From the NCBI GenBank assembly GCA_902786355.1, contig CADABZ010000020.1, positions 1 through 52,383 of the forward strand: a stretch of DNA of 52,383 bases, written 5' to 3'. The notes under the pieces were generated by a model. The model had not been told where the DNA came from. It did no database searches and saw only the letters and a list, made by a program, of their open reading frames with translations. The first letter of the stretch is position 1; the number at the start of each line of letters is the position of its first letter. Of this stretch, positions 1-52,383 are shown piece after piece. Origin of the DNA: an uncultured Eubacteriales bacterium (lineage in GTDB: Bacteria > Bacillota > Clostridia > Peptostreptococcales > Anaerovoracaceae). The translations under genes were made by a program, and so were the position numbers.

Positions 1-100
1 AATCTCACGATTTGAACCTTGGAAGTCGCTATGGGGTTCGTCGTTGGTTACGCCCCACGTGGACTTTCACCACAGATTGACGGCATGCCCGTCATACCAG
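1..100 (-). ncRNA. Folded RNA resembling the 5' end of a group II intron (leaves the window)
   Basis: Read on the minus strand, the segment forms four consecutive hairpins: TGACGG/CCGTCA, GTGG/CCAC around a TGAAAGT loop, GGGG/CCCC, and AATC-GTGA-GATT with a GNRA tetraloop. No reading frame here looks coding. Such short stems, a GGTGAAAGTCC-type segment and a GNRA loop are reminiscent of domain I of bacterial group II introns. The position immediately behind a strong intrinsic terminator is what class C introns prefer. The 5' end would be near 95 and the reverse transcriptase would lie beyond position 1. The GTATG at the likely 5' end departs from the usual GUGYG, so the assignment is tentative. 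Confidence 0.35.
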
Positions 101-101
101 C

Positions 102-126
102 AAAAGACGCCGGGGTCTCCGGCGTC
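102..126 (-). terminator. Strong intrinsic terminator hairpin
   Basis: An 8-bp perfect stem, 106-113 with 119-126 (GACGCCGG / CCGGCGTC) and a 5-nt loop, is followed on the minus strand by TTTT (102-105). The plus strand also has a T-rich tail (CTTTGTTTG), so it may work in both directions. It ends the short transcript that starts near 246. Confidence 0.75.
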
Positions 127-246
127 CTTTGTTTGTAGATATTGTAAGAGGGATGAAAGTATTATGGTGTAGTAATCATCGGCTGCGTGTCACCGATGAG
201 TAATACCGAAGTTGTTTTGCTTGGTTAGATGTTTCTAACTCCTTGC
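106..246 (-). ncRNA. Candidate small RNA, about 140 nt, from its own promoter to a terminator
   Basis: A near-consensus promoter lies just upstream (253-281) and a strong terminator at 106-126. Between them no start codon with a ribosome binding site opens a plausible frame. The predicted transcript contains a hairpin near its 5' end (GTTAG / CTAAC) and a second one (CATCGG / CCGATG) in the middle, then an unstructured A/C-rich stretch before the terminator. I do not recognise it as 6S, SRP, tmRNA or a known riboswitch. It could instead be the leader of a gene beyond the left edge that was displaced by the intron-like element. Confidence 0.4.
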
Positions 247-252
247 AGTATT

Positions 253-281
253 ATAATAGCATCCCTATTTCCCATTGTCAA
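253..281 (-). promoter_or_regulatory. Sigma-A promoter of the candidate small RNA
   Basis: On the minus strand, TTGACA (276-281) is separated by exactly 17 nt from TATTAT (253-258), and TATAAT overlaps at 250-255. This is among the best promoter matches in the window. The start of transcription would be near 246. It reads away from the BCR/HAD operon, toward the left edge. Confidence 0.75.
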
Positions 282-381
282 GGTAGGAATTAAACTTTTT
301 TTAAAATTTTTCAGTTTTATTACAGCCCGTTAAAACCCGTGCTTCTCATCCGTGGCCATGCCGCTGTCTGCATATGCGACT

Positions 382-418
382 GCAATAAAACGGCGGCACC
401 CCCTACGGATGCCGCCTG
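382..418 (-). terminator. Terminator of the BCR/HAD operon
   Basis: A 7-bp stem, 392-398 with 410-416 (GGCGGCA / TGCCGCC), is followed on the minus strand by GTTTTATT. It lies 33 nt behind the stop codon of the 56-aa membrane protein, which fits the end of the whole operon. Confidence 0.75.
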
Positions 419-450
419 TTTCTTCTACTCTATTCGACTCTGCTGATCTG

Positions 451-621
451 CTACAGATGCTGATTCCTTGGGATCCTGTCATACCACTTGAGCAGCAGCG
501 GCTCGATCTTCGAGGTCAGCTTCATGTCCAGATTAAAGAAATAAACCGTAAATGTGACTACGAAGAACGCAAGTCCTCCGGTCAGAATATACAGAAGTGC
601 CTTAAGTAATGTCTTTTTCAT
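451..621 (-). CDS. Small single-span membrane protein, 56 aa, last gene of the BCR/HAD operon
   Basis: I do not recognise this protein. The frame starts with ATG at 621, preceded by GGAGG at 629-633 with an 8-nt gap, and ends with TAG at 451. The sequence begins MKKTLLKALLYILTGG and has one strongly hydrophobic span at about residues 5-29, then a short tail rich in basic and hydrophobic residues (ending RIPRNQHL). It lies 36 nt behind the second BCR/HAD subunit and in front of the operon terminator, so it is probably co-transcribed. It might anchor or couple the operon's redox enzymes at the membrane, but nothing in the sequence proves that. The strong ribosome binding site is the main argument that it is real. 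Confidence 0.6.
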   Translation of the reverse strand: MKKTLLKALLYILTGGLAFFVVTFTVYFFNLDMKLTSKIEPLLLKWYDRIPRNQHL

Positions 622-656
622 TATTATGCCTCCGGTTAATTCAGTCTGTGTTTATT

Positions 657-2255
657 TTACCACGAATTCTCGTCGTCGAGAACCTCGAGTGTCGGGTCAA
701 GAGGTTCTTCCTGCATAACTGTTCTCATGTAGCTGTTGACCTGATCTCTTACTCCCTGTCTAGATACAACACGAGGGTCGAAGAGCTGATGGTCTACCCA
801 GATCAGAGGAATTCCGAGCTCTCTTGCTCTGTCCTCGAACATTCCATGCATTCCATCCAGAGCCTTGCAGGTGATGTGCTCCCAGAGGATGATCATATCT
901 GCGTTGTACTGTTCAACGAACTCGAAGAGGTCGTCGAGGAGTACCTTGTAGCCGCCGTGTGTACGGTTACGCATGATCATCTCTTCAGTCAGCATAGCCA
1001 TATCGTAGTATGCCTGCTCTCTGTTCTCAGGAGTATCTGTCTCTGCGATCATCTCTGTGTTGATGCATGAAAGCATGTCTGTCAGAGGAACGATGCCCCA
1101 ACAGTTGAGGAGCCATACCAGGAAGTCCATGTAGTAGTGCGACTGAACGCCCCATACGATCGCTCTGTGGCGGTACTCAGGAGCAGCCATTTTGCGCTTC
1201 TTATATGCCTTCTCTGCCAGCTTCATCAGACGTCTGTCAGCTCTCTCGAATTCAGGAACCTTGCCGCAGATAGCCATGTAGTTGGTCTCTGTGTAAAGTG
1301 CGAGGTTGCCGCCGAAGATCTGCGGATAGTCTGTCTTGTTCATATCGAGCCACTCGTTACGGCACTTTGTAGCGAAATTGACTCTCTTAGCGCATTCGAA
1401 GTAGTAATCCCAGTCCCACTTATGGCCTGTGTGCTCTTCGATGAATGCGATAGCTCTTCTGATCTCTTCAGCAGCGTAGTCCTGTACGTCGTCTTCCTTG
1501 TGACGGAGCGGAGCCGGCAGCTGGAATACAGAGATGCCGTCTTCCTTCTCAAGTCTCTCAGAGATTACGCCGTTGCCGAGGAGGGATCCGTCGCATGTGG
1601 TGTTGCACTGTACAGCGCATGCACCGAAGATCGGAGCGTCGTCATCGATCGAAACGCCGGCTTCTGCCTCAGGCATCGGGCAGACGTCGCCAGGAAGTCC
1701 ATATTCCTGAGCTACGTCGATATAGTGCTCCATAGCGTGCTGATTCAGGAGTACTGATACGTATGTGGATGGAGTCTCACGGGATGTGCACTTCAGATTA
1801 GGGAAGCCCATCATTACTGCTGTCATCTCGTTCTCATCAACGAGTACGTTTATCTTGGAGAACTCCTCATCGTTACCTACTCTGCGGTCAGCGCGAGCCA
1901 TTGTATTGAGGAGCTTCGCAACGTCGATGATGATAAGGTCCTGCTCCTCATGGGTCATTCTGAGGTATTCGCCTCTGAGGCCCTGAGTGAATCTGTCTAC
2001 CATCATAGGTACTGCCAGATAGTTAGCCATCCAGCGGTATCTGAAGAAGAATTTGATATTGCGAGGCTTAGCCATAAATTTGCCGAGTGTGAGCATGATG
2101 CCCAGCCAGCGGCTGTAATCGTAAAGAGTATCTCCTACGCCTCTCCACTCACGGCGTTTTCTTACCTTGCCATGAGGCTTGTAGAGATCGCCGTATCTGG
2201 TATCACCCTTGATCTTCTCAGGGTTGACCATTGTCTTGAATTTCTTAACAGCCAT
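657..2255 (-). CDS. BCR/HAD-family dehydratase or reductase, larger subunit (532 aa)
   Basis: This belongs to the 2-hydroxyacyl-CoA dehydratase / benzoyl-CoA reductase subunit family (HgdA/BcrB side). Members carry a [4Fe-4S] or double-cubane cluster and reduce or dehydrate CoA-thioesters with low-potential electrons. Family-typical stretches include a CNTTCDG segment at about residue 220 and WEHITCKALDGM near residue 465, followed by GIPLIWVDHQLFDPR. Conserved cysteines suitable for cluster binding remain in both stretches. The ATG at 2255 is chosen because GGAGGA lies 6 nt upstream; a GTG one codon earlier is possible. The start overlaps the stop of the preceding subunit (TGATG), which implies translational coupling and a heteromeric enzyme. 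The substrate cannot be told. A [4Fe-4S] double-cubane cluster protein rather than a true dehydratase is an alternative. Confidence 0.8.
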   Translation of the reverse strand: MAVKKFKTMVNPEKIKGDTRYGDLYKPHGKVRKRREWRGVGDTLYDYSRWLGIMLTLGKFMAKPRNIKFFFRYRWMANYLAVPMMVDRFTQGLRGEYLRMTHEEQDLIIIDVAKLLNTMARADRRVGNDEEFSKINVLVDENEMTAVMMGFPNLKCTSRETPSTYVSVLLNQHAMEHYIDVAQEYGLPGDVCPMPEAEAGVSIDDDAPIFGACAVQCNTTCDGSLLGNGVISERLEKEDGISVFQLPAPLRHKEDDVQDYAAEEIRRAIAFIEEHTGHKWDWDYYFECAKRVNFATKCRNEWLDMNKTDYPQIFGGNLALYTETNYMAICGKVPEFERADRRLMKLAEKAYKKRKMAAPEYRHRAIVWGVQSHYYMDFLVWLLNCWGIVPLTDMLSCINTEMIAETDTPENREQAYYDMAMLTEEMIMRNRTHGGYKVLLDDLFEFVEQYNADMIILWEHITCKALDGMHGMFEDRARELGIPLIWVDHQLFDPRVVSRQGVRDQVNSYMRTVMQEEPLDPTLEVLDDENSW

Positions 2256-3436
2256 CACTTCTCCTCCTTCTGAATCTTCTTGATATCGATGCTCTCCATG
2301 AACGCCTGTACACGGGTACGCATCTGTCCGGAGGAGCCGATAGTGTACGGTCTGTCGACGTCATATCTGTTTCTGAGGATGTGTGATCCCATCATCTTCT
2401 CATATGCCCATGGATCGCAGAACTTCATCTGCTGATAGATGATGCCGTCAGCCTTGTATTCCTTAGCCAGCTTGTCGACGTATTCACGTCTTCCATCCAT
2501 CTTCTCGGTGTTCATGTATCTCGGGCACTCGCCTCTGTACATGTACTGTCTGCAGATCTGAGTCAGTGCGTCTTCATCGTCAGTAAGCTCGATAGGATCT
2601 CTGCCAGGCAGCGAGCCATAGCAGAATCTGTCAGCGCATACGAATGCTCCGCTGTCCTCAATAAGCTTGATGAAATCTGTGTCATCTACTTCAGAACCTA
2701 CTACAACGACTCTTGCCTTGAACCATGGCTTCGGGTCAGGCTCTCTTGTCTTCAGTTCCTCAAGTGTCTCCTCGAGTTTATCGATGATGAGATACTTCGG
2801 AGCTACATATGAAGCGAGGCAGAACACGTTGTACTCATATCCTGTGATCGTAGGGTTATCGAGCTTGCGGAAGTCTCCGATCTGTCTGAGCAGCTCACAG
2901 ACGTGATTGTGCTCTGCTACAGCCTTGCGGATCGCTTCATCACTTACATCGATGCCGTAATTCTCAGCCAGCGGCTTGAGAATGTGATTTTTGCACTGAA
3001 GCACATAGAGGTTGAGGCCGTTGTAGTCAGCCTTCATAGGGATCTCCATGTAGTCCCAGAAGAAGTTTTCCTTGTCCTTGCCGGCAGCCTTGAGGAGTTC
3101 CATGTTCTCAACGCATCTGTTGAGCATAGTGCATCCGTCAGGTGTTACCATTCCGTCAAGGAAGTTGTATCCCCCCTCCAGAGCTCTTTCGAGTATAGCT
3201 CTGGAATACTCGCAGAGAAAACTTGTCAGATAATATGTCCCTACATCTATTGACCCTGTGCGAGGTGCACGGAGTCTTGCCGAGAAAACTCCCGGCAGGT
3301 TGAGAAGCGGTTCAGGCACATTCTCACACATATACCCAATACACTTTTTCCCTTCACTCTGAGCCTGTCTGATCAGATCGTTGTGTGCTTCCTGAAGGAG
3401 GTCCTCAAAGTAAATCAAATGTTTAAGGTCTTTCAC
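2255..3436 (-). CDS. BCR/HAD-family dehydratase or reductase, smaller subunit (393 aa)
   Basis: This is the partner subunit (HgdB/BcrC side, D-component family). Three cysteine-containing landmarks of the family are intact: GYMCENVPEPLL near residue 35, PDGCTMLNRC near residue 108, and QMKFCDPWAYEK near residue 346. Together these normally hold one iron-sulfur cluster per subunit. The second half has the expected Rossmann-like region, with VVVVGSEVDDTDF near residue 240. Its stop overlaps the next subunit's ATG by one base. Upstream, 22 nt separate it from the 63-aa gene. The family normally needs an ATP-hydrolysing activator (HgdC/BcrA/D type), and none is encoded in this operon or window. 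The reaction is therefore left open. Confidence 0.85.
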   Translation of the reverse strand: MKDLKHLIYFEDLLQEAHNDLIRQAQSEGKKCIGYMCENVPEPLLNLPGVFSARLRAPRTGSIDVGTYYLTSFLCEYSRAILERALEGGYNFLDGMVTPDGCTMLNRCVENMELLKAAGKDKENFFWDYMEIPMKADYNGLNLYVLQCKNHILKPLAENYGIDVSDEAIRKAVAEHNHVCELLRQIGDFRKLDNPTITGYEYNVFCLASYVAPKYLIIDKLEETLEELKTREPDPKPWFKARVVVVGSEVDDTDFIKLIEDSGAFVCADRFCYGSLPGRDPIELTDDEDALTQICRQYMYRGECPRYMNTEKMDGRREYVDKLAKEYKADGIIYQQMKFCDPWAYEKMMGSHILRNRYDVDRPYTIGSSGQMRTRVQAFMESIDIKKIQKEEK

Positions 3437-3458
3437 AGTATCCCTCCTGTCTGTGGTA

Positions 3459-3650
3459 CTACTTGCTGTTCTTCTTTACCTCAGCCTCAAGCATTTTAGT
3501 GATCTTCTCGCGGTCTTTTGCCGGGAGATCGTCTGTTTTTCCATTGAAGAAATCTTCGATTATTCCATAGTGTACGCCGGTCTTATAGCCGATCTTGAAA
3601 TAATTGATATCATACTGCTGCACAATGCTGCGCATTTCCTGATTAGTCAT
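3459..3650 (-). CDS. Small protein with a possible Cro-like helix-turn-helix, 63 aa
   Basis: I cannot name this protein. It starts with ATG at 3650, directly after the TAA of the HypA-like gene (TAAATG), and its ribosome binding site GGAGG sits inside the end of that gene, so translation is coupled. The middle segment (YKTGVHYGIIEDFFNGKT, residues 23-40) is spaced like the recognition part of an XRE/Cro-type helix-turn-helix, and the C-terminus is a charged helix. It has no cysteines and no membrane segment. It might be a regulator or an assembly factor for the neighbouring redox enzymes. The call rests on the coupling and the ribosome binding site. Confidence 0.6.
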   Translation of the reverse strand: MTNQEMRSIVQQYDINYFKIGYKTGVHYGIIEDFFNGKTDDLPAKDREKITKMLEAEVKKNSK

Positions 3651-4067
3651 TTAGTCCTCCTTATTATCCTGAGTCGGATCGTAGTCAGCTTGCTTTACAC
3701 TGTTTTCCGTACCGTCAACAGTATCTTCGACCTCGAAATTCTTGATCCTCATTTCATTGCCCCGAAGCAGCCATGTATGTCCGCTGCCGCAGTGAGGACA
3801 GGTCTTGCCGTATTTGACGGTTGAATAAGTGATCTTGCAGTCTTCACAGAATGTGACGGCAGGTATCTCCTCACATCTGAGCTCGGCGCCGTCAAACATC
3901 GGAAACTTCTTGGTATACCAGTTCCAGTAGTCATACAGGTAAGAGGTCACAATGCCCGATACCTCACCGAACTCCAGAGTCACTGAGGAGATCTTATTGA
4001 TTTTGTTCTCCTCAGCGATCTGTGAAACTTGCTTTACTACGTAATTCACCAAACCAAGTTCGTGCAT
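3651..4067 (-). CDS. hypA: HypA-like zinc/nickel metallochaperone (138 aa)
   Basis: HypA normally delivers nickel to [NiFe]-hydrogenase (or urease). The protein begins MHELGLVNYV, keeping the N-terminal Met-His-Glu that binds nickel in the family. It has the zinc site as C74-x2-C77 and C90-x2-C93, followed by GNEMRIKNFEVE, a typical family ending. An acidic extension of about 25 residues follows, beyond the usual length of about 115. No [NiFe]-hydrogenase gene or other hyp gene is in the window. The gene sits between the flavoprotein and the BCR/HAD subunits with 9 nt and 0 nt gaps, so it is probably a dedicated partner of this operon. Whether it carries nickel or only zinc is unknown. Confidence 0.85.
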   Translation of the reverse strand: MHELGLVNYVVKQVSQIAEENKINKISSVTLEFGEVSGIVTSYLYDYWNWYTKKFPMFDGAELRCEEIPAVTFCEDCKITYSTVKYGKTCPHCGSGHTWLLRGNEMRIKNFEVEDTVDGTENSVKQADYDPTQDNKED

Positions 4068-4076
4068 ATACTCTCC

Positions 4077-6860
4077 TTATCTGGAAGCGATCTTGTTCTT
4101 AACGATTCCTACTACGCGCTTAGGAATGTTCTTGCCGATTCCGACGAACTTCTGCTCTGCAGGGATCATCCTTGAGTACAGATCTCCGTCCGGACGGCGG
4201 ATCAGATGGATAGCATCGAACTTGCACTGTACGGTGCACATTCCGCAGCCGATGCACTTATTGGTGTCGACTACGCTGCGTCCGCACTTGAGACATCTTT
4301 CTGCTTCCTTCTTGATCTGGTCTTCTGTGAACTGCTTGACTTCATAGTCCATAGTGAGCTTCTTGCTCTCGTCGATCTCTCTGATCTGACGTGCAGGCTT
4401 TTTGAACTCGTTCGGAGGCAGTACCAGGTTCTCCTTATCAAGTGCTTCGAAGTGTCTGGTATTTCTGTGGATAGTCAGTGACTGTCCTTCGTTGACGAAT
4501 CTGTGCAGTGATACAGCACCTTCTCTTCCCATTGCGAGAGCATCTACTACGAACTTCTGTCCGCTTACAGAGTCTCCGCCTGCGAAGATGTCAGGCTCTG
4601 CTGTCTGCAGTGTAACAGGGTCAGCAATGATCATTCCTCTCGGGCTGAACTCTACCTTGGTTCCCTCGAAGAGTGTGCCGTAATCAGGCTTCTGACCGAT
4701 ACTGAAGAGTACTGTTGTGCACTCTTCTTCTGTTGTGATGCTGTCATCGAACTGAGGTGCAAATCTTCCCTCTGCATTCTTGACTGCAGTGCACTTTCTG
4801 AACTTGATGCCGCTAACCTTGCCGTTCTTGACTACGACCTCTGTCTGGCCCCAGCCATCGTGGATCTTGATGCCCTCGTTCTCGAGGTATTCCTGATCCT
4901 CTGCGCCCATAGGCATCTCGTCATATGATTCGAGGCAGTAGAGGTTGACGCTCTTAGCTCCCTGACGGATAGCTGTTCTTGCAACGTCTGCTCCGATATT
5001 TCCGCCGCCGATAACAACTACGTTGCCGGACAGCTTCTTAGCTTCGCCGAGAGTGACAGCCTTGACATAATCAACACCGCCGATAACGCCTTCAGCATCA
5101 TCGCCAGGGATTCCCAGCTTGCCGCATGCCTGAAGTCCTGTTCCTACGAAGAAGCCCTTGAAGCCTTCTTCTCTCAGCTGCTGGATAGTTACATCCTTGC
5201 CGACTTCAACTCCGCATCTGAACTCAACGCCCATCTCTTTGAGGATATCGATCTCAGCGTTGACAACCTTCTTGTCGAGTCTGAAGTTAGGGATACCGAG
5301 TGTCATCATTCCGCCCGGTACAGGGTTCTTCTCGAATACTACCGGATAGTATCCTTCAATTGCCAGGAAGTATGCGCATGACATTCCAGCCGGGCCGGAT
5401 CCGATAATAGCGATCTTCTGGTCGAAGTGCTCTCTTGTTGTGGATACCATTGGCGGGATGTACTTGTGCTCATCTTCGAGGTCCTTAGCAGCGATGAATG
5501 CCTTGATATCGTCGATAGCAAGAGGATCATCTACTGTATTTCTTGTACATTCAAGCTCGCAGTACTTGTGGCAGATAGCTCCGCATACTGCCGGGAACGG
5601 GTTGTCTCTCTTGATCAGCTTGAGCGCTTCCTGATACTCGCCTCTTGCTGCCATGTCGATGTAACCCTGGATAGCGATGTGCAGCGGGCATGCAGCCTTA
5701 CAAGGAGCTGTTCCTGTAGGCCATGTCTGGATGACACCGTTCTCATTCTTGTAGTTCCAGTTCCATTTCTCCTCTGGCCAGAAGTTGTTGCTTGGCAGCT
5801 CTGCCTTAGGATATTCGACAGGTCCCTGCTTAGTGCAGAGCTTCTGTCCGAGTCTGACAGCGCCTGCAGGGCAGACCTCAACGCACTTGCCGCATGCAAC
5901 GCACTTCTCAGCGTCTACTTCTGACAGATAAGCAGAAGCGGACATGTTAGGTGTGTTGAAGAGCTGTGATGTTCTCAGAGCGTTACAGATACCTACAGCG
6001 CAGTTGCAGAGTCCGAAGATCTTGTTCTCGCCGTCGATATTGGTGATCTGGTGTACATAGCCCTTTTCTTCAGCCTTCTCGAGGATCTCTATTGCTTCTT
6101 CATAAGTGATATCGTGGCCCATGCCTGTCTCACGGCAGTAATCAGCAAAATCGCCTACGCCGATGCACCAGTACTGTTCGATATCTCCGGAACCCTCGCC
6201 GCGGACTCTCTGCTGCTTACGGCAGGAGCAGATTCCTACACCGATTTGTCCTTCGTATTTCTTGAGCCAGTGTGAAAGGTGCTCTACAGGAAGGGACTCG
6301 CATTCAGCCGGAATAGCTTTCTCAACAGGGATAACGTGCATTCCGATTCCGTTTCCGCCAGGGCCTACCATCTGGGTGATGCCTGCAAGCGGAAGATATG
6401 TCATTCTCTCGAAGAAATCTGCAACCTGTGGTGTTTCAGGCATGATCTCAGGTCTCATTACCATGATCTCAGCACTTCCAGGTACGAACATATCGAGTAC
6501 CCAGCGCTTCTCGTGCTGAGGATTCTTGCCGTCCAGATTCTCGAAATGCCACTCTACAAGACTTACCTGGCAGAGAGCCTCAAGAACGAGCTTGAGATAC
6601 TCATCATCGTATCCGGTAAGCTTCTTCATCTGCGCAAAAGTCTTAGGTTTACGCTTGCCCATCTTCAGCGCTGTATCGAGGCAGTCATCAGCTACCTTCT
6701 TGCCGTATCTTCTCTCAGCATACTGAAGGCCGCAGTCTATTCCCCAATACTCAGGGGATTCGGTGCTTACCTTCTCAAGGCCGAGAAGTACTTCCTTGCG
6801 GTCAGTGATGATCTTACCGAGCTTGAAGATCTTCTCATCGCGAGTCATTGCTTTAGCCAT
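4077..6860 (-). CDS. Multi-cluster FAD/NAD(P) oxidoreductase of the GltD/NfnB type with ferredoxin domains (927 aa)
   Basis: This is a large electron-transfer flavoprotein. The N-terminal 300 residues are helical with extra cysteines (GICSCRKQ, LCNCAVGIC). A [4Fe-4S] motif CVACGKCVEVCP follows near residue 316. A GltD-like linker with CKAACPLHI and CGAICHKYCELEC comes next. The FAD Rossmann fold shows IIGSGPAGMSCAYFL near residue 485 and the NAD(P) fold VVVIGGGNIGADVA near residue 626. A C-terminal ferredoxin segment has CLKCGRS and CIGCGMCTVQC. Such proteins move electrons between NAD(P)H and ferredoxin, sometimes by bifurcation. As first gene of the operon it is the likely electron donor to the BCR/HAD subunits; that role is inferred. 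GAGGGAGAG precedes the ATG. Confidence 0.85.
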   Translation of the reverse strand: MAKAMTRDEKIFKLGKIITDRKEVLLGLEKVSTESPEYWGIDCGLQYAERRYGKKVADDCLDTALKMGKRKPKTFAQMKKLTGYDDEYLKLVLEALCQVSLVEWHFENLDGKNPQHEKRWVLDMFVPGSAEIMVMRPEIMPETPQVADFFERMTYLPLAGITQMVGPGGNGIGMHVIPVEKAIPAECESLPVEHLSHWLKKYEGQIGVGICSCRKQQRVRGEGSGDIEQYWCIGVGDFADYCRETGMGHDITYEEAIEILEKAEEKGYVHQITNIDGENKIFGLCNCAVGICNALRTSQLFNTPNMSASAYLSEVDAEKCVACGKCVEVCPAGAVRLGQKLCTKQGPVEYPKAELPSNNFWPEEKWNWNYKNENGVIQTWPTGTAPCKAACPLHIAIQGYIDMAARGEYQEALKLIKRDNPFPAVCGAICHKYCELECTRNTVDDPLAIDDIKAFIAAKDLEDEHKYIPPMVSTTREHFDQKIAIIGSGPAGMSCAYFLAIEGYYPVVFEKNPVPGGMMTLGIPNFRLDKKVVNAEIDILKEMGVEFRCGVEVGKDVTIQQLREEGFKGFFVGTGLQACGKLGIPGDDAEGVIGGVDYVKAVTLGEAKKLSGNVVVIGGGNIGADVARTAIRQGAKSVNLYCLESYDEMPMGAEDQEYLENEGIKIHDGWGQTEVVVKNGKVSGIKFRKCTAVKNAEGRFAPQFDDSITTEEECTTVLFSIGQKPDYGTLFEGTKVEFSPRGMIIADPVTLQTAEPDIFAGGDSVSGQKFVVDALAMGREGAVSLHRFVNEGQSLTIHRNTRHFEALDKENLVLPPNEFKKPARQIREIDESKKLTMDYEVKQFTEDQIKKEAERCLKCGRSVVDTNKCIGCGMCTVQCKFDAIHLIRRPDGDLYSRMIPAEQKFVGIGKNIPKRVVGIVKNKIASR

Positions 6861-6997
6861 ATAATTCTCTCCCTCTTTATTAAAAAATAAGTATCTACAT
6901 AATTAATGCATTTTATCGCATATTATTGTCATAATTTTATCACAGCATTTACCACGTGTTCAAGAAAAACAGCTTTAAAACGCTCATAAATACATGC

Positions 6998-7067
6998 AAA
7001 AACATCCCCCGTCCGGGGATGAAGTGACTGAACTAGGCAAATCCGGACCGGCTGCAGCTGAAGCCGG
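6998..7067 (-). promoter_or_regulatory. Terminator with a competing helix in front of the BCR/HAD operon (possible attenuator)
   Basis: On the minus strand CATCCCC / GGGGATG (7003-7009 with 7015-7021) is followed by TTTTT (6998-7002), an intrinsic terminator 140 nt before the first operon gene. Just upstream, GTCCGG (7043-7048) can pair with CCGGAC (7011-7016) inside that hairpin. A second hairpin, 7048-7053 with 7062-7067, overlaps the competing arm. This is the layout of a conditional terminator. No ligand-binding fold is recognised, and no crisp minus-strand promoter was found. Confidence 0.4.
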
Positions 7068-7078
7068 CAAAAATCGCA

Positions 7079-7107
7079 TTGACACATACCCCGCCCGGGT
7101 ATAATAT
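7079..7107 (+). promoter_or_regulatory. Promoter of csoR-copA
   Basis: TTGACA at 7079-7084 is followed by 17 nt and TAATAT at 7102-7107. TATAAT also occurs at 7100-7105 with a 15-nt spacer. Transcription should start near 7114. The spacer contains the first CsoR operator, so repressor binding would block RNA polymerase directly. Confidence 0.75.
7086..7102. promoter_or_regulatory. csoR: CsoR operator 1
   Basis: The 17-nt site has the symmetric form ATACCC-N5-GGGTAT, which matches the known G/C-rich CsoR box with A/T flanks. It lies between the -35 and -10 elements of the csoR promoter. Confidence 0.7.
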
Positions 7108-7117
7108 ATTGATGCAG

Positions 7118-7134
7118 ATACCCCTCATGGGTAT
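7118..7134. promoter_or_regulatory. csoR: CsoR operator 2
   Basis: A second site has the same form ATACCC-N5-GGGTAT and lies 32 bp (about three helical turns) after the first, just downstream of the predicted transcription start. Two sites on the same DNA face suggest cooperative or looped binding. Confidence 0.7.
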
Positions 7135-7155
7135 ACGAAACAGAGGAGAAAAAAT

Positions 7156-7467
7156 ATGTCAGATAAAAAGGAGTGCTGCGCATGCAGCGAGAAAAGAAAA
7201 GAACGCAGCCCTGAGGAGTATAAGGATCTGATCAACAGGCTTAGCCGCATCGAAGGCCAGGTCCGCGGCATCAAGGCCATGGTTGAAAAAGGCGCATACT
7301 GCCCTGACATCCTCATCCAGGCATCGGCAGTCAACGCGGCTCTCAACAGCTTCAGCAAGGTGCTCCTGTCCAACCACATCCGCACCTGCGTCAGAAATGA
7401 CATACGCGAAGGCAATGATGAAGTAGTCGAAGAGCTCGTCACTACCCTTCAGAAGATGATGAAATAG
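7156..7467 (+). CDS. csoR: Copper-sensing repressor CsoR (103 aa)
   Basis: CsoR is an all-helical tetrameric repressor that leaves DNA when it binds Cu(I). The metal-binding triad is present as C49 (AYCPDIL), H74 and C78 (SNHIRTCV). The region RLSRIEGQVRGIKAMVE is the family signature. An N-terminal cluster of cysteines (C7, C8, C10) is an extra that could also bind copper. GAGGAG stands 7 nt before the ATG. The gene lies 31 nt ahead of copA, behind two operators, so it controls its own operon. The related formaldehyde sensor FrmR lacks this exact Cys-His-Cys arrangement. Confidence 0.92.
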   Translation: MSDKKECCACSEKRKERSPEEYKDLINRLSRIEGQVRGIKAMVEKGAYCPDILIQASAVNAALNSFSKVLLSNHIRTCVRNDIREGNDEVVEELVTTLQKMMK

Positions 7468-7498
7468 ACTGACTTGCTACATCCAAGAGGTAGATAAA

Positions 7499-9997
7499 AT
7501 GGAACAATACATAGTTACGGGAATGAGCTGCGCCGCATGTCAGGCCCGGGTGGAGAAAGCCGTCTCCAGGGTCCCGGGTGTCGATTCATGCTCGGTAAGC
7601 CTTCTTACCAATTCAATGGGAGTCGAGGGCAGCGCGGCTCCGGAAGAAATAATACGCGCGGTGACTGATGCAGGCTACGGCGCACGTCTGAAAGCGGCAG
7701 ATACCGCTTCAGCCGGCGCATCCTCAGGGAGTTTTGCCGCAGAAGAGGCCGCTCTTGAAGACCGCGAGACACCGATGTTTAAGAAGAGGCTTCTCTGGTC
7801 GCTTGGCTTTCTTATCGTCCTCATGTATTTCTCCATGGGACACACGATGTGGGGCTGGCCAATACCGGCGTTCTTTGAGGGGAACCACATAGCCATGGGC
7901 CTTCTGCAGATGATCCTGGCAGCAATAGTCATGGTCATCAATCAGAAGTTCTTCATTAACGGCTTCAGAGGCCTCATCCACCTCGCGCCTAACATGGACA
8001 CGCTGGTCGCAATGGGCAGCGCCGCTTCCTTCTGCTGGAGCACCTATGTGCTTTTCGCGATGACGGGCGCACAGCTGGCCGGTGACAGTGAAGCAGTCAT
8101 GAAATACATGCACGACTTCTACTTCGAGTCAGCCGCCATGATCCTCACCCTGATCACTGTGGGCAAAATGCTCGAAGCCAGGTCCAAAGGCAAAACGACG
8201 GACGCTCTCAGGAGCCTCATGAAGCTCGCACCGCAGACTGCGGTCGTTGTACGAAACGGCATCGAAACAGAAGTACCGGTCTCTCAGGTAAGAGTCGATG
8301 ACGAATTCATCGTCCATCCCGGCGAGAACATCCCGGTCGATGGAGTAATCATCGAAGGCGCATCCGCTGTCAATGAGGCTGCCCTCACAGGCGAGTCGAT
8401 CCCTGTCGACAAGAAAACAGGCGATCACGTCTCAGCTGCCACATCGAACCAGTCAGGATTCATACGCTGCAGGGCAACAAGAGTTGGCGAAGACACCACA
8501 CTCGCACAGATAATCCGCATGGTCAGCGATGCAGCAGCGACAAAGGCGCCTATCGCCAAGGTTGCCGACAAGGTCTCCGGCATCTTCGTACCGGTCGTCA
8601 TCGGCATAGCACTGGTCACTCTTATTATATGGCTCGCTGTAGGTAAAGACACAGGTTTTGCACTTGCGCGTGCCATCTCAGTACTTGTCATCAGCTGCCC
8701 TTGCGCGCTCGGACTTGCCACACCTGTCGCTATCATGGTAGGCAGCGGAGTCGGTGCGAGAAACGGAATCCTCTTCAAGACTGCAGCTGCACTTGAAGAG
8801 ACGGGCCGCATAGAGATAGTCGCTCTCGACAAGACAGGTACCATCACCGGCGGCAACCCAGAAGTAACGGATGTGTTCACATGCAGAGGCGTTTCAAAGG
8901 ATGAACTTCTCGAAGTCGCCGCTGCTGTTGAATCAAGGTCAGAGCACCCTCTTGCCAAGGCAGTGTGCAAATATATAGGCAGTACGACATTCAGGATCAG
9001 CGATTACGAGGAGATCCCGGGCGGCGGAGTCAGGGCCTTCACATGGGACGGCTCGAGCGCTGTCAGTATTGCCGGCGGCAACGCAGACTTCATGATCCTT
9101 AACAACGTGCCGGAGGCAGATGTCACCAGACTGATGAAAGAGACCGCGGAGTACGGCAACGCCGGCAAAACTTCCGTCCTCTTCGAGAAAGGCGGCAGGC
9201 TGCTCGGTCTCATAGCGCTTGCGGATTCAGTAAGAGGCGACAGCGTTGAAGCTATAAAAGAATTCAAAGAGATGGGCATCAGGACAGTAATGCTCACCGG
9301 CGACAGGAAGAAGACAGCCGAAGCCATCGCAGCTGAGGTTGGTGTGGACGAAGTCATAGCAGAAGTCCTTCCTGGCGGAAAGGAAGAAGTCATCCGCTCA
9401 CTCATGGAGCAGGGCCGCACCGCAATGATCGGCGATGGTATAAACGACGCTCCTGCACTGACAAGAGCAAACGTTGGTATCGCGATCGGCGCCGGCACGG
9501 ATGTCGCACTCGACGCGGCAGACGTAGTGCTCGTCAACAGCAGCCTTTCAGATGCGGTCAAGGCTGTAAAGCTCGGACGCGCGACACTCAGGAACATCCA
9601 CCAGAACCTCTTCTGGGCATTCTTCTACAACGCGATCTGCATCCCGGTAGCAGCCGGCGCGTACATACACGCATTCGGTCTGACGCTGAACCCGATGCTC
9701 GGAGCAGCAGCAATGAGCCTCTCAAGTTTCTGCGTCGTGACCAACGCACTGAGGCTCAACCTGGTTGACCTCGGCAGCAGAAATCGCAGATCTGAAGCTG
9801 CAGATAATAAGTCAGAAAAAGCTGACGGAACAGCTGCCGGCAGCGCTGAAAATATAACAAACAACGAAAGTGAGGAAAAACTGATGCAGAAGAAGATGAA
9901 CATCGAAGGAATGATGTGCCCGCACTGCGAGGCAACTGTAAAGAAGGCTCTTGAGGCACTCGACGGAGTAGAGTCAGCAGAGGTGAGCCACGAGTAG
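7499..9997 (+). CDS. copA: Copper-exporting P1B-type ATPase with a fused, shortened CopZ-like domain (832 aa)
   Basis: CopA pumps Cu(I) out of the cytoplasm. An N-terminal heavy-metal domain has GMSCAAC (C11, C14). Eight membrane spans include the transport motif CPC at about residues 400-402. The phosphorylation site is D444 in DKTGT. The P1B-type HP motif is in SEHPLAKAV and the hinge is GDGINDAP near residue 645. After the last membrane span a polar linker leads to a second metal domain, GMMCPHC (C807, C810). Inside the linker GAGGAAAAACTG precedes an in-frame ATG, as if a separate copZ gene had been fused to copA. The second domain stops after about 35 residues, roughly half its normal length; see the remnant at 10003-10032. 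Confidence 0.93.
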   Translation: MEQYIVTGMSCAACQARVEKAVSRVPGVDSCSVSLLTNSMGVEGSAAPEEIIRAVTDAGYGARLKAADTASAGASSGSFAAEEAALEDRETPMFKKRLLWSLGFLIVLMYFSMGHTMWGWPIPAFFEGNHIAMGLLQMILAAIVMVINQKFFINGFRGLIHLAPNMDTLVAMGSAASFCWSTYVLFAMTGAQLAGDSEAVMKYMHDFYFESAAMILTLITVGKMLEARSKGKTTDALRSLMKLAPQTAVVVRNGIETEVPVSQVRVDDEFIVHPGENIPVDGVIIEGASAVNEAALTGESIPVDKKTGDHVSAATSNQSGFIRCRATRVGEDTTLAQIIRMVSDAAATKAPIAKVADKVSGIFVPVVIGIALVTLIIWLAVGKDTGFALARAISVLVISCPCALGLATPVAIMVGSGVGARNGILFKTAAALEETGRIEIVALDKTGTITGGNPEVTDVFTCRGVSKDELLEVAAAVESRSEHPLAKAVCKYIGSTTFRISDYEEIPGGGVRAFTWDGSSAVSIAGGNADFMILNNVPEADVTRLMKETAEYGNAGKTSVLFEKGGRLLGLIALADSVRGDSVEAIKEFKEMGIRTVMLTGDRKKTAEAIAAEVGVDEVIAEVLPGGKEEVIRSLMEQGRTAMIGDGINDAPALTRANVGIAIGAGTDVALDAADVVLVNSSLSDAVKAVKLGRATLRNIHQNLFWAFFYNAICIPVAAGAYIHAFGLTLNPMLGAAAMSLSSFCVVTNALRLNLVDLGSRNRRSEAADNKSEKADGTAAGSAENITNNESEEKLMQKKMNIEGMMCPHCEATVKKALEALDGVESAEVSHE

Positions 9998-10002
9998 AAG
10001 CT

Positions 10003-10032
10003 AAGGAGTATAAGGTTCTCGGGATCGAGTAA
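10003..10032 (+). pseudogene. Out-of-frame remnant of the CopZ-like C-terminus
   Basis: In a different frame from copA, the codons after the copA stop read KEYKVLGIE followed by TAA. This is the usual ending of CopZ-like metal domains in this group. The copA frame ends at SHE just before it. About 25 residues of the domain are therefore missing, and the reading frame changed. This is best explained by a deletion; a sequencing or assembly error is the alternative. Confidence 0.6.
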
Positions 10033-10072
10033 CTGCGGCTGAAATGCAAAGCTCCCGGTATCGGGCTGCTGC

Positions 10073-10095
10073 GCCGGGAAAGCAACGTTCCCGGC
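10073..10095 (+). repeat. Hairpin in the copA 3' region
   Basis: GCCGGGAA (10073-10080) pairs perfectly with TTCCCGGC (10088-10095) around a 7-nt loop. Similar TCCCGG-ATCG stretches occur around it. It has no T-tract, so it is more likely an mRNA 3' stabiliser than a terminator. Confidence 0.5.
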
Positions 10096-10114
10096 ATCGA
10101 ATATGCAATGAGTT

Positions 10115-10156
10115 AAAGTCTCTGTCCGGCACTCACGGTGCCAGTCAGAGACTTTT
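10115..10156 (+). terminator. Terminator of csoR-copA
   Basis: AAAGTCTCTG (10115-10124) pairs with CAGAGACTTT (10146-10155), a 10-bp perfect stem, followed by T-rich sequence. The minus-strand hydrolase gene ends 17 nt further on, so the hairpin probably serves both convergent transcripts. Confidence 0.8.
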
Positions 10157-10172
10157 CTGTCAGTTATGTATG

Positions 10173-10964
10173 TCATGCATCCTTACTCTGCATATGCAGT
10201 CTCAGTTCTGCAAGGAACACTATCATCCTGTTGATCGCTTTGCTCTTGACCCACGGAGCCCTGAACATATGGCCCGCGTGAGGAAATCTGAAGAACCGCA
10301 CGTTTTCATAGACTCCGGCCGCCATTTCCGAATAGATCAGCGGAACGACTCTGTCACTTTCCCCGTGCAGGAGAAGGACGGGACCTTTATACTTTCCTAT
10401 CCTGTCGAGCCAGTCCTCAACGGCAAAAGCGTCTTCAATGAATATGCGGCCCAGTGTAACAGGCGGCTTTTTCGTACTGAACTCTTCCGGCAGATCGTGC
10501 GGATCGAACTTTCCGCCAAGGGCTCTTCCCTTTCTGGCGTCATCCGGCGCTGAGAAGGCCGGATACACGAGGATCAGCCCCGCTATCTCATCTCCCAGCT
10601 CTGCTGCAGCAAGAGCGGAGACCATGCCTCCCATCGAGAAGCCTGCAAGTACGAGAGCTTTGCCTCTCAGCCGCTGCTTCAGATATCTGACGACTGCCAT
10701 CAGATCACCGACCTCAGTCAGGATGCTCATCTCGCGGGTATCTCTCCCCTCACTGCACCCGTTCCCGGATCCCGGAAAGTCATACGTGAACACAGGGTAA
10801 GACCTTTTCGCCAGCTCGGTGGCATACTTAGTCTCCCAGTTCTGGTCAACGCCGAATTCATGGCTGATGACCACACACGGACGGTCCGATTCTCCATCCG
10901 GAATATACAGATGCCCTACGATCAGCGCCTCGCCGTCTCTTATTTCAACCCTGTGCTTATACAT
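10173..10964 (-). CDS. Alpha/beta hydrolase, acyl-esterase or dienelactone-hydrolase-like (263 aa)
   Basis: This is a soluble alpha/beta hydrolase. The nucleophile elbow is GFSMGG with Ser near residue 110. The acid is in HGESDRVVP near residue 204 and the histidine in FPHAGHMF near residue 230. The oxyanion region reads VVISHEFGVDQNWETKY, as in serine aminopeptidase / feruloyl-esterase-like families. The ATG at 10964 is preferred because GGAGGG lies 5 nt upstream; an ATG 6 codons earlier has no such site. The gene stands alone between two terminators. The substrate is unknown. Confidence 0.8.
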   Translation of the reverse strand: MYKHRVEIRDGEALIVGHLYIPDGESDRPCVVISHEFGVDQNWETKYATELAKRSYPVFTYDFPGSGNGCSEGRDTREMSILTEVGDLMAVVRYLKQRLRGKALVLAGFSMGGMVSALAAAELGDEIAGLILVYPAFSAPDDARKGRALGGKFDPHDLPEEFSTKKPPVTLGRIFIEDAFAVEDWLDRIGKYKGPVLLLHGESDRVVPLIYSEMAAGVYENVRFFRFPHAGHMFRAPWVKSKAINRMIVFLAELRLHMQSKDA

Positions 10965-10995
10965 TTTTCCCTCCAAACACAATGATACATCAAAT

Positions 10996-11029
10996 GAAAA
11001 AAGGTGACAACGATTCTCGCGTCACCTTT
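10996..11029 (-). terminator. Terminator of the 2-hydroxyacid dehydrogenase gene
   Basis: On the minus strand AAAGGTGAC pairs with GTCACCTTT (11021-11029 with about 11000-11008) and runs into TTTTTT. It lies directly behind the stop of the gene at 11036. Confidence 0.8.
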
Positions 11030-11035
11030 CAGCTG

Positions 11036-11899
11036 TCACAGTCCGTTGACTATATTATTCGGTCTCTCACCGTTCTCCATTTTCTTCATGCTGGCTATCG
11101 CCCATTCAAGCATTCTTTTGAAAGCCTGATCTGTTCTTCCCGCAGAGTGGGTCGTGAACAGTACCCTTGCATCAGCATCAGGTCTGAGATTTCTCAGAGG
11201 ATGATCATCCGGCATCGGTTCCGGTGATACTGTATCGAGAGCCGCAAACCCTATTTCATGAGCCTCAAGCGCCCAGGCGAGATCATCATTATTCACGATT
11301 TCTCCCCTTGCGACATTGACGAGCAGCACATCGTTTTTCATCATGCTGAGCGTCTCTCTGTTTATCATGTTGATCGTGGACGGAAGCACAGGTACATGGA
11401 TACTGATTATATCAGACTCTCTCATGAGTTCTTCCTGGGTAACATACTCGAGTCCGTATGCCTTTTCAAGTTCCTCATCCATCCTTATCGGGTCAGTGTA
11501 GACAAGTCTGCAGCCCCATGGCGCGAGTCTCTTAGCGACTTCTCTTCCTATGACTCCCATTCCGATCATTCCGATCGTTGAACCTTCGACCTCGCGCACG
11601 CCTCTTTCGACGAATAGAGCATTGGCTTTTGCGTACCCAAAGCGTCTTACGTTGTGATCCATCCAGCCGACTTTCCTGTATCCTGCCAGCATCAGAGCTG
11701 CACAGTGTTCTGCAACTGCGGCTGCGTTGACAGCCTTGTTGTTGCAGACCATGATGCCGAGCTCTTTTGCGCCATCAATGTCGACCATGTTGAATGAAAC
11801 GCCTTCTACATGCAGCATCTTCAGCTTTTTGCACGGCTCGAGCATTTCTTTGGTTATCCTGTCCATGCAGTCGACCAGAAGATAATCCGCCTCCTGCAT
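11036..11899 (-). CDS. D-isomer-specific 2-hydroxyacid dehydrogenase, N-terminus interrupted by TGA
   Basis: These NAD(P)-dependent enzymes interconvert 2-oxoacids and D-2-hydroxyacids. The nucleotide-binding motif is GMIGMGVIGREVA. The catalytic trio is visible as Arg in VNVARGEIV, Glu in SPEPMPDDHPL and His in TTHSAGRTD. The open frame as annotated begins at an internal methionine (MQEADYLLV) without a ribosome binding site and lacks about 40 residues of the N-terminal strand region. The same frame continues upstream with convincing coding sequence (SLPETRFEKYSVSWPEGWD) to ATG AAA at 12019, preceded by GGAG, but codon 3 is TGA (12011-12013). The gene may be a young pseudogene, or the base may be wrong. 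Confidence 0.75.
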   Translation of the reverse strand: MQEADYLLVDCMDRITKEMLEPCKKLKMLHVEGVSFNMVDIDGAKELGIMVCNNKAVNAAAVAEHCAALMLAGYRKVGWMDHNVRRFGYAKANALFVERGVREVEGSTIGMIGMGVIGREVAKRLAPWGCRLVYTDPIRMDEELEKAYGLEYVTQEELMRESDIISIHVPVLPSTINMINRETLSMMKNDVLLVNVARGEIVNNDDLAWALEAHEIGFAALDTVSPEPMPDDHPLRNLRPDADARVLFTTHSAGRTDQAFKRMLEWAIASMKKMENGERPNNIVNGL

Positions 11900-12052
11900 T
11901 TCTCTGAGACCATCATCATTGATCGGTCTTTCGATGTATCTTATATCCCAGCCTTCCGGCCAGCTGACACTGTATTTCTCAAATCTTGTTTCAGGCAGAC
12001 TGCATACGCATCATTTCATTACTCCTGTTCAGTATATAATACCCAATCCGGA

Positions 12053-12427
12053 TCATTCTCCTCTCAGATAAGCTCTGAGCTGCATCTTGTCTTCGTACTC
12101 GAGTGAATCTCTTCCGTACATGCCGCCGAGATTTTCAAGGTGATGCCTGAACTCATGTCTCACGACTTCGCGCAGCCTGTCTTTGAGATAGTCCTCATCC
12201 GCACCATGATATGTCCTCTCAAAAGAACCGTAGTATATCGTGATCTGATTTCCGAGACGCGATCTTGAGTATTCGCCCATGATCACAAGATCATTGTTCC
12301 TGGAATGCGGAGATATCTTAGTGTTTTCAGACAGCAAAACACCACCGTGAAGTTCTCTGAAGAATTCATCGGGAAGCTCGTCACACACTTCAGTCAGCAA
12401 TTCGAAAAATCTGTCTATATCAACCAT
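12053..12427 (-). CDS. Zincin-like metallopeptidase family protein (124 aa)
   Basis: This is a short conserved protein of the minimal zincin-like metallopeptidase family, whose physiological substrate is not known. The zinc motif HEFRHH (HExxH) lies near residue 99, inside VVRHEFRHHLENLGG. Family-typical stretches are LPDEFFRELHGGVLL and LVIMGEYSRSRLGNQITIYYGSF. The start at 12427 (MVDIDRFF) has AAGGA 8 nt upstream and matches the family's usual start; an ATG 10 codons earlier lacks one. It follows the esterase gene by 50 nt and lies 34 nt ahead of the dehydrogenase start. Confidence 0.82.
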   Translation of the reverse strand: MVDIDRFFELLTEVCDELPDEFFRELHGGVLLSENTKISPHSRNNDLVIMGEYSRSRLGNQITIYYGSFERTYHGADEDYLKDRLREVVRHEFRHHLENLGGMYGRDSLEYEDKMQLRAYLRGE

Positions 12428-12477
12428 ATACCCGTCCTTCACCCGGCCTGCCGGCACTGCTGCATGTCAGTGCCGCA

Positions 12478-13278
12478 TCATACCTGTTTGAGTACTCTGC
12501 TGAGGCCTCTGTCGAGATACTCATTCCAGAAGAACCAGTCGTGTTTTCCCGGTCCCTCTTCATAGATGAGATCCGCACCTTCTTTTGTGAGAAAATCTCT
12601 GAACTCTCTGTTATCGTCAAGAAGATCGTCTTCTGTTCCGATAGCCATATATATAAGCGGGATATCAGCGCCTGCTGCCTTGAGCCTTCTGTACTGCTCT
12701 TCAGGATTCCTGTCAGATTTAAGGAGCTCTGACGGATCTCCGAAGAGATCTGTACGCATCTGCGGAGGTGTCACGCTTTTGATATTCTCTCTTATATCAC
12801 ATGCGAGATCCTTCACGATCAGCGCCGAAGAGAGAGCTATGCATGCCGAAAACCTGTCTGGATGATCCAGAGCAGTGTGCAGAGCACCGTAGCCACCCAT
12901 CGACAGTCCGCCGATCATGGTGTTTTCTCTGGTAAAGTCTGTCCTGAAGGTCTTACCGATATATTCAGGCAGCTCCTCTGCGATAAAAGTCTCATAATTT
13001 GCGCCTGTATATCCCTTATCAAGGTAAAAGCTGTTGCCGGTAGTCGGCATGAAGATATTAAGATTGTACTGAATAGCCATAAGCTGGGCATTCCCGCCGT
13101 ACAGCCAGTCAGTATCTGTCCCCGTAAGCCCGTGCAGAAGGATAATGTTCTTTCTCTCTCTGTCGTAATGCGATGTATCCTTCACCTCAGCCATCTCAAC
13201 ATCATTAGGGATCACGAATGAAAAATTCGCATGCTGCATTATCGAGAGTGCATGAAATTCCATTCTTCCGCTTGCCAT
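12478..13278 (-). CDS. Esterase of the EstA / S-formylglutathione hydrolase-like family (266 aa)
   Basis: This is a putative serine esterase of the esterase-D superfamily (tributyrin esterase-like). It has the lid-side motif ILLHGLTGTDTDWL near residue 48 and the nucleophile elbow GGLSMGGYGA with S126. The acid region is in IGTEDDLLDD and the histidine in GPGKHDWFFWNEYL. There is no signal peptide, so it is probably cytoplasmic. GGGAGGGG precedes the ATG. It could act on short acyl esters or a thiol-formyl adduct; glutathione is unlikely in this organism type. Confidence 0.82.
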   Translation of the reverse strand: MASGRMEFHALSIMQHANFSFVIPNDVEMAEVKDTSHYDRERKNIILLHGLTGTDTDWLYGGNAQLMAIQYNLNIFMPTTGNSFYLDKGYTGANYETFIAEELPEYIGKTFRTDFTRENTMIGGLSMGGYGALHTALDHPDRFSACIALSSALIVKDLACDIRENIKSVTPPQMRTDLFGDPSELLKSDRNPEEQYRRLKAAGADIPLIYMAIGTEDDLLDDNREFRDFLTKEGADLIYEEGPGKHDWFFWNEYLDRGLSRVLKQV

Positions 13279-13318
13279 ATTTTTCCCCTCCCTTTATTTC
13301 ATTATTATTCGTTTTCAG

Positions 13319-14512
13319 TTAACATCCGGCATCATCAGAAGACAGGGCTTCTGCTGCCGTGCGTGCAGTAGACCAGCACATCTGCAGATTGTAGCCTCCT
13401 GTTATGCCATAAGCATCTATCGCCTCGCCTATCGCATAAAGGCCCGGAAGATTCCTGATCTGCATCGAGGTCATGTCGATCTCTTCAAGGCTTATGCCCC
13501 CTGCTGTAACCATACCTTTCTCATCTGTTGAAATCACACGGAAATCATCATGATCAAGCAGAGCCGCCAGAACTTTGGTCCTTACATCTCCCGAAGGTCC
13601 GGCAGCGCGTTTCTCAAGGATCTTCTGCATGCGCTTCGGAAGATCACTGAGCTCTCTGTTATACTGGAGCCTCAGTATCTCTCCCGGCTCTGCATAGCCT
13701 GAGATATTCAGTATCACCGGTCCGGAGAATCCTCTGTGAGTAAAAAGTATATCGCCTCTCATCCTTGCTGCTTTTCCCTTGCATGTACAGGCAGCATCAG
13801 AGCTGAATGCAGTGACAGTGACGTCCTGAAGCGATACCCCGCTCAGATCCTCATACGGATAATCTTCGACATAGACAGGTGCAAGCGCAGGCCTGAGTTC
13901 CGTGACTTCTATACCCACATCTCTGAGAAGGCCGAAGACCGATCCGTCAGAACCTGTCTCCGGGAAGGTTATCCCGCCTGAAGCTATCACTATACTATCT
14001 GCAGCAATGCATCCGCCCGGAGTCATGATCTCCCATGATCCTGCTTCATCATCCGGATGGTCAAGGCCGAACACTTCAGATTCAGTCCTGAGCTCCCAGC
14101 CGTTCTCCTTCGATACCGCAAGAAGCATATCAAGTATATCCGAGGCCTTCATTGATTCCGGAAACAGCCTGCCGGCATCTTCTATTTCATGCGGCTCAAT
14201 GAGGCTGCCCTTCTCATCTGCAAGGCTTATCCCGCGGTCTGCGAGCCAGTCTGCAAGCTCCAGATTGCTGTGGCGGTAGAGACATTTTCTCAGAAGCGGA
14301 CCGCTCTCGCCGTAAGCGCTGATAAAATCTTTTATACTGCCTCCGTGCGTGATATTGCATCGTCCGCCGCCGCTCATAAGAAGCTTCGTCCCGAAGCTGT
14401 GAGTCTTCTCCAGGAGGATCCCCTTCCTGCCTTCAAGAGGAAGTGACGCTGCAAACATGAGACCTGAAGCACCTCCGCCTATAACAGCTATGTCATACTT
14501 TTCGGCTGTCAT
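13319..14512 (-). CDS. HI0933/BaiN-type flavoprotein (397 aa)
   Basis: This is an FAD-dependent protein of the family that includes BaiN and was earlier called aminoacetone oxidase family. The FAD site is IAVIGGGASGLMFA near residue 9, followed by the family hallmark KLLMSGGGRCNITH near residue 44. The C-terminal FAD contact is GLYAIGEAIDAYGITGGYNLQMC. The enzyme reduces or oxidises an unknown small molecule; BaiN works on bile acids in gut Clostridia, but the assignment cannot be carried over from family membership. The start overlaps the threonine aldolase stop by 4 nt (ATGA), so the two are coupled. Confidence 0.88.
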   Translation of the reverse strand: MTAEKYDIAVIGGGASGLMFAASLPLEGRKGILLEKTHSFGTKLLMSGGGRCNITHGGSIKDFISAYGESGPLLRKCLYRHSNLELADWLADRGISLADEKGSLIEPHEIEDAGRLFPESMKASDILDMLLAVSKENGWELRTESEVFGLDHPDDEAGSWEIMTPGGCIAADSIVIASGGITFPETGSDGSVFGLLRDVGIEVTELRPALAPVYVEDYPYEDLSGVSLQDVTVTAFSSDAACTCKGKAARMRGDILFTHRGFSGPVILNISGYAEPGEILRLQYNRELSDLPKRMQKILEKRAAGPSGDVRTKVLAALLDHDDFRVISTDEKGMVTAGGISLEEIDMTSMQIRNLPGLYAIGEAIDAYGITGGYNLQMCWSTARTAAEALSSDDAGC

Positions 14513-15531
14513 ACTTCTCTGAGCACCTCCAGATCTTCTTCACGTGTTGACCAGCTTGTAGCAAGTCTTACGATGGTGCGTTTCTCATCGTAAACGCCCC
14601 AGCGGTCGAAGACCACCTTCTTGCCGAGCACTTCCATCTGCTCTTCTGTCATAAGCACGAGCTGCTGGTTGGTCGGTGAATCCATATAGAACTCCCATCC
14701 CTTTTCTCTTATGATCTCTTTGAGCTTCTCCGCCATGTCGATCGCGTGCCTGCTTATGCGAAAATACAGGTCGTCAGTGAACAGTGTGTCAAACTGTATG
14801 CCGAGGAGCCTTCCTTTTGCGAGGAGTGCGCCGCGTTTCTTGACGGATGTCATGAAGTGAGCCGGCATGTTGCCCTTAGTGAAGACGACAGCCTCACCGC
14901 AGAGTGCGCCCACCTTTGTCCCGCCTATGTAAAACACATCTGCCAGTCTGGCAATATCCTCCAGAGTAAGATCCGACTGTCTGCTCATAAGTCCGTATCC
15001 GAGCCTTGCTCCGTCAATGTAGAGAGGCAGACTGAATTCACGGCATACTTCCGAGACAGCCTCGAGCTCGCTTCTGCTGTATAGAGTTCCCGGTTCTGTC
15101 GGATACGAAATGTAGACCATTCCCGGGAATACCATGTGATCATGGGTGACATCGCTGTAGAAACGTTCAATGAAAGCACGAAGCGCTGACGCTTCAAGCT
15201 TGCCGTCTGTCCCCGGGAGTTCCAGCACCTTGTGTCCGGTGTACTCTATCGCACCGGATTCATGGACACTGACGTGTCCGCTGTCAGATGCAATGACACC
15301 TTCCCAGTCTCTTAGCATAGTCGAGATGACGACAGCGTTGGTCTGAGTTCCTCCGACCAGAAATTCCACCTGCGCGTCAGGACATCCGCAGGCCCTGCGG
15401 ATCTTTTCCTTTGCTCTGACGGTATATTCATCCATGCCGTAACCGGAGAGACTTTCCATATTGGTCTCAGTCAGCCTCCTGATTATCTCAGGATGAGCTC
15501 CTGCTATATAATCGCATTCAAAGGATACCAT
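14509..15531 (-). CDS. ltaE: Low-specificity threonine aldolase, PLP-dependent (340 aa)
   Basis: This is a fold-type I PLP enzyme that splits threonine or allo-threonine into glycine and acetaldehyde. The PLP lysine is K206 in YIGGTKVGALCGE. The aspartate holding the pyridine ring is D173 in YIDGARLGYG. The substrate-side GGTQTNAVV stretch near residue 60 is typical of the family. The length is normal. GGGGGG precedes the ATG. It is translationally coupled to the flavoprotein downstream, an association without an obvious metabolic reason. Confidence 0.9.
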   Translation of the reverse strand: MVSFECDYIAGAHPEIIRRLTETNMESLSGYGMDEYTVRAKEKIRRACGCPDAQVEFLVGGTQTNAVVISTMLRDWEGVIASDSGHVSVHESGAIEYTGHKVLELPGTDGKLEASALRAFIERFYSDVTHDHMVFPGMVYISYPTEPGTLYSRSELEAVSEVCREFSLPLYIDGARLGYGLMSRQSDLTLEDIARLADVFYIGGTKVGALCGEAVVFTKGNMPAHFMTSVKKRGALLAKGRLLGIQFDTLFTDDLYFRISRHAIDMAEKLKEIIREKGWEFYMDSPTNQQLVLMTEEQMEVLGKKVVFDRWGVYDEKRTIVRLATSWSTREEDLEVLREV

Positions 15532-15551
15532 TTTCCCCCCTTTTATCAGGA

Positions 15552-15582
15552 TGAGCTCCGATCCTGTGAAAACCGGAGCTCA
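15552..15582 (-). terminator. Inverted repeat between mltG and the aldolase gene
   Basis: TGAGCTCCG (15552-15560) pairs perfectly with CGGAGCTCA (15574-15582) around a 13-nt loop. It lies behind mltG, but no T-tract follows on the minus strand, so termination would be weak or Rho-assisted. Confidence 0.45.
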
Positions 15583-15592
15583 GCTTTAAATT

Positions 15593-16684
15593 CTATTCTT
15601 CAGTCTCTGTGTCTTTGAGCAGTCCGAAGTCCTCGATTCCCTGCTCGAAATCTGACTGTGTCTTGAAATAATGCACCTTGCCATTCTCATCAGCAAAGAA
15701 GAACAGGTCATCTGACTTCTGATAATTCAGGACTGCATCCATTGCATCCCCGATGACTGTGGAAATAGGCCCCGGAGGAAGTCCAGCGAACTTACGCGTG
15801 TTGTACGGATTGTCGCTGTCGAGCTGGCTTTGCTTGAGCTCGACTCTGTCGATATCAAATATATATCCTACAGTGACATCACTTCCGAGTGAGATACCCT
15901 GATCAAGTCTGTTCATGAATACTCCTGCCACAGCAGCCTGGTCACCGGCAGTAGCCTCCTTGGTGACGATCGATGTCAGAGTCAGGAATTCATGGACTGA
16001 GAATCCGGACACATCGATCTTGTCCTTGCGGGCAGTCAGCTCAGTATCCATTCTGTCGAGGCACATCTCTGTGAATCCTTCGATGGTATTGCTTCCCGCA
16101 GTTATGTAATACGTGTCAGCATAGAGATATCCCTCGAGCGGATTCATTACATTCTCATTGAGAATATCATCAGACAGGAACCAGTACTTGTCGATCAGCT
16201 CTTTCAGGTAAGCCTCGTCCTTCCATTTTGCGAGTATCTCTTCAGGAGTTGTATTAAGCTGTCCTGCGATATCCTGCGCTACCTGTGTCAGTCTTGCACC
16301 GTCCTTGACTTCAATAGATTCCTTGGACAGGTGCTCAAAATCCCCGGTTTCGATGATCTTCATTATCTGCTGGAATGACATCCCTTTGGTGAAGATATAT
16401 GTATTGGCCTGCAGGTTTTTATAGCCGCTTATCTTGGCATTGATCTTCGCACATGTCTTGTTTCTTACAAGCCCAGCCTCATCGAGGATCTCTACGATCA
16501 TAGATGCTCCCGAACCGCTAGGTATATCCACTACGACCTCTTCAGTGCTGCCCGGCTCGACCGCTCTGAGCCCCATTGTATACCATCCGCCTCCGGCTAC
16601 GAGCACGGCTAACAGCAGTATCAGTATGAAAAGTCCTCTGCATCCGCCTTTCTTTTTCTTTCCTGCCGGTCTGTTGTTACTCAT
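15593..16684 (-). CDS. mltG: Endolytic murein transglycosylase MltG (363 aa)
   Basis: MltG cuts nascent peptidoglycan glycan strands at the outer face of the membrane. A lysine-rich N-terminus and one membrane span (FILILLLAVLVAGGGW, about residues 18-33) place the rest outside. The YceG domain follows. The catalytic Glu is in LTSIVTKEA, and NPYNTRKFAGLPPGPIS is the family signature. The start at 16684 (MSNNRPAG) has GGGAG upstream; a start 10 codons earlier has none. It is transcribed divergently from the PTS gene. Confidence 0.93.
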   Translation of the reverse strand: MSNNRPAGKKKKGGCRGLFILILLLAVLVAGGGWYTMGLRAVEPGSTEEVVVDIPSGSGASMIVEILDEAGLVRNKTCAKINAKISGYKNLQANTYIFTKGMSFQQIMKIIETGDFEHLSKESIEVKDGARLTQVAQDIAGQLNTTPEEILAKWKDEAYLKELIDKYWFLSDDILNENVMNPLEGYLYADTYYITAGSNTIEGFTEMCLDRMDTELTARKDKIDVSGFSVHEFLTLTSIVTKEATAGDQAAVAGVFMNRLDQGISLGSDVTVGYIFDIDRVELKQSQLDSDNPYNTRKFAGLPPGPISTVIGDAMDAVLNYQKSDDLFFFADENGKVHYFKTQSDFEQGIEDFGLLKDTETEE

Positions 16685-16719
16685 TATCTGCTCCCTTCTG
16701 CGAAAACATTGCATATCAG

Positions 16720-16750
16720 TTGATCAAAAACGCCTCAGATATGTTATAAT
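16720..16750 (+). promoter_or_regulatory. Promoter of the PTS IIC gene
   Basis: TTGATC (16720-16725), a 19-nt spacer, and TATAAT (16745-16750) with an upstream TGT that forms an extended -10. The resulting leader is about 110 nt. It contains only A/T-rich sequence with no hairpin I would call regulatory. Confidence 0.6.
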
Positions 16751-16868
16751 CTACGAAGTATGCCGACACTTAGGCAGCTATACATATATATAGGTTTGAT
16801 GCGCATTGATATACACATCATATGCTATTTTAACTAACTCTGCAAGAATAATAAGGAAGTAGCTTAAA

Positions 16869-17972
16869 ATGACAAAGGAATCCGGCAATTCATTCAAATC
16901 GTTTCTGGAACGAAAAAACATCGAGATAAGCGCAAAACGTTACGGCATAGACGCCCTTTCAGCAATGGCACAGGGTCTCTTCTGCTCACTGCTTATCGGA
17001 ACTATCATCAATACACTCGGAACTCAGTTCCACATCGACTTTCTGACTGACCCTGTCTGCAATATCAGCGGAGTTGACTACACGGTAGGCGGCCTGTGCA
17101 TGGCAATGACAGGACCTGCAATGGCGATCGCCATAGGATATGCCCTCAAGTGTCCGCCTCTTGTACTGTTCTCACTTGCGACAGTAGGATTTGCAGCAAA
17201 CGGCCTCGGAGGCGCCGGCGGACCGCTGGCAGTTCTCTTCATCGCCATCATAGCTGCTGAAGTCGGCAAGGCTGTACAGGGCGAGACCCGGATCGATATC
17301 CTTGTAACTCCGCTTGTAACTATCGGCGTAGGCGTCGGTCTCTCGGCATGGTGGGCACCGGCACTCGGTGCTGCAGCTATGAAAGTCGGCACTCTCATCA
17401 TGTGGGCGACAGAGCTGAGGCCTTTCATGATGGGAATTCTGGTTTCCGTCATCGTAGGAGTAGCGCTGACACTCCCTATCTCATCTGCAGCCATATGCGC
17501 CGCACTCGGCCTCACGGGTCTTGCCGGAGGAGCCGCAGTAGCAGGCTGCTGTGCACAGATGATAGGATTCGCTGTCACATCATTCCCGGAGAATAAATGG
17601 GGCGGTCTTGTATCACAGGGCATCGGAACATCCATGCTTCAGATGGGCAACATTGTAAAGAATCCACGAATCTGGATAGGACCTACCCTTGCATCAGCCA
17701 TCACAGGACCGATAGCGACCTGCGTATTCCACCTCCAGATGAACGGAGCCCCGGTGTCAAGCGGTATGGGAACATGCGGCTTCGTAGGACAGATCGGTGT
17801 CTACTCAGGCTGGGTAGCTGATGTAGCCTCTGGAGCCAAGGCAGCAATAACTCCTATGGACTGGATCGGACTGATCCTCATCTGCTTCATTCTCCCGGCG
17901 ATCCTCGCACCTGCCATCAACATGGTCTGCCGCAGGCTTGGCTGGGTAAAAGACGGAGATATGACACTGTAA
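16869..17972 (+). CDS. Orphan PTS-type transporter subunit IIC (367 aa)
   Basis: This is an integral membrane protein of the PTS EIIC_2 type. It has about nine glycine- and alanine-rich spans, with GVDYTVGGLCMAMTGPAM, LATVGFAANGLGGAGGPL and MQMNGAPVSSGMGTCGFVG-like loop motifs (the last as HLQMNGAPVSSGMGTCG near residue 292). There are no IIA or IIB domains and no PTS genes nearby, so it either works with distant components or moves its substrate without phosphorylation, as suggested for some members. AAGGAAG precedes the ATG with a 10-nt gap. The substrate is unknown. Confidence 0.85.
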   Translation: MTKESGNSFKSFLERKNIEISAKRYGIDALSAMAQGLFCSLLIGTIINTLGTQFHIDFLTDPVCNISGVDYTVGGLCMAMTGPAMAIAIGYALKCPPLVLFSLATVGFAANGLGGAGGPLAVLFIAIIAAEVGKAVQGETRIDILVTPLVTIGVGVGLSAWWAPALGAAAMKVGTLIMWATELRPFMMGILVSVIVGVALTLPISSAAICAALGLTGLAGGAAVAGCCAQMIGFAVTSFPENKWGGLVSQGIGTSMLQMGNIVKNPRIWIGPTLASAITGPIATCVFHLQMNGAPVSSGMGTCGFVGQIGVYSGWVADVASGAKAAITPMDWIGLILICFILPAILAPAINMVCRRLGWVKDGDMTL

Positions 17973-18020
17973 TCAGGGCTGCAGATCATCCATGCATCTC
18001 TGCACCCGAAGCACGAAATA

Positions 18021-18060
18021 AAAAGCTCAGCCGGGAGATTTTCTCAAGGCTGAGCTTTTG
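18021..18060. terminator. Bidirectional terminator between the PTS IIC and PBP genes
   Basis: AAAAGCTCAGCC (18021-18032) pairs perfectly with GGCTGAGCTTTT (18048-18059). It has A and T flanks on both sides and so can serve both convergent genes. Confidence 0.85.
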
Positions 18061-18085
18061 TATTGTTTCACAGTTATATGCTGTC

Positions 18086-19429
18086 TCAGGAGTTGTTCTC
18101 CTCCAGCGTCCTTATGACCGCTCTTGCTATAGGTCCGGCTACTTCAGAACCATAGCCTCCTTCCTTGACCCACACTACGAATGCATAAGGCGCATTTTCA
18201 TCATCAGTAAAACCGACAAACCACGCATCCGGATTATAGGAACCGGTTTCAGCAGTTCCGGATTTTGCATAGATATCGAGTCCTTCATAATTATACTCGC
18301 CGTAGTTTTCCACTACGTTGTTCTTCATCATGCTCCTGAGCTCTGCTGCCGTATCCTTCTCAAGATATCTGCCGAGAGTCTTGCCGCCCGTAAGCTCTCT
18401 GAGGAATGAAGCGCTCTTGATCATGGTCGGCTGCACGGCTTCTCCATCATTAGCTATCGCTCCGACGTAGACCATCAGAGCACATGGATTTACGAGGTCG
18501 TCTGCCTGGCCTATTCCTGCCCAGCTCAGCTTGATGCTGTCATCCGAAGGAAATGAAAAAGTTCCTTTCGCTGTCCTTACGCCATTGATCTCAACAGGCT
18601 CTGTGAGGCCGGCCTTTTCAGTATACTCCTCCATCACATCAGCTCCGACTTCTCTGGTGAGCTCACCGAATGCTCCGTTGCACGACTGAGCCAGCGCGCC
18701 GCGGAAGTCTACTTCCCCGTGCGCTTCCACATCTGTGAAGTCGGTGCCGCTGTACTCGTTCTCACCGTCGCAGTCGAAAGTGAATGAGTCACGGTCTCTT
18801 AAGTTGTCGATCACCGCAGCCGATGTCACAAGCTTGAATGTAGATCCCGGCGTTATAGCTCCGTCTATGAAATTGTTGAAGAAATATCCCTCGCCGTCGT
18901 CCTCAGGTATGCCATCAGCCGGATCGAATGTAGGTGTGCTGACCATGCACAGTATCTCACCGGTCTTCCAGTTGAACACTCCCACGAGACCTGTCCTGTC
19001 GCCAAGAGCCTCATATGCTGTGACATTGGCCCTGGCGTCGATAGTGAGTTTTATCTTTTTGCCCTGAGCAGATGTGTCGTATGTACCATTCAGAATGTCA
19101 TAGCCTATGAGCTGACTTTTGAAGATATTGATCGCCCCGCTCGCGATATTGCCTTCAGGATCTCCCACTGCATGAACGGTAGCCCTTCTTACCTCCCAGT
19201 CATTGCTGTAGTACGGGCCGTCTCTGGTGCATTCAAGGAGCACCTGATCATTTCTGTCACAGACCGTTCCTCTGTTGATAACGCCATCTGTATATATCTG
19301 GGAATTCCCATAAAAGCTGGCCCATTTTCCGCCGTCCTTCACGAATCTCATTCCGAATATGCAGACACCGGTGAACAGTATCAGTGCCAGGAGGAGGCAT
19401 ATAACAGCTCGTCTTTCCTGTTTACGCAT
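18086..19429 (-). CDS. Class B penicillin-binding protein, PbpA/PBP2-like (447 aa)
   Basis: This is a transpeptidase that cross-links peptidoglycan, anchored by one membrane span (about residues 8-27). The three active-site motifs are intact: STFK with the nucleophile near S196, SCN in ALAQSCNGAF near residue 250, and KSGT in IYAKSGTAETGSYN near residue 389. The N-terminal dimerisation domain is short, as in the PbpA group. It overlaps the FtsW-type gene by 8 nt, and the two form the usual SEDS polymerase / PBP pair. The lack of a PASTA domain argues against a PBP2x type. Confidence 0.92.
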   Translation of the reverse strand: MRKQERRAVICLLLALILFTGVCIFGMRFVKDGGKWASFYGNSQIYTDGVINRGTVCDRNDQVLLECTRDGPYYSNDWEVRRATVHAVGDPEGNIASGAINIFKSQLIGYDILNGTYDTSAQGKKIKLTIDARANVTAYEALGDRTGLVGVFNWKTGEILCMVSTPTFDPADGIPEDDGEGYFFNNFIDGAITPGSTFKLVTSAAVIDNLRDRDSFTFDCDGENEYSGTDFTDVEAHGEVDFRGALAQSCNGAFGELTREVGADVMEEYTEKAGLTEPVEINGVRTAKGTFSFPSDDSIKLSWAGIGQADDLVNPCALMVYVGAIANDGEAVQPTMIKSASFLRELTGGKTLGRYLEKDTAAELRSMMKNNVVENYGEYNYEGLDIYAKSGTAETGSYNPDAWFVGFTDDENAPYAFVVWVKEGGYGSEVAGPIARAVIRTLEENNS

Positions 19430-21149
19430 GCTGATCCTCCTTTCCTACCGCAAGGCTCGATGCCCGCCGCATATCCGCAGCCTTGAAGTATGCAAGCATC
19501 GCCCAGGAGGCAAGCATACTCGTACCACCCGTAGAAACGAACGGGAAGGTAACACCTGTAAGCGGAAAGAGATCCACAGCGCCGAAGACATTGAGTATTG
19601 TCTGAACGAGGAAGATCGTAGATGCTCCGCAGGCACATATTGTGTAGAATGTCGATCTGCCTGCAACTATGCTCATGACTGCGAATATGGTCAGAGTTAT
19701 TATGCACAGAACGAGCAGAACAGCTATGATGAATCCCCACTCTTCCATAACGAATCCGAAGACCAGGTCAGTGCTCGAAGCTCCTACGTATTTCAGCGAT
19801 CCATTGCCCGCTCCGAGACCGAGCAGACCTCCTCCGGCTCCGAATGACATTGTCCTTGTCTGCTGATATCCCTGATTATCCGCATAATCCCATACATGTC
19901 CCCAGACATCGAATCTGGATGCTATGTATGGCTTGAATCTCAGAACCAGCATGCCCATTAGTCCGGCTCCTACTCCTGTAAGTATCATCCTTGACAGATC
20001 TCCGCTTCGCAGAAATGATACGACAAGATATGTGGCAAAGAAGATCAGAGCTGTTCCGAAGTCTCCCATGATGGCAAGGCATCCGAGGCAGAAGAGCGAG
20101 AACGCCGCGTACATTATAGTACTGTTCTTCTGATACAGCTCTTCAAGAGTACCGGCACCCACACAGATGAATGCAAGCTTGACTAACTCGGACGGCTGGA
20201 ATGAGAATCCGCCTATGGTGATCCAGTTGGCTGCTCCGTATTTTATCGTTCCGAGCAGCAGGTTGAGTATCAGTATGATGACTGACAGCCCGATCAGAAC
20301 AGGCTTGAGCCTGCGTATGCGGTCAAGGTCTCTCATGTAGAAGCACATGAATATCATGAGGGCAAGACCGAGCATCATCGATACGAACTGCTTGAAAGTA
20401 TTGTCCGGAGACCAGGACGTAGTCACAGCAAGATTGATAGTCGACATGAAGAAGGCTATCATCTCCATCTCGAAGCCCTTGCGCCCCATAGTTTTGAGCA
20501 CCATAACATAAGTCCACATCACAGCAGAGAGAAGGACTATGCTTAAGACCGCAGAAAATGTGATATCCTCTCCCATCCCGATCACCAGCTGTACTATTGT
20601 CAGAAGCTGGAAAAGAGTGATCGCAAGAAGTATCATCCACGGAGCTACCGGCTCCTTGTCCAGGCGGCGCATCTTCTCGTTGTTTCTGCTCTCCTCTACG
20701 CTGGCAGGAGCAACTGTGCAGTGCACGCCTCCCGCAACGATCTCATCGCCTGTGTTGATGAGATAACGACGCCCCGGTATCAGTTTATACCCGTTAACGA
20801 CCGTTTCACTGCTTTCACTCAGGCTTTTGAGTATCCATTTCGTATCATCTCTTCTTGCGAGGATAGCATGGTTGCCGGAAACTGTCCGAACAGGTATGTT
20901 GATATCCGCCGACCTGCTTCTTCCTATCACGTTCTCCCAGTGAGTGATCGGGTAGTTTCCGCCGTTTTCCACAAGAAAATATCCCCAGATCTCCGGTGTA
21001 CATCTGGTAGTCAGAAGCGAGAAAATACACAGAAGCAATATATATGCTGCGAGAACCACAAAGACCCACCGAAGCATGGTGGTAACCTCTCTGGCCAGAT
21101 CCGGATATGTCTGCGCTATATTCAGTATTTTGTAAAGTAAGTTTTCCAT
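19422..21149 (-). CDS. FtsW/RodA/SpoVE-family glycosyltransferase with an FHA domain (575 aa)
   Basis: SEDS proteins polymerise lipid II into glycan strands. One membrane span (about residues 27-45) is followed by an FHA domain at about 60-150 with NVIGRSRSADINIPVRTVSGNHA-like order (GRS, S and the NH motif present). FHA domains bind phosphothreonine. The SEDS part starts near residue 170 with about ten spans. It has the conserved loops WITIGGFSFQPSELVKLAF and FVSTGGTSMLASWAML. The fused FHA suggests control by a Ser/Thr kinase of the PrkC type. The gene shows no ribosome binding site, and a -10 element lies directly in front of the ATG. Confidence 0.9.
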   Translation of the reverse strand: MENLLYKILNIAQTYPDLAREVTTMLRWVFVVLAAYILLLCIFSLLTTRCTPEIWGYFLVENGGNYPITHWENVIGRSRSADINIPVRTVSGNHAILARRDDTKWILKSLSESSETVVNGYKLIPGRRYLINTGDEIVAGGVHCTVAPASVEESRNNEKMRRLDKEPVAPWMILLAITLFQLLTIVQLVIGMGEDITFSAVLSIVLLSAVMWTYVMVLKTMGRKGFEMEMIAFFMSTINLAVTTSWSPDNTFKQFVSMMLGLALMIFMCFYMRDLDRIRRLKPVLIGLSVIILILNLLLGTIKYGAANWITIGGFSFQPSELVKLAFICVGAGTLEELYQKNSTIMYAAFSLFCLGCLAIMGDFGTALIFFATYLVVSFLRSGDLSRMILTGVGAGLMGMLVLRFKPYIASRFDVWGHVWDYADNQGYQQTRTMSFGAGGGLLGLGAGNGSLKYVGASSTDLVFGFVMEEWGFIIAVLLVLCIITLTIFAVMSIVAGRSTFYTICACGASTIFLVQTILNVFGAVDLFPLTGVTFPFVSTGGTSMLASWAMLAYFKAADMRRASSLAVGKEDQHA

Positions 21150-21157
21150 CTAAGCGT

Positions 21158-21163
21158 AGTATA
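21158..21163 (-). promoter_or_regulatory. -10 element right before the FtsW start codon
   Basis: TATACT stands 8 nt ahead of the ATG at 21149, which would put the transcription start about one base before the start codon. No -35 element of note is seen. Together with the missing ribosome binding site this points to a leaderless mRNA. Confidence 0.4.
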
Positions 21164-21227
21164 CAACGTGTGATATGGATTTTTCCTTTAAATCCGTTTA
21201 GGCAGCAGCTTTCACCTCTGAAAAAAA

Positions 21228-21253
21228 TGAAAAAGGTCCGGAGGACGGACCCT
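21228..21253 (-). terminator. Terminator of glnS
   Basis: AAGGTCCG (21233-21240) pairs with CGGACC(C)TT (21246-21253) around a 5-nt loop. On the minus strand it is followed by TTTTTCATTTTTTT. Confidence 0.8.
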
Positions 21254-21314
21254 TTCATCTTATTATCATTCCGGGCTTGCACCTCTGTATAGGCTCTGCC
21301 TTGCAGCTGTCTTT

Positions 21315-22988
21315 CTATTTCCAGGAGCTCTTGAGGCCGACGATGCTGTTGAATACTTTTTCATCATCGGTAGTCAGAACGGAGTCTGCGATATAGTAGC
21401 CCTTGCGGAAGAACTGGAATCTCTCACCCGGCTTGATGTCAGCTGCACTCGGTTCAGCATAACCCCATGTCTCGTGAAGCGATTCAGGATCGAACTCGAT
21501 CTCCCCTGTCTTCTCGCCATTCTCATCAACTACATCCTTCATGAGATATCCGTACTCTCTGATCCTGATCTTTACAGCTGAGCTTGCCTCTACAAAGTGG
21601 ATAGTTCCCTTGACTTTGCGGCCTTCAAATCCTGATCCGCTGTGTGTCTCCGGATCATAGGTGCAGTGCAGGGCAATGATGTTGCCGTCTGCATCTTTCT
21701 CAACGCTGTTGCAGGTGATGAAATATGCACCTTTGAACCTTACCTCGTTGCCAGGGAAGAGCCTGAAGTATTTCTTGACAGGGACTTCCATGAAGTCATC
21801 GCCGTCCACCCACAGTTCTCTTCCGAATGGGATCTCTCTTGTTCCCATCTCAGGCACCTTGCTGTTGTTCTCAACAGTGCACATCTCGATCTTGTCTTCA
21901 GGATAGTTGTCTATGATGACCTTGATAGGGTTCTTGACTACGTTGATGGCAGGAACTTTGAGCTGAAGGTCTTCTCTGACACACTGCTCGAGCTGAGCGA
22001 TATCGATCGTCGAGTCAGCTTTGGATACACCGATGTCATTGCAGAACTTACGGATAGCTTCAGGTGTGTAGCCTCTTCTGCGTACAGCAGCGAGAGTGCA
22101 CAGTCTCGGATCATCCCATCCTTCTACCTTGCCCTCTTCAACAAGTCTTCTTATGAATCTCTTGCTCATCAGCATCGTTGTGACGTTGAGCGGTGCGAAT
22201 TCGATCTGGCGAGGAGGATTAGGCCACCAGCCCACTTCTCTTACTACCCAGTCATAGAGAGGTCTGTGATCCTCGAACTCGAGTGTGCAGATGGAGTGAG
22301 TGATTCCCTCGATAGCATCCTCGATCGGATGAGCAAAATCGTACATCGGATAGATGCACCATTTGTCGCCTGTGTTGTGATGAGGTGCGTGAACTACTCT
22401 GTAGATTACAGGGTCTCTCATGTTGATGTTAGGGCTTGCCATGTCGATCTTGGCTCTCAGGCATACCTCTCCGTCAGCAAATTCGCCTGCTCTCATCTTC
22501 TCAAACAGTTCAAGATTCTCCTCTACAGGTCTGTTCCTGTAAGGACTCTCCTTGCCGGGCTCCTTGAGAGTTCCTCTGTATTCTCTGATCTGGTCAGGTG
22601 TCAGCTCACATACGAAAGCCTTACCCTGTTTTATAAGCTCAACAGCCGCCTCATACATCGTATCGAAATAATCGGAAGCCCAGAGTTTCTCATCCCACTG
22701 GAAGCCCAGCCAGTTGACATCAGCTTCTATTGACTTTACGAATTCGATGTCTTCTTTTGTAGGATTAGTGTCATCATATCTCAGGTTGCATCTTCCGCCA
22801 TACTTAAGTGCTGTACCGAAATTCAGGCAGAGAGACTTTGCGTGTCCAATATGCAGGTAGCCGTTAGGCTCAGGCGGAAATCTTGTCACGATCTCCTTAT
22901 GCTTGCCTGTAGCAAGGTCTTCATTGATGATATCGTGGATAAAGTTACCCGCCATATTTTTGTATTCTTCAGCTGTTGCAAATGCCAT
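21315..22988 (-). CDS. glnS: Glutaminyl-tRNA synthetase (557 aa)
   Basis: This class I synthetase charges tRNA-Gln with glutamine. HIGH is present in [10 protein letters not shown] near residue 46. The KMSKS equivalent is MSKR in TMLMSKRFI near residue 278. The N-terminal [13 protein letters not shown] and DDTNPTKED motifs distinguish it from non-discriminating GltX. The anticodon-binding beta-barrels fill the C-terminal half. The length is normal. AAGGGG precedes the ATG. Having glnS implies that charging of tRNA-Gln need not go through the GatCAB amidation route. Confidence 0.95.
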
Positions 22989-23184
22989 AGTCTTACCCCT
23001 TTCAGGAAAATATCGTAGTTAGAGATATTGTATCACAATGTGTGCCTGACTTACAGAATGAAGATGCAAAAATATATCCTCTTTGATGACATGCTTCTCC
23101 TTTTAACAAAAGACACCCTAAACTTCAGCCTATTGTGATATTATTGACATGTATAGATATTGGCGTAAACGGATGAGGTGAAGT

Positions 23185-24978
23185 ATGGAAAAATATCCTA
23201 TTTATACCGAAATAAACAACTGCAGAGACTGCTATAAATGCGTCAGAACATGCCCTGTCAAGGCTATCCAGATAAAAGACGCTCATGCTGAGATCCTGCA
23301 CGACAGGTGCACATACTGCGGTACCTGTGTAAATGAATGTCCTAACGGTGTCAAGGTCATAAGAAATGACGTAGACAGAGTCCAGATGGCATTCCTGTCT
23401 CACCGCAAGGTCATCGTATCACTGGCTCCTTCATATCTGTCAGAATTCCACGGATATGAAGACAACTTCATAAGAGCATTATATAAGCTCGGCTTCGATG
23501 CAGTCAGTGAGACAGCTATAGGTGCTGCTCTTGTATCCCAGGCACTCGACATGTATATCGTGGAGCACGGTGAAGCGAACTTTATTTCAACTGCATGCCC
23601 GTCGGTAGTTGAGCTTGTAAGAAAGTATTTCCCTGAATGCGTACCGGAGCTCGCTCCTGTACCATCACCGCTTCAGACTCACAGCGCATATCTGAGGCAT
23701 CTGTACGGAAATGATATAACGATCGTTTTCATAGGACCTTGCATAGCCAAGAAGCTTGAAGCCGATGCTCATCCAGGCTACCCTGATATAGCGCTCACCT
23801 TCCGTGAAGTGGAGCAGTGGCTCGAAGAAGAAAACATCCAGCTCGACAACATGGACACCGGCATACCTGTCGAGTTCGTTCCTGCCAAGGCCGGAAAGGC
23901 TTCCATATATCCTATTGAAAACGGTCAGATCGAGACCTCCAAGATATGGATGAACAAATTCGTTGAACAGAATGCACTGTCCGTATCCGGAGTTGAGCGC
24001 ATAATGTCAAGTCTGCGCGGTACGCATACCGCAGATTTCCTCGAGACTCTGAACTGTGACGGAGGCTGCATCAATGGCCCGGGCACTTCGAGGGAGGACT
24101 CAGCAGTAGTACGCAAGAAGTCCGTTGCATCTGCTGTAATGCAGAGGCTTTCTGAGCCTGCCATATTCGACGGCGATGCTGCTTTTGCAAGAGAGGTCCT
24201 CAAGAAGGGATACGGCATTCTCAATGCGGAGCCGCCTGCTGCCGCAGAAGTAACAGGGCTTGACTATTCAGAGGAAGAGATCCAGAAGGCTCTCCAGAAG
24301 CTCGGCAAAAACGGTCCTGAGGATGAACTCAACTGCAGTGGCTGCGGATACAGGACCTGCAGAGATATGGCAAAGGCTCTTATCGCCGGAATCTCCGAAG
24401 CTGAAATGTGTGTCACCAAGATGCGTAAGGATGCCGAAAGCAAAGTCGATATCCTGCTTTCTACCATCCCACACGGCGTTGTCATAGTTGACAGTGATCT
24501 GAACATCGCAGATCTCAACAAGAGGTTCGTTGATATTTTTGAAGAGTATCCTGAGGGCTTCCTCGATGCCGAAGGACTCAGATCATTCCGCGGTTCTCCG
24601 GTTTCGATGTTCGTTCCGTTCGCTGAAAAATTCCGCGAGCAGTTCTTTATGAACAAGCCGGCGCAGTACAGATTCAAGCATGAAGGCAAGGTCATGCGTG
24701 TCACATTCTTCCTTGTCGAGTCCAAGACTCTTCTCGGAGCAATGTTTGAGGATATCACCACCCCAGTCATAAGGCGCGAAGCTGTTATTGAGAAGGCCGA
24801 GGATGTCATTGCAAAATCCCTTAACACAGTACAGCAGATCGCATCCCTGCTCGGCGAGAATGCAGCGGAAACTGAGATCGTACTGAACTCCATAATAGAA
24901 GAATTCAACGTCCACGGTGACAAGTCTGCAGACTACGGACTTGTTGAAGATGAAGGCGGTGGCAGCGATGATGAATGA
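23185..24978 (+). CDS. Sensory [FeFe]-hydrogenase with PAS domain, HydS type (597 aa)
   Basis: Two [4Fe-4S] motifs open the protein (C13-x2-C16-x2-C19-x3-C23 and C42-x2-C45-x2-C48-x3-C52). The H-cluster domain keeps its four ligands: C138 in STACPSVVEL, C186 in IGPCIAKK, and C291/C295 in NCDGGCINGPG. In catalytic enzymes the first motif is TSCCP; here the proton-transfer cysteine is alanine (A137). A further Fe-S segment (C384, C387, C392) and a PAS domain (about 415-520) follow. This is the plan of group C/D sensory hydrogenases, which detect H2 rather than turn it over quickly. It overlaps the SpoIIE-type phosphatase gene. GAGGTG precedes the ATG. Confidence 0.85.
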   Translation: MEKYPIYTEINNCRDCYKCVRTCPVKAIQIKDAHAEILHDRCTYCGTCVNECPNGVKVIRNDVDRVQMAFLSHRKVIVSLAPSYLSEFHGYEDNFIRALYKLGFDAVSETAIGAALVSQALDMYIVEHGEANFISTACPSVVELVRKYFPECVPELAPVPSPLQTHSAYLRHLYGNDITIVFIGPCIAKKLEADAHPGYPDIALTFREVEQWLEEENIQLDNMDTGIPVEFVPAKAGKASIYPIENGQIETSKIWMNKFVEQNALSVSGVERIMSSLRGTHTADFLETLNCDGGCINGPGTSREDSAVVRKKSVASAVMQRLSEPAIFDGDAAFAREVLKKGYGILNAEPPAAAEVTGLDYSEEEIQKALQKLGKNGPEDELNCSGCGYRTCRDMAKALIAGISEAEMCVTKMRKDAESKVDILLSTIPHGVVIVDSDLNIADLNKRFVDIFEEYPEGFLDAEGLRSFRGSPVSMFVPFAEKFREQFFMNKPAQYRFKHEGKVMRVTFFLVESKTLLGAMFEDITTPVIRREAVIEKAEDVIAKSLNTVQQIASLLGENAAETEIVLNSIIEEFNVHGDKSADYGLVEDEGGGSDDE

Positions 24979-26245
24979 CCTCTGTATAGATATAGATTAC
25001 CAGCAGCTGTACAAGCACGGCCAGCGCATAGGCGGCGATGTATTTCTGCTTGACAGAAGCATTGGTTCCAATATCATAACGGCCACACTTTCAGATGGTC
25101 TGGGAAGCGGAGTCAAAGCCAACGTTCTGGCTTCTCTTACAACGCATATGGCCAACAAACTGTCATTCTCCCCTATCGATCTCAATCATTCTGCTGAGAT
25201 AATCATGGACACATTGCCGATCGACAAGGAGAAAGGCATCAGCTATTCGACTTTCACCCTGGCAAAAATCATATTCGCCAACGATAAGTCATTCATAAGA
25301 GTCGGCCTTATAGAATACGACAATCCGGAAAGTCTCAGGTTTACAGACAGCAGCCCTGTTGAGTGGGACAAAGTCACCACCGTTCTTAACAGGAAGAACG
25401 CAGTCAAGAGGGAGGTCATATATGCATCTGAGTTTGATATGCATATCGGAGACAGACTCATTTTCTTCAGTGATGGTGTTGCTCAGGCCGGAGTAAGCCT
25501 CGGAGAACTGCCTCAGGCCAGAACAAGGCCGGCAGTCTATGGCGCAAAGACTCCGGTCGTGAGAAGCCGCAATGTTTCCGGAGTCGGAGCTATGGGATGG
25601 GGCGAAGAAAACGTTAAGAAATTCATTGAAGGAGTCCTTGAAAAACAGCCTGACATCTCCTCCCGTCAGCTTTCAAGAGAGATCGTAACTCAGGCCTACA
25701 AATACGACAAATATAAAGCCAACGATGACATCACATGTGTAGTCGTCTATGTGAGAAAGCCGAGGCGGACTCTTATCGTAACAGGCGCTCCGAGGAACAG
25801 AGAATCCGATAAGAGACTCGGAGATATAATCCGCAACTATGACGGAAATGTAATAGTATGCGGAGGAACGACAGCCAAGATCGTCGCAAGGGAGCTCGGA
25901 ACAGATGTAAAATCCGACAGATCGCCTTCGGGCACCCTGCCCCCTGCGAGCATCATAGAGGGCGTCGACCTTGTGACCGAGGGAATGCTTACCCTCTCCG
26001 CCGTCAATGAGCGTCTTCAGAAAAAGGTCCTTCTCAAGAATATGCCCGAGGATCCTGCAAAGCGCATTATCAAGATCCTCAGGGAGACGGATCAGGTGGA
26101 ATTTGTTGTCGGCACCAAGATCAACGATGATACAGATGATCCTTCACTGGCTGCCAAGATCGGTGTCAGATTCCCTCTCATAGATCAGATCACACAGTCA
26201 ATGGAGAGGAATTATCTTCAGGAAGTCGAGATCAGCTACATCTGA
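24968..26245 (+). CDS. SpoIIE-type PP2C serine/threonine phosphatase, output of the hydrogen sensor (425 aa)
   Basis: This is a metal-dependent protein phosphatase domain. The metal-binding aspartates are in RIGGDVFLLD, TLSDGLGSGVKA, LIFFSDGVAQAG and YKANDDITCVVVY. A C-terminal region of about 140 residues has alternating strands and helices (VIVCGGTTAKIVARELG), which I cannot assign. I chose ATG 24968 (MMNDLCIDIDYQQ), which overlaps the hydrogenase stop by 11 nt; the open frame extends further upstream but fully inside the hydrogenase gene. Sensory hydrogenase plus SpoIIE phosphatase is a known pairing and implies that the PAS signal is passed on by protein dephosphorylation. The target is not in the window. 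Confidence 0.85.
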   Translation: MMNDLCIDIDYQQLYKHGQRIGGDVFLLDRSIGSNIITATLSDGLGSGVKANVLASLTTHMANKLSFSPIDLNHSAEIIMDTLPIDKEKGISYSTFTLAKIIFANDKSFIRVGLIEYDNPESLRFTDSSPVEWDKVTTVLNRKNAVKREVIYASEFDMHIGDRLIFFSDGVAQAGVSLGELPQARTRPAVYGAKTPVVRSRNVSGVGAMGWGEENVKKFIEGVLEKQPDISSRQLSREIVTQAYKYDKYKANDDITCVVVYVRKPRRTLIVTGAPRNRESDKRLGDIIRNYDGNVIVCGGTTAKIVARELGTDVKSDRSPSGTLPPASIIEGVDLVTEGMLTLSAVNERLQKKVLLKNMPEDPAKRIIKILRETDQVEFVVGTKINDDTDDPSLAAKIGVRFPLIDQITQSMERNYLQEVEISYI

Positions 26246-26267
26246 TCACACTGAGCAGATATAAAAG

Positions 26268-26300
26268 CACCGCTTTCACAGATGTGAAAGCGGTGTTTTT
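26268..26300 (+). terminator. Terminator of the hydrogen-sensor operon
   Basis: CACCGCTTTCACA (26268-26280) pairs with TGTGAAAGCGGTG (26283-26295) and is followed by TTTTT. Confidence 0.9.
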
Positions 26301-26350
26301 CATATGTCTGCATATCTGCATTTCTGAAGCTGCCGTAAGATACCGGATCA

Positions 26351-28807
26351 TCAGATATCTGTTCTTGCAAGTATCTGTGCCGGGGTCTTGCGCATCGTCA
26401 CATATACAGGAATAAGTCCGGATATGAGGTTGAATACCACAAGTATGGCGAGTGATATCAGCGCGACGAGCGGATTGATCATATACATACCCTCAAGATA
26501 GTATGTTATCTTGACGAGGTTATACAGAACATAGTACATGATCGCTATACCCGGAATTGCTGTGATAAGTGTGATCACAAGGATTTCTCCTTCGAACATC
26601 CTGTAAATGTCTTTTTTCTTAAGGCCGATCGCTCTCAGAGTACCTACTTCCTTGATCCTTGACAGGAATGATGACCTGAGCATCAGGAACATCTCGATGA
26701 GGGATATCAGGAAGATGACCCCTGCCACAGCCAGAGCTGAGGTGAGCTGATCCTTTCTCTCATGTATATATGCACTTCTTTCCTTTGTGTCGTTGATCTT
26801 GCAAGGCAGAGACTGTGTATCGAGCAGACTCTTGACCTGAGTGGTATTTGGCGCATATGCGCAGAATGATTTCTGCTTGTTGACATAGTCTGCTCTGATT
26901 GTGTTCACACCTACATAGTATGTGTCATCACTCACTTTATCGGATGTATAATATCCGCATACCTTGAGCTTATGGCCGCCCATCTTGGTGCTTATGCTCT
27001 GTCCTATCTCGTAGCCTTCTTCCTCTTCATGAGAATCATTGACAAGCACCTGATACAGTCCATCCGGCATGTCTCCTTTTTTGAGGCTTATGCCGTCATC
27101 AGCAAGTGCTATGTCTTTGACACGCCCGCTCTGGATCATATCCTGTTCCTGCTCCTCACCGCCGGCAAATCCGTACTCTTCAGCCTGCCCGCTGGCATTG
27201 GTAAGTATGTACAGCACCTGGCTTTCATCAACGAAGAGCGATGGCGACTGAACATCACTTATTCCAACGATAGTGTAGTCTTCGAGATTAGGCACAGTGA
27301 GCTTTCTTCCCAGGAATTCCTCGACTGTATCTATTCCAACAGCGGCTCCGGTCTTGTCCCGGAGAAAATCATCCACGACCATCTTATCAAGAACGACCTC
27401 ATGCGGATCTTCAGGCATCTTGCCGTTAACGATCTCTTCAGGCTTGAGCACATCAGTCCGGCAAATGGATACATTCAGATCTGTTGTCGCATAGCCTGTC
27501 TGCAGATAGTCATCCATAGGGAAGGTTATGGCTTTTTTGCTGTCACCCGGTATCACATAGGAGACACTGTCAAGCCCTTCAACGACCTCCATAAGTGCGT
27601 CGTCTTTCTCGGTGTTGGATATCGTTATGTAGTTGCCGTTGGTCTTTCTGTAGTCTGTCGGTTTGACTTCTATGATGCCAAGCACATTACTTACGGCAAG
27701 CAGTGTGAACATCGCAGCAAAGACGAAGCCTATCATCAGGAACTTGCGGATCTTCTTAAAGCCTTTTACCGTCTTCCAGCCGTAGCTCAGCATATTGAAC
27801 GGAGTGTATATCGAAGTATAACGGGCTTTGAACTTCTTAGGCAGATGCGCGTTATAGTCGAAATCGTTATTCTCGAAATAACTCTCATCCATCGCCTGAT
27901 AGTGTTCATCAAGCATCTCGATGTTGGCAGTCTCATCAACAATATGCAGGTTACGGTCCGTGCTTATATACATGTTGCCGCCACGGATGACCAGTTTGAT
28001 CTCTGCAGGAGTTTCATCGTCACTGTAGACTTTTACATTGAGATCATCCTGAGAGAAGTTTTTGATAACCGGCATATCCTTGAGATATATCTTGTTCTCA
28101 AGCTGATAGTCGAGATATCTTGACGAGTCGTTGCTGTACGCCTTGATGACCTTGCCGTCCTTCATTTCGGCGACATGATCAGAGTAGAATTCAGCGATCC
28201 TGCGCTCATGGGTTACCAGTATTACCAGTCTCTCCTTTGAGATCGTCTTGATTATGTTCATGATCTCAAGAGTGTTGGCGCTGTCAAGGTTTCCTGTCGG
28301 TTCGTCCGCGAGGATGATCCTAGGGTTCTTGACTATCGCTCTGGCGATAGCGACCCTCTGTCTCTGTCCTCCTGACAGGGCACTGGCGAGCTTGTTTCTG
28401 TACTGATAGATCCCTACCTTCTCGAGGCAGTAATTGACTCTGCGGGCAACGACCTTGCGGTCCCTGACTCCTACCATCCTCAGAGCTATAGCGACATTCT
28501 CGAATACGGTCCTGTCATCAAGAAGGTTGAAGTTCTGGAAGATGTATCCTATGCTGGCGTTTCTTATCTTATCGATCTTGTTGCTTGAAAATCTGGTTAT
28601 CAGCTGATCGTCAATGTATATCTTTCCGGAATCAACCTTATCCAGGCCGCCAATCGCGTTGAGGAGTGTTGTCTTGCCGCATCCGGAAGGACCAAGCAGA
28701 CAGACGATCCCCTTATCCGGAAGGATCATCGAGGTGTTGTCGATGACATGGATCTGATTGGATTTCCCCTTGTTATAGTACTTATTGACTTTATCAAGTT
28801 TAATCAT
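26351..28807 (-). CDS. ABC transporter, ATPase fused to FtsX-like permease (818 aa), second of a pair
   Basis: The N-terminal 230 residues are a LolD/MacB-type ATPase: Walker A GPSGCGKTT, signature LSGGQRQR, Walker B IILADEPT and the H-loop VTHERR. A span near residue 357 (FLMIGFVFAAMFTLLAVS) starts the permease. A large extracellular region of about 330 residues follows, then three more spans near the C-terminus, the FtsX/MacB layout in order ATPase-permease. GGAGG precedes the ATG. The gene lies 3 nt behind its sister gene, and the two probably form a heterodimer. MacB-like pumps export or extract peptides and lipids, or act as mechanotransmitters; the cargo is unknown. Confidence 0.88.
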   Translation of the reverse strand: MIKLDKVNKYYNKGKSNQIHVIDNTSMILPDKGIVCLLGPSGCGKTTLLNAIGGLDKVDSGKIYIDDQLITRFSSNKIDKIRNASIGYIFQNFNLLDDRTVFENVAIALRMVGVRDRKVVARRVNYCLEKVGIYQYRNKLASALSGGQRQRVAIARAIVKNPRIILADEPTGNLDSANTLEIMNIIKTISKERLVILVTHERRIAEFYSDHVAEMKDGKVIKAYSNDSSRYLDYQLENKIYLKDMPVIKNFSQDDLNVKVYSDDETPAEIKLVIRGGNMYISTDRNLHIVDETANIEMLDEHYQAMDESYFENNDFDYNAHLPKKFKARYTSIYTPFNMLSYGWKTVKGFKKIRKFLMIGFVFAAMFTLLAVSNVLGIIEVKPTDYRKTNGNYITISNTEKDDALMEVVEGLDSVSYVIPGDSKKAITFPMDDYLQTGYATTDLNVSICRTDVLKPEEIVNGKMPEDPHEVVLDKMVVDDFLRDKTGAAVGIDTVEEFLGRKLTVPNLEDYTIVGISDVQSPSLFVDESQVLYILTNASGQAEEYGFAGGEEQEQDMIQSGRVKDIALADDGISLKKGDMPDGLYQVLVNDSHEEEEGYEIGQSISTKMGGHKLKVCGYYTSDKVSDDTYYVGVNTIRADYVNKQKSFCAYAPNTTQVKSLLDTQSLPCKINDTKERSAYIHERKDQLTSALAVAGVIFLISLIEMFLMLRSSFLSRIKEVGTLRAIGLKKKDIYRMFEGEILVITLITAIPGIAIMYYVLYNLVKITYYLEGMYMINPLVALISLAILVVFNLISGLIPVYVTMRKTPAQILARTDI

Positions 28808-28810
28808 CTG

Positions 28811-31231
28811 CTACGCCTCCTCTCTGAATGCCTTCATCGCACTCTTGGTAAATATCTTACGAGAATACCTGCGTGCGATAAGCAGCGACATAAGGAGCAG
28901 CAGTATAGCAAGCACTACATAATCCCTGAGTGTCAGATAATACAGCAGCTTGCTGACCTGTTCCAGGTGGATATATCCTTTTTTGACAAGCACAACGAAT
29001 ATGATGTCCACACTGAATGCGATCATCATCATGAGCAGAAGCTCGATCCTTAGTATGGCATCTGTATTCCTCTTGGTTGCACCGAGTATTCTCAGCGTAG
29101 AGTAATACTGGTTTCTGGATCTCATAATGAGCCTGATTACTGCATATGCTATAAAGAACAGTATTATGAATTCTACCAAAAGTCTTGCATATGTGATCAT
29201 CTGCAGCACAAAACTGTATCCGCCAGTCATATCCGTCAGTGTTTCCTTGAGAGCCAGCGTGTTGTAGCCCGCATCCTGCAGAGCTGCAAGAGTTTCGGCG
29301 GACTTTGTCTCGTTTTCCATGAATGCACTTATCTGAAAATAGCCTTTGTCAAACAGCTGACTGAAATCATCTTCATTGATAAATACACAGCTGTAGTACA
29401 TGTCATAGTCTTCTTTTCTGATGCCGAGAAGTTCTTCTATGTTTTCGACCGTAATGACCTGTGTGACTTCAAAGTCCATTGAAGACTCAAAGAACCTGTT
29501 GCTTACAGTCAGGCTGAAGTCCTTCCCCTTTGCTTCAGCGTCCTTATAGTAGTACGACTGATCCTCGAATATATACACCTCTCCTTCAGGAACTTCAGCA
29601 GAAGGATATACGCCGCGGTCATATTCATTGGCGACCTTTACTCCTCCGAAATCGAGGACTGATTTTGATGAAGTCGCCATCATGTTGACAAGCAGATCAC
29701 TTGCGACCTTGTCACTTACATATATGGTTGAATATCCATAGAGGGAATAATTCTCTTCCTCTCCCCCGCTGCTGTCTATGACTATGCCGGCGATAGTGAT
29801 AGGATGGCCGAAATCATATTTCTGCATCTGCCCCATGTCCTGAAGCGTCACTTCTGTACCTATTACCGCGTCTCCGAGATTATTGATATTCATAAAAGCA
29901 TCACTCGAGGAATTGGTATTGACGATGATCTCATAGTCATTCTCAGGCATGTGTCCGTATGTAAGATCGCTTTCTTTGATCATTGATACCGGGTACACAG
30001 AACCTTCTACGTAGAAATCGCCCATAGAAAAGCTGATGCCTGTATCTACTGCGATATCGTTGAGGACTACGTTTTTGATATTGTCAGTCTTCCTGATCTT
30101 AGCGATGTCCTCATCGGAAAATGCACTTTCGTCATTCTTCTTGATGATTATCCTGTCTGCACTCGACTGAGTAAAATACGGATTTGTTCCGAGCAGTTCT
30201 TCCTGGTGCATACTGTTCTTAGTCGTTGCATACTGAGTAAGCACAGCCGTTGACACAAACAGATATACTATGAAAAGCAGAATGAATTTTGCCGGGATGT
30301 TGAATGTATTTCTCACACCGAGACGCAGCTCAGAGGACATACGCATCTTCCCCGGTTTCGGAACATTGCTCCCCGGGGCGGCATCATCACGTACTTCGCT
30401 CTTTTGAGGTTTTCCTTTTTTTCTTTCAGCCGCCTCGCTTCTTGCGACCCTTCCTCTGCGGGCTGCAGGTTCAGCTGAGACGATGTTGTACAGCTCATCA
30501 TCTGAATCTGATGCTGAGTCCTCTTCATAAGTGAGGCCGCCTTCATGCCGGATTTTCTTGTCCTCTATGATCCTGCCGTCATGCATTGTGATCTTGCGGG
30601 TCACATAAGGCTCAGCCTGTTCATAGTTATGGGTAACTATTACAACCAGCTTGTCATGTGAAACCTTGCTTAGAGTTTCCATAACAATTTCTGCCGAAGC
30701 ACTGTCCAGATTGCCGGTAGGCTCGTCAGCTACAATTATAGGTGCGTCCTTGGCGAGTGCTCTGGCGATAGCTACTCTCTGCTTCTGTCCTCCGGAAAGC
30801 TTGGAAACTTTGGTATTTCTGTATTCGCTCAGTCCGACTGTCTCAAGGAGTTCTGTTATCCTGTCCCCGCATTCTGACGCTTTCTTGCCGGACAGGAGCA
30901 TGACGAGCTCAACATTCTGATAGACAGTGTAACTGTTGATCAGATTGAAGTCCTGGAAAATATTCCCTATATAAGTCTTCCTGTATCGCTCATAGTCCTC
31001 TGTTCCATATGCGGTGGTATCTTCACCGCACACAAACATCTCACCTTCTTCGTAGGTGTCAAGACCTGATATTACGTTCAAAAGAGTAGACTTGCCGCTG
31101 CCGCTCTCTCCTGTGATAGCGACGAATTCGCCGATGTCCAGTGTCAGATCCACACGGGCAAAGCCCATACTGACGGTCTCTTCAGTAGCGTAATACTTCG
31201 ATACTTTTTTTAATTCGATAGTATGTGCCAA
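28811..31231 (-). CDS. ABC transporter, ATPase fused to FtsX-like permease (806 aa), first of a pair, TTG start
   Basis: It has the same layout as its neighbour: Walker A GESGSGKST, signature LSGGQKQR, Walker B IIVADEPT, H-loop VTHNYE, and a charged linker at about 255-310. The first span lies near residue 315 (FILLFIVYLFVSTAVL), followed by a long extracellular part and three C-terminal spans. The family alignment begins at AHTIELKKVSKYY, and a perfect GGAGG stands 7 nt before TTG at 31231, so I take TTG as start; the open frame runs 17 codons further up without a ribosome binding site. The pair has no dedicated sensor kinase next to it, unlike bacitracin-type systems. Confidence 0.86.
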   Translation of the reverse strand: MAHTIELKKVSKYYATEETVSMGFARVDLTLDIGEFVAITGESGSGKSTLLNVISGLDTYEEGEMFVCGEDTTAYGTEDYERYRKTYIGNIFQDFNLINSYTVYQNVELVMLLSGKKASECGDRITELLETVGLSEYRNTKVSKLSGGQKQRVAIARALAKDAPIIVADEPTGNLDSASAEIVMETLSKVSHDKLVVIVTHNYEQAEPYVTRKITMHDGRIIEDKKIRHEGGLTYEEDSASDSDDELYNIVSAEPAARRGRVARSEAAERKKGKPQKSEVRDDAAPGSNVPKPGKMRMSSELRLGVRNTFNIPAKFILLFIVYLFVSTAVLTQYATTKNSMHQEELLGTNPYFTQSSADRIIIKKNDESAFSDEDIAKIRKTDNIKNVVLNDIAVDTGISFSMGDFYVEGSVYPVSMIKESDLTYGHMPENDYEIIVNTNSSSDAFMNINNLGDAVIGTEVTLQDMGQMQKYDFGHPITIAGIVIDSSGGEEENYSLYGYSTIYVSDKVASDLLVNMMATSSKSVLDFGGVKVANEYDRGVYPSAEVPEGEVYIFEDQSYYYKDAEAKGKDFSLTVSNRFFESSMDFEVTQVITVENIEELLGIRKEDYDMYYSCVFINEDDFSQLFDKGYFQISAFMENETKSAETLAALQDAGYNTLALKETLTDMTGGYSFVLQMITYARLLVEFIILFFIAYAVIRLIMRSRNQYYSTLRILGATKRNTDAILRIELLLMMMIAFSVDIIFVVLVKKGYIHLEQVSKLLYYLTLRDYVVLAILLLLMSLLIARRYSRKIFTKSAMKAFREEA

Positions 31232-31291
31232 TTCATATCCTCCTGTGAAGAATGTATATGTATGCAGACTACACACACGCATACATAATGT

Positions 31292-31300
31292 ATTATAACA
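31292..31300 (-). promoter_or_regulatory. Extended -10 promoter of the ABC pair
   Basis: On the minus strand TGT-TATAAT occupies 31292-31300, an extended -10. A TTGACG lies upstream but too close (11 nt) to serve as -35. The leader is about 50 nt. Confidence 0.5.
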
Positions 31301-31366
31301 CTATATAGCGTCAAGGAGTACCATAAAATACCAAATATTGGAAAGGGCTTCCCTGCGAGCAAAAAC

Positions 31367-31400
31367 ACAAAAATAAGCCGCATCACCTGCGGCTTATTTT
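31367..31400 (-). terminator. Terminator of the aldolase gene
   Basis: AAAATAAGCCGCA (31370-31382) pairs perfectly with TGCGGCTTATTTT (31388-31400) around TCACC. It is flanked by A-rich and T-rich runs and so is usable in both directions. Confidence 0.9.
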
Positions 31401-31431
31401 GTATTTCGGTTATCAGAGATTTCTGACTGTC

Positions 31432-32400
31432 TTAGATTCTGTCGTTGCTTCCGAGAACGTCTACGATCTTGTGTGCGACCATGTCCTTGACGGCCTGACG
31501 TGCAGGCTTGAGATACTGACGAGGGTCGAAGTGATCCGGATGCTCAGCCATGTATTTTCTGATGTTTCCTGTCATTGCAAGACGGATGTCGGAGTCGATG
31601 TTGATCTTGCAGACTGCAGATCTTGCTGCCTGACGGAGCTGCTCTTCAGGAATACCGATGGCGTTAGGCATGTTGCCGCCGTATGTGTTGACCATCTCTA
31701 CGAATTCCTGCGGAACTGATGAAGATCCGTGAAGAACGATAGGGAATCCAGGGAGTCTCTTTGTTACTTCCTCAAGTACGTCGAAACGGAGTGGAGGTGG
31801 AACAAGGATGCCCTTCTCATTTCTTGTGCACTGTTCAGGTCTGAACTTGTAAGCGCCGTGGGATGTTCCGATAGCAATAGCGAGTGAGTCGCAGCCTGTG
31901 CGTGTTACGAACTCTTCAACTTCCTCAGGTCTTGTGTAGGATGCCTGTCCGGCCTCTACTACTACTTCGTCTTCTACACCCTCGAGTGTTCCGAGCTCAG
32001 CCTCTACTACTACTCCGTGAGCGTGAGCATATTCTACTACCTTGCGTGTGATCTCAACGTTTTCATCAAATGGCTTCGATGACATGTCGATCATTACAGA
32101 AGTGAATCCTCCGTCGATGCAGCTCTTGCACAGCTCGAAAGAATCACCGTGGTCGAGATGAAGTGCGATAGGAATATCAGGATTCTCAGCTACAGCAGCT
32201 TCTACCAGCTTCACGAGATAAGTGTGGTTGGCATAAGCACGTGCACCCTTGGATACCTGCAGAATTACAGGGCTCCTGAGTTCGCCGGCTGCTTCTGTGA
32301 TTCCCTGCACGATCTCCATGTTGTTTACATTGAAAGCTCCGATAGCATATCCGCCGTCATAAGCTTTCTTGAACATTTCAGTTGTTGTTACCAGTGGCAT
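31432..32400 (-). CDS. fba: Class II fructose-1,6-bisphosphate aldolase (322 aa)
   Basis: This zinc-dependent glycolytic aldolase splits fructose-1,6-bisphosphate into two triose phosphates. The zinc histidines are in ALHLDHGDSFE, GTSHGAYKF and IVLHGSSSVP. The phosphate-binding loop follows in VCKINIDSDIR, and AELGTLEGVEDEV is the class II signature. The length is slightly over the Bacillus-type FbaA. GGGGG precedes the ATG. It is a single-gene unit with its own promoter and terminator. Tagatose-bisphosphate aldolase is a close relative, but the lone context favours glycolysis. Confidence 0.93.
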   Translation of the reverse strand: MPLVTTTEMFKKAYDGGYAIGAFNVNNMEIVQGITEAAGELRSPVILQVSKGARAYANHTYLVKLVEAAVAENPDIPIALHLDHGDSFELCKSCIDGGFTSVMIDMSSKPFDENVEITRKVVEYAHAHGVVVEAELGTLEGVEDEVVVEAGQASYTRPEEVEEFVTRTGCDSLAIAIGTSHGAYKFRPEQCTRNEKGILVPPPLRFDVLEEVTKRLPGFPIVLHGSSSVPQEFVEMVNTYGGNMPNAIGIPEEQLRQAARSAVCKINIDSDIRLAMTGNIRKYMAEHPDHFDPRQYLKPARQAVKDMVAHKIVDVLGSNDRI

Positions 32401-32466
32401 ATTTAACCCCCTTCTAGTAATAAATTAATCAACAGTAACGTATTCTGTCTCCTTACTTTCTCATCT

Positions 32467-32495
32467 ATTATAATTTCGTCAGACATAAATATCAA
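32467..32495 (-). promoter_or_regulatory. Promoter of the aldolase gene
   Basis: On the minus strand TTGATA (32490-32495), a 17-nt spacer and TATAAT (32467-32472) form a near-consensus sigma-A promoter, as expected for a highly expressed glycolytic gene. Confidence 0.85.
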
Positions 32496-32538
32496 CTCGA
32501 AAGCTGATGTATTTGTCAGGTCTTTCTGCTGCAGCCGG

Positions 32539-33501
32539 TCAGTAGCCCGCGCTTATTTCCACGCGGTGGAGCATCTGCCCGCCTTCAGCATATATCTTCA
32601 GGTTTTCACAGAAAAATTCCACCGTCCTGTCCACTGTATACGGCAAAGACATATCTCCTGCGATGTGAGGTGTCACGATGCAGTTGCGTGCGGTCCACAG
32701 AGGATGATCCGCCGGGAGCGGCTCAGGCATCACAACATCAAGCATCGCTCCTGCGATCCGGCCCTCATTAAGGGCTTCGATCAGAGCATCCTGGTCAACT
32801 GTCGTTCCTCTCCCGACATTGATCAAAAAAGCTTTCTCCGGAAGACAGCTGATCCGTTCAGCGCTCAGGAGCTTATCGGTCTCAGGTGTTCCCGGAACAC
32901 ACATGACAAGAACGTCAATGTCACGGACGTTATCTTCAAACGCATCCAGACTGTACGTATGATCAAAATGATCCGCCTGCCGTCCGCTCCTGCTGAAGCC
33001 GATGACAGTTTCTGCACTGAGAGCCTTGAACCGTTTTGCTGCATTACGCCCTATATCGCCGGTTCCGATGACAGCGATCCTGCTTCCGGATATTGAACGA
33101 GACGGCAGATCCTGTACCCAGCCTCTTTCATCAGTAATCTTCCTGTATTCAGGCATCTGCTTCATAAGCATCAGCGCAGCCATGATTATGTATTCAGATA
33201 TAGCTCTGCCATATGCCCCCGAGCTGTTGGTCAGGATCACATCCCCGGAGTCAAAAACGCCCGTGGATATGAGTTTGTCAACGCCGGCATAAGGTGTGTG
33301 GCACCATTTAAGCTTCTGAGCTTTCTGCACCGCGCGGTAATCAGCAGTATACAGGATCTCTGCATCCGCTATATCGCCGTCTGCAGACTGGTGGTAATCA
33401 TCATAAAAAAAGGCAGAGTAACCGAGTTGCTCTGCCGTAGTGTTGATCATTTTCCTGTTTTCGTCTGACAGAAAGTCAGCTATAATAAGGCATTTTTTCA
33501 T
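32539..33501 (-). CDS. D-isomer-specific 2-hydroxyacid dehydrogenase (320 aa)
   Basis: This NAD(P)-dependent dehydrogenase acts on 2-hydroxy/2-oxoacids. The nucleotide fold shows VIGTGDIGRNAAKRF near residue 142. The catalytic residues are Arg in INVGRGTTV, Glu in VVMPEPLPADHPL and His in TPHIAGDMS. The full length is present, in contrast to its homolog at 11036. It follows the zinc-ribbon gene by 2 nt and so ends a three-gene operon with an iron alcohol dehydrogenase, which suggests a joint role in disposing of reducing equivalents. The substrate is not predictable. Confidence 0.87.
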   Translation of the reverse strand: MKKCLIIADFLSDENRKMINTTAEQLGYSAFFYDDYHQSADGDIADAEILYTADYRAVQKAQKLKWCHTPYAGVDKLISTGVFDSGDVILTNSSGAYGRAISEYIIMAALMLMKQMPEYRKITDERGWVQDLPSRSISGSRIAVIGTGDIGRNAAKRFKALSAETVIGFSRSGRQADHFDHTYSLDAFEDNVRDIDVLVMCVPGTPETDKLLSAERISCLPEKAFLINVGRGTTVDQDALIEALNEGRIAGAMLDVVMPEPLPADHPLWTARNCIVTPHIAGDMSLPYTVDRTVEFFCENLKIYAEGGQMLHRVEISAGY

Positions 33502-33503
33502 TT

Positions 33504-33728
33504 TTATTCACCAGGTGAAGGGCTGACTACCTTCCCCATGTTCCAGATCATGGCAGCCTTTTCCGCTGCTGCTGATCTGTCTTCCGCTCTCCTGTACTCA
33601 AACTGTGTTGTCTGTGCTCCGCAGTCCATGCACATGACGTACCAGCACCAGCCGTTTTCCTCTTCAAGAAGTCCGGCGCCTCCGCAGTAAGGGCAGTCTG
33701 CCAGTTCAATTCCTTCATATATATCCAT
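33504..33728 (-). CDS. Lar-like zinc-ribbon protein (74 aa)
   Basis: This is a small protein with two zinc knuckles, CPYCGG near residue 12 and CMDCGA near residue 33, separated by an aromatic strand (NGWCWYVMCMDC). The C-terminus has the AAAEKAAMIWNMG helix. This arrangement matches the Lar restriction-alleviation-like family, usually found in phages and mobile elements. Here it is wedged between two dehydrogenase genes with gaps of 15 and 2 nt, so it is part of a metabolic operon. It might bind nucleic acid or act as a small regulator; its role is unknown. Confidence 0.75.
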   Translation of the reverse strand: MDIYEGIELADCPYCGGAGLLEEENGWCWYVMCMDCGAQTTQFEYRRAEDRSAAAEKAAMIWNMGKVVSPSPGE

Positions 33729-33743
33729 ATCGTCCCCCCCTGA

Positions 33744-34913
33744 TCAAAGTCCAGATGCCATCATATATATATGATAGATATCTTCGGTTTCAAGAACTTT
33801 GAAATTGCCGATCGTACGCGCATTTCCGAATGTAACTCCGAGAGCCGCTGTACGGCATTCTTCTTCACCGAATTCCAGGCCAAGGCCTTTGATATCCGTA
33901 GGCATTCCGATAGATCGGAAGAATTCCTCGAACTTCTCTATAGTTTTCTCAGGATCGCTTTCTCCGAAGACTCCCTGTCCGAGTTTCGCAAATCTCTGCG
34001 GATCTGTTTCAAGGACATATCTTGCCCATGATCCCCATACAGCAGCAAGTCCTGCACCATGAGCAACATCGTGTTCTGCAGACAGCTCATGCTCTATCTG
34101 ATGGCATGCCCAGTCACCTTTTGTGGAATTGCCTACTGCCATGAGACCATTGTGCGAAAGAGTACCGCACCACATGATATTGGCTCTTGCTTCATAGCTG
34201 TCCGGTTTTTCAAGCGCAACAGGAGCCCATTTAATGACCTCTCTAAGCAGGGTGAACGAAAGCTCATCAGTAAAATCAAGAGAATCTCCCTGATGGAAGT
34301 ATCTTTCAAGTGTGTGCATCATTATATCTGTAGCACCGCATGCAGTCTGATAAGCAGATACTGTGTATGTCAGTTCAGGATCAAGAAGAGCAAATTTAAC
34401 TCTGCCAAAATCGCTGTTCACACCTCTCTTGTATACCGGATCTGTCTCATCATTGGTTATTACCGAAGAATCACTCATCTCAGAACCTGTAGCTGCAAGT
34501 GTGAGTATCGCTCCCACAGGGATCGTGCCCTTGACGGTTCTCTTTCCGCAGTAGAAATCCCATACATCTCCGCCGCCATAAGCCCCATAGCCTATCGCCT
34601 TTGCGCTGTCGAGAACGGAGCCGCCTCCGACAGCAAGGATGAAATCTATGTCCTCTTCTCTGACCATTTCAATGCCGGTACGTACCAGACTGACCCTGGG
34701 ATTAGGTACTACGCCTCCAAGCTCGACATAGCCGATCCCTGAATCGCTGAGATTCTTTTCTACTTTTTCCAGAAGTCCTGTTCTTTTTACTGATCCTGAG
34801 CCAAAATGAACGAGGACTTTAGTTGCACCGAATTCCTGCAGCATCTCAGCTGCCTTGTCCTCAGCGTCTTTGCCGAAAACTACCTTGGTAGGTGTATAGT
34901 AACCAACTGACAT
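33744..34913 (-). CDS. Iron-containing alcohol dehydrogenase, BdhA/YqhD-like (389 aa)
   Basis: This group III alcohol dehydrogenase reduces aldehydes with NAD(P)H. The nucleotide site is ILAVGGGSVLDSAKAIG near residue 98. The metal ligands are D and H in GATDIMMHTLE, and two histidines in HQIEHELSAEHDVAHG. The sequence begins with the family-typical YYTPTKVVFGKDAE. Its length is normal. AAAGGAG precedes the ATG. As first gene of the operon with a 2-hydroxyacid dehydrogenase it probably serves fermentative NAD(P)H reoxidation; butanol or a branched aldehyde is possible. Confidence 0.9.
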   Translation of the reverse strand: MSVGYYTPTKVVFGKDAEDKAAEMLQEFGATKVLVHFGSGSVKRTGLLEKVEKNLSDSGIGYVELGGVVPNPRVSLVRTGIEMVREEDIDFILAVGGGSVLDSAKAIGYGAYGGGDVWDFYCGKRTVKGTIPVGAILTLAATGSEMSDSSVITNDETDPVYKRGVNSDFGRVKFALLDPELTYTVSAYQTACGATDIMMHTLERYFHQGDSLDFTDELSFTLLREVIKWAPVALEKPDSYEARANIMWCGTLSHNGLMAVGNSTKGDWACHQIEHELSAEHDVAHGAGLAAVWGSWARYVLETDPQRFAKLGQGVFGESDPEKTIEKFEEFFRSIGMPTDIKGLGLEFGEEECRTAALGVTFGNARTIGNFKVLETEDIYHIYMMASGL

Positions 34914-35063
34914 AGAGTTGTCTCCTTTCTGCTTTTCCGGAAAACATCTTCACGAGCTGTTTCCGATGAATCCCGTATGATTTCTGAACAATTTTAACTT
35001 TAATAAATCTCGGCGACTTATTCAAGCCTTCAGCCATAGAATGGGCAGAAACACCGGCAAAAG

Positions 35064-35092
35064 AACAAAGGACAGGCTTTCGCCTGCCCTTT
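35064..35092 (-). terminator. Terminator of nifJ
   Basis: AAAGGACAGGC (35067-35077) pairs with GCCTGCCCTTT (35082-35092) with one mismatch and a 4-nt loop. On the minus strand it is followed by TTTGTTCTTTT. Confidence 0.8.
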
Positions 35093-35128
35093 GATGCTTA
35101 TTGTATCCGACTTGTCCGGCAACCGGAA

Positions 35129-38492
<3,364 letters not shown>

Positions 38493-38615
38493 TTAAAAAT
38501 TAAGTGATAATAAAGCAAAAAGTACTTTTTAGATAGAATAAATATATGGTGAAATAATTATTCCCTTAGTTTAGTTCCCCGCTATCGAATAAGCAGGGCG
38601 AAGCTGTTTTTTACT

Positions 38616-38634
38616 CCTGAGAATTTGTCTCAGG
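38616..38634. repeat. Inverted repeat behind ackA
   Basis: CCTGAGA (38616-38622) pairs with TCTCAGG (38628-38634). It lies 7 nt behind the ackA stop without a T-tract. It may be a weak terminator or a 3' stabiliser, so read-through from ackA into nifJ is possible. The A/T-rich rest of 38466-38640 shows no convincing promoter for nifJ. Confidence 0.45.
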
Positions 38635-38640
38635 TCATAA

Positions 38641-39837
38641 TTACATAGCTTCTACGAGTGCCTGAGTATCCTTGGCGATCATCAGCTCTTCGTTGGTCGG
38701 AATGATGAATGTGCGGATCGTTGCTCCAGGAGCTGTGATCTCTACTTCCTTGCCTCTGCAGTCGTTCTTTTCCTTGTCGATCTTGACACCCATGAATCCG
38801 AGGCTGTCGCAGACCTTCTCTCTGAGCTCGATGTCGTTCTCGCCGATGCCCGCTGTGAATACCATTGCATCAACATGACCGAGTTCAGCAGCATAAGCAC
38901 CGATGAAATGCTTGACTGACTTCAGCAGCATCTCTCTTGCTACATGTGCCTTGTGATTACCCTCAGCCTCAGCCTTAACAATGTCTCTGCAGTCTCCGGA
39001 GATTTCAGAAACAGCGAGGAGTCCGGACTTCTTGGTCATCATGTCTGTGATCTCCTTGACCGGCATGCCTGTCTGCTCATAGATGAAGCTTACAACAGTC
39101 GGGTCGATAGATCCGCAACGTGTACCCATGACAAGTCCTTCAAGCGGGGTGAGTCCCATAGAAGTATCATAGCACTTGCCGCCCTTTACAGCTGTGATGG
39201 ATGATCCGTTGCCGAGGTGGCATGTGATGATGTTGAGTTCGGAAGGATCCTTGCCCATGAGCTCAGCGCATCTCTCGGATACATAGCGGTGGCTTGTTCC
39301 GTGAGCGCCGTATCTCTGAACATGGTACTTCTCAGCGTATTCCCAAGGAATAGCATAGTACTTGCACTCATCAGGCATAGTTCTGTGGAATGTTGTATCG
39401 AATACTACTACTCCAGGTGTGTTAGGCAGAACCTTCTTGCATGCACGGATACCAACAAGTGCAGGCGGGTTGTGGAGAGGTCCGAGTGTGCAGAGCTCTT
39501 CGATACCTGCTTCTACCTCATCAGTGATTATCTCTGACTTATCGAAGATGTATCCGCCCTGTACTATTCTGTGGCCTACAGCACCGATCTCGCTCATGTC
39601 AGCGATTACACCGTGCTCTTTATCTGTAAGAGCATCGATAACAAGCTGCATTGCTACACCGTGATCAGGCAGAGCGATGTCCTTATCAAATACTGTGCCT
39701 GCATCAGTCTTATAGTTCATGTGGCCGTCTTCTCCGATCCTCTCGCAGAGACCTTTTGCGAGGACCTTGTTGCCGTCCATATTGATAAGCTGATACTTGA
39801 GTGAGGAACTTCCCGTATTGACTACCAGAATTATCAT
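38641..39837 (-). CDS. ackA: Acetate kinase (398 aa)
   Basis: AckA makes ATP and acetate from acetyl phosphate, the energy-yielding last step of acetate fermentation. The phosphate-binding motifs are present: VNTGSSSLKYQL at residue 5, HLGNGSSITAVKGG near residue 207, and VFTAGIGENDIELRE near residue 326. The length is normal. AAAGGAAA precedes the ATG. No pta gene is next to it. It lies directly upstream of nifJ on the same strand, in keeping with a pyruvate to acetate route. Confidence 0.95.
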   Translation of the reverse strand: MIILVVNTGSSSLKYQLINMDGNKVLAKGLCERIGEDGHMNYKTDAGTVFDKDIALPDHGVAMQLVIDALTDKEHGVIADMSEIGAVGHRIVQGGYIFDKSEIITDEVEAGIEELCTLGPLHNPPALVGIRACKKVLPNTPGVVVFDTTFHRTMPDECKYYAIPWEYAEKYHVQRYGAHGTSHRYVSERCAELMGKDPSELNIITCHLGNGSSITAVKGGKCYDTSMGLTPLEGLVMGTRCGSIDPTVVSFIYEQTGMPVKEITDMMTKKSGLLAVSEISGDCRDIVKAEAEGNHKAHVAREMLLKSVKHFIGAYAAELGHVDAMVFTAGIGENDIELREKVCDSLGFMGVKIDKEKNDCRGKEVEITAPGATIRTFIIPTNEELMIAKDTQALVEAM

Positions 39838-39878
39838 GATATCAGTTTCCTTTCGTTTTTTAATTCATGTAAAAAGCA

Positions 39879-39909
39879 CATAATTACTCAATTATGCGAA
39901 TACATTATA
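39879..39909 (-). promoter_or_regulatory. ackA promoter with a palindrome at the transcription start
   Basis: On the minus strand an extended -10, TGT-TATAAT (TATAAT at 39904-39909), predicts a start near 39897. The perfect inverted repeat CATAATT-N4-AATTATG (39879-39896) covers positions +1 to +18. It could be an operator or a 5' hairpin of the mRNA. Confidence 0.55.
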
Positions 39910-39989
39910 ACACAGTGCCAGAGTTTTTCCTTGGTGATGTTCTGTTTTTTCAGCAAAAATACATACAAAATCGGCAGTTGAAGGATTTG

Positions 39990-41888
39990 CTAGTCTCTTG
40001 CCTGTACATCGAGCCGCTCTCTGATTTCTGCTCCGTTTATGACCCGTGTTGCAGCTTTGTCTATATTCTCTTCCTGGGCGACCGGGAATATGATCCTGAA
40101 TTCTGTTCCCTCGCCCGGTTCAGAGTCTACATAGACCTTGGCATTATGTGTGTCGCATATCTGGTGCACGATAGCCAGCCCGAGGCCCGTTCCCTTGCCC
40201 GACTCCTTGGTCGTATAGAACGGATCGAATATTCTCGCCAGAGTCTCAGCATCCATCCCCGTACCGGTATCGTTGAATCTCATTGCCACGCCGCCCTCTT
40301 CGATCCTTGTTGATACTGTCAGAGTGCCGCCTTTCTCACGCATCGCATCATATGCATTGAGGACGATATTGATGACCAGCTGGGATATCTGCGTTGCATC
40401 TCCTTTGATCCTTGCCTGTCCCGAGCTGAACCTTCCCCTGACGTCTACATTCTTAGGTTTGGCAGGAAGTGTTACCTTAAGCGAGCTGCGGATTATCTCA
40501 ACAGGATCAAGAACTTTATAGCTTTCTTCTTTGCCCTTCTTGGAGAGGTCAGCAAGCCGCTGAACGATATCTTTTGCTTTAACAGAAGCATTGTATACCT
40601 CCATCATGTAATCCTGTATCTCCGCCTGGTCATCAGGCAGCATCTCCGCAGCCATGATGCTGTATCCCATGATAGGTGTAAGCAGATTGTTGAAATCATG
40701 TGCAATGCTTGCTGTCATCGTGCCTATAGTTTCAAGCCTCTGATGATGAGCCAGAGCCTGCATATTCTGATTGAGCTCCTCCATTGCGGAGTTCTTCTTC
40801 TTGAGTAATTCCAGATCTCTCTCGTTGGCAGTGTTGACTCTTCTGAGGAGTATCAGCATGAAGATGAGAACTATGATCCCAGCGACAGCCATACCTCCGA
40901 AGAACAGTATCATCTCGGCTGCGTGTCTGGATGGTTTCAGAGCTTCATCAAAATCTGCGGTGATCCCTATCGCAAACTCTCCGTTGGTCGTCCTGCTGCT
41001 CGGCTGAACTACTATCCTTGCAGTATGGACACTGCCGTCAGAATCCTCTATCTCAATAGAAGATCCTCCGGATTTCTGCGTGCCCTGACTATCGATCATG
41101 AAATCTCTGAAGCGGGCAGTCTTCTTGTCATCGACATCATTCACAGGGACAATGATCGTCTCTCTGTTCAGACGTGTTATGAGCAGAGTCGATGTGCTGT
41201 CAACCAGGATGACGCCTCTTCCCCTGTTGTCTCCGAGGGATGTCATATACAGCCGCTCAAGATCGATGAGAGCTTCATATCTTATGCCTTCTGCGGATAT
41301 AGTCTCATAGGCCATATAGTACCGGCCGCTTTCATCATTACAGATGCGTATACCTCTTCCATCGGCCTCTGTCAGCATACTGTATCCTCTGCGGCCTGAT
41401 GCTGAGAGAACTGGCGTGCCGTCCTGTATCATCAGGATATCTGCATATATAGGGTTTTCCGTCAGATTGTTCGACTTTAAGTACGCCTCGAGTTCACGTG
41501 TATCCCCGTCTTCAGAATCCAGCCAGTCTGTGACAAGACCGCTCAGGATCTGCCTTGCAAAGAATGTTTCTGCCTCTCTGCAGAAAGAATCCAGGGAGTT
41601 TTCGAGCGTGATATCTTCAGAACTTATAAGGCTGTAAAACTGGCTGTCTTTTTCCCGTAGGATGGTTTCATCGAATTCTCTGAAAGCTCCCCACGCCTTA
41701 TAGATTCCAATGCATATACACAGAATAGCAATTATGAAGACAGCAACAAAAATGGTGCGTCCGGCCGTTCCCTTCTCCAAAGTTTTCAGCGGACCGTCCC
41801 CTTTTTCGTATATCCTGATCTCAGAACTGTTATCAGGATTGTTGTCTATGCTGCCGGTTTTTTCGGGTTTATCCATTTTGCTTCCCAT
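39990..41888 (-). CDS. Membrane sensor histidine kinase (632 aa)
   Basis: The kinase has a cytoplasmic N-terminal tail of about 45 residues and a first span at about 45-66. An extracellular sensor of about 270 residues follows (dCache-like by size and position) and a second span near 335-357. The phosphoacceptor is H397 in ASIAHDFNNLLTPI. The ATPase boxes are QLVINIVLNAYDAM (N), FNDTGTGMD (G1) and GKGTGLGLAIVHQIC (G2). The HDFNNLL form is typical of the HPK4 type. Two starts are possible, 41888 and 41876, each with a modest purine box. The likely partner is the regulator at 43283, separated by two genes and a terminator. Confidence 0.88.
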   Translation of the reverse strand: MGSKMDKPEKTGSIDNNPDNSSEIRIYEKGDGPLKTLEKGTAGRTIFVAVFIIAILCICIGIYKAWGAFREFDETILREKDSQFYSLISSEDITLENSLDSFCREAETFFARQILSGLVTDWLDSEDGDTRELEAYLKSNNLTENPIYADILMIQDGTPVLSASGRRGYSMLTEADGRGIRICNDESGRYYMAYETISAEGIRYEALIDLERLYMTSLGDNRGRGVILVDSTSTLLITRLNRETIIVPVNDVDDKKTARFRDFMIDSQGTQKSGGSSIEIEDSDGSVHTARIVVQPSSRTTNGEFAIGITADFDEALKPSRHAAEMILFFGGMAVAGIIVLIFMLILLRRVNTANERDLELLKKKNSAMEELNQNMQALAHHQRLETIGTMTASIAHDFNNLLTPIMGYSIMAAEMLPDDQAEIQDYMMEVYNASVKAKDIVQRLADLSKKGKEESYKVLDPVEIIRSSLKVTLPAKPKNVDVRGRFSSGQARIKGDATQISQLVINIVLNAYDAMREKGGTLTVSTRIEEGGVAMRFNDTGTGMDAETLARIFDPFYTTKESGKGTGLGLAIVHQICDTHNAKVYVDSEPGEGTEFRIIFPVAQEENIDKAATRVINGAEIRERLDVQARD

Positions 41889-41974
41889 TCATCCTGAAAT
41901 GATGAAAAACATAGTACAGTCAGTGTCAGAGGCTCTGAAAGCACTATGTTTTCCTTCTTTATCCGTTATAAGTA

Positions 41975-42739
41975 TTATTCTGCTTTTTCAGCATCCTCAG
42001 CAGGAGCTTCGCTTTCTCCTGCATCTGTTTCGGCCTCGGTGTCAGCAGCATCTCCGCTTTCTGACTGGGCAGCTTCAGCCTCTTTCTCAGCTTTTTCCTG
42101 AAGTTCCTCGATATAGTCCTTCGCTTCTTTGTATGTCATCTTCACTGACTGTATCTCTTTCTTGCCGGACTTCACAGAAACATTGACATCCGCAGAGAAA
42201 GCCCTGGTCTGAGGCTTGACCTCAGTAAGTATATATGCAGCTGTCTGTTTGAGCTGCTCCTCTCCGTCATCACTTGCATAGAAGTCTTTCGCAAGTTTTG
42301 CAGTGTTTTCGTCTTCACTGTTGACTGTCATATCTATCTTGAGAGAATTGCCCTTTGCAGTGATATTTGCAGTCGAATACATGTCAAGCTGGATATTGCT
42401 GTAGACTTCCTTGCCGCCGTTCTTATCAAGGAATTTCTCGATATTTGCCGGTTTCGAAAAATAGTTGTATCCGAGTACGAATAAAAACATTCCCACCAGT
42501 ACACCAAAAATCATCAGAGCGATCAGTGCATTGTTAGGTCTGTTCTTCTTCTCTTCTATCTTATTGGCAGCCTTGCGGGCGGCCTTGGCTTCTCTTCTCT
42601 GTGCCTTTTTGATCCTCTTGCTGCTGACCTTTACCGGCTGTTCTTCTGTAGCTTCAGGCTCAGTCTCTGTTTCAGGTGTTTCTTCCTGTGGTTCTTTTAC
42701 TTCTGTCTCTTCGTTAAGTGTTTTCTTTTCGTCTTCCAT
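41975..42739 (-). CDS. Single-span membrane protein with acidic ends, unknown function (254 aa)
   Basis: I do not recognise it firmly. A highly acidic N-terminal tail (about residues 1-35) is followed by a lysine/arginine-rich stretch and one membrane span (LIALMIFGVLVGMFLFVLG, about 72-91). The outside domain of about 115 residues (KPANIEKFLDKNGGKEVY onwards) reminds me of DUF4854. The tail is rich in Glu, Ala and Ser and looks disordered. GAGGA stands 7 nt before ATG 42739; a TTG one codon earlier is less likely. It sits between the zinc-ribbon gene and the histidine kinase on the same strand, so it may be an accessory part of that signalling unit. Confidence 0.7.
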   Translation of the reverse strand: MEDEKKTLNEETEVKEPQEETPETETEPEATEEQPVKVSSKRIKKAQRREAKAARKAANKIEEKKNRPNNALIALMIFGVLVGMFLFVLGYNYFSKPANIEKFLDKNGGKEVYSNIQLDMYSTANITAKGNSLKIDMTVNSEDENTAKLAKDFYASDDGEEQLKQTAAYILTEVKPQTRAFSADVNVSVKSGKKEIQSVKMTYKEAKDYIEELQEKAEKEAEAAQSESGDAADTEAETDAGESEAPAEDAEKAE

Positions 42740-42762
42740 CAATAGTTCCTCTTCATCTCCGT

Positions 42763-43233
42763 CTATATAGCAGCCCCGCAGTCAAGGCAGTACTCACTTC
42801 CCGGCGGATTGAGAATTCCGCACTCGGGACATTTTACCATATTCGTGCTGACTGCTGCATCAGTTATGCGCAATTTTACACCCAGAGCAAGTTTTTCCGC
42901 AACTGCCTCAGCATACCTGTTGATCTTTCTGTTCTGCTTTGACAGACGCTGCCCTGCAGCATCTCCTATCTGCCGGCAAGCTGCGGCATAATCTTCCTCT
43001 TTCAGCCACAGCAGTGTCACAACATCTTTCGAGTGTTCTCCGTCCATTACAAGGCTGATATTGCGGACTTCATCGCAGCAGAGAACTGCATAGACCTTGT
43101 CTCCGAGCCGGACCGCACCGTAATCGAGTACTTTTCCGTCATTTCCGATAAAAACCGCCGTGTGACCGGCGATTTTCATTTCTTTGAATTTTGCAGCATG
43201 TCTGTTTATTATTAGATAATTGCTGTCCAGCAT
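42763..43233 (-). CDS. Unknown protein with C-terminal zinc ribbon (156 aa)
   Basis: I cannot name it. The first 90 residues look like a compact beta-rich domain (HTAVFIGNDGKVLDYGAVRLG, VYAVLCCDEVRNISLVMD). A helix follows, and then a C-terminal zinc ribbon with CPECG and CLDCG spaced by 13 residues. The start at 43233 (MLDSNYLI) is preferred because GGAG lies 6 nt upstream; a start 4 codons earlier would fall next to the response-regulator terminator and has no ribosome binding site. It lies 23 nt ahead of the acidic membrane protein gene. Confidence 0.7.
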   Translation of the reverse strand: MLDSNYLIINRHAAKFKEMKIAGHTAVFIGNDGKVLDYGAVRLGDKVYAVLCCDEVRNISLVMDGEHSKDVVTLLWLKEEDYAAACRQIGDAAGQRLSKQNRKINRYAEAVAEKLALGVKLRITDAAVSTNMVKCPECGILNPPGSEYCLDCGAAI

Positions 43234-43249
43234 CTTCTTCTCCATTCAT

Positions 43250-43272
43250 AAAAAATGCACCTTTCAGGTGCA
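43250..43272 (-). terminator. Terminator of the response regulator gene
   Basis: TGCACCT (43256-43262) pairs with AGGTGCA (43266-43272) around TTC. On the minus strand it is followed by TTTTTT (43250-43255). It separates the regulator from the genes leading to the kinase, so read-through would set their ratio. Confidence 0.85.
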
Positions 43273-43282
43273 GATTTTATCT

Positions 43283-43969
43283 CTATACCGTGAATCTGTA
43301 TCCAAGCCCTCTCACAGTGATAAGGTGTTTAGGCGTTGACGGATCATCCTCGATTTTCTGCCGCAATCTGTTGACATAGACCATTATAGCATTCTCATCT
43401 ATGATGGTCTCCCCCCATATTACCGAATAAATCATGTCCTTGGAGAATATGTGATCAACATTGTCTATGAAGAGCTTGATCATTGAATTTTCCTTGGATG
43501 ACAGCGGTATCTCCACGTCGTTCTTATAAAATCTCAGCGTTGAAGTGTTGTATGTGAACGGTCCCGCTTTGATGATATTGCTCGTGCCCTGCGGTGATGT
43601 ACTGCGGCTTCTTCTGATGAGAGCCTTTGCTTTGGCTACCAGTGTGACCGGATTGAAAGGCTTGGTTATATAATCATCCGCCCCGATCTCAAGCCCGTAG
43701 AGAGCATCCTGATCTTCCTTTCTGCCGCTGACGACCATAACAGGTGTGCTGACACCGCTGCCTCTCAGCTGCTGAATAACCTCAAATCCGTTGATGCCTC
43801 TCATGTTGATATCAAGAAGTATCAGATCGTATTTATTCTGCCTGACCAGTTCAAGAGCTGCCTCACCGCTGATTGCCAGATCAGCTTCTATACCGTTATT
43901 CTTGAGTGCTTTGAAAAGCATGGTCAGTATCGTTTTGTCATCATCAACGACCAGAACTTTATCTGACAT
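43283..43969 (-). CDS. OmpR/PhoB-family response regulator (228 aa)
   Basis: The receiver domain has the acidic pair in VVDDDKT, the phosphoacceptor D53 in LILLDINMRG, and the lysine in YITKPFNP. The C-terminal winged helix-turn-helix ends with VNRLRQKIEDDPSTPKHL and VRGLGYRFTV, the usual OmpR signature. AGGAGG precedes the ATG. It is the only regulator near the kinase at 39990 and the likely partner. Its promoter (44042-44071) is independent. Confidence 0.93.
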   Translation of the reverse strand: MSDKVLVVDDDKTILTMLFKALKNNGIEADLAISGEAALELVRQNKYDLILLDINMRGINGFEVIQQLRGSGVSTPVMVVSGRKEDQDALYGLEIGADDYITKPFNPVTLVAKAKALIRRSRSTSPQGTSNIIKAGPFTYNTSTLRFYKNDVEIPLSSKENSMIKLFIDNVDHIFSKDMIYSVIWGETIIDENAIMVYVNRLRQKIEDDPSTPKHLITVRGLGYRFTV

Positions 43970-44041
43970 ATAAGCCTCCTGTCATATATATACCCTTAGT
44001 TCTCACCCCTTCCGGATGATGAGACCATAGTGATCTGACTT

Positions 44042-44071
44042 ATTCTATCACAATCACATGGGCTTTGTAAA
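44042..44071 (-). promoter_or_regulatory. Promoter of the response regulator gene
   Basis: On the minus strand TTTACA (44066-44071), an 18-nt spacer and TAGAAT (44042-44047). The leader is about 65 nt. Confidence 0.6.
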
Positions 44072-44290
44072 AGCAACTTTACATACTGCATTTCAGCATC
44101 ACTCCAGGTTGACAATCATCAGCACTGTAAAATGGCCGCTGTTCATAATTCCCTTATATATAAAGCGCTTAAGCGACACCTAGTTAACAATTATCGTCAC
44201 AAGTCATTTGCAAGGCAGTAATTGTCATCTTGTTCTTGTATCTATTAAAGTACTTAATGGACTTTTTTCCTTTTTTGGGCAAATGACCAG

Positions 44291-44342
44291 TTATGTCATC
44301 AGTTATTTGCGAGTCACTGTGCTATACTCAAAAATGACATAA
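44291..44342 (+). promoter_or_regulatory. Promoter and likely operator of the WYL regulator gene
   Basis: An extended -10, TGC-TATACT (TATACT at 44323-44328), is flanked by a perfect 9-bp inverted repeat, TTATGTCAT (44291-44299) and ATGACATAA (44334-44342). The second arm covers the predicted start. The rest of the gene-free stretch 44072-44290 has only short repeats of GTCATC and TTTGC and a 10-bp palindrome (44166-44175). Confidence 0.5.
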
Positions 44343-44361
44343 GTTAGGGAGGTCTCACAGA

Positions 44362-45330
44362 ATGAATGACAACAGGCGGAAGCTTACCGGAATACTCAAG
44401 CTTCTGTATGAGAACACGGATGCTGAGCATAGTATGAACACATATCAGATCATGGATGCTCTTGAAAGCATGGGCCATGGCAGACCTGACAGGAAGACCA
44501 TCGATGCTAATATCAAATTCATCATCGAGGATCTCGGTTTTGGCATTCAGAAAGAAAAAGGCAAACCAAACAGATATCGCTGGATCTACAGAGAGTTCGA
44601 TCTCGCAGAGCTCAAAATGCTTGTTGATGCTGTTCACTCATCAAGATTCATCACCCGCAGAAAGAGCCGTGAGATAATTGCCAAGCTCAAGGATCTCACA
44701 AGTATATATCAGGCTGCATCACTCAACAGGGAATTATATACAAGTGATACATTCAAGAGAGACAACAGCGAAGCTCTGGAGACAGCAGATGTCATCAATG
44801 AAACAATCAAGTCAGGCTGCAGAATGACATTCGTTATGACAGACTTTGATATCTACAAGAATCAGGTCCTCAAGGATAACGGCCATATCATCGAAGTCAG
44901 CCCGCTTGCACTTCTCTGGAACAATGACTACTATTACATGATCGCTCTTCCGTCAGGCTCTTCTGAAGTAGAGGCTTACAGAGTCGACATGATGAAGGAT
45001 GCGGAGCTCAAACACATCCCTGCAGCGCAGGCACCTGCTGATTTTGATCTCAACAATTACTCAAGCCGTACATTCGATATGTTAAAGGGCAAGACGGCTG
45101 ATGTCACACTCAGCTGTGCCAATCATACCATGAAAGATCTCATCGATCGTTTCGGCAAGGATTTCAACGCATCCAAGACAACTCCTGACAGATTCACTGC
45201 AAGAGTCACAGTCGATACAAGTCCTGCCTTCTACGCCTGGGTTTTCCAGTCATGCGGAGATATCGCGATCACAGGACCGGACTGGGTCAGAGACGAATTC
45301 AACGACATGCTGGCTAAGCAGATGCAGTAA
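44362..45330 (+). CDS. WYL-domain transcriptional regulator (322 aa)
   Basis: A DeoR-type winged helix-turn-helix (about residues 5-70, with HSMNTYQIMDALESMG and RPDRKTIDANIKFI) is followed by a WYL domain. In the WYL domain the segment LALLWNNDYYYMIAL near residue 187 corresponds to the ligand-binding core, and a WCX-like C-terminal part follows. WYL proteins sense nucleotides or nucleic acids. GGGAGG precedes the ATG. It is convergent to a second WYL gene of the same build, about 25-30 percent alike by eye. A palindrome around its promoter suggests autoregulation. Confidence 0.87.
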   Translation: MNDNRRKLTGILKLLYENTDAEHSMNTYQIMDALESMGHGRPDRKTIDANIKFIIEDLGFGIQKEKGKPNRYRWIYREFDLAELKMLVDAVHSSRFITRRKSREIIAKLKDLTSIYQAASLNRELYTSDTFKRDNSEALETADVINETIKSGCRMTFVMTDFDIYKNQVLKDNGHIIEVSPLALLWNNDYYYMIALPSGSSEVEAYRVDMMKDAELKHIPAAQAPADFDLNNYSSRTFDMLKGKTADVTLSCANHTMKDLIDRFGKDFNASKTTPDRFTARVTVDTSPAFYAWVFQSCGDIAITGPDWVRDEFNDMLAKQMQ

Positions 45331-45362
45331 AATATAAGCAGACATAAAATCGCTTAAATCGT

Positions 45363-45390
45363 AAAAGCTCCCGGCACAGGGAGCTTTTGT
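45363..45390 (+). terminator. Terminator of the plus-strand WYL gene
   Basis: AAAAGCTCCC (45363-45372) pairs with GGGAGCTTTT (45379-45388). The A and T flanks allow use in both directions. Confidence 0.85.
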
Positions 45391-45446
45391 AATGCATCTG
45401 TACTGCATTCTTTCGTTCTCAGATCCTGACGTCTCATTCCGTTATA

Positions 45447-45470
45447 AATGCCTCCCTTCCGGGAGGCATT
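45447..45470 (-). terminator. Terminator hairpin of the minus-strand WYL gene
   Basis: AATGCCTCCC (45447-45456) pairs perfectly with GGGAGGCATT (45461-45470) around TTCC. It begins 2 nt after the stop codon of the minus-strand gene. Confidence 0.7.
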
Positions 45471-45471
45471 T

Positions 45472-46479
45472 TCATTGCTGGCCGACGTTGTATTGCTCGC
45501 TCAGATCTTTTATCATGTCTTTCATCTGCTCAACTACGCTGTCAGGACCGACGATCCTGATACCGCCTCCGAGGGATACTATCCATCCGAGAAAATGCGT
45601 GCTTACAGCTACAGTAACAGTTGTGCGGAAATGGTTCTCATCTACAGGGGCGAAGATGATATCCTTGCCGAAGCGGTCGATCAGTACCCCTGCCATATAG
45701 TTTTCACCTTCGAGTGTGACCTTTGTTTCCGTGCCGACATACATGCCGAAGAGAGATTTGGTGTAGTCCGCAAGGTTGAACTCCCTGAACTCATCTTTTC
45801 CTTCTCTCTCTTCTTCAAGGATCGTGATCTCTTTCATTTTGTCCACACGATAATGTGTGACCTTGCTGTGCTTTGAATCATATACGACGAGATAGTACAT
45901 CTCATCATCCCACATGAGAGCCCATGGACTCAGCTTATACCACATACCGTCATATCTCGGTTTCATCTGCTTGTTCAGATCCCAGTCATAATATCTGAAC
46001 CTGATCTGCCTGTCGGAGTTGATGGCTCTGTGGAGCTTGTCTACATTGTAGTAGATGCTCTCATTCATCGTCTTGACACGGCCGGCGATCAGCACCTGTC
46101 TGTGCAGCTGCCTGGCTTCATAGTTGCTGGCAAGGGATTCGATCTTCTTGATGAGGTCGCGCGACTTATGCTCGCTGATGAACCTGGATGCCTGCACAGA
46201 ATCAACAAGCAGTTTAAGCTCCGGCAGCTCAAAGTCACGGCTTCCGAGATAATAGTAATAGTTGCGGCCGTCCTGCAAGGTCAGGATATCCATTCCATAA
46301 TTCTTAAGCTCATTTATGTCGTTATAGATCGTCTTGCGGTCTGCATTGACACCATATGCCTCCAGCTTCCGGATTATTTCAGGCATAGTAAGATAATGGT
46401 CATCATCACTCTCTTCTGAAAAGATCTTCATCAGATAGACCATCTTCAGTTTCTGATTAATACCTTTGCGCTCAGCCAT
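45472..46479 (-). CDS. WYL-domain transcriptional regulator (335 aa)
   Basis: It has the same domain order as the convergent gene: an N-terminal winged helix-turn-helix (YLTMPEIIRKLEAYGVNADRKTIYNDINELKN-like order near residues 27-60) and a WYL domain with SPWALMWDDEMYYLVVYD near residue 181, then a WCX-like end. It starts 12 nt behind the 85-aa acidic protein, so the two are probably co-transcribed. The convergent orientation with its homolog suggests an old inverted duplication or independent gain. Confidence 0.87.
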   Translation of the reverse strand: MAERKGINQKLKMVYLMKIFSEESDDDHYLTMPEIIRKLEAYGVNADRKTIYNDINELKNYGMDILTLQDGRNYYYYLGSRDFELPELKLLVDSVQASRFISEHKSRDLIKKIESLASNYEARQLHRQVLIAGRVKTMNESIYYNVDKLHRAINSDRQIRFRYYDWDLNKQMKPRYDGMWYKLSPWALMWDDEMYYLVVYDSKHSKVTHYRVDKMKEITILEEEREGKDEFREFNLADYTKSLFGMYVGTETKVTLEGENYMAGVLIDRFGKDIIFAPVDENHFRTTVTVAVSTHFLGWIVSLGGGIRIVGPDSVVEQMKDMIKDLSEQYNVGQQ

Positions 46480-46491
46480 AGCAGCTCTCCT

Positions 46492-46749
46492 CTACTTCAC
46501 ACCTGCGGCTTCATCCATTGCAGCGTCATATTCTTCCATCGCTTTCCTGATCCTGTCTTCGGATTCTTCCTCACCGTCAAAGGTGATCTCTGAAGCCTTT
46601 CTGATGCTCTCAGCCTCAAGGGTCAGTTCACCGCTTTTCGTCTCTTCTTTCTCCGGTGAAGGCTCCAGTATCAGTTCTTCAGTCTGCTCCGGTTCCTCTG
46701 AATCGGACACATGGAATTCCAGTTCTTCCGGGACTCTGTTTTCAAGCAT
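46492..46749 (-). CDS. Small acidic, probably disordered protein (85 aa)
   Basis: I do not recognise it. About one third of the residues are Glu or Asp, with no cysteine and no membrane segment. The sequence starts MLENRVPEELEFHVSDSEEP and ends in a predicted helix (DRIRKAMEEYDAAMDEAAG). AGGAGGAG stands in front of the ATG with a good gap, which makes it a real gene rather than a shadow. It is directly upstream of the WYL regulator and might modulate it as an acidic mimic; that is a guess. Confidence 0.6.
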   Translation of the reverse strand: MLENRVPEELEFHVSDSEEPEQTEELILEPSPEKEETKSGELTLEAESIRKASEITFDGEEESEDRIRKAMEEYDAAMDEAAGVK

Positions 46750-46814
46750 TTCGCTCCTCCTTCTCTTTCAGTTCCATGGATTCTTTGGCTGATCCATTTT
46801 CAACCAGGAACAAA

Positions 46815-46845
46815 GCTCCAACAAGCTCGCTTGATTGGAGCGAGC
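46815..46845 (-). promoter_or_regulatory. Two mutually exclusive hairpins in the leader of the acidic protein and WYL operon
   Basis: On the minus strand GCTCGCT (46839-46845) pairs with AGCGAGC (46825-46831). Alternatively GCTCCAA (46835-46841) pairs with TTGGAGC (46815-46821), followed by TTTGTT. The two pairings share bases, as in an attenuator. Another repeat, CCCAAT / ATTGGG (46872-46901), lies upstream behind the DUF1349 gene. A possible -10 (TATAAC) sits between them. Confidence 0.4.
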
Positions 46846-46904
46846 GACGGCGTCTGTTATATTATCACAAGCCCAATCTGCCATCAGAAGACCGTATTGG
46901 GTTG

Positions 46905-47504
46905 TCAGTCTGGCTGCTGGCCGTCATGTGCTTTCCACTTGCACTCAGTGATTTTCATATCAGAAAAAAGTGCTTTGAACTGCGATTCTTCCGGACTGCA
47001 GGCATATATACCAAAACTGATCCTTCCGCCGCCTTCCCACATATGGCAGACTCGCATCTGTGAGAAGTTCACGCCATCCTGACAACATTCGATGCAGTAA
47101 TCATCTTCTCTCCTGCTGAAACGATACCACATTGTCTTCACATCTGCCGGGATCGCTGTAGTTGCCCAGTCAGAGTAACCATGATTAGTCACTACTGAAC
47201 CAAGGTGCTGAAAGCTCTCATTTTCATATTCTACTGAAGCTTTGAGCCAGTTCTCACTGTCGAGATACATTACAATACCACATTGATCAAAGCGATGATG
47301 GCTTTCAGAAAAGTCGGTTTTCACGGTGAACGAAAAGAACTGTTCCTCGGTCTCAAGCTGAAGAACCGGTGCATTATCATTACGAAAGTGGTAATAGGTT
47401 CGCTGCCACAGATCAGTATGAGGCATCGTTTTAATCAGTATTCTGTCTGAGCCAATAGAGTACTCTGCCGGCTCCCTTGTCCATTTCATATCATGAAGAT
47501 TCAT
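46905..47504 (-). CDS. DUF1349-family protein (199 aa)
   Basis: This is a concanavalin-like beta-sandwich protein of the DUF1349 family, distantly related to glycan-binding domains; its true activity is unknown. Family features seen are FFSFTVKTDFSESHHRFDQCG, GIVMYLDSENWLKASVEYE and SFGIYACSPEESQFKALFSD, the last close to the C-terminus. There is no signal peptide, so it is cytoplasmic. The ATG at 47504 is preferred with AAAGGTG 7 nt upstream; a GTG three codons earlier is possible. It is a single gene, with no convincing promoter in 47505-47614. Confidence 0.8.
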   Translation of the reverse strand: MNLHDMKWTREPAEYSIGSDRILIKTMPHTDLWQRTYYHFRNDNAPVLQLETEEQFFSFTVKTDFSESHHRFDQCGIVMYLDSENWLKASVEYENESFQHLGSVVTNHGYSDWATTAIPADVKTMWYRFSRREDDYCIECCQDGVNFSQMRVCHMWEGGGRISFGIYACSPEESQFKALFSDMKITECKWKAHDGQQPD

Positions 47505-47614
47505 TTCTGTCACCTTTCAAACCGGGAATCTTATGTGTCTTTGTAATGTATTTCGACTGCTTTTATATTATCATAAACAGCAATCAAAAGACGCCATCAG
47601 TCCGAAAGACGAAT

Positions 47615-47776
47615 TCAGGAGAAAAGTAAACGAACTTCAGGAATAATTATCCTGCCTTTGCCGCCACAGTATTTGATCGTTTCATCCAGGATTTTCCGGG
47701 CAGTAGCGAGCAGAAGTTCGTTATCAGTTGCTTCATTGCATTGCCAGAGAGGCAGACACGCCCTCTGGCAATCTGG
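47615..47776 (-). pseudogene. Coding-like fragment without a start, possible gene remnant
   Basis: A frame from 47776 to TGA 47615-47617 reads in part EATDNELLLATARKILDETI and ends with GGKGRIIIPEVRLLFS. The composition looks like real protein (amphipathic helix, then a strand) and unlike the neighbouring frames. It has no start codon, and a TAG lies at 47777-47779. It could be the 3' end of a gene cut off by an old rearrangement behind metY. I cannot name the family. Confidence 0.3.
47741..47771 (-). terminator. metY: Hairpin behind metY
   Basis: TTGCCAGAG (47741-47749) pairs perfectly with CTCTGGCAA (47763-47771) around a 13-nt loop. It lies 23 nt behind the metY stop. No T-tract follows, so it is a weak terminator or a stabilising hairpin. 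Confidence 0.5.
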
Positions 47777-47794
47777 CTAAAGAGAGAAATACAT

Positions 47795-49075
47795 TTATAT
47801 TGCTGCGAATCCCTTTTCCAGGTCTGCAATAATATCATCTATATGTTCAGTACCTATCGACAGACGGATCGTAGACTGGGTTATATTCTGATCTGCCAGT
47901 TCCTCATCTGTCAGCTGAGAATGAGTCGTTGTAGCAGGATGGATCACAAGCGATTTGACATCGGCTACATTGGCAAGAAGCGAGAATATCTCAAGATTGT
48001 CTATGAACTTGAACGCTGCATCCTTGCCGCCCCTGATCTCAAATGTAAATATGCTTGCTCCGCCATTCGGGAAGTAGCGCTCATACAGCGCATGGTCAGG
48101 GTGATCAGGCAGCGACGGATGATTGACCTTTTCGACTTTAGGATGGTTAGCCAGATACTCCACCACTTTAGCGGTATTCTCCGCATGCCTTTCGAGCCTC
48201 AGAGACAGTGTCTCTGTTCCCTGAAGCAGCAGGAAAGCTGCGAATGGAGATATGCATGCGCCCTGGTCGCGCAGCAGAATCGCTCTTATGTAAGTCACGA
48301 ATGCCGCCGGCCCGACAGCGTCGGCAAACGAAAGTCCGTGATAGCTCGGATTAGGCTCCGCAATAGGAGCGTATTTGCCGCTTGCCTTCCAGTCGAATTT
48401 GCCGGATTCCACTATGACCCCGCCCAATGTAGTTCCGTGGCCTCCTATAAACTTGGTCGCGGAATGTACAACGATATCCGCTCCGTGCTCGAACGGCCTG
48501 ATCAGGTAAGGAGTTCCGAATGTATTATCGACAACCACAGGAAGGCCGTGCTTATGAGCTATCTCTGAGATCGCGTCGATGTCAGGGATATCACTGTTCG
48601 GGTTGCCGAGTGTCTCGAGGTAGATAGCCTTGGTGTTGTCCTGAATGGCCCCTTCGACCTCTTCGAGATTATGTGCATCCACGAAGGTGGTCTCAACTCC
48701 GAATTGCGGAAGTGTGCTGTTAAGCAGATTGAAGGTTCCGCCGTATACTGTTTTCTGCGATACGATGTGATCACCCTTCTGCGCAAGAGCCTGGATCGTA
48801 TATGTAATGGCAGCCGCACCGGACGCGACAGCAAGCGCAGCCGACCCGCCCTCGAGTGCAGCGATCCTCTCTTCGAAGGCTCCCTGTGTTGAGTTGTTGA
48901 GTCTTCCATAGATGTTTCCTGCGTCTCTCAATGCAAAACGATTTGCGGCATGCTGTGAATTGTGGAATACATAGGATGTCGTAGCATAGATAGGCACTGC
49001 TCTTGCGTCTGATGCTATGTCCGGCTGTTCCTGTCCTGCGTGGAGCTGAAGTGTTTCGAATTTATAGTTACTCAT
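47795..49075 (-). CDS. metY: O-acetylhomoserine aminocarboxypropyltransferase / cysteine synthase type (426 aa)
   Basis: MetY makes homocysteine from O-acetylhomoserine and sulfide with PLP, a direct route to methionine. The PLP lysine is K208 in VVHSATKFIGGHG. Other family motifs are YGRLNNSTQGAFEERIAALE near residue 56, LETLGNPNSDIPDI, VVVDNTFGTPYL and the C-terminal STIRLSIGTEHIDDI. The length is right for MetY and longer than MetB/MetC. AAAGGAGAA precedes the ATG. The 5' leader has a leader peptide and a terminator, and a regulator gene of the Rrf2 type is divergent, so supply is controlled at two levels. Confidence 0.94.
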   Translation of the reverse strand: MSNYKFETLQLHAGQEQPDIASDARAVPIYATTSYVFHNSQHAANRFALRDAGNIYGRLNNSTQGAFEERIAALEGGSAALAVASGAAAITYTIQALAQKGDHIVSQKTVYGGTFNLLNSTLPQFGVETTFVDAHNLEEVEGAIQDNTKAIYLETLGNPNSDIPDIDAISEIAHKHGLPVVVDNTFGTPYLIRPFEHGADIVVHSATKFIGGHGTTLGGVIVESGKFDWKASGKYAPIAEPNPSYHGLSFADAVGPAAFVTYIRAILLRDQGACISPFAAFLLLQGTETLSLRLERHAENTAKVVEYLANHPKVEKVNHPSLPDHPDHALYERYFPNGGASIFTFEIRGGKDAAFKFIDNLEIFSLLANVADVKSLVIHPATTTHSQLTDEELADQNITQSTIRLSIGTEHIDDIIADLEKGFAAI

Positions 49076-49128
49076 AGTCCGTTCTCCTTTTCAAAAGATA
49101 TTAAAGTTCCCGATAAATGCCGGTAATT

Positions 49129-49160
49129 AAAAAACCGGCAGCTTTCTCTTTAGCTCCCGG
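49129..49160 (-). terminator. metY: Leader terminator ahead of metY
   Basis: On the minus strand CCGG-G-AGCT (49152-49160) pairs with AGCT-G-CCGG (49135-49143) around an 8-nt A-rich loop, directly followed by TTTTTT (49129-49134). It lies between the leader peptide and metY, where an unregulated terminator would silence the gene. Confidence 0.7.
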
Positions 49161-49250
49161 ACAAAGTGGCTGATCATGGATCCTTCCGTGTACTCTCTAG
49201 CTTACGATATGGCATGCCGAAAGGTCCTGGCCATGTAACATGTCCGGGAG
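49154..49250 (-). promoter_or_regulatory. metY: Antiterminator pairing in the metY leader
   Basis: CTCCCGGACA inside the leader peptide coding region (49241-49250) is perfectly complementary over 10 bp to TGTCCGGGAG (49154-49163). The latter contains the first arm of the terminator, so the long pairing and the terminator exclude each other. Confidence 0.65.
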
Positions 49251-49300
49251 TTAAGCATTCGACAGCCCATCATTGAAGTTCTGAGTGCAGTCTGTTTCAT
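49202..49300 (-). CDS. Leader peptide of metY, 32 aa, rich in Met, with Cys
   Basis: The frame opens with ATG at 49300 behind a perfect GGAGG with a 6-nt gap and ends at TAA 49202. The peptide begins MKQTALRTSMMGCRML and continues with two further Met/Cys positions (C21, M23). In all there are 5 Met and 2 Cys in 32 residues, with an adjacent Met-Met pair at 10-11 and Cys at 13. Codons 17-20 form one arm of the antiterminator helix. A ribosome held at codons 10-13 would leave that arm free. I infer translation-dependent attenuation by methionine or cysteine supply. Confidence 0.7.
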   Translation of the reverse strand: MKQTALRTSMMGCRMLNSRTCYMARTFRHAIS

Positions 49301-49331
49301 AAGTTTCCTCCATGAATTGTACGTTGGATGT

Positions 49332-49364
49332 ATTTTAAGCCTATTCACCTACCATGTCAATAGG
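49332..49364 (-). promoter_or_regulatory. metY: metY promoter with overlapping operator-like repeat
   Basis: On the minus strand TTGACA (49355-49360), a 17-nt spacer and TAAAAT (49332-49337). The inverted repeat CCTATT-N13-AATAGG (49340-49364) covers the -35 and spacer and is a likely binding site for the divergent Rrf2 regulator. Confidence 0.7.
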
Positions 49365-49397
49365 TTATTTGATTGTTTTTCTTTTTTTATCCTGTGA

Positions 49398-49403
49398 TAT
49401 ACT
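49398..49403 (+). promoter_or_regulatory. Promoter of the Rrf2 regulator gene
   Basis: TATACT at 49398-49403 is preceded by TGA, forming an extended -10. A TTGTTT lies 19 nt upstream. The start would be near 49410, about 35 nt from the operator-like repeat, so a regulator bound there could affect both genes. Confidence 0.5.
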
Positions 49404-49431
49404 AGGTAAAAGAGCACCTGGAGGGATTCAT

Positions 49432-49830
49432 ATGATTTCAACAAAAGGCCGCTACGCGATTCGCGTAATGATAGATATAGCTGAGAATTCTAATGGCGGG
49501 TATGTTCCTTTAAAAGATATTGCTGGCAGACAGGATATCTCAAAGAAATACCTTGAAGCGATCGGCAAGGAGCTGGTGAACGGAGGCCTGCTTACAGCCG
49601 CAAGCGGACGCAGCGGCGGCTATAAACTGTCCAGGGAGCCAGAGGATTATAAGATATCAGAGATTCTTGAACTTATGGAAGGTACGCTCTCACCGGTCGC
49701 CTGTCTCAAAGAAAATGCAGCCCCATGCCCAAGGGCACAGGACTGCAAGACACTTCCGATGTGGCAGGAATACTATGAGCAGACGAGATCTTTCTTTGAT
49801 TCCAAAACACTCTCTGACCTTATCGTATAG
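49432..49830 (+). CDS. Rrf2-family transcriptional regulator, CymR/IscR-like (132 aa)
   Basis: The winged helix-turn-helix starts with MISTKGRYAIRVMIDIAE, the Rrf2 hallmark, and has the recognition helix around KDIAGRQDISKKYLEAIGKEL. The wing is in GRSGGYKLSREPEDYKI. Three cysteines (ACLKENAAPCPRAQDC, about residues 89-104) are placed as in IscR-type Fe-S binders, although CymR works without a cluster. ATG 49432 is chosen because GGAGG lies 7 nt upstream. It is divergent from metY, which fits a regulator of sulfur amino acid genes. Confidence 0.9.
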   Translation: MISTKGRYAIRVMIDIAENSNGGYVPLKDIAGRQDISKKYLEAIGKELVNGGLLTAASGRSGGYKLSREPEDYKISEILELMEGTLSPVACLKENAAPCPRAQDCKTLPMWQEYYEQTRSFFDSKTLSDLIV

Positions 49831-49883
49831 TGATTTCAGCCAGTTGATTTTCAGGGCAAATACCGCATTTTATCATATGCTGC

Positions 49884-50228
49884 CTATACATCTACATACA
49901 CAGTCAGTGCTACGATCGCGATCGTTATCTCAGTTTTTGGCTTGCCGTTCAGGGCAATGCCATCCGGATTTGCTCCGCCCTGGTGTACCTCGGCTTCGAC
50001 ATTCCACCACTCAAGATAGTCTGTTACGACAGCTGGATCTACTTCCTCAGGGTGAGGTGCGTAAATGTCTGCCTTGATAAATGCCTGAGTTTTGCGGTCG
50101 GTAATATCGAACATCTCGGATATACCTGCCATGCAGCAGTGATGAATAGCATCCTTGGTGGCTTTCAGAACAGCATTATTCTGGTCTCCGCCATGCATAT
50201 CCACGCCCTGTCCGAATTCAATAATCAC
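49884..50228 (-). CDS. Lin0512-family conserved hypothetical protein (114 aa)
   Basis: This is a small conserved protein of unknown function. The N-terminal IIEFGQGVDMHGGDQNNA and the C-terminal ITIAIVALTVYVDV match the Lin0512 family. The likely start is GTG at 50228, since a stop lies two codons upstream in this frame. No clear ribosome binding site is present, so translation probably depends on the upstream oxidoreductase gene 11 nt away. Its link to redox enzymes suggests a joint role. Confidence 0.8.
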   Translation of the reverse strand: MIIEFGQGVDMHGGDQNNAVLKATKDAIHHCCMAGISEMFDITDRKTQAFIKADIYAPHPEEVDPAVVTDYLEWWNVEAEVHQGGANPDGIALNGKPKTEITIAIVALTVYVDV

Positions 50229-50239
50229 TCTTTATATGA

Positions 50240-51763
50240 TTACTTCATTCTCGAAATCGCGGCGCCCATGCCGGATATATCGCCGATAAGGATCGCCCCG
50301 ACGAGTTTGCCGTGATCATAATAATACTTCGAGTATGTTTTCTTTACATCGTCTTTGACCTGCTCCGATCTGAATTTCTTATCCGGATCCTTACCATTGG
50401 TGCCAAGCGCAAAGACTGAGGTTCCGCAGACCTCCATTACCAGTGAACTGCCGATAGGCTTGTACTCCACATTGTCGCCTGCCGCATTCGCTCCGGCTAT
50501 CCTGCCTGTTTCAACAGCCTGGGCCCAGAATGCCTGCGGCTGTCCGTTGACACTGCAGCAGTCGCCCGCTGTATATACATCAGTGATATTGGTCTGCAGC
50601 TTGCTGTCTGCACTTACCCACTTGTCCACTGCTATGCCGCTGTCCTCAGCGACTTTGGTATAAGGTCTCATGCCTGTTGACATAATGACAAGCTGAGCTT
50701 CATATTCTGTCCCGTCTTCAAGCACAACAGCGTTTTCTGTGATCTCCGCGATCTTCGCGCCGGTCACGATGTCGACGCCGGCTTCGATGCAAAGCTCCTT
50801 AAGCATCTGTGATGCGACGTCATCCAGCTGCCTTGGCAGAAGTCCCGGTGCTGTTTCAAGAACGGTCACATCAAGCCCGCCTTCCTTAAGGCCCCAGGCT
50901 CCTTCAAGACCCATGACTCCGCCGCCGATACACACAGCCTTTGCTGCCTTGCGGTCTGCTATTATCTCCTTGACCCTGTCAGTGTCCGAAATGCTCCTGA
51001 CGGAAACGACATGGTTCAGATCAGCTCCCTTGATCGGCGGGACAAAGCAATATGCTCCGAGCGTGTATATAAGCTTGTCATAACCGATCTGGCCCTCGCT
51101 GCCATCCCGATATCTAAGGCTGACCGTCCTGGCCGAGGTATCCGCTTTTAGAACCACTGTGTCTGGAACGAAGTTGATCTGATTGTTCTCGTACCACTCC
51201 GGTCCTTCCATAACAAGTCCGTTATAGCCAAAGTCCCTTACAATTCCTTTTGTGAGCATCGGCCTGTTGTACGGAAGATGCGACTCCTGGGTCACTATCG
51301 TTATGGTTGCAGTCGCGTTGCGTGTCCTGATTGCTTCAGCTGCACTTTTGGCTGCAGGACCGCCTCCGAGTATCACAAACACCTCTTCCGTATCCTTTCG
51401 GAATGAGGTTTCTTTCTTTTCGGCCGCAATAAAATTCTCCGGGCCGACTCCGCAGACCGGGCAGACTACCGCGCCTTCCTCGAATTCTGCTCCGCAGACG
51501 AGACATTTTACTATCTTTCCGTTTCCGGACGTTGCCGGCTGGATCCTTGATGCTATATCCTCTTCTGCAGCAGGTTCAAAGTATTCCGGACCGACACTGC
51601 AAATCGGGCAGGTATCGGTACCCTCCTCAAATACAGCTCCGCAGAAAGTGCACTTAACCATTCCTGCAGGCTCAAACATATCAGAGCTCACTCCGCATAC
51701 AGGACACTCTTCTGTGCCTTCCGGAAGATATGCTCCGCAAATCGTGCATTTTACCTTAGCCAT
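50240..51763 (-). CDS. FAD-dependent NAD(P)H oxidoreductase with three N-terminal mini-rubredoxin modules (507 aa)
   Basis: The N-terminal 112 residues hold three modules of about 30 residues, each with C-x2-C-x10-C-x2-C and an ending like GVxxxxF (first set C6, C9, C20, C23). They look like rubredoxins shortened to the metal site. The rest is a NirB/NROR-type flavoprotein with FAD at VILGGGPAAKSAAEAIR (near residue 130), NAD(P) at AVCIGGGVMGLEGAWGL (near 275) and TAGDCCSVNGQ. It probably passes electrons from NAD(P)H through the modules to an oxygen- or peroxide-scavenging partner. The nearby desulfoferrodoxin fits this. Confidence 0.85.
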   Translation of the reverse strand: MAKVKCTICGAYLPEGTEECPVCGVSSDMFEPAGMVKCTFCGAVFEEGTDTCPICSVGPEYFEPAAEEDIASRIQPATSGNGKIVKCLVCGAEFEEGAVVCPVCGVGPENFIAAEKKETSFRKDTEEVFVILGGGPAAKSAAEAIRTRNATATITIVTQESHLPYNRPMLTKGIVRDFGYNGLVMEGPEWYENNQINFVPDTVVLKADTSARTVSLRYRDGSEGQIGYDKLIYTLGAYCFVPPIKGADLNHVVSVRSISDTDRVKEIIADRKAAKAVCIGGGVMGLEGAWGLKEGGLDVTVLETAPGLLPRQLDDVASQMLKELCIEAGVDIVTGAKIAEITENAVVLEDGTEYEAQLVIMSTGMRPYTKVAEDSGIAVDKWVSADSKLQTNITDVYTAGDCCSVNGQPQAFWAQAVETGRIAGANAAGDNVEYKPIGSSLVMEVCGTSVFALGTNGKDPDKKFRSEQVKDDVKKTYSKYYYDHGKLVGAILIGDISGMGAAISRMK

Positions 51764-51838
51764 ATGTGCCTCCTGATCTCATAAAGCAATAACTATCTTC
51801 TGCTAATCAGCGGGTAATATCCGGTAAATTATACACAG

Positions 51839-51867
51839 ATTATATTTTATTTTGCATACATGCTCAA
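51839..51867 (-). promoter_or_regulatory. Promoter of the mini-rubredoxin oxidoreductase gene
   Basis: On the minus strand TTGAGC (51862-51867), a 17-nt spacer and TATAAT (51839-51844). A second TATAAT at 51828-51833 with TGTG in front could act as an alternative extended -10. Confidence 0.7.
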
Positions 51868-51972
51868 GTGCGCCGAACCAGTATCATTATTTCATATCAG
51901 CAGCATAGATGCCGGTTTAATCCGTCTGCCTACATCGGATCACCCTGGAGGCTGCTTCCATAAGGGAAAAAT

Positions 51973-52052
51973 GAAATGAGCTCCCGGAATTCTTTCCGAA
52001 CCCTCTTTGATATCTAATCAAGCTTACGTCTCGGGTTCGATCTCGTCATTTC
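51973..52052. ncRNA. Nested-helix element in the gene-free stretch 51868-52274
   Basis: Three perfect helices are nested: GAAATGA (51973-51979) with TCATTTC (52046-52052), CGAACCC (51997-52003) with GGGTTCG (52033-52039), and TTGAT (52007-52011) with ATCAA (52017-52021) closing a 5-nt loop. Minus-strand transcription would place TTTTTCCC behind the outer helix. There is no coding frame of note. It could be a small RNA, the 3' structure of the desulfoferrodoxin mRNA, or a mobile-element end. The rest of the stretch, up to 52274, shows nothing I can name. Confidence 0.4.
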
Positions 52053-52274
52053 GTTCTTCTCATCCCCCAAAATTTAAATAGGATACTGACTAAGTGTCGG
52101 AATCCCGATTTGGAAAACTAATTATTGAACACTTTATGATGCAAACTCATCAATAAATGAATCCCATAGCTTGAATCATAATGTGCTGTTTTCTGGCAAT
52201 ATCCTGTGCGCTTGATTCAACAACAATGCAATTATCTATTATTATCGTAATACTACGTCAAAGACTGGAAAAGC

Positions 52275-52383
52275 CTATTCTGCTTTCCAAAGCGAGTGCA
52301 GATTGCAGTAAGCATAAACTGCTTCCACTTCATCACCATCGCAGATACGGAAGCATGCCTTAGGTGGCTCTCCCGGTTCAAGA
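52275..52383 (-). CDS. dfx: Desulfoferrodoxin / superoxide reductase, C-terminal end (partial)
   Basis: Only the last 35 residues are inside the window, ending at TAG 52275-52277. The visible part begins LEPGEPPKACF and ends AYCNLHSLWKAE. The CNLH motif supplies the Cys and His ligands of the catalytic iron centre in desulfoferrodoxins, where CNxHGLW is usual; here Gly is Ser. The enzyme reduces superoxide to peroxide without forming oxygen, as anaerobes need. The gene continues beyond the right edge. Confidence 0.8.
   Translation of the reverse strand, partial: LEPGEPPKACFRICDGDEVEAVYAYCNLHSLWKAE

Follow-up and report, generated by a model that had tools for sequence, protein, structure and literature searches.

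The window, the whole stretch of 52,383 nucleotides analysed here, is contig C20 of a genome of 2.5 Mb in 63 contigs. Its minus strand carries metY behind a short leader ORF, and a gene for an Rrf2-family regulator is encoded divergently (Table 1). A near-consensus metY promoter sits 5' of the leader, with a palindrome over its -35 box. The leader ORF comprises 32 codons behind its own ribosome binding site (RBS) and contains five Met codons, of which Met10 and Met11 are adjacent, as well as two Cys codons, Cys13 and Cys21; these features, put forward in the original prediction, were all read in the sequence.

Table 1. Features of the metY leader region, in window coordinates
Feature	Position	Strand	Basis or remark
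metY, O-acetylhomoserine/O-acetylserine sulfhydrylase	47795..49075	-	TIGR01326, 622.7 bits vs cut-off 495.1
Intrinsic terminator C:D, CCGGGAGCT-AAAGAGAA-AGCTGCCGG-TTTTTT (U6)	49160..49129	-	sequence; U-run after arm C in the family
Arm C TGTCCGGGAG, common to antiterminator and terminator	49163..49154	-	CCGGGAG recurrence across leaders
Arm C' GCCAC, partner of arm B	49166..49170	-	4/5 pairs in the window
Arm B ATGGC	49230..49234	-	pairs C' in the antiterminator extension; pairs arm A in the predicted protector hairpin
Arm A CTCCCGGACA, 5' strand of the antiterminator	49250..49241	-	spans the third base of codon 17 and all of codons 18-20
Cys13 codon TGT, conserved regulatory codon at -5 before arm A	49262..49264	-	family Cys counts; ribosome-position model
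Leader ORF MKQTALRTSMMGCRMLNSRTCYMARTFRHAIS*	49300..49202	-	sequence; core conserved among relatives
RBS GGAGG of the leader ORF	49311..49307	-	sequence; 6 nt 5' of ATG
Promoter TTGACA-17-TAAAAT of the metY leader	49332..49360	-	11/12 consensus positions
Palindrome CCTATTGACATGGTAGG over the -35 box, probable operator	49348..49364	-	motif recurrence; Rrf2 protein as putative binder
Rrf2-family regulator (IscR/CymR-like), divergent	49432..49830	+	TIGR00738 above cut-off

Arm A is exactly complementary to arm C over 10 bp, and arm C overlaps the 5' half of the terminator before metY. The earlier claim that four leader codons form one strand of a 10-bp helix that excludes this terminator therefore holds, the terminator stem containing one G.G mismatch; a simple terminator scan of the window did not list the C:D terminator. 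The A:C helix is present in the MFE fold of the window leader, whose whole-leader z is only -1.36. Moreover, 57 of 3000 dinucleotide shuffles of the window leader contained a perfect inverted repeat (10 bp or longer, arms 20-150 nt apart), and for this reason the 10-bp helix alone, in the window sequence, is only mildly beyond chance. An extra hairpin, GCCGG..CCGGC (49119..49139, minus strand), overlaps the 3' arm of the terminator and comes after its U-run.

A family of leaders in Clostridia

Relatives of the leader were collected with a sequence-only covariance model of a 55-nt core trained on three leaders (R1) and with a second model built from 27 leaders (R2). At E<=0.01, R1 matched 43 and R2 matched 60 of the 349 genomes of the window's own family. 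In the order sample, R2 matched 14 of 345 genomes at E<=0.001, all within the own family, and in the class sample 12 of 391 genomes at E<=1e-4, belonging to five families (f1, f40, f53, f68 and f69). An exact DNA pattern searched over named genomes matched at least 120 stretches, with about four chance matches expected by our own estimate from the number of fixed bases; the matches listed (80 of at least 120) fall in Lachnospiraceae, Ruminococcaceae/Oscillospiraceae, Saccharofermentans, Mogibacterium, Eubacterium, Blautia and others. Taken together, leaders with the same build occur across several families of Clostridia from gut and rumen (131 distinct leaders). One of the leaders, L194, stands with a metY-like gene in an Eggerthellaceae-labelled bin, reflecting either a transfer or wrong binning.

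The joint set comprises 131 distinct Clostridia leaders, the class leaders L250 and L251 being repeats of the pattern loci L189 and L204; two pairs in the distinct set are still at least 97% alike, and L152, two copies in one masked stretch, was counted twice. Downstream genes and pairing were counted in a set of 121 leaders, obtained before the class leaders were joined by removing ten duplicates from 131 records. Cys codons were counted in 50 distinct leaders kept of the 52 strong R2 matches (E<=2.7e-6). Outside these 50 are G015, which is near-identical to the window, and G003 (L103), which has three Cys codons and whose arm A reads TTCCGG, hence without the TCCCGG anchor. The class set contributed 12 of 13 leaders; L255 (G655) was omitted, since a search for a start in the arm's frame returned none. 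It combines Cys-Cys and both arms with an in-frame stop immediately 5' of arm A, and is a natural variant that separates the stall codons from translation of the arm. Also uncounted were L067 (G116; no anchor), nine weak R2 hits (E 0.001 to 0.01) and the weak R1 hits G202 and G378:C29.

These counts carry biases of construction. The anchor TCCCGG was required for the codon table, so its invariance there is built in, and the 71 pattern-only leaders, in which the Cys codons are built in, were kept out of the Cys counts. Additionally, the training leaders of R1 and R2 already had these codons, which tilts the matches of both models towards them; in the R1 training set TGT stands at -5 in all three leaders and Cys at -6 in only one.

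Codon numbers run backwards, with the TCC of arm A as the reference point. Of the 50 own-family leaders, 45 have Cys at codon -5 (four have Met, one Gly) and 45 have it at codon -6, where G, S, M, T and L occur once each. Cys at -5 and/or -6, spelt both TGT and TGC, was found in all 50 own-family leaders and in all 12 class leaders kept. The number of Cys at -7 to -5 ranges from 1 to 3; most leaders of the family have two or three at this key place, whereas the window, at the poor end of the family, has a single one (Gly12-Cys13). Met is frequent at -8 (27/50) and -7 (26/50), ATG at codon -3 is nearly invariant (49/50), and codon -4 is CGA in 25 leaders and CTG in the other 25.

The reading frame is conserved as well. 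The best RBS-start within 110 nt lies in frame with arm A in 128 of the 131 distinct leaders, the exceptions being L051, L122 and L194, and strong RBS-starts are in frame in 103 of 103 cases, all of them open to arm A. The peptides share a conserved core, MCC(R/L)MxxSR(A/T)..MAG, and their N-terminal part is variable in sequence and length.

CCGGGAG, the hallmark of arm C, is found 3' of arm A in 117 of the 121 leaders, compared with 2/117 and 3/111 in controls, and in 12 of 12 class leaders. Its spacing from arm A is 48-209 nt, with 101 of the 117 falling at 85-104 nt. Among the four leaders without it, three read CTCGGGAG, with which G-U pairing is still possible, and one is cut by the contig end. 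In 115 of 117 leaders, arm C leads into a U-run (control, 8/110). Within the A:C helix, pair k+6:j-1 is GC in 104, AT in 7, GT in 4 and unpaired in 2 leaders (n=117; 115 standard), and its covariation z is 8.2 in 100 thinned rows. The B:C' pair k+18:j-8 is formed in 79 of 100 leaders (60 GC, 11 AT, 8 GT). Furthermore, in G042, whose metY is 79% identical, both sides of the helix are changed, from A-U to G-C (ACA/TGT to GCA/TGC). Frame, RBS and both helices are thus conserved together across the family, and this joint conservation supports the attenuation logic of the trp and his type that the original prediction had proposed.

From 77 aligned CGA-class leaders, alifold recovered the A:C helix alone, and the remaining arms were therefore examined in a fixed frame. 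A protector hairpin A:B is predicted by folding; its covariation is weak, z reaching no more than about 4 and the top column pairs not making up one clear helix, and the local fold z averages only -1.11 in 60 CGA-class and -0.61 in nine CTG-class leaders (mononucleotide shuffles). CGAATG (codons -4/-3) might be conserved as the base of this hairpin, with CGTTCG downstream as its partner. Folding suggests this pairing, but clear covariation was not found among the aligned leaders, and the idea therefore stays a guess.

Downstream genes, promoter palindrome and other RNA elements

A downstream gene was called for 117 of the 121 leaders. These are 67 metY-like genes, 23 genes for MetQ/NlpA or family-3 binding proteins, 18 cysK, four amino-acid permease genes, one taurine/sulfonate-type ATPase gene and four genes too short to name. 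Genes were grouped by cluster and nine representatives were scanned for names; the representatives of the binding proteins are of MetQ/NlpA type, of family-3 cystine-like type, or fusions of the two. The genome of the window itself holds two model matches at E<=1, one before metY and one before cysK; the latter copy (L105, G000:C10:84953-85012) encodes the peptide MTINDRIYIMNMEWCCLMSGSRARCMTGVLS*. After the near-identical G015, the next metY genes are those of G042 and G010 (79% identity). The leader of G042 is homologous to that of the window, and in G010 the leader precedes cysK, whose end directly adjoins metY. At L036/L040 (G037:C58) an intact leader stands before a very short frame, the gene apparently being broken or replaced, possibly by an insertion. 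A divergent leader with an insertion, L067 (G116:C31), precedes an SDR-like oxidoreductase gene, by eye not a sulfur gene.

The palindrome at the promoter is conserved in the family as well. CCTATTGAC is present at the promoter of 109 of the 129 distinct leaders with enough upstream sequence (0/120 in the control stretch), and in 99 leaders it is followed by TAGG, which completes the palindrome. Of the 131 leaders, 110 of them with at least 700 nt of upstream sequence, 32 have an upstream gene for a relative of the window's Rrf2 protein. Against the CymR model NF047409 the window's Rrf2 protein scores 86.2 bits, below the cut-off of 195. An Rrf2 repressor plausibly acts on the promoter palindrome, and the presence of both the palindrome and a divergently encoded Rrf2 protein points to additional regulation at the level of initiation.

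In Bacillota, the control of amino-acid genes is commonly attributed to T-boxes, S-boxes and repressors. Neither the S-box (RF00162) nor the T-box (RF00230) covariance model matched the metY leader, and Rfam, searched at gathering scores over the whole window, matched nothing; nor did it match at E values up to 5 within 49000..49500, or in the 15 other loci scanned. The initial statement that no such RNA is to be seen is thus borne out at the metY leader and does not extend to the genome, in which one S-box match stands before metK, and three T-box matches, all scoring under the cut-off, lie upstream of two trpB-like genes and of thrS (names by eye). More distant metY genes of the order have, judged by eye, an S-box-like (L008, L010-L014) or T-box-like (L015) leader instead. 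One of the trpB-like genes following a T-box (L246, G000:C6, 1907-3256) seems split into two frames near 2400, and a second trpB-like copy with a T-box lies on C27 of the same genome.

Ribosome position and the proposed cysteine attenuator

Sixty leaders sampled of 115, plus the window, were folded with the ribosome footprint barred from pairing at each codon. The mean probability of the antiterminator in the 60 leaders is 0.86 with the A site at codon -6 and 0.85 at -5, and falls to 0.42 at -4, 0.08 at -3 and 0 from -2 to +7. For the window, the corresponding values are 1.00 (-6), 0.99 (-5), 0.83 (-4) and 0.29 (-3), then 0. In this model, codons -5 and -6 are the last places where a stalled ribosome leaves arm A free, and stalls at -8 and -7 likewise leave it free. 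The edge depends on the assumed footprint: a change of 3 nt displaces it by a codon, and with the longest footprint the value at -5 drops to 0.42. Even when codon -6 or -5 is in the A site, the terminator is the more probable structure in 7 of the 60 leaders. Without a ribosome, the antiterminator mean is 0.61 and the terminator is likelier in 22 of 60.

The Cys codons at -5/-6 and the model optimum at -6/-5 are consistent with an on-state in which the ribosome stalls at these conserved codons. Given that frame, RBS and helices are conserved, that every leader counted has Cys at -5 and/or -6, that arm C recurs and that one of its pairs covaries, the metY leader is very probably a ribosome-mediated transcription attenuator that responds to the charging of Cys-tRNA, with cysteine as its regulatory codon. 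Anatomy, conservation and geometry rest here on sequence and computation, from which we infer the response to cysteine. The original prediction had left open whether methionine or cysteine is sensed; Cys at -5/-6 in every leader of both counted sets (50 of 50, 12 of 12), the second copy before cysK and the S-box before metK favor cysteine, and methionine would be at most a secondary signal.

When Cys-tRNA is ample, the ribosome would read through the Cys codon and either occupy arm A or let the A:B hairpin re-form behind it; in this situation, the late arm C would pair with D and transcription would stop. When Cys-tRNA is short, the ribosome would stall with the Cys codon in its A site, covering the sequence up to arm A and leaving arm A itself free. 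The freed arm A (and B) would then pair with arm C, which would block the terminator and allow transcription of metY. In the equilibrium model, the window antiterminator has a probability of 1.00 both with the ribosome at the stop codon and without a ribosome. Since equilibrium favors the antiterminator even without a ribosome, termination needs a kinetic argument. The model does not by itself account for termination after the ribosome has left arm A; that step would presumably require either that arm A is still occupied by a ribosome or that the A:B hairpin predicted by folding forms.

A more elaborate form of this switch is conceivable, a response to sulfur starvation found widely among Clostridia of gut and rumen, in which a translated leader senses the charging of Cys-tRNA, and also of tRNA-Met in variants with Met at the key place, and shares its promoters with an Rrf2 repressor to give a double-gated regulon; we put it forward tentatively, as the less likely extension of the cysteine switch.

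That methionine is sensed, alone or jointly with cysteine, through a stall at Met10/Met11 upstream of arm A, appears unlikely. The window has MM at -8/-7, positions at which Met is common in the family and at which stalls also free arm A in the model; moreover, Met occupies four of the five -5 codons that are not Cys, and some downstream genes are MetQ/NlpA-like. However, it is Cys, not Met, that every counted leader has at -5/-6, while Met at -7/-8 is often replaced and the near-invariant ATG at -3 sits where a stall favors termination. The presence of cysK among the targets, own genome included, and the S-box before metK in the same genome also speak against methionine.

The conserved peptide core could instead indicate an arrest peptide, whose nascent chain stalls on a small molecule and not for lack of Cys-tRNA. 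This is quite improbable: the residues after Cys are largely explained by RNA pairing (SR(A/T) in arm A, MA in arm B), arm B changes together with C', and Cys varies both in spelling and in number while the N-terminal part varies as well. Slightly less probable still is an RNA switch, that is, a riboswitch or protein-binding RNA of no known family in which the ORF is incidental. The strong nucleotide conservation of arms A and C and the restriction of codon -4 to CGA or CTG in the 50 leaders would suit such an element, but the strong RBS-starts are invariably in frame and open to arm A despite variable N-terminal lengths, the Cys positions match the stall geometry, and Rfam recognized none of the loci scanned. 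Chance hairpins in an ordinary 5' UTR can practically be dismissed: shuffles do yield a comparable helix in a single sequence, but the comparison across leaders contradicts this reading, as arm C is conserved in 117 of 121, covaries with arm A and is nearly absent from controls.

The cysteine attenuator proposed here would be of a known mechanistic kind, while neither this family nor its regulon and distribution in Clostridia seems to have been described: the literature searched (without most subscription journals, and the best-ranked results where there were many) contained no report of a metY/cysK leader family. Trp- and his-type attenuators, including the ribosome-mediated his leader of Bacilli (PMC2965389), follow, as far as described in the text available, the same logic of regulatory codons and alternative antiterminator and terminator; they differ in the amino acid, and the metY family has arm A just downstream of the regulatory codons. 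The closest descriptions are those of actinobacterial cysteine leaders and of the uORFC-8-2 motif, a predicted attenuator before cysS in Rhodobacterales with tandem Cys usually at codons 14-15 (PMC8632094). By the available part of that source, uORFC-8-2 resembles the metY-leader family in its predicted ribosome-mediated attenuation, its tandem Cys and a U-run at the 3' side that would fit a terminator stem. The two are set apart by description, uORFC-8-2 being reported there from Alphaproteobacteria only and before cysS, in contrast to the metY-leader family in Clostridia; the strings 'metY', 'cysK' and 'Lachno' are absent from the available main text. Conversely, no cysS cluster was recognized downstream of the 117 leaders with a called gene (four of these genes being too short to name), and no location before cysS in Rhodobacterales was found among the matches listed (80 of at least 120) or the downstream clusters.

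Poly-cysteine short ORFs upstream of cysteine genes have been described in mycobacteria (PMC1262725), and cys/cbs leaders in Actinobacteria by Canestrari et al. 2020, whose title calls the ORFs leaderless (cited in PMC13236596). As portrayed in the accessible portions of these sources, they share with the metY leader Cys codons in a short ORF before cysteine genes, but their Cys run is placed close to the stop codon, with no conserved terminator hairpin detected. Unlike the actinobacterial leaders, the metY leader has its Cys codons mid-ORF just before the antiterminator arm, an intrinsic terminator and an RBS. In Clostridium perfringens, cysK is under a cysteine T-box and metK under an S-box, and the authors allowed for further mechanisms in clostridia (PMC2940859). 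According to the part of that paper available, related genes and a related signal are involved; the T-box RNA reads tRNA-Cys, whereas the metY leader is translated and has no T-box match.

The putative cysteine leader is shared by several families of Clostridia; the genes of its regulon serve synthesis and transport, and a palindrome is conserved at its promoter. It may offer a directly testable account of cysteine sensing in gut and rumen anaerobes, and on this basis many short ORFs and 5' UTRs would receive an annotation.

Conservation does not extend to the 3' end of the ORF. The leader of G015 (L005) is 98% identical to that of the window, and a 1-nt indel shifts its frame after MARTF; since the frame is shifted even in so close a relative, the C-terminal end of the leader peptide seems free to vary. 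CGATGT, a hexamer that encodes Arg-Cys and frequently closes the ORF, is present 44 times between k+24 and k+90 in the 121 leaders, with about 1.8 occurrences expected, and 27 of the 121 leader peptides end in RC.
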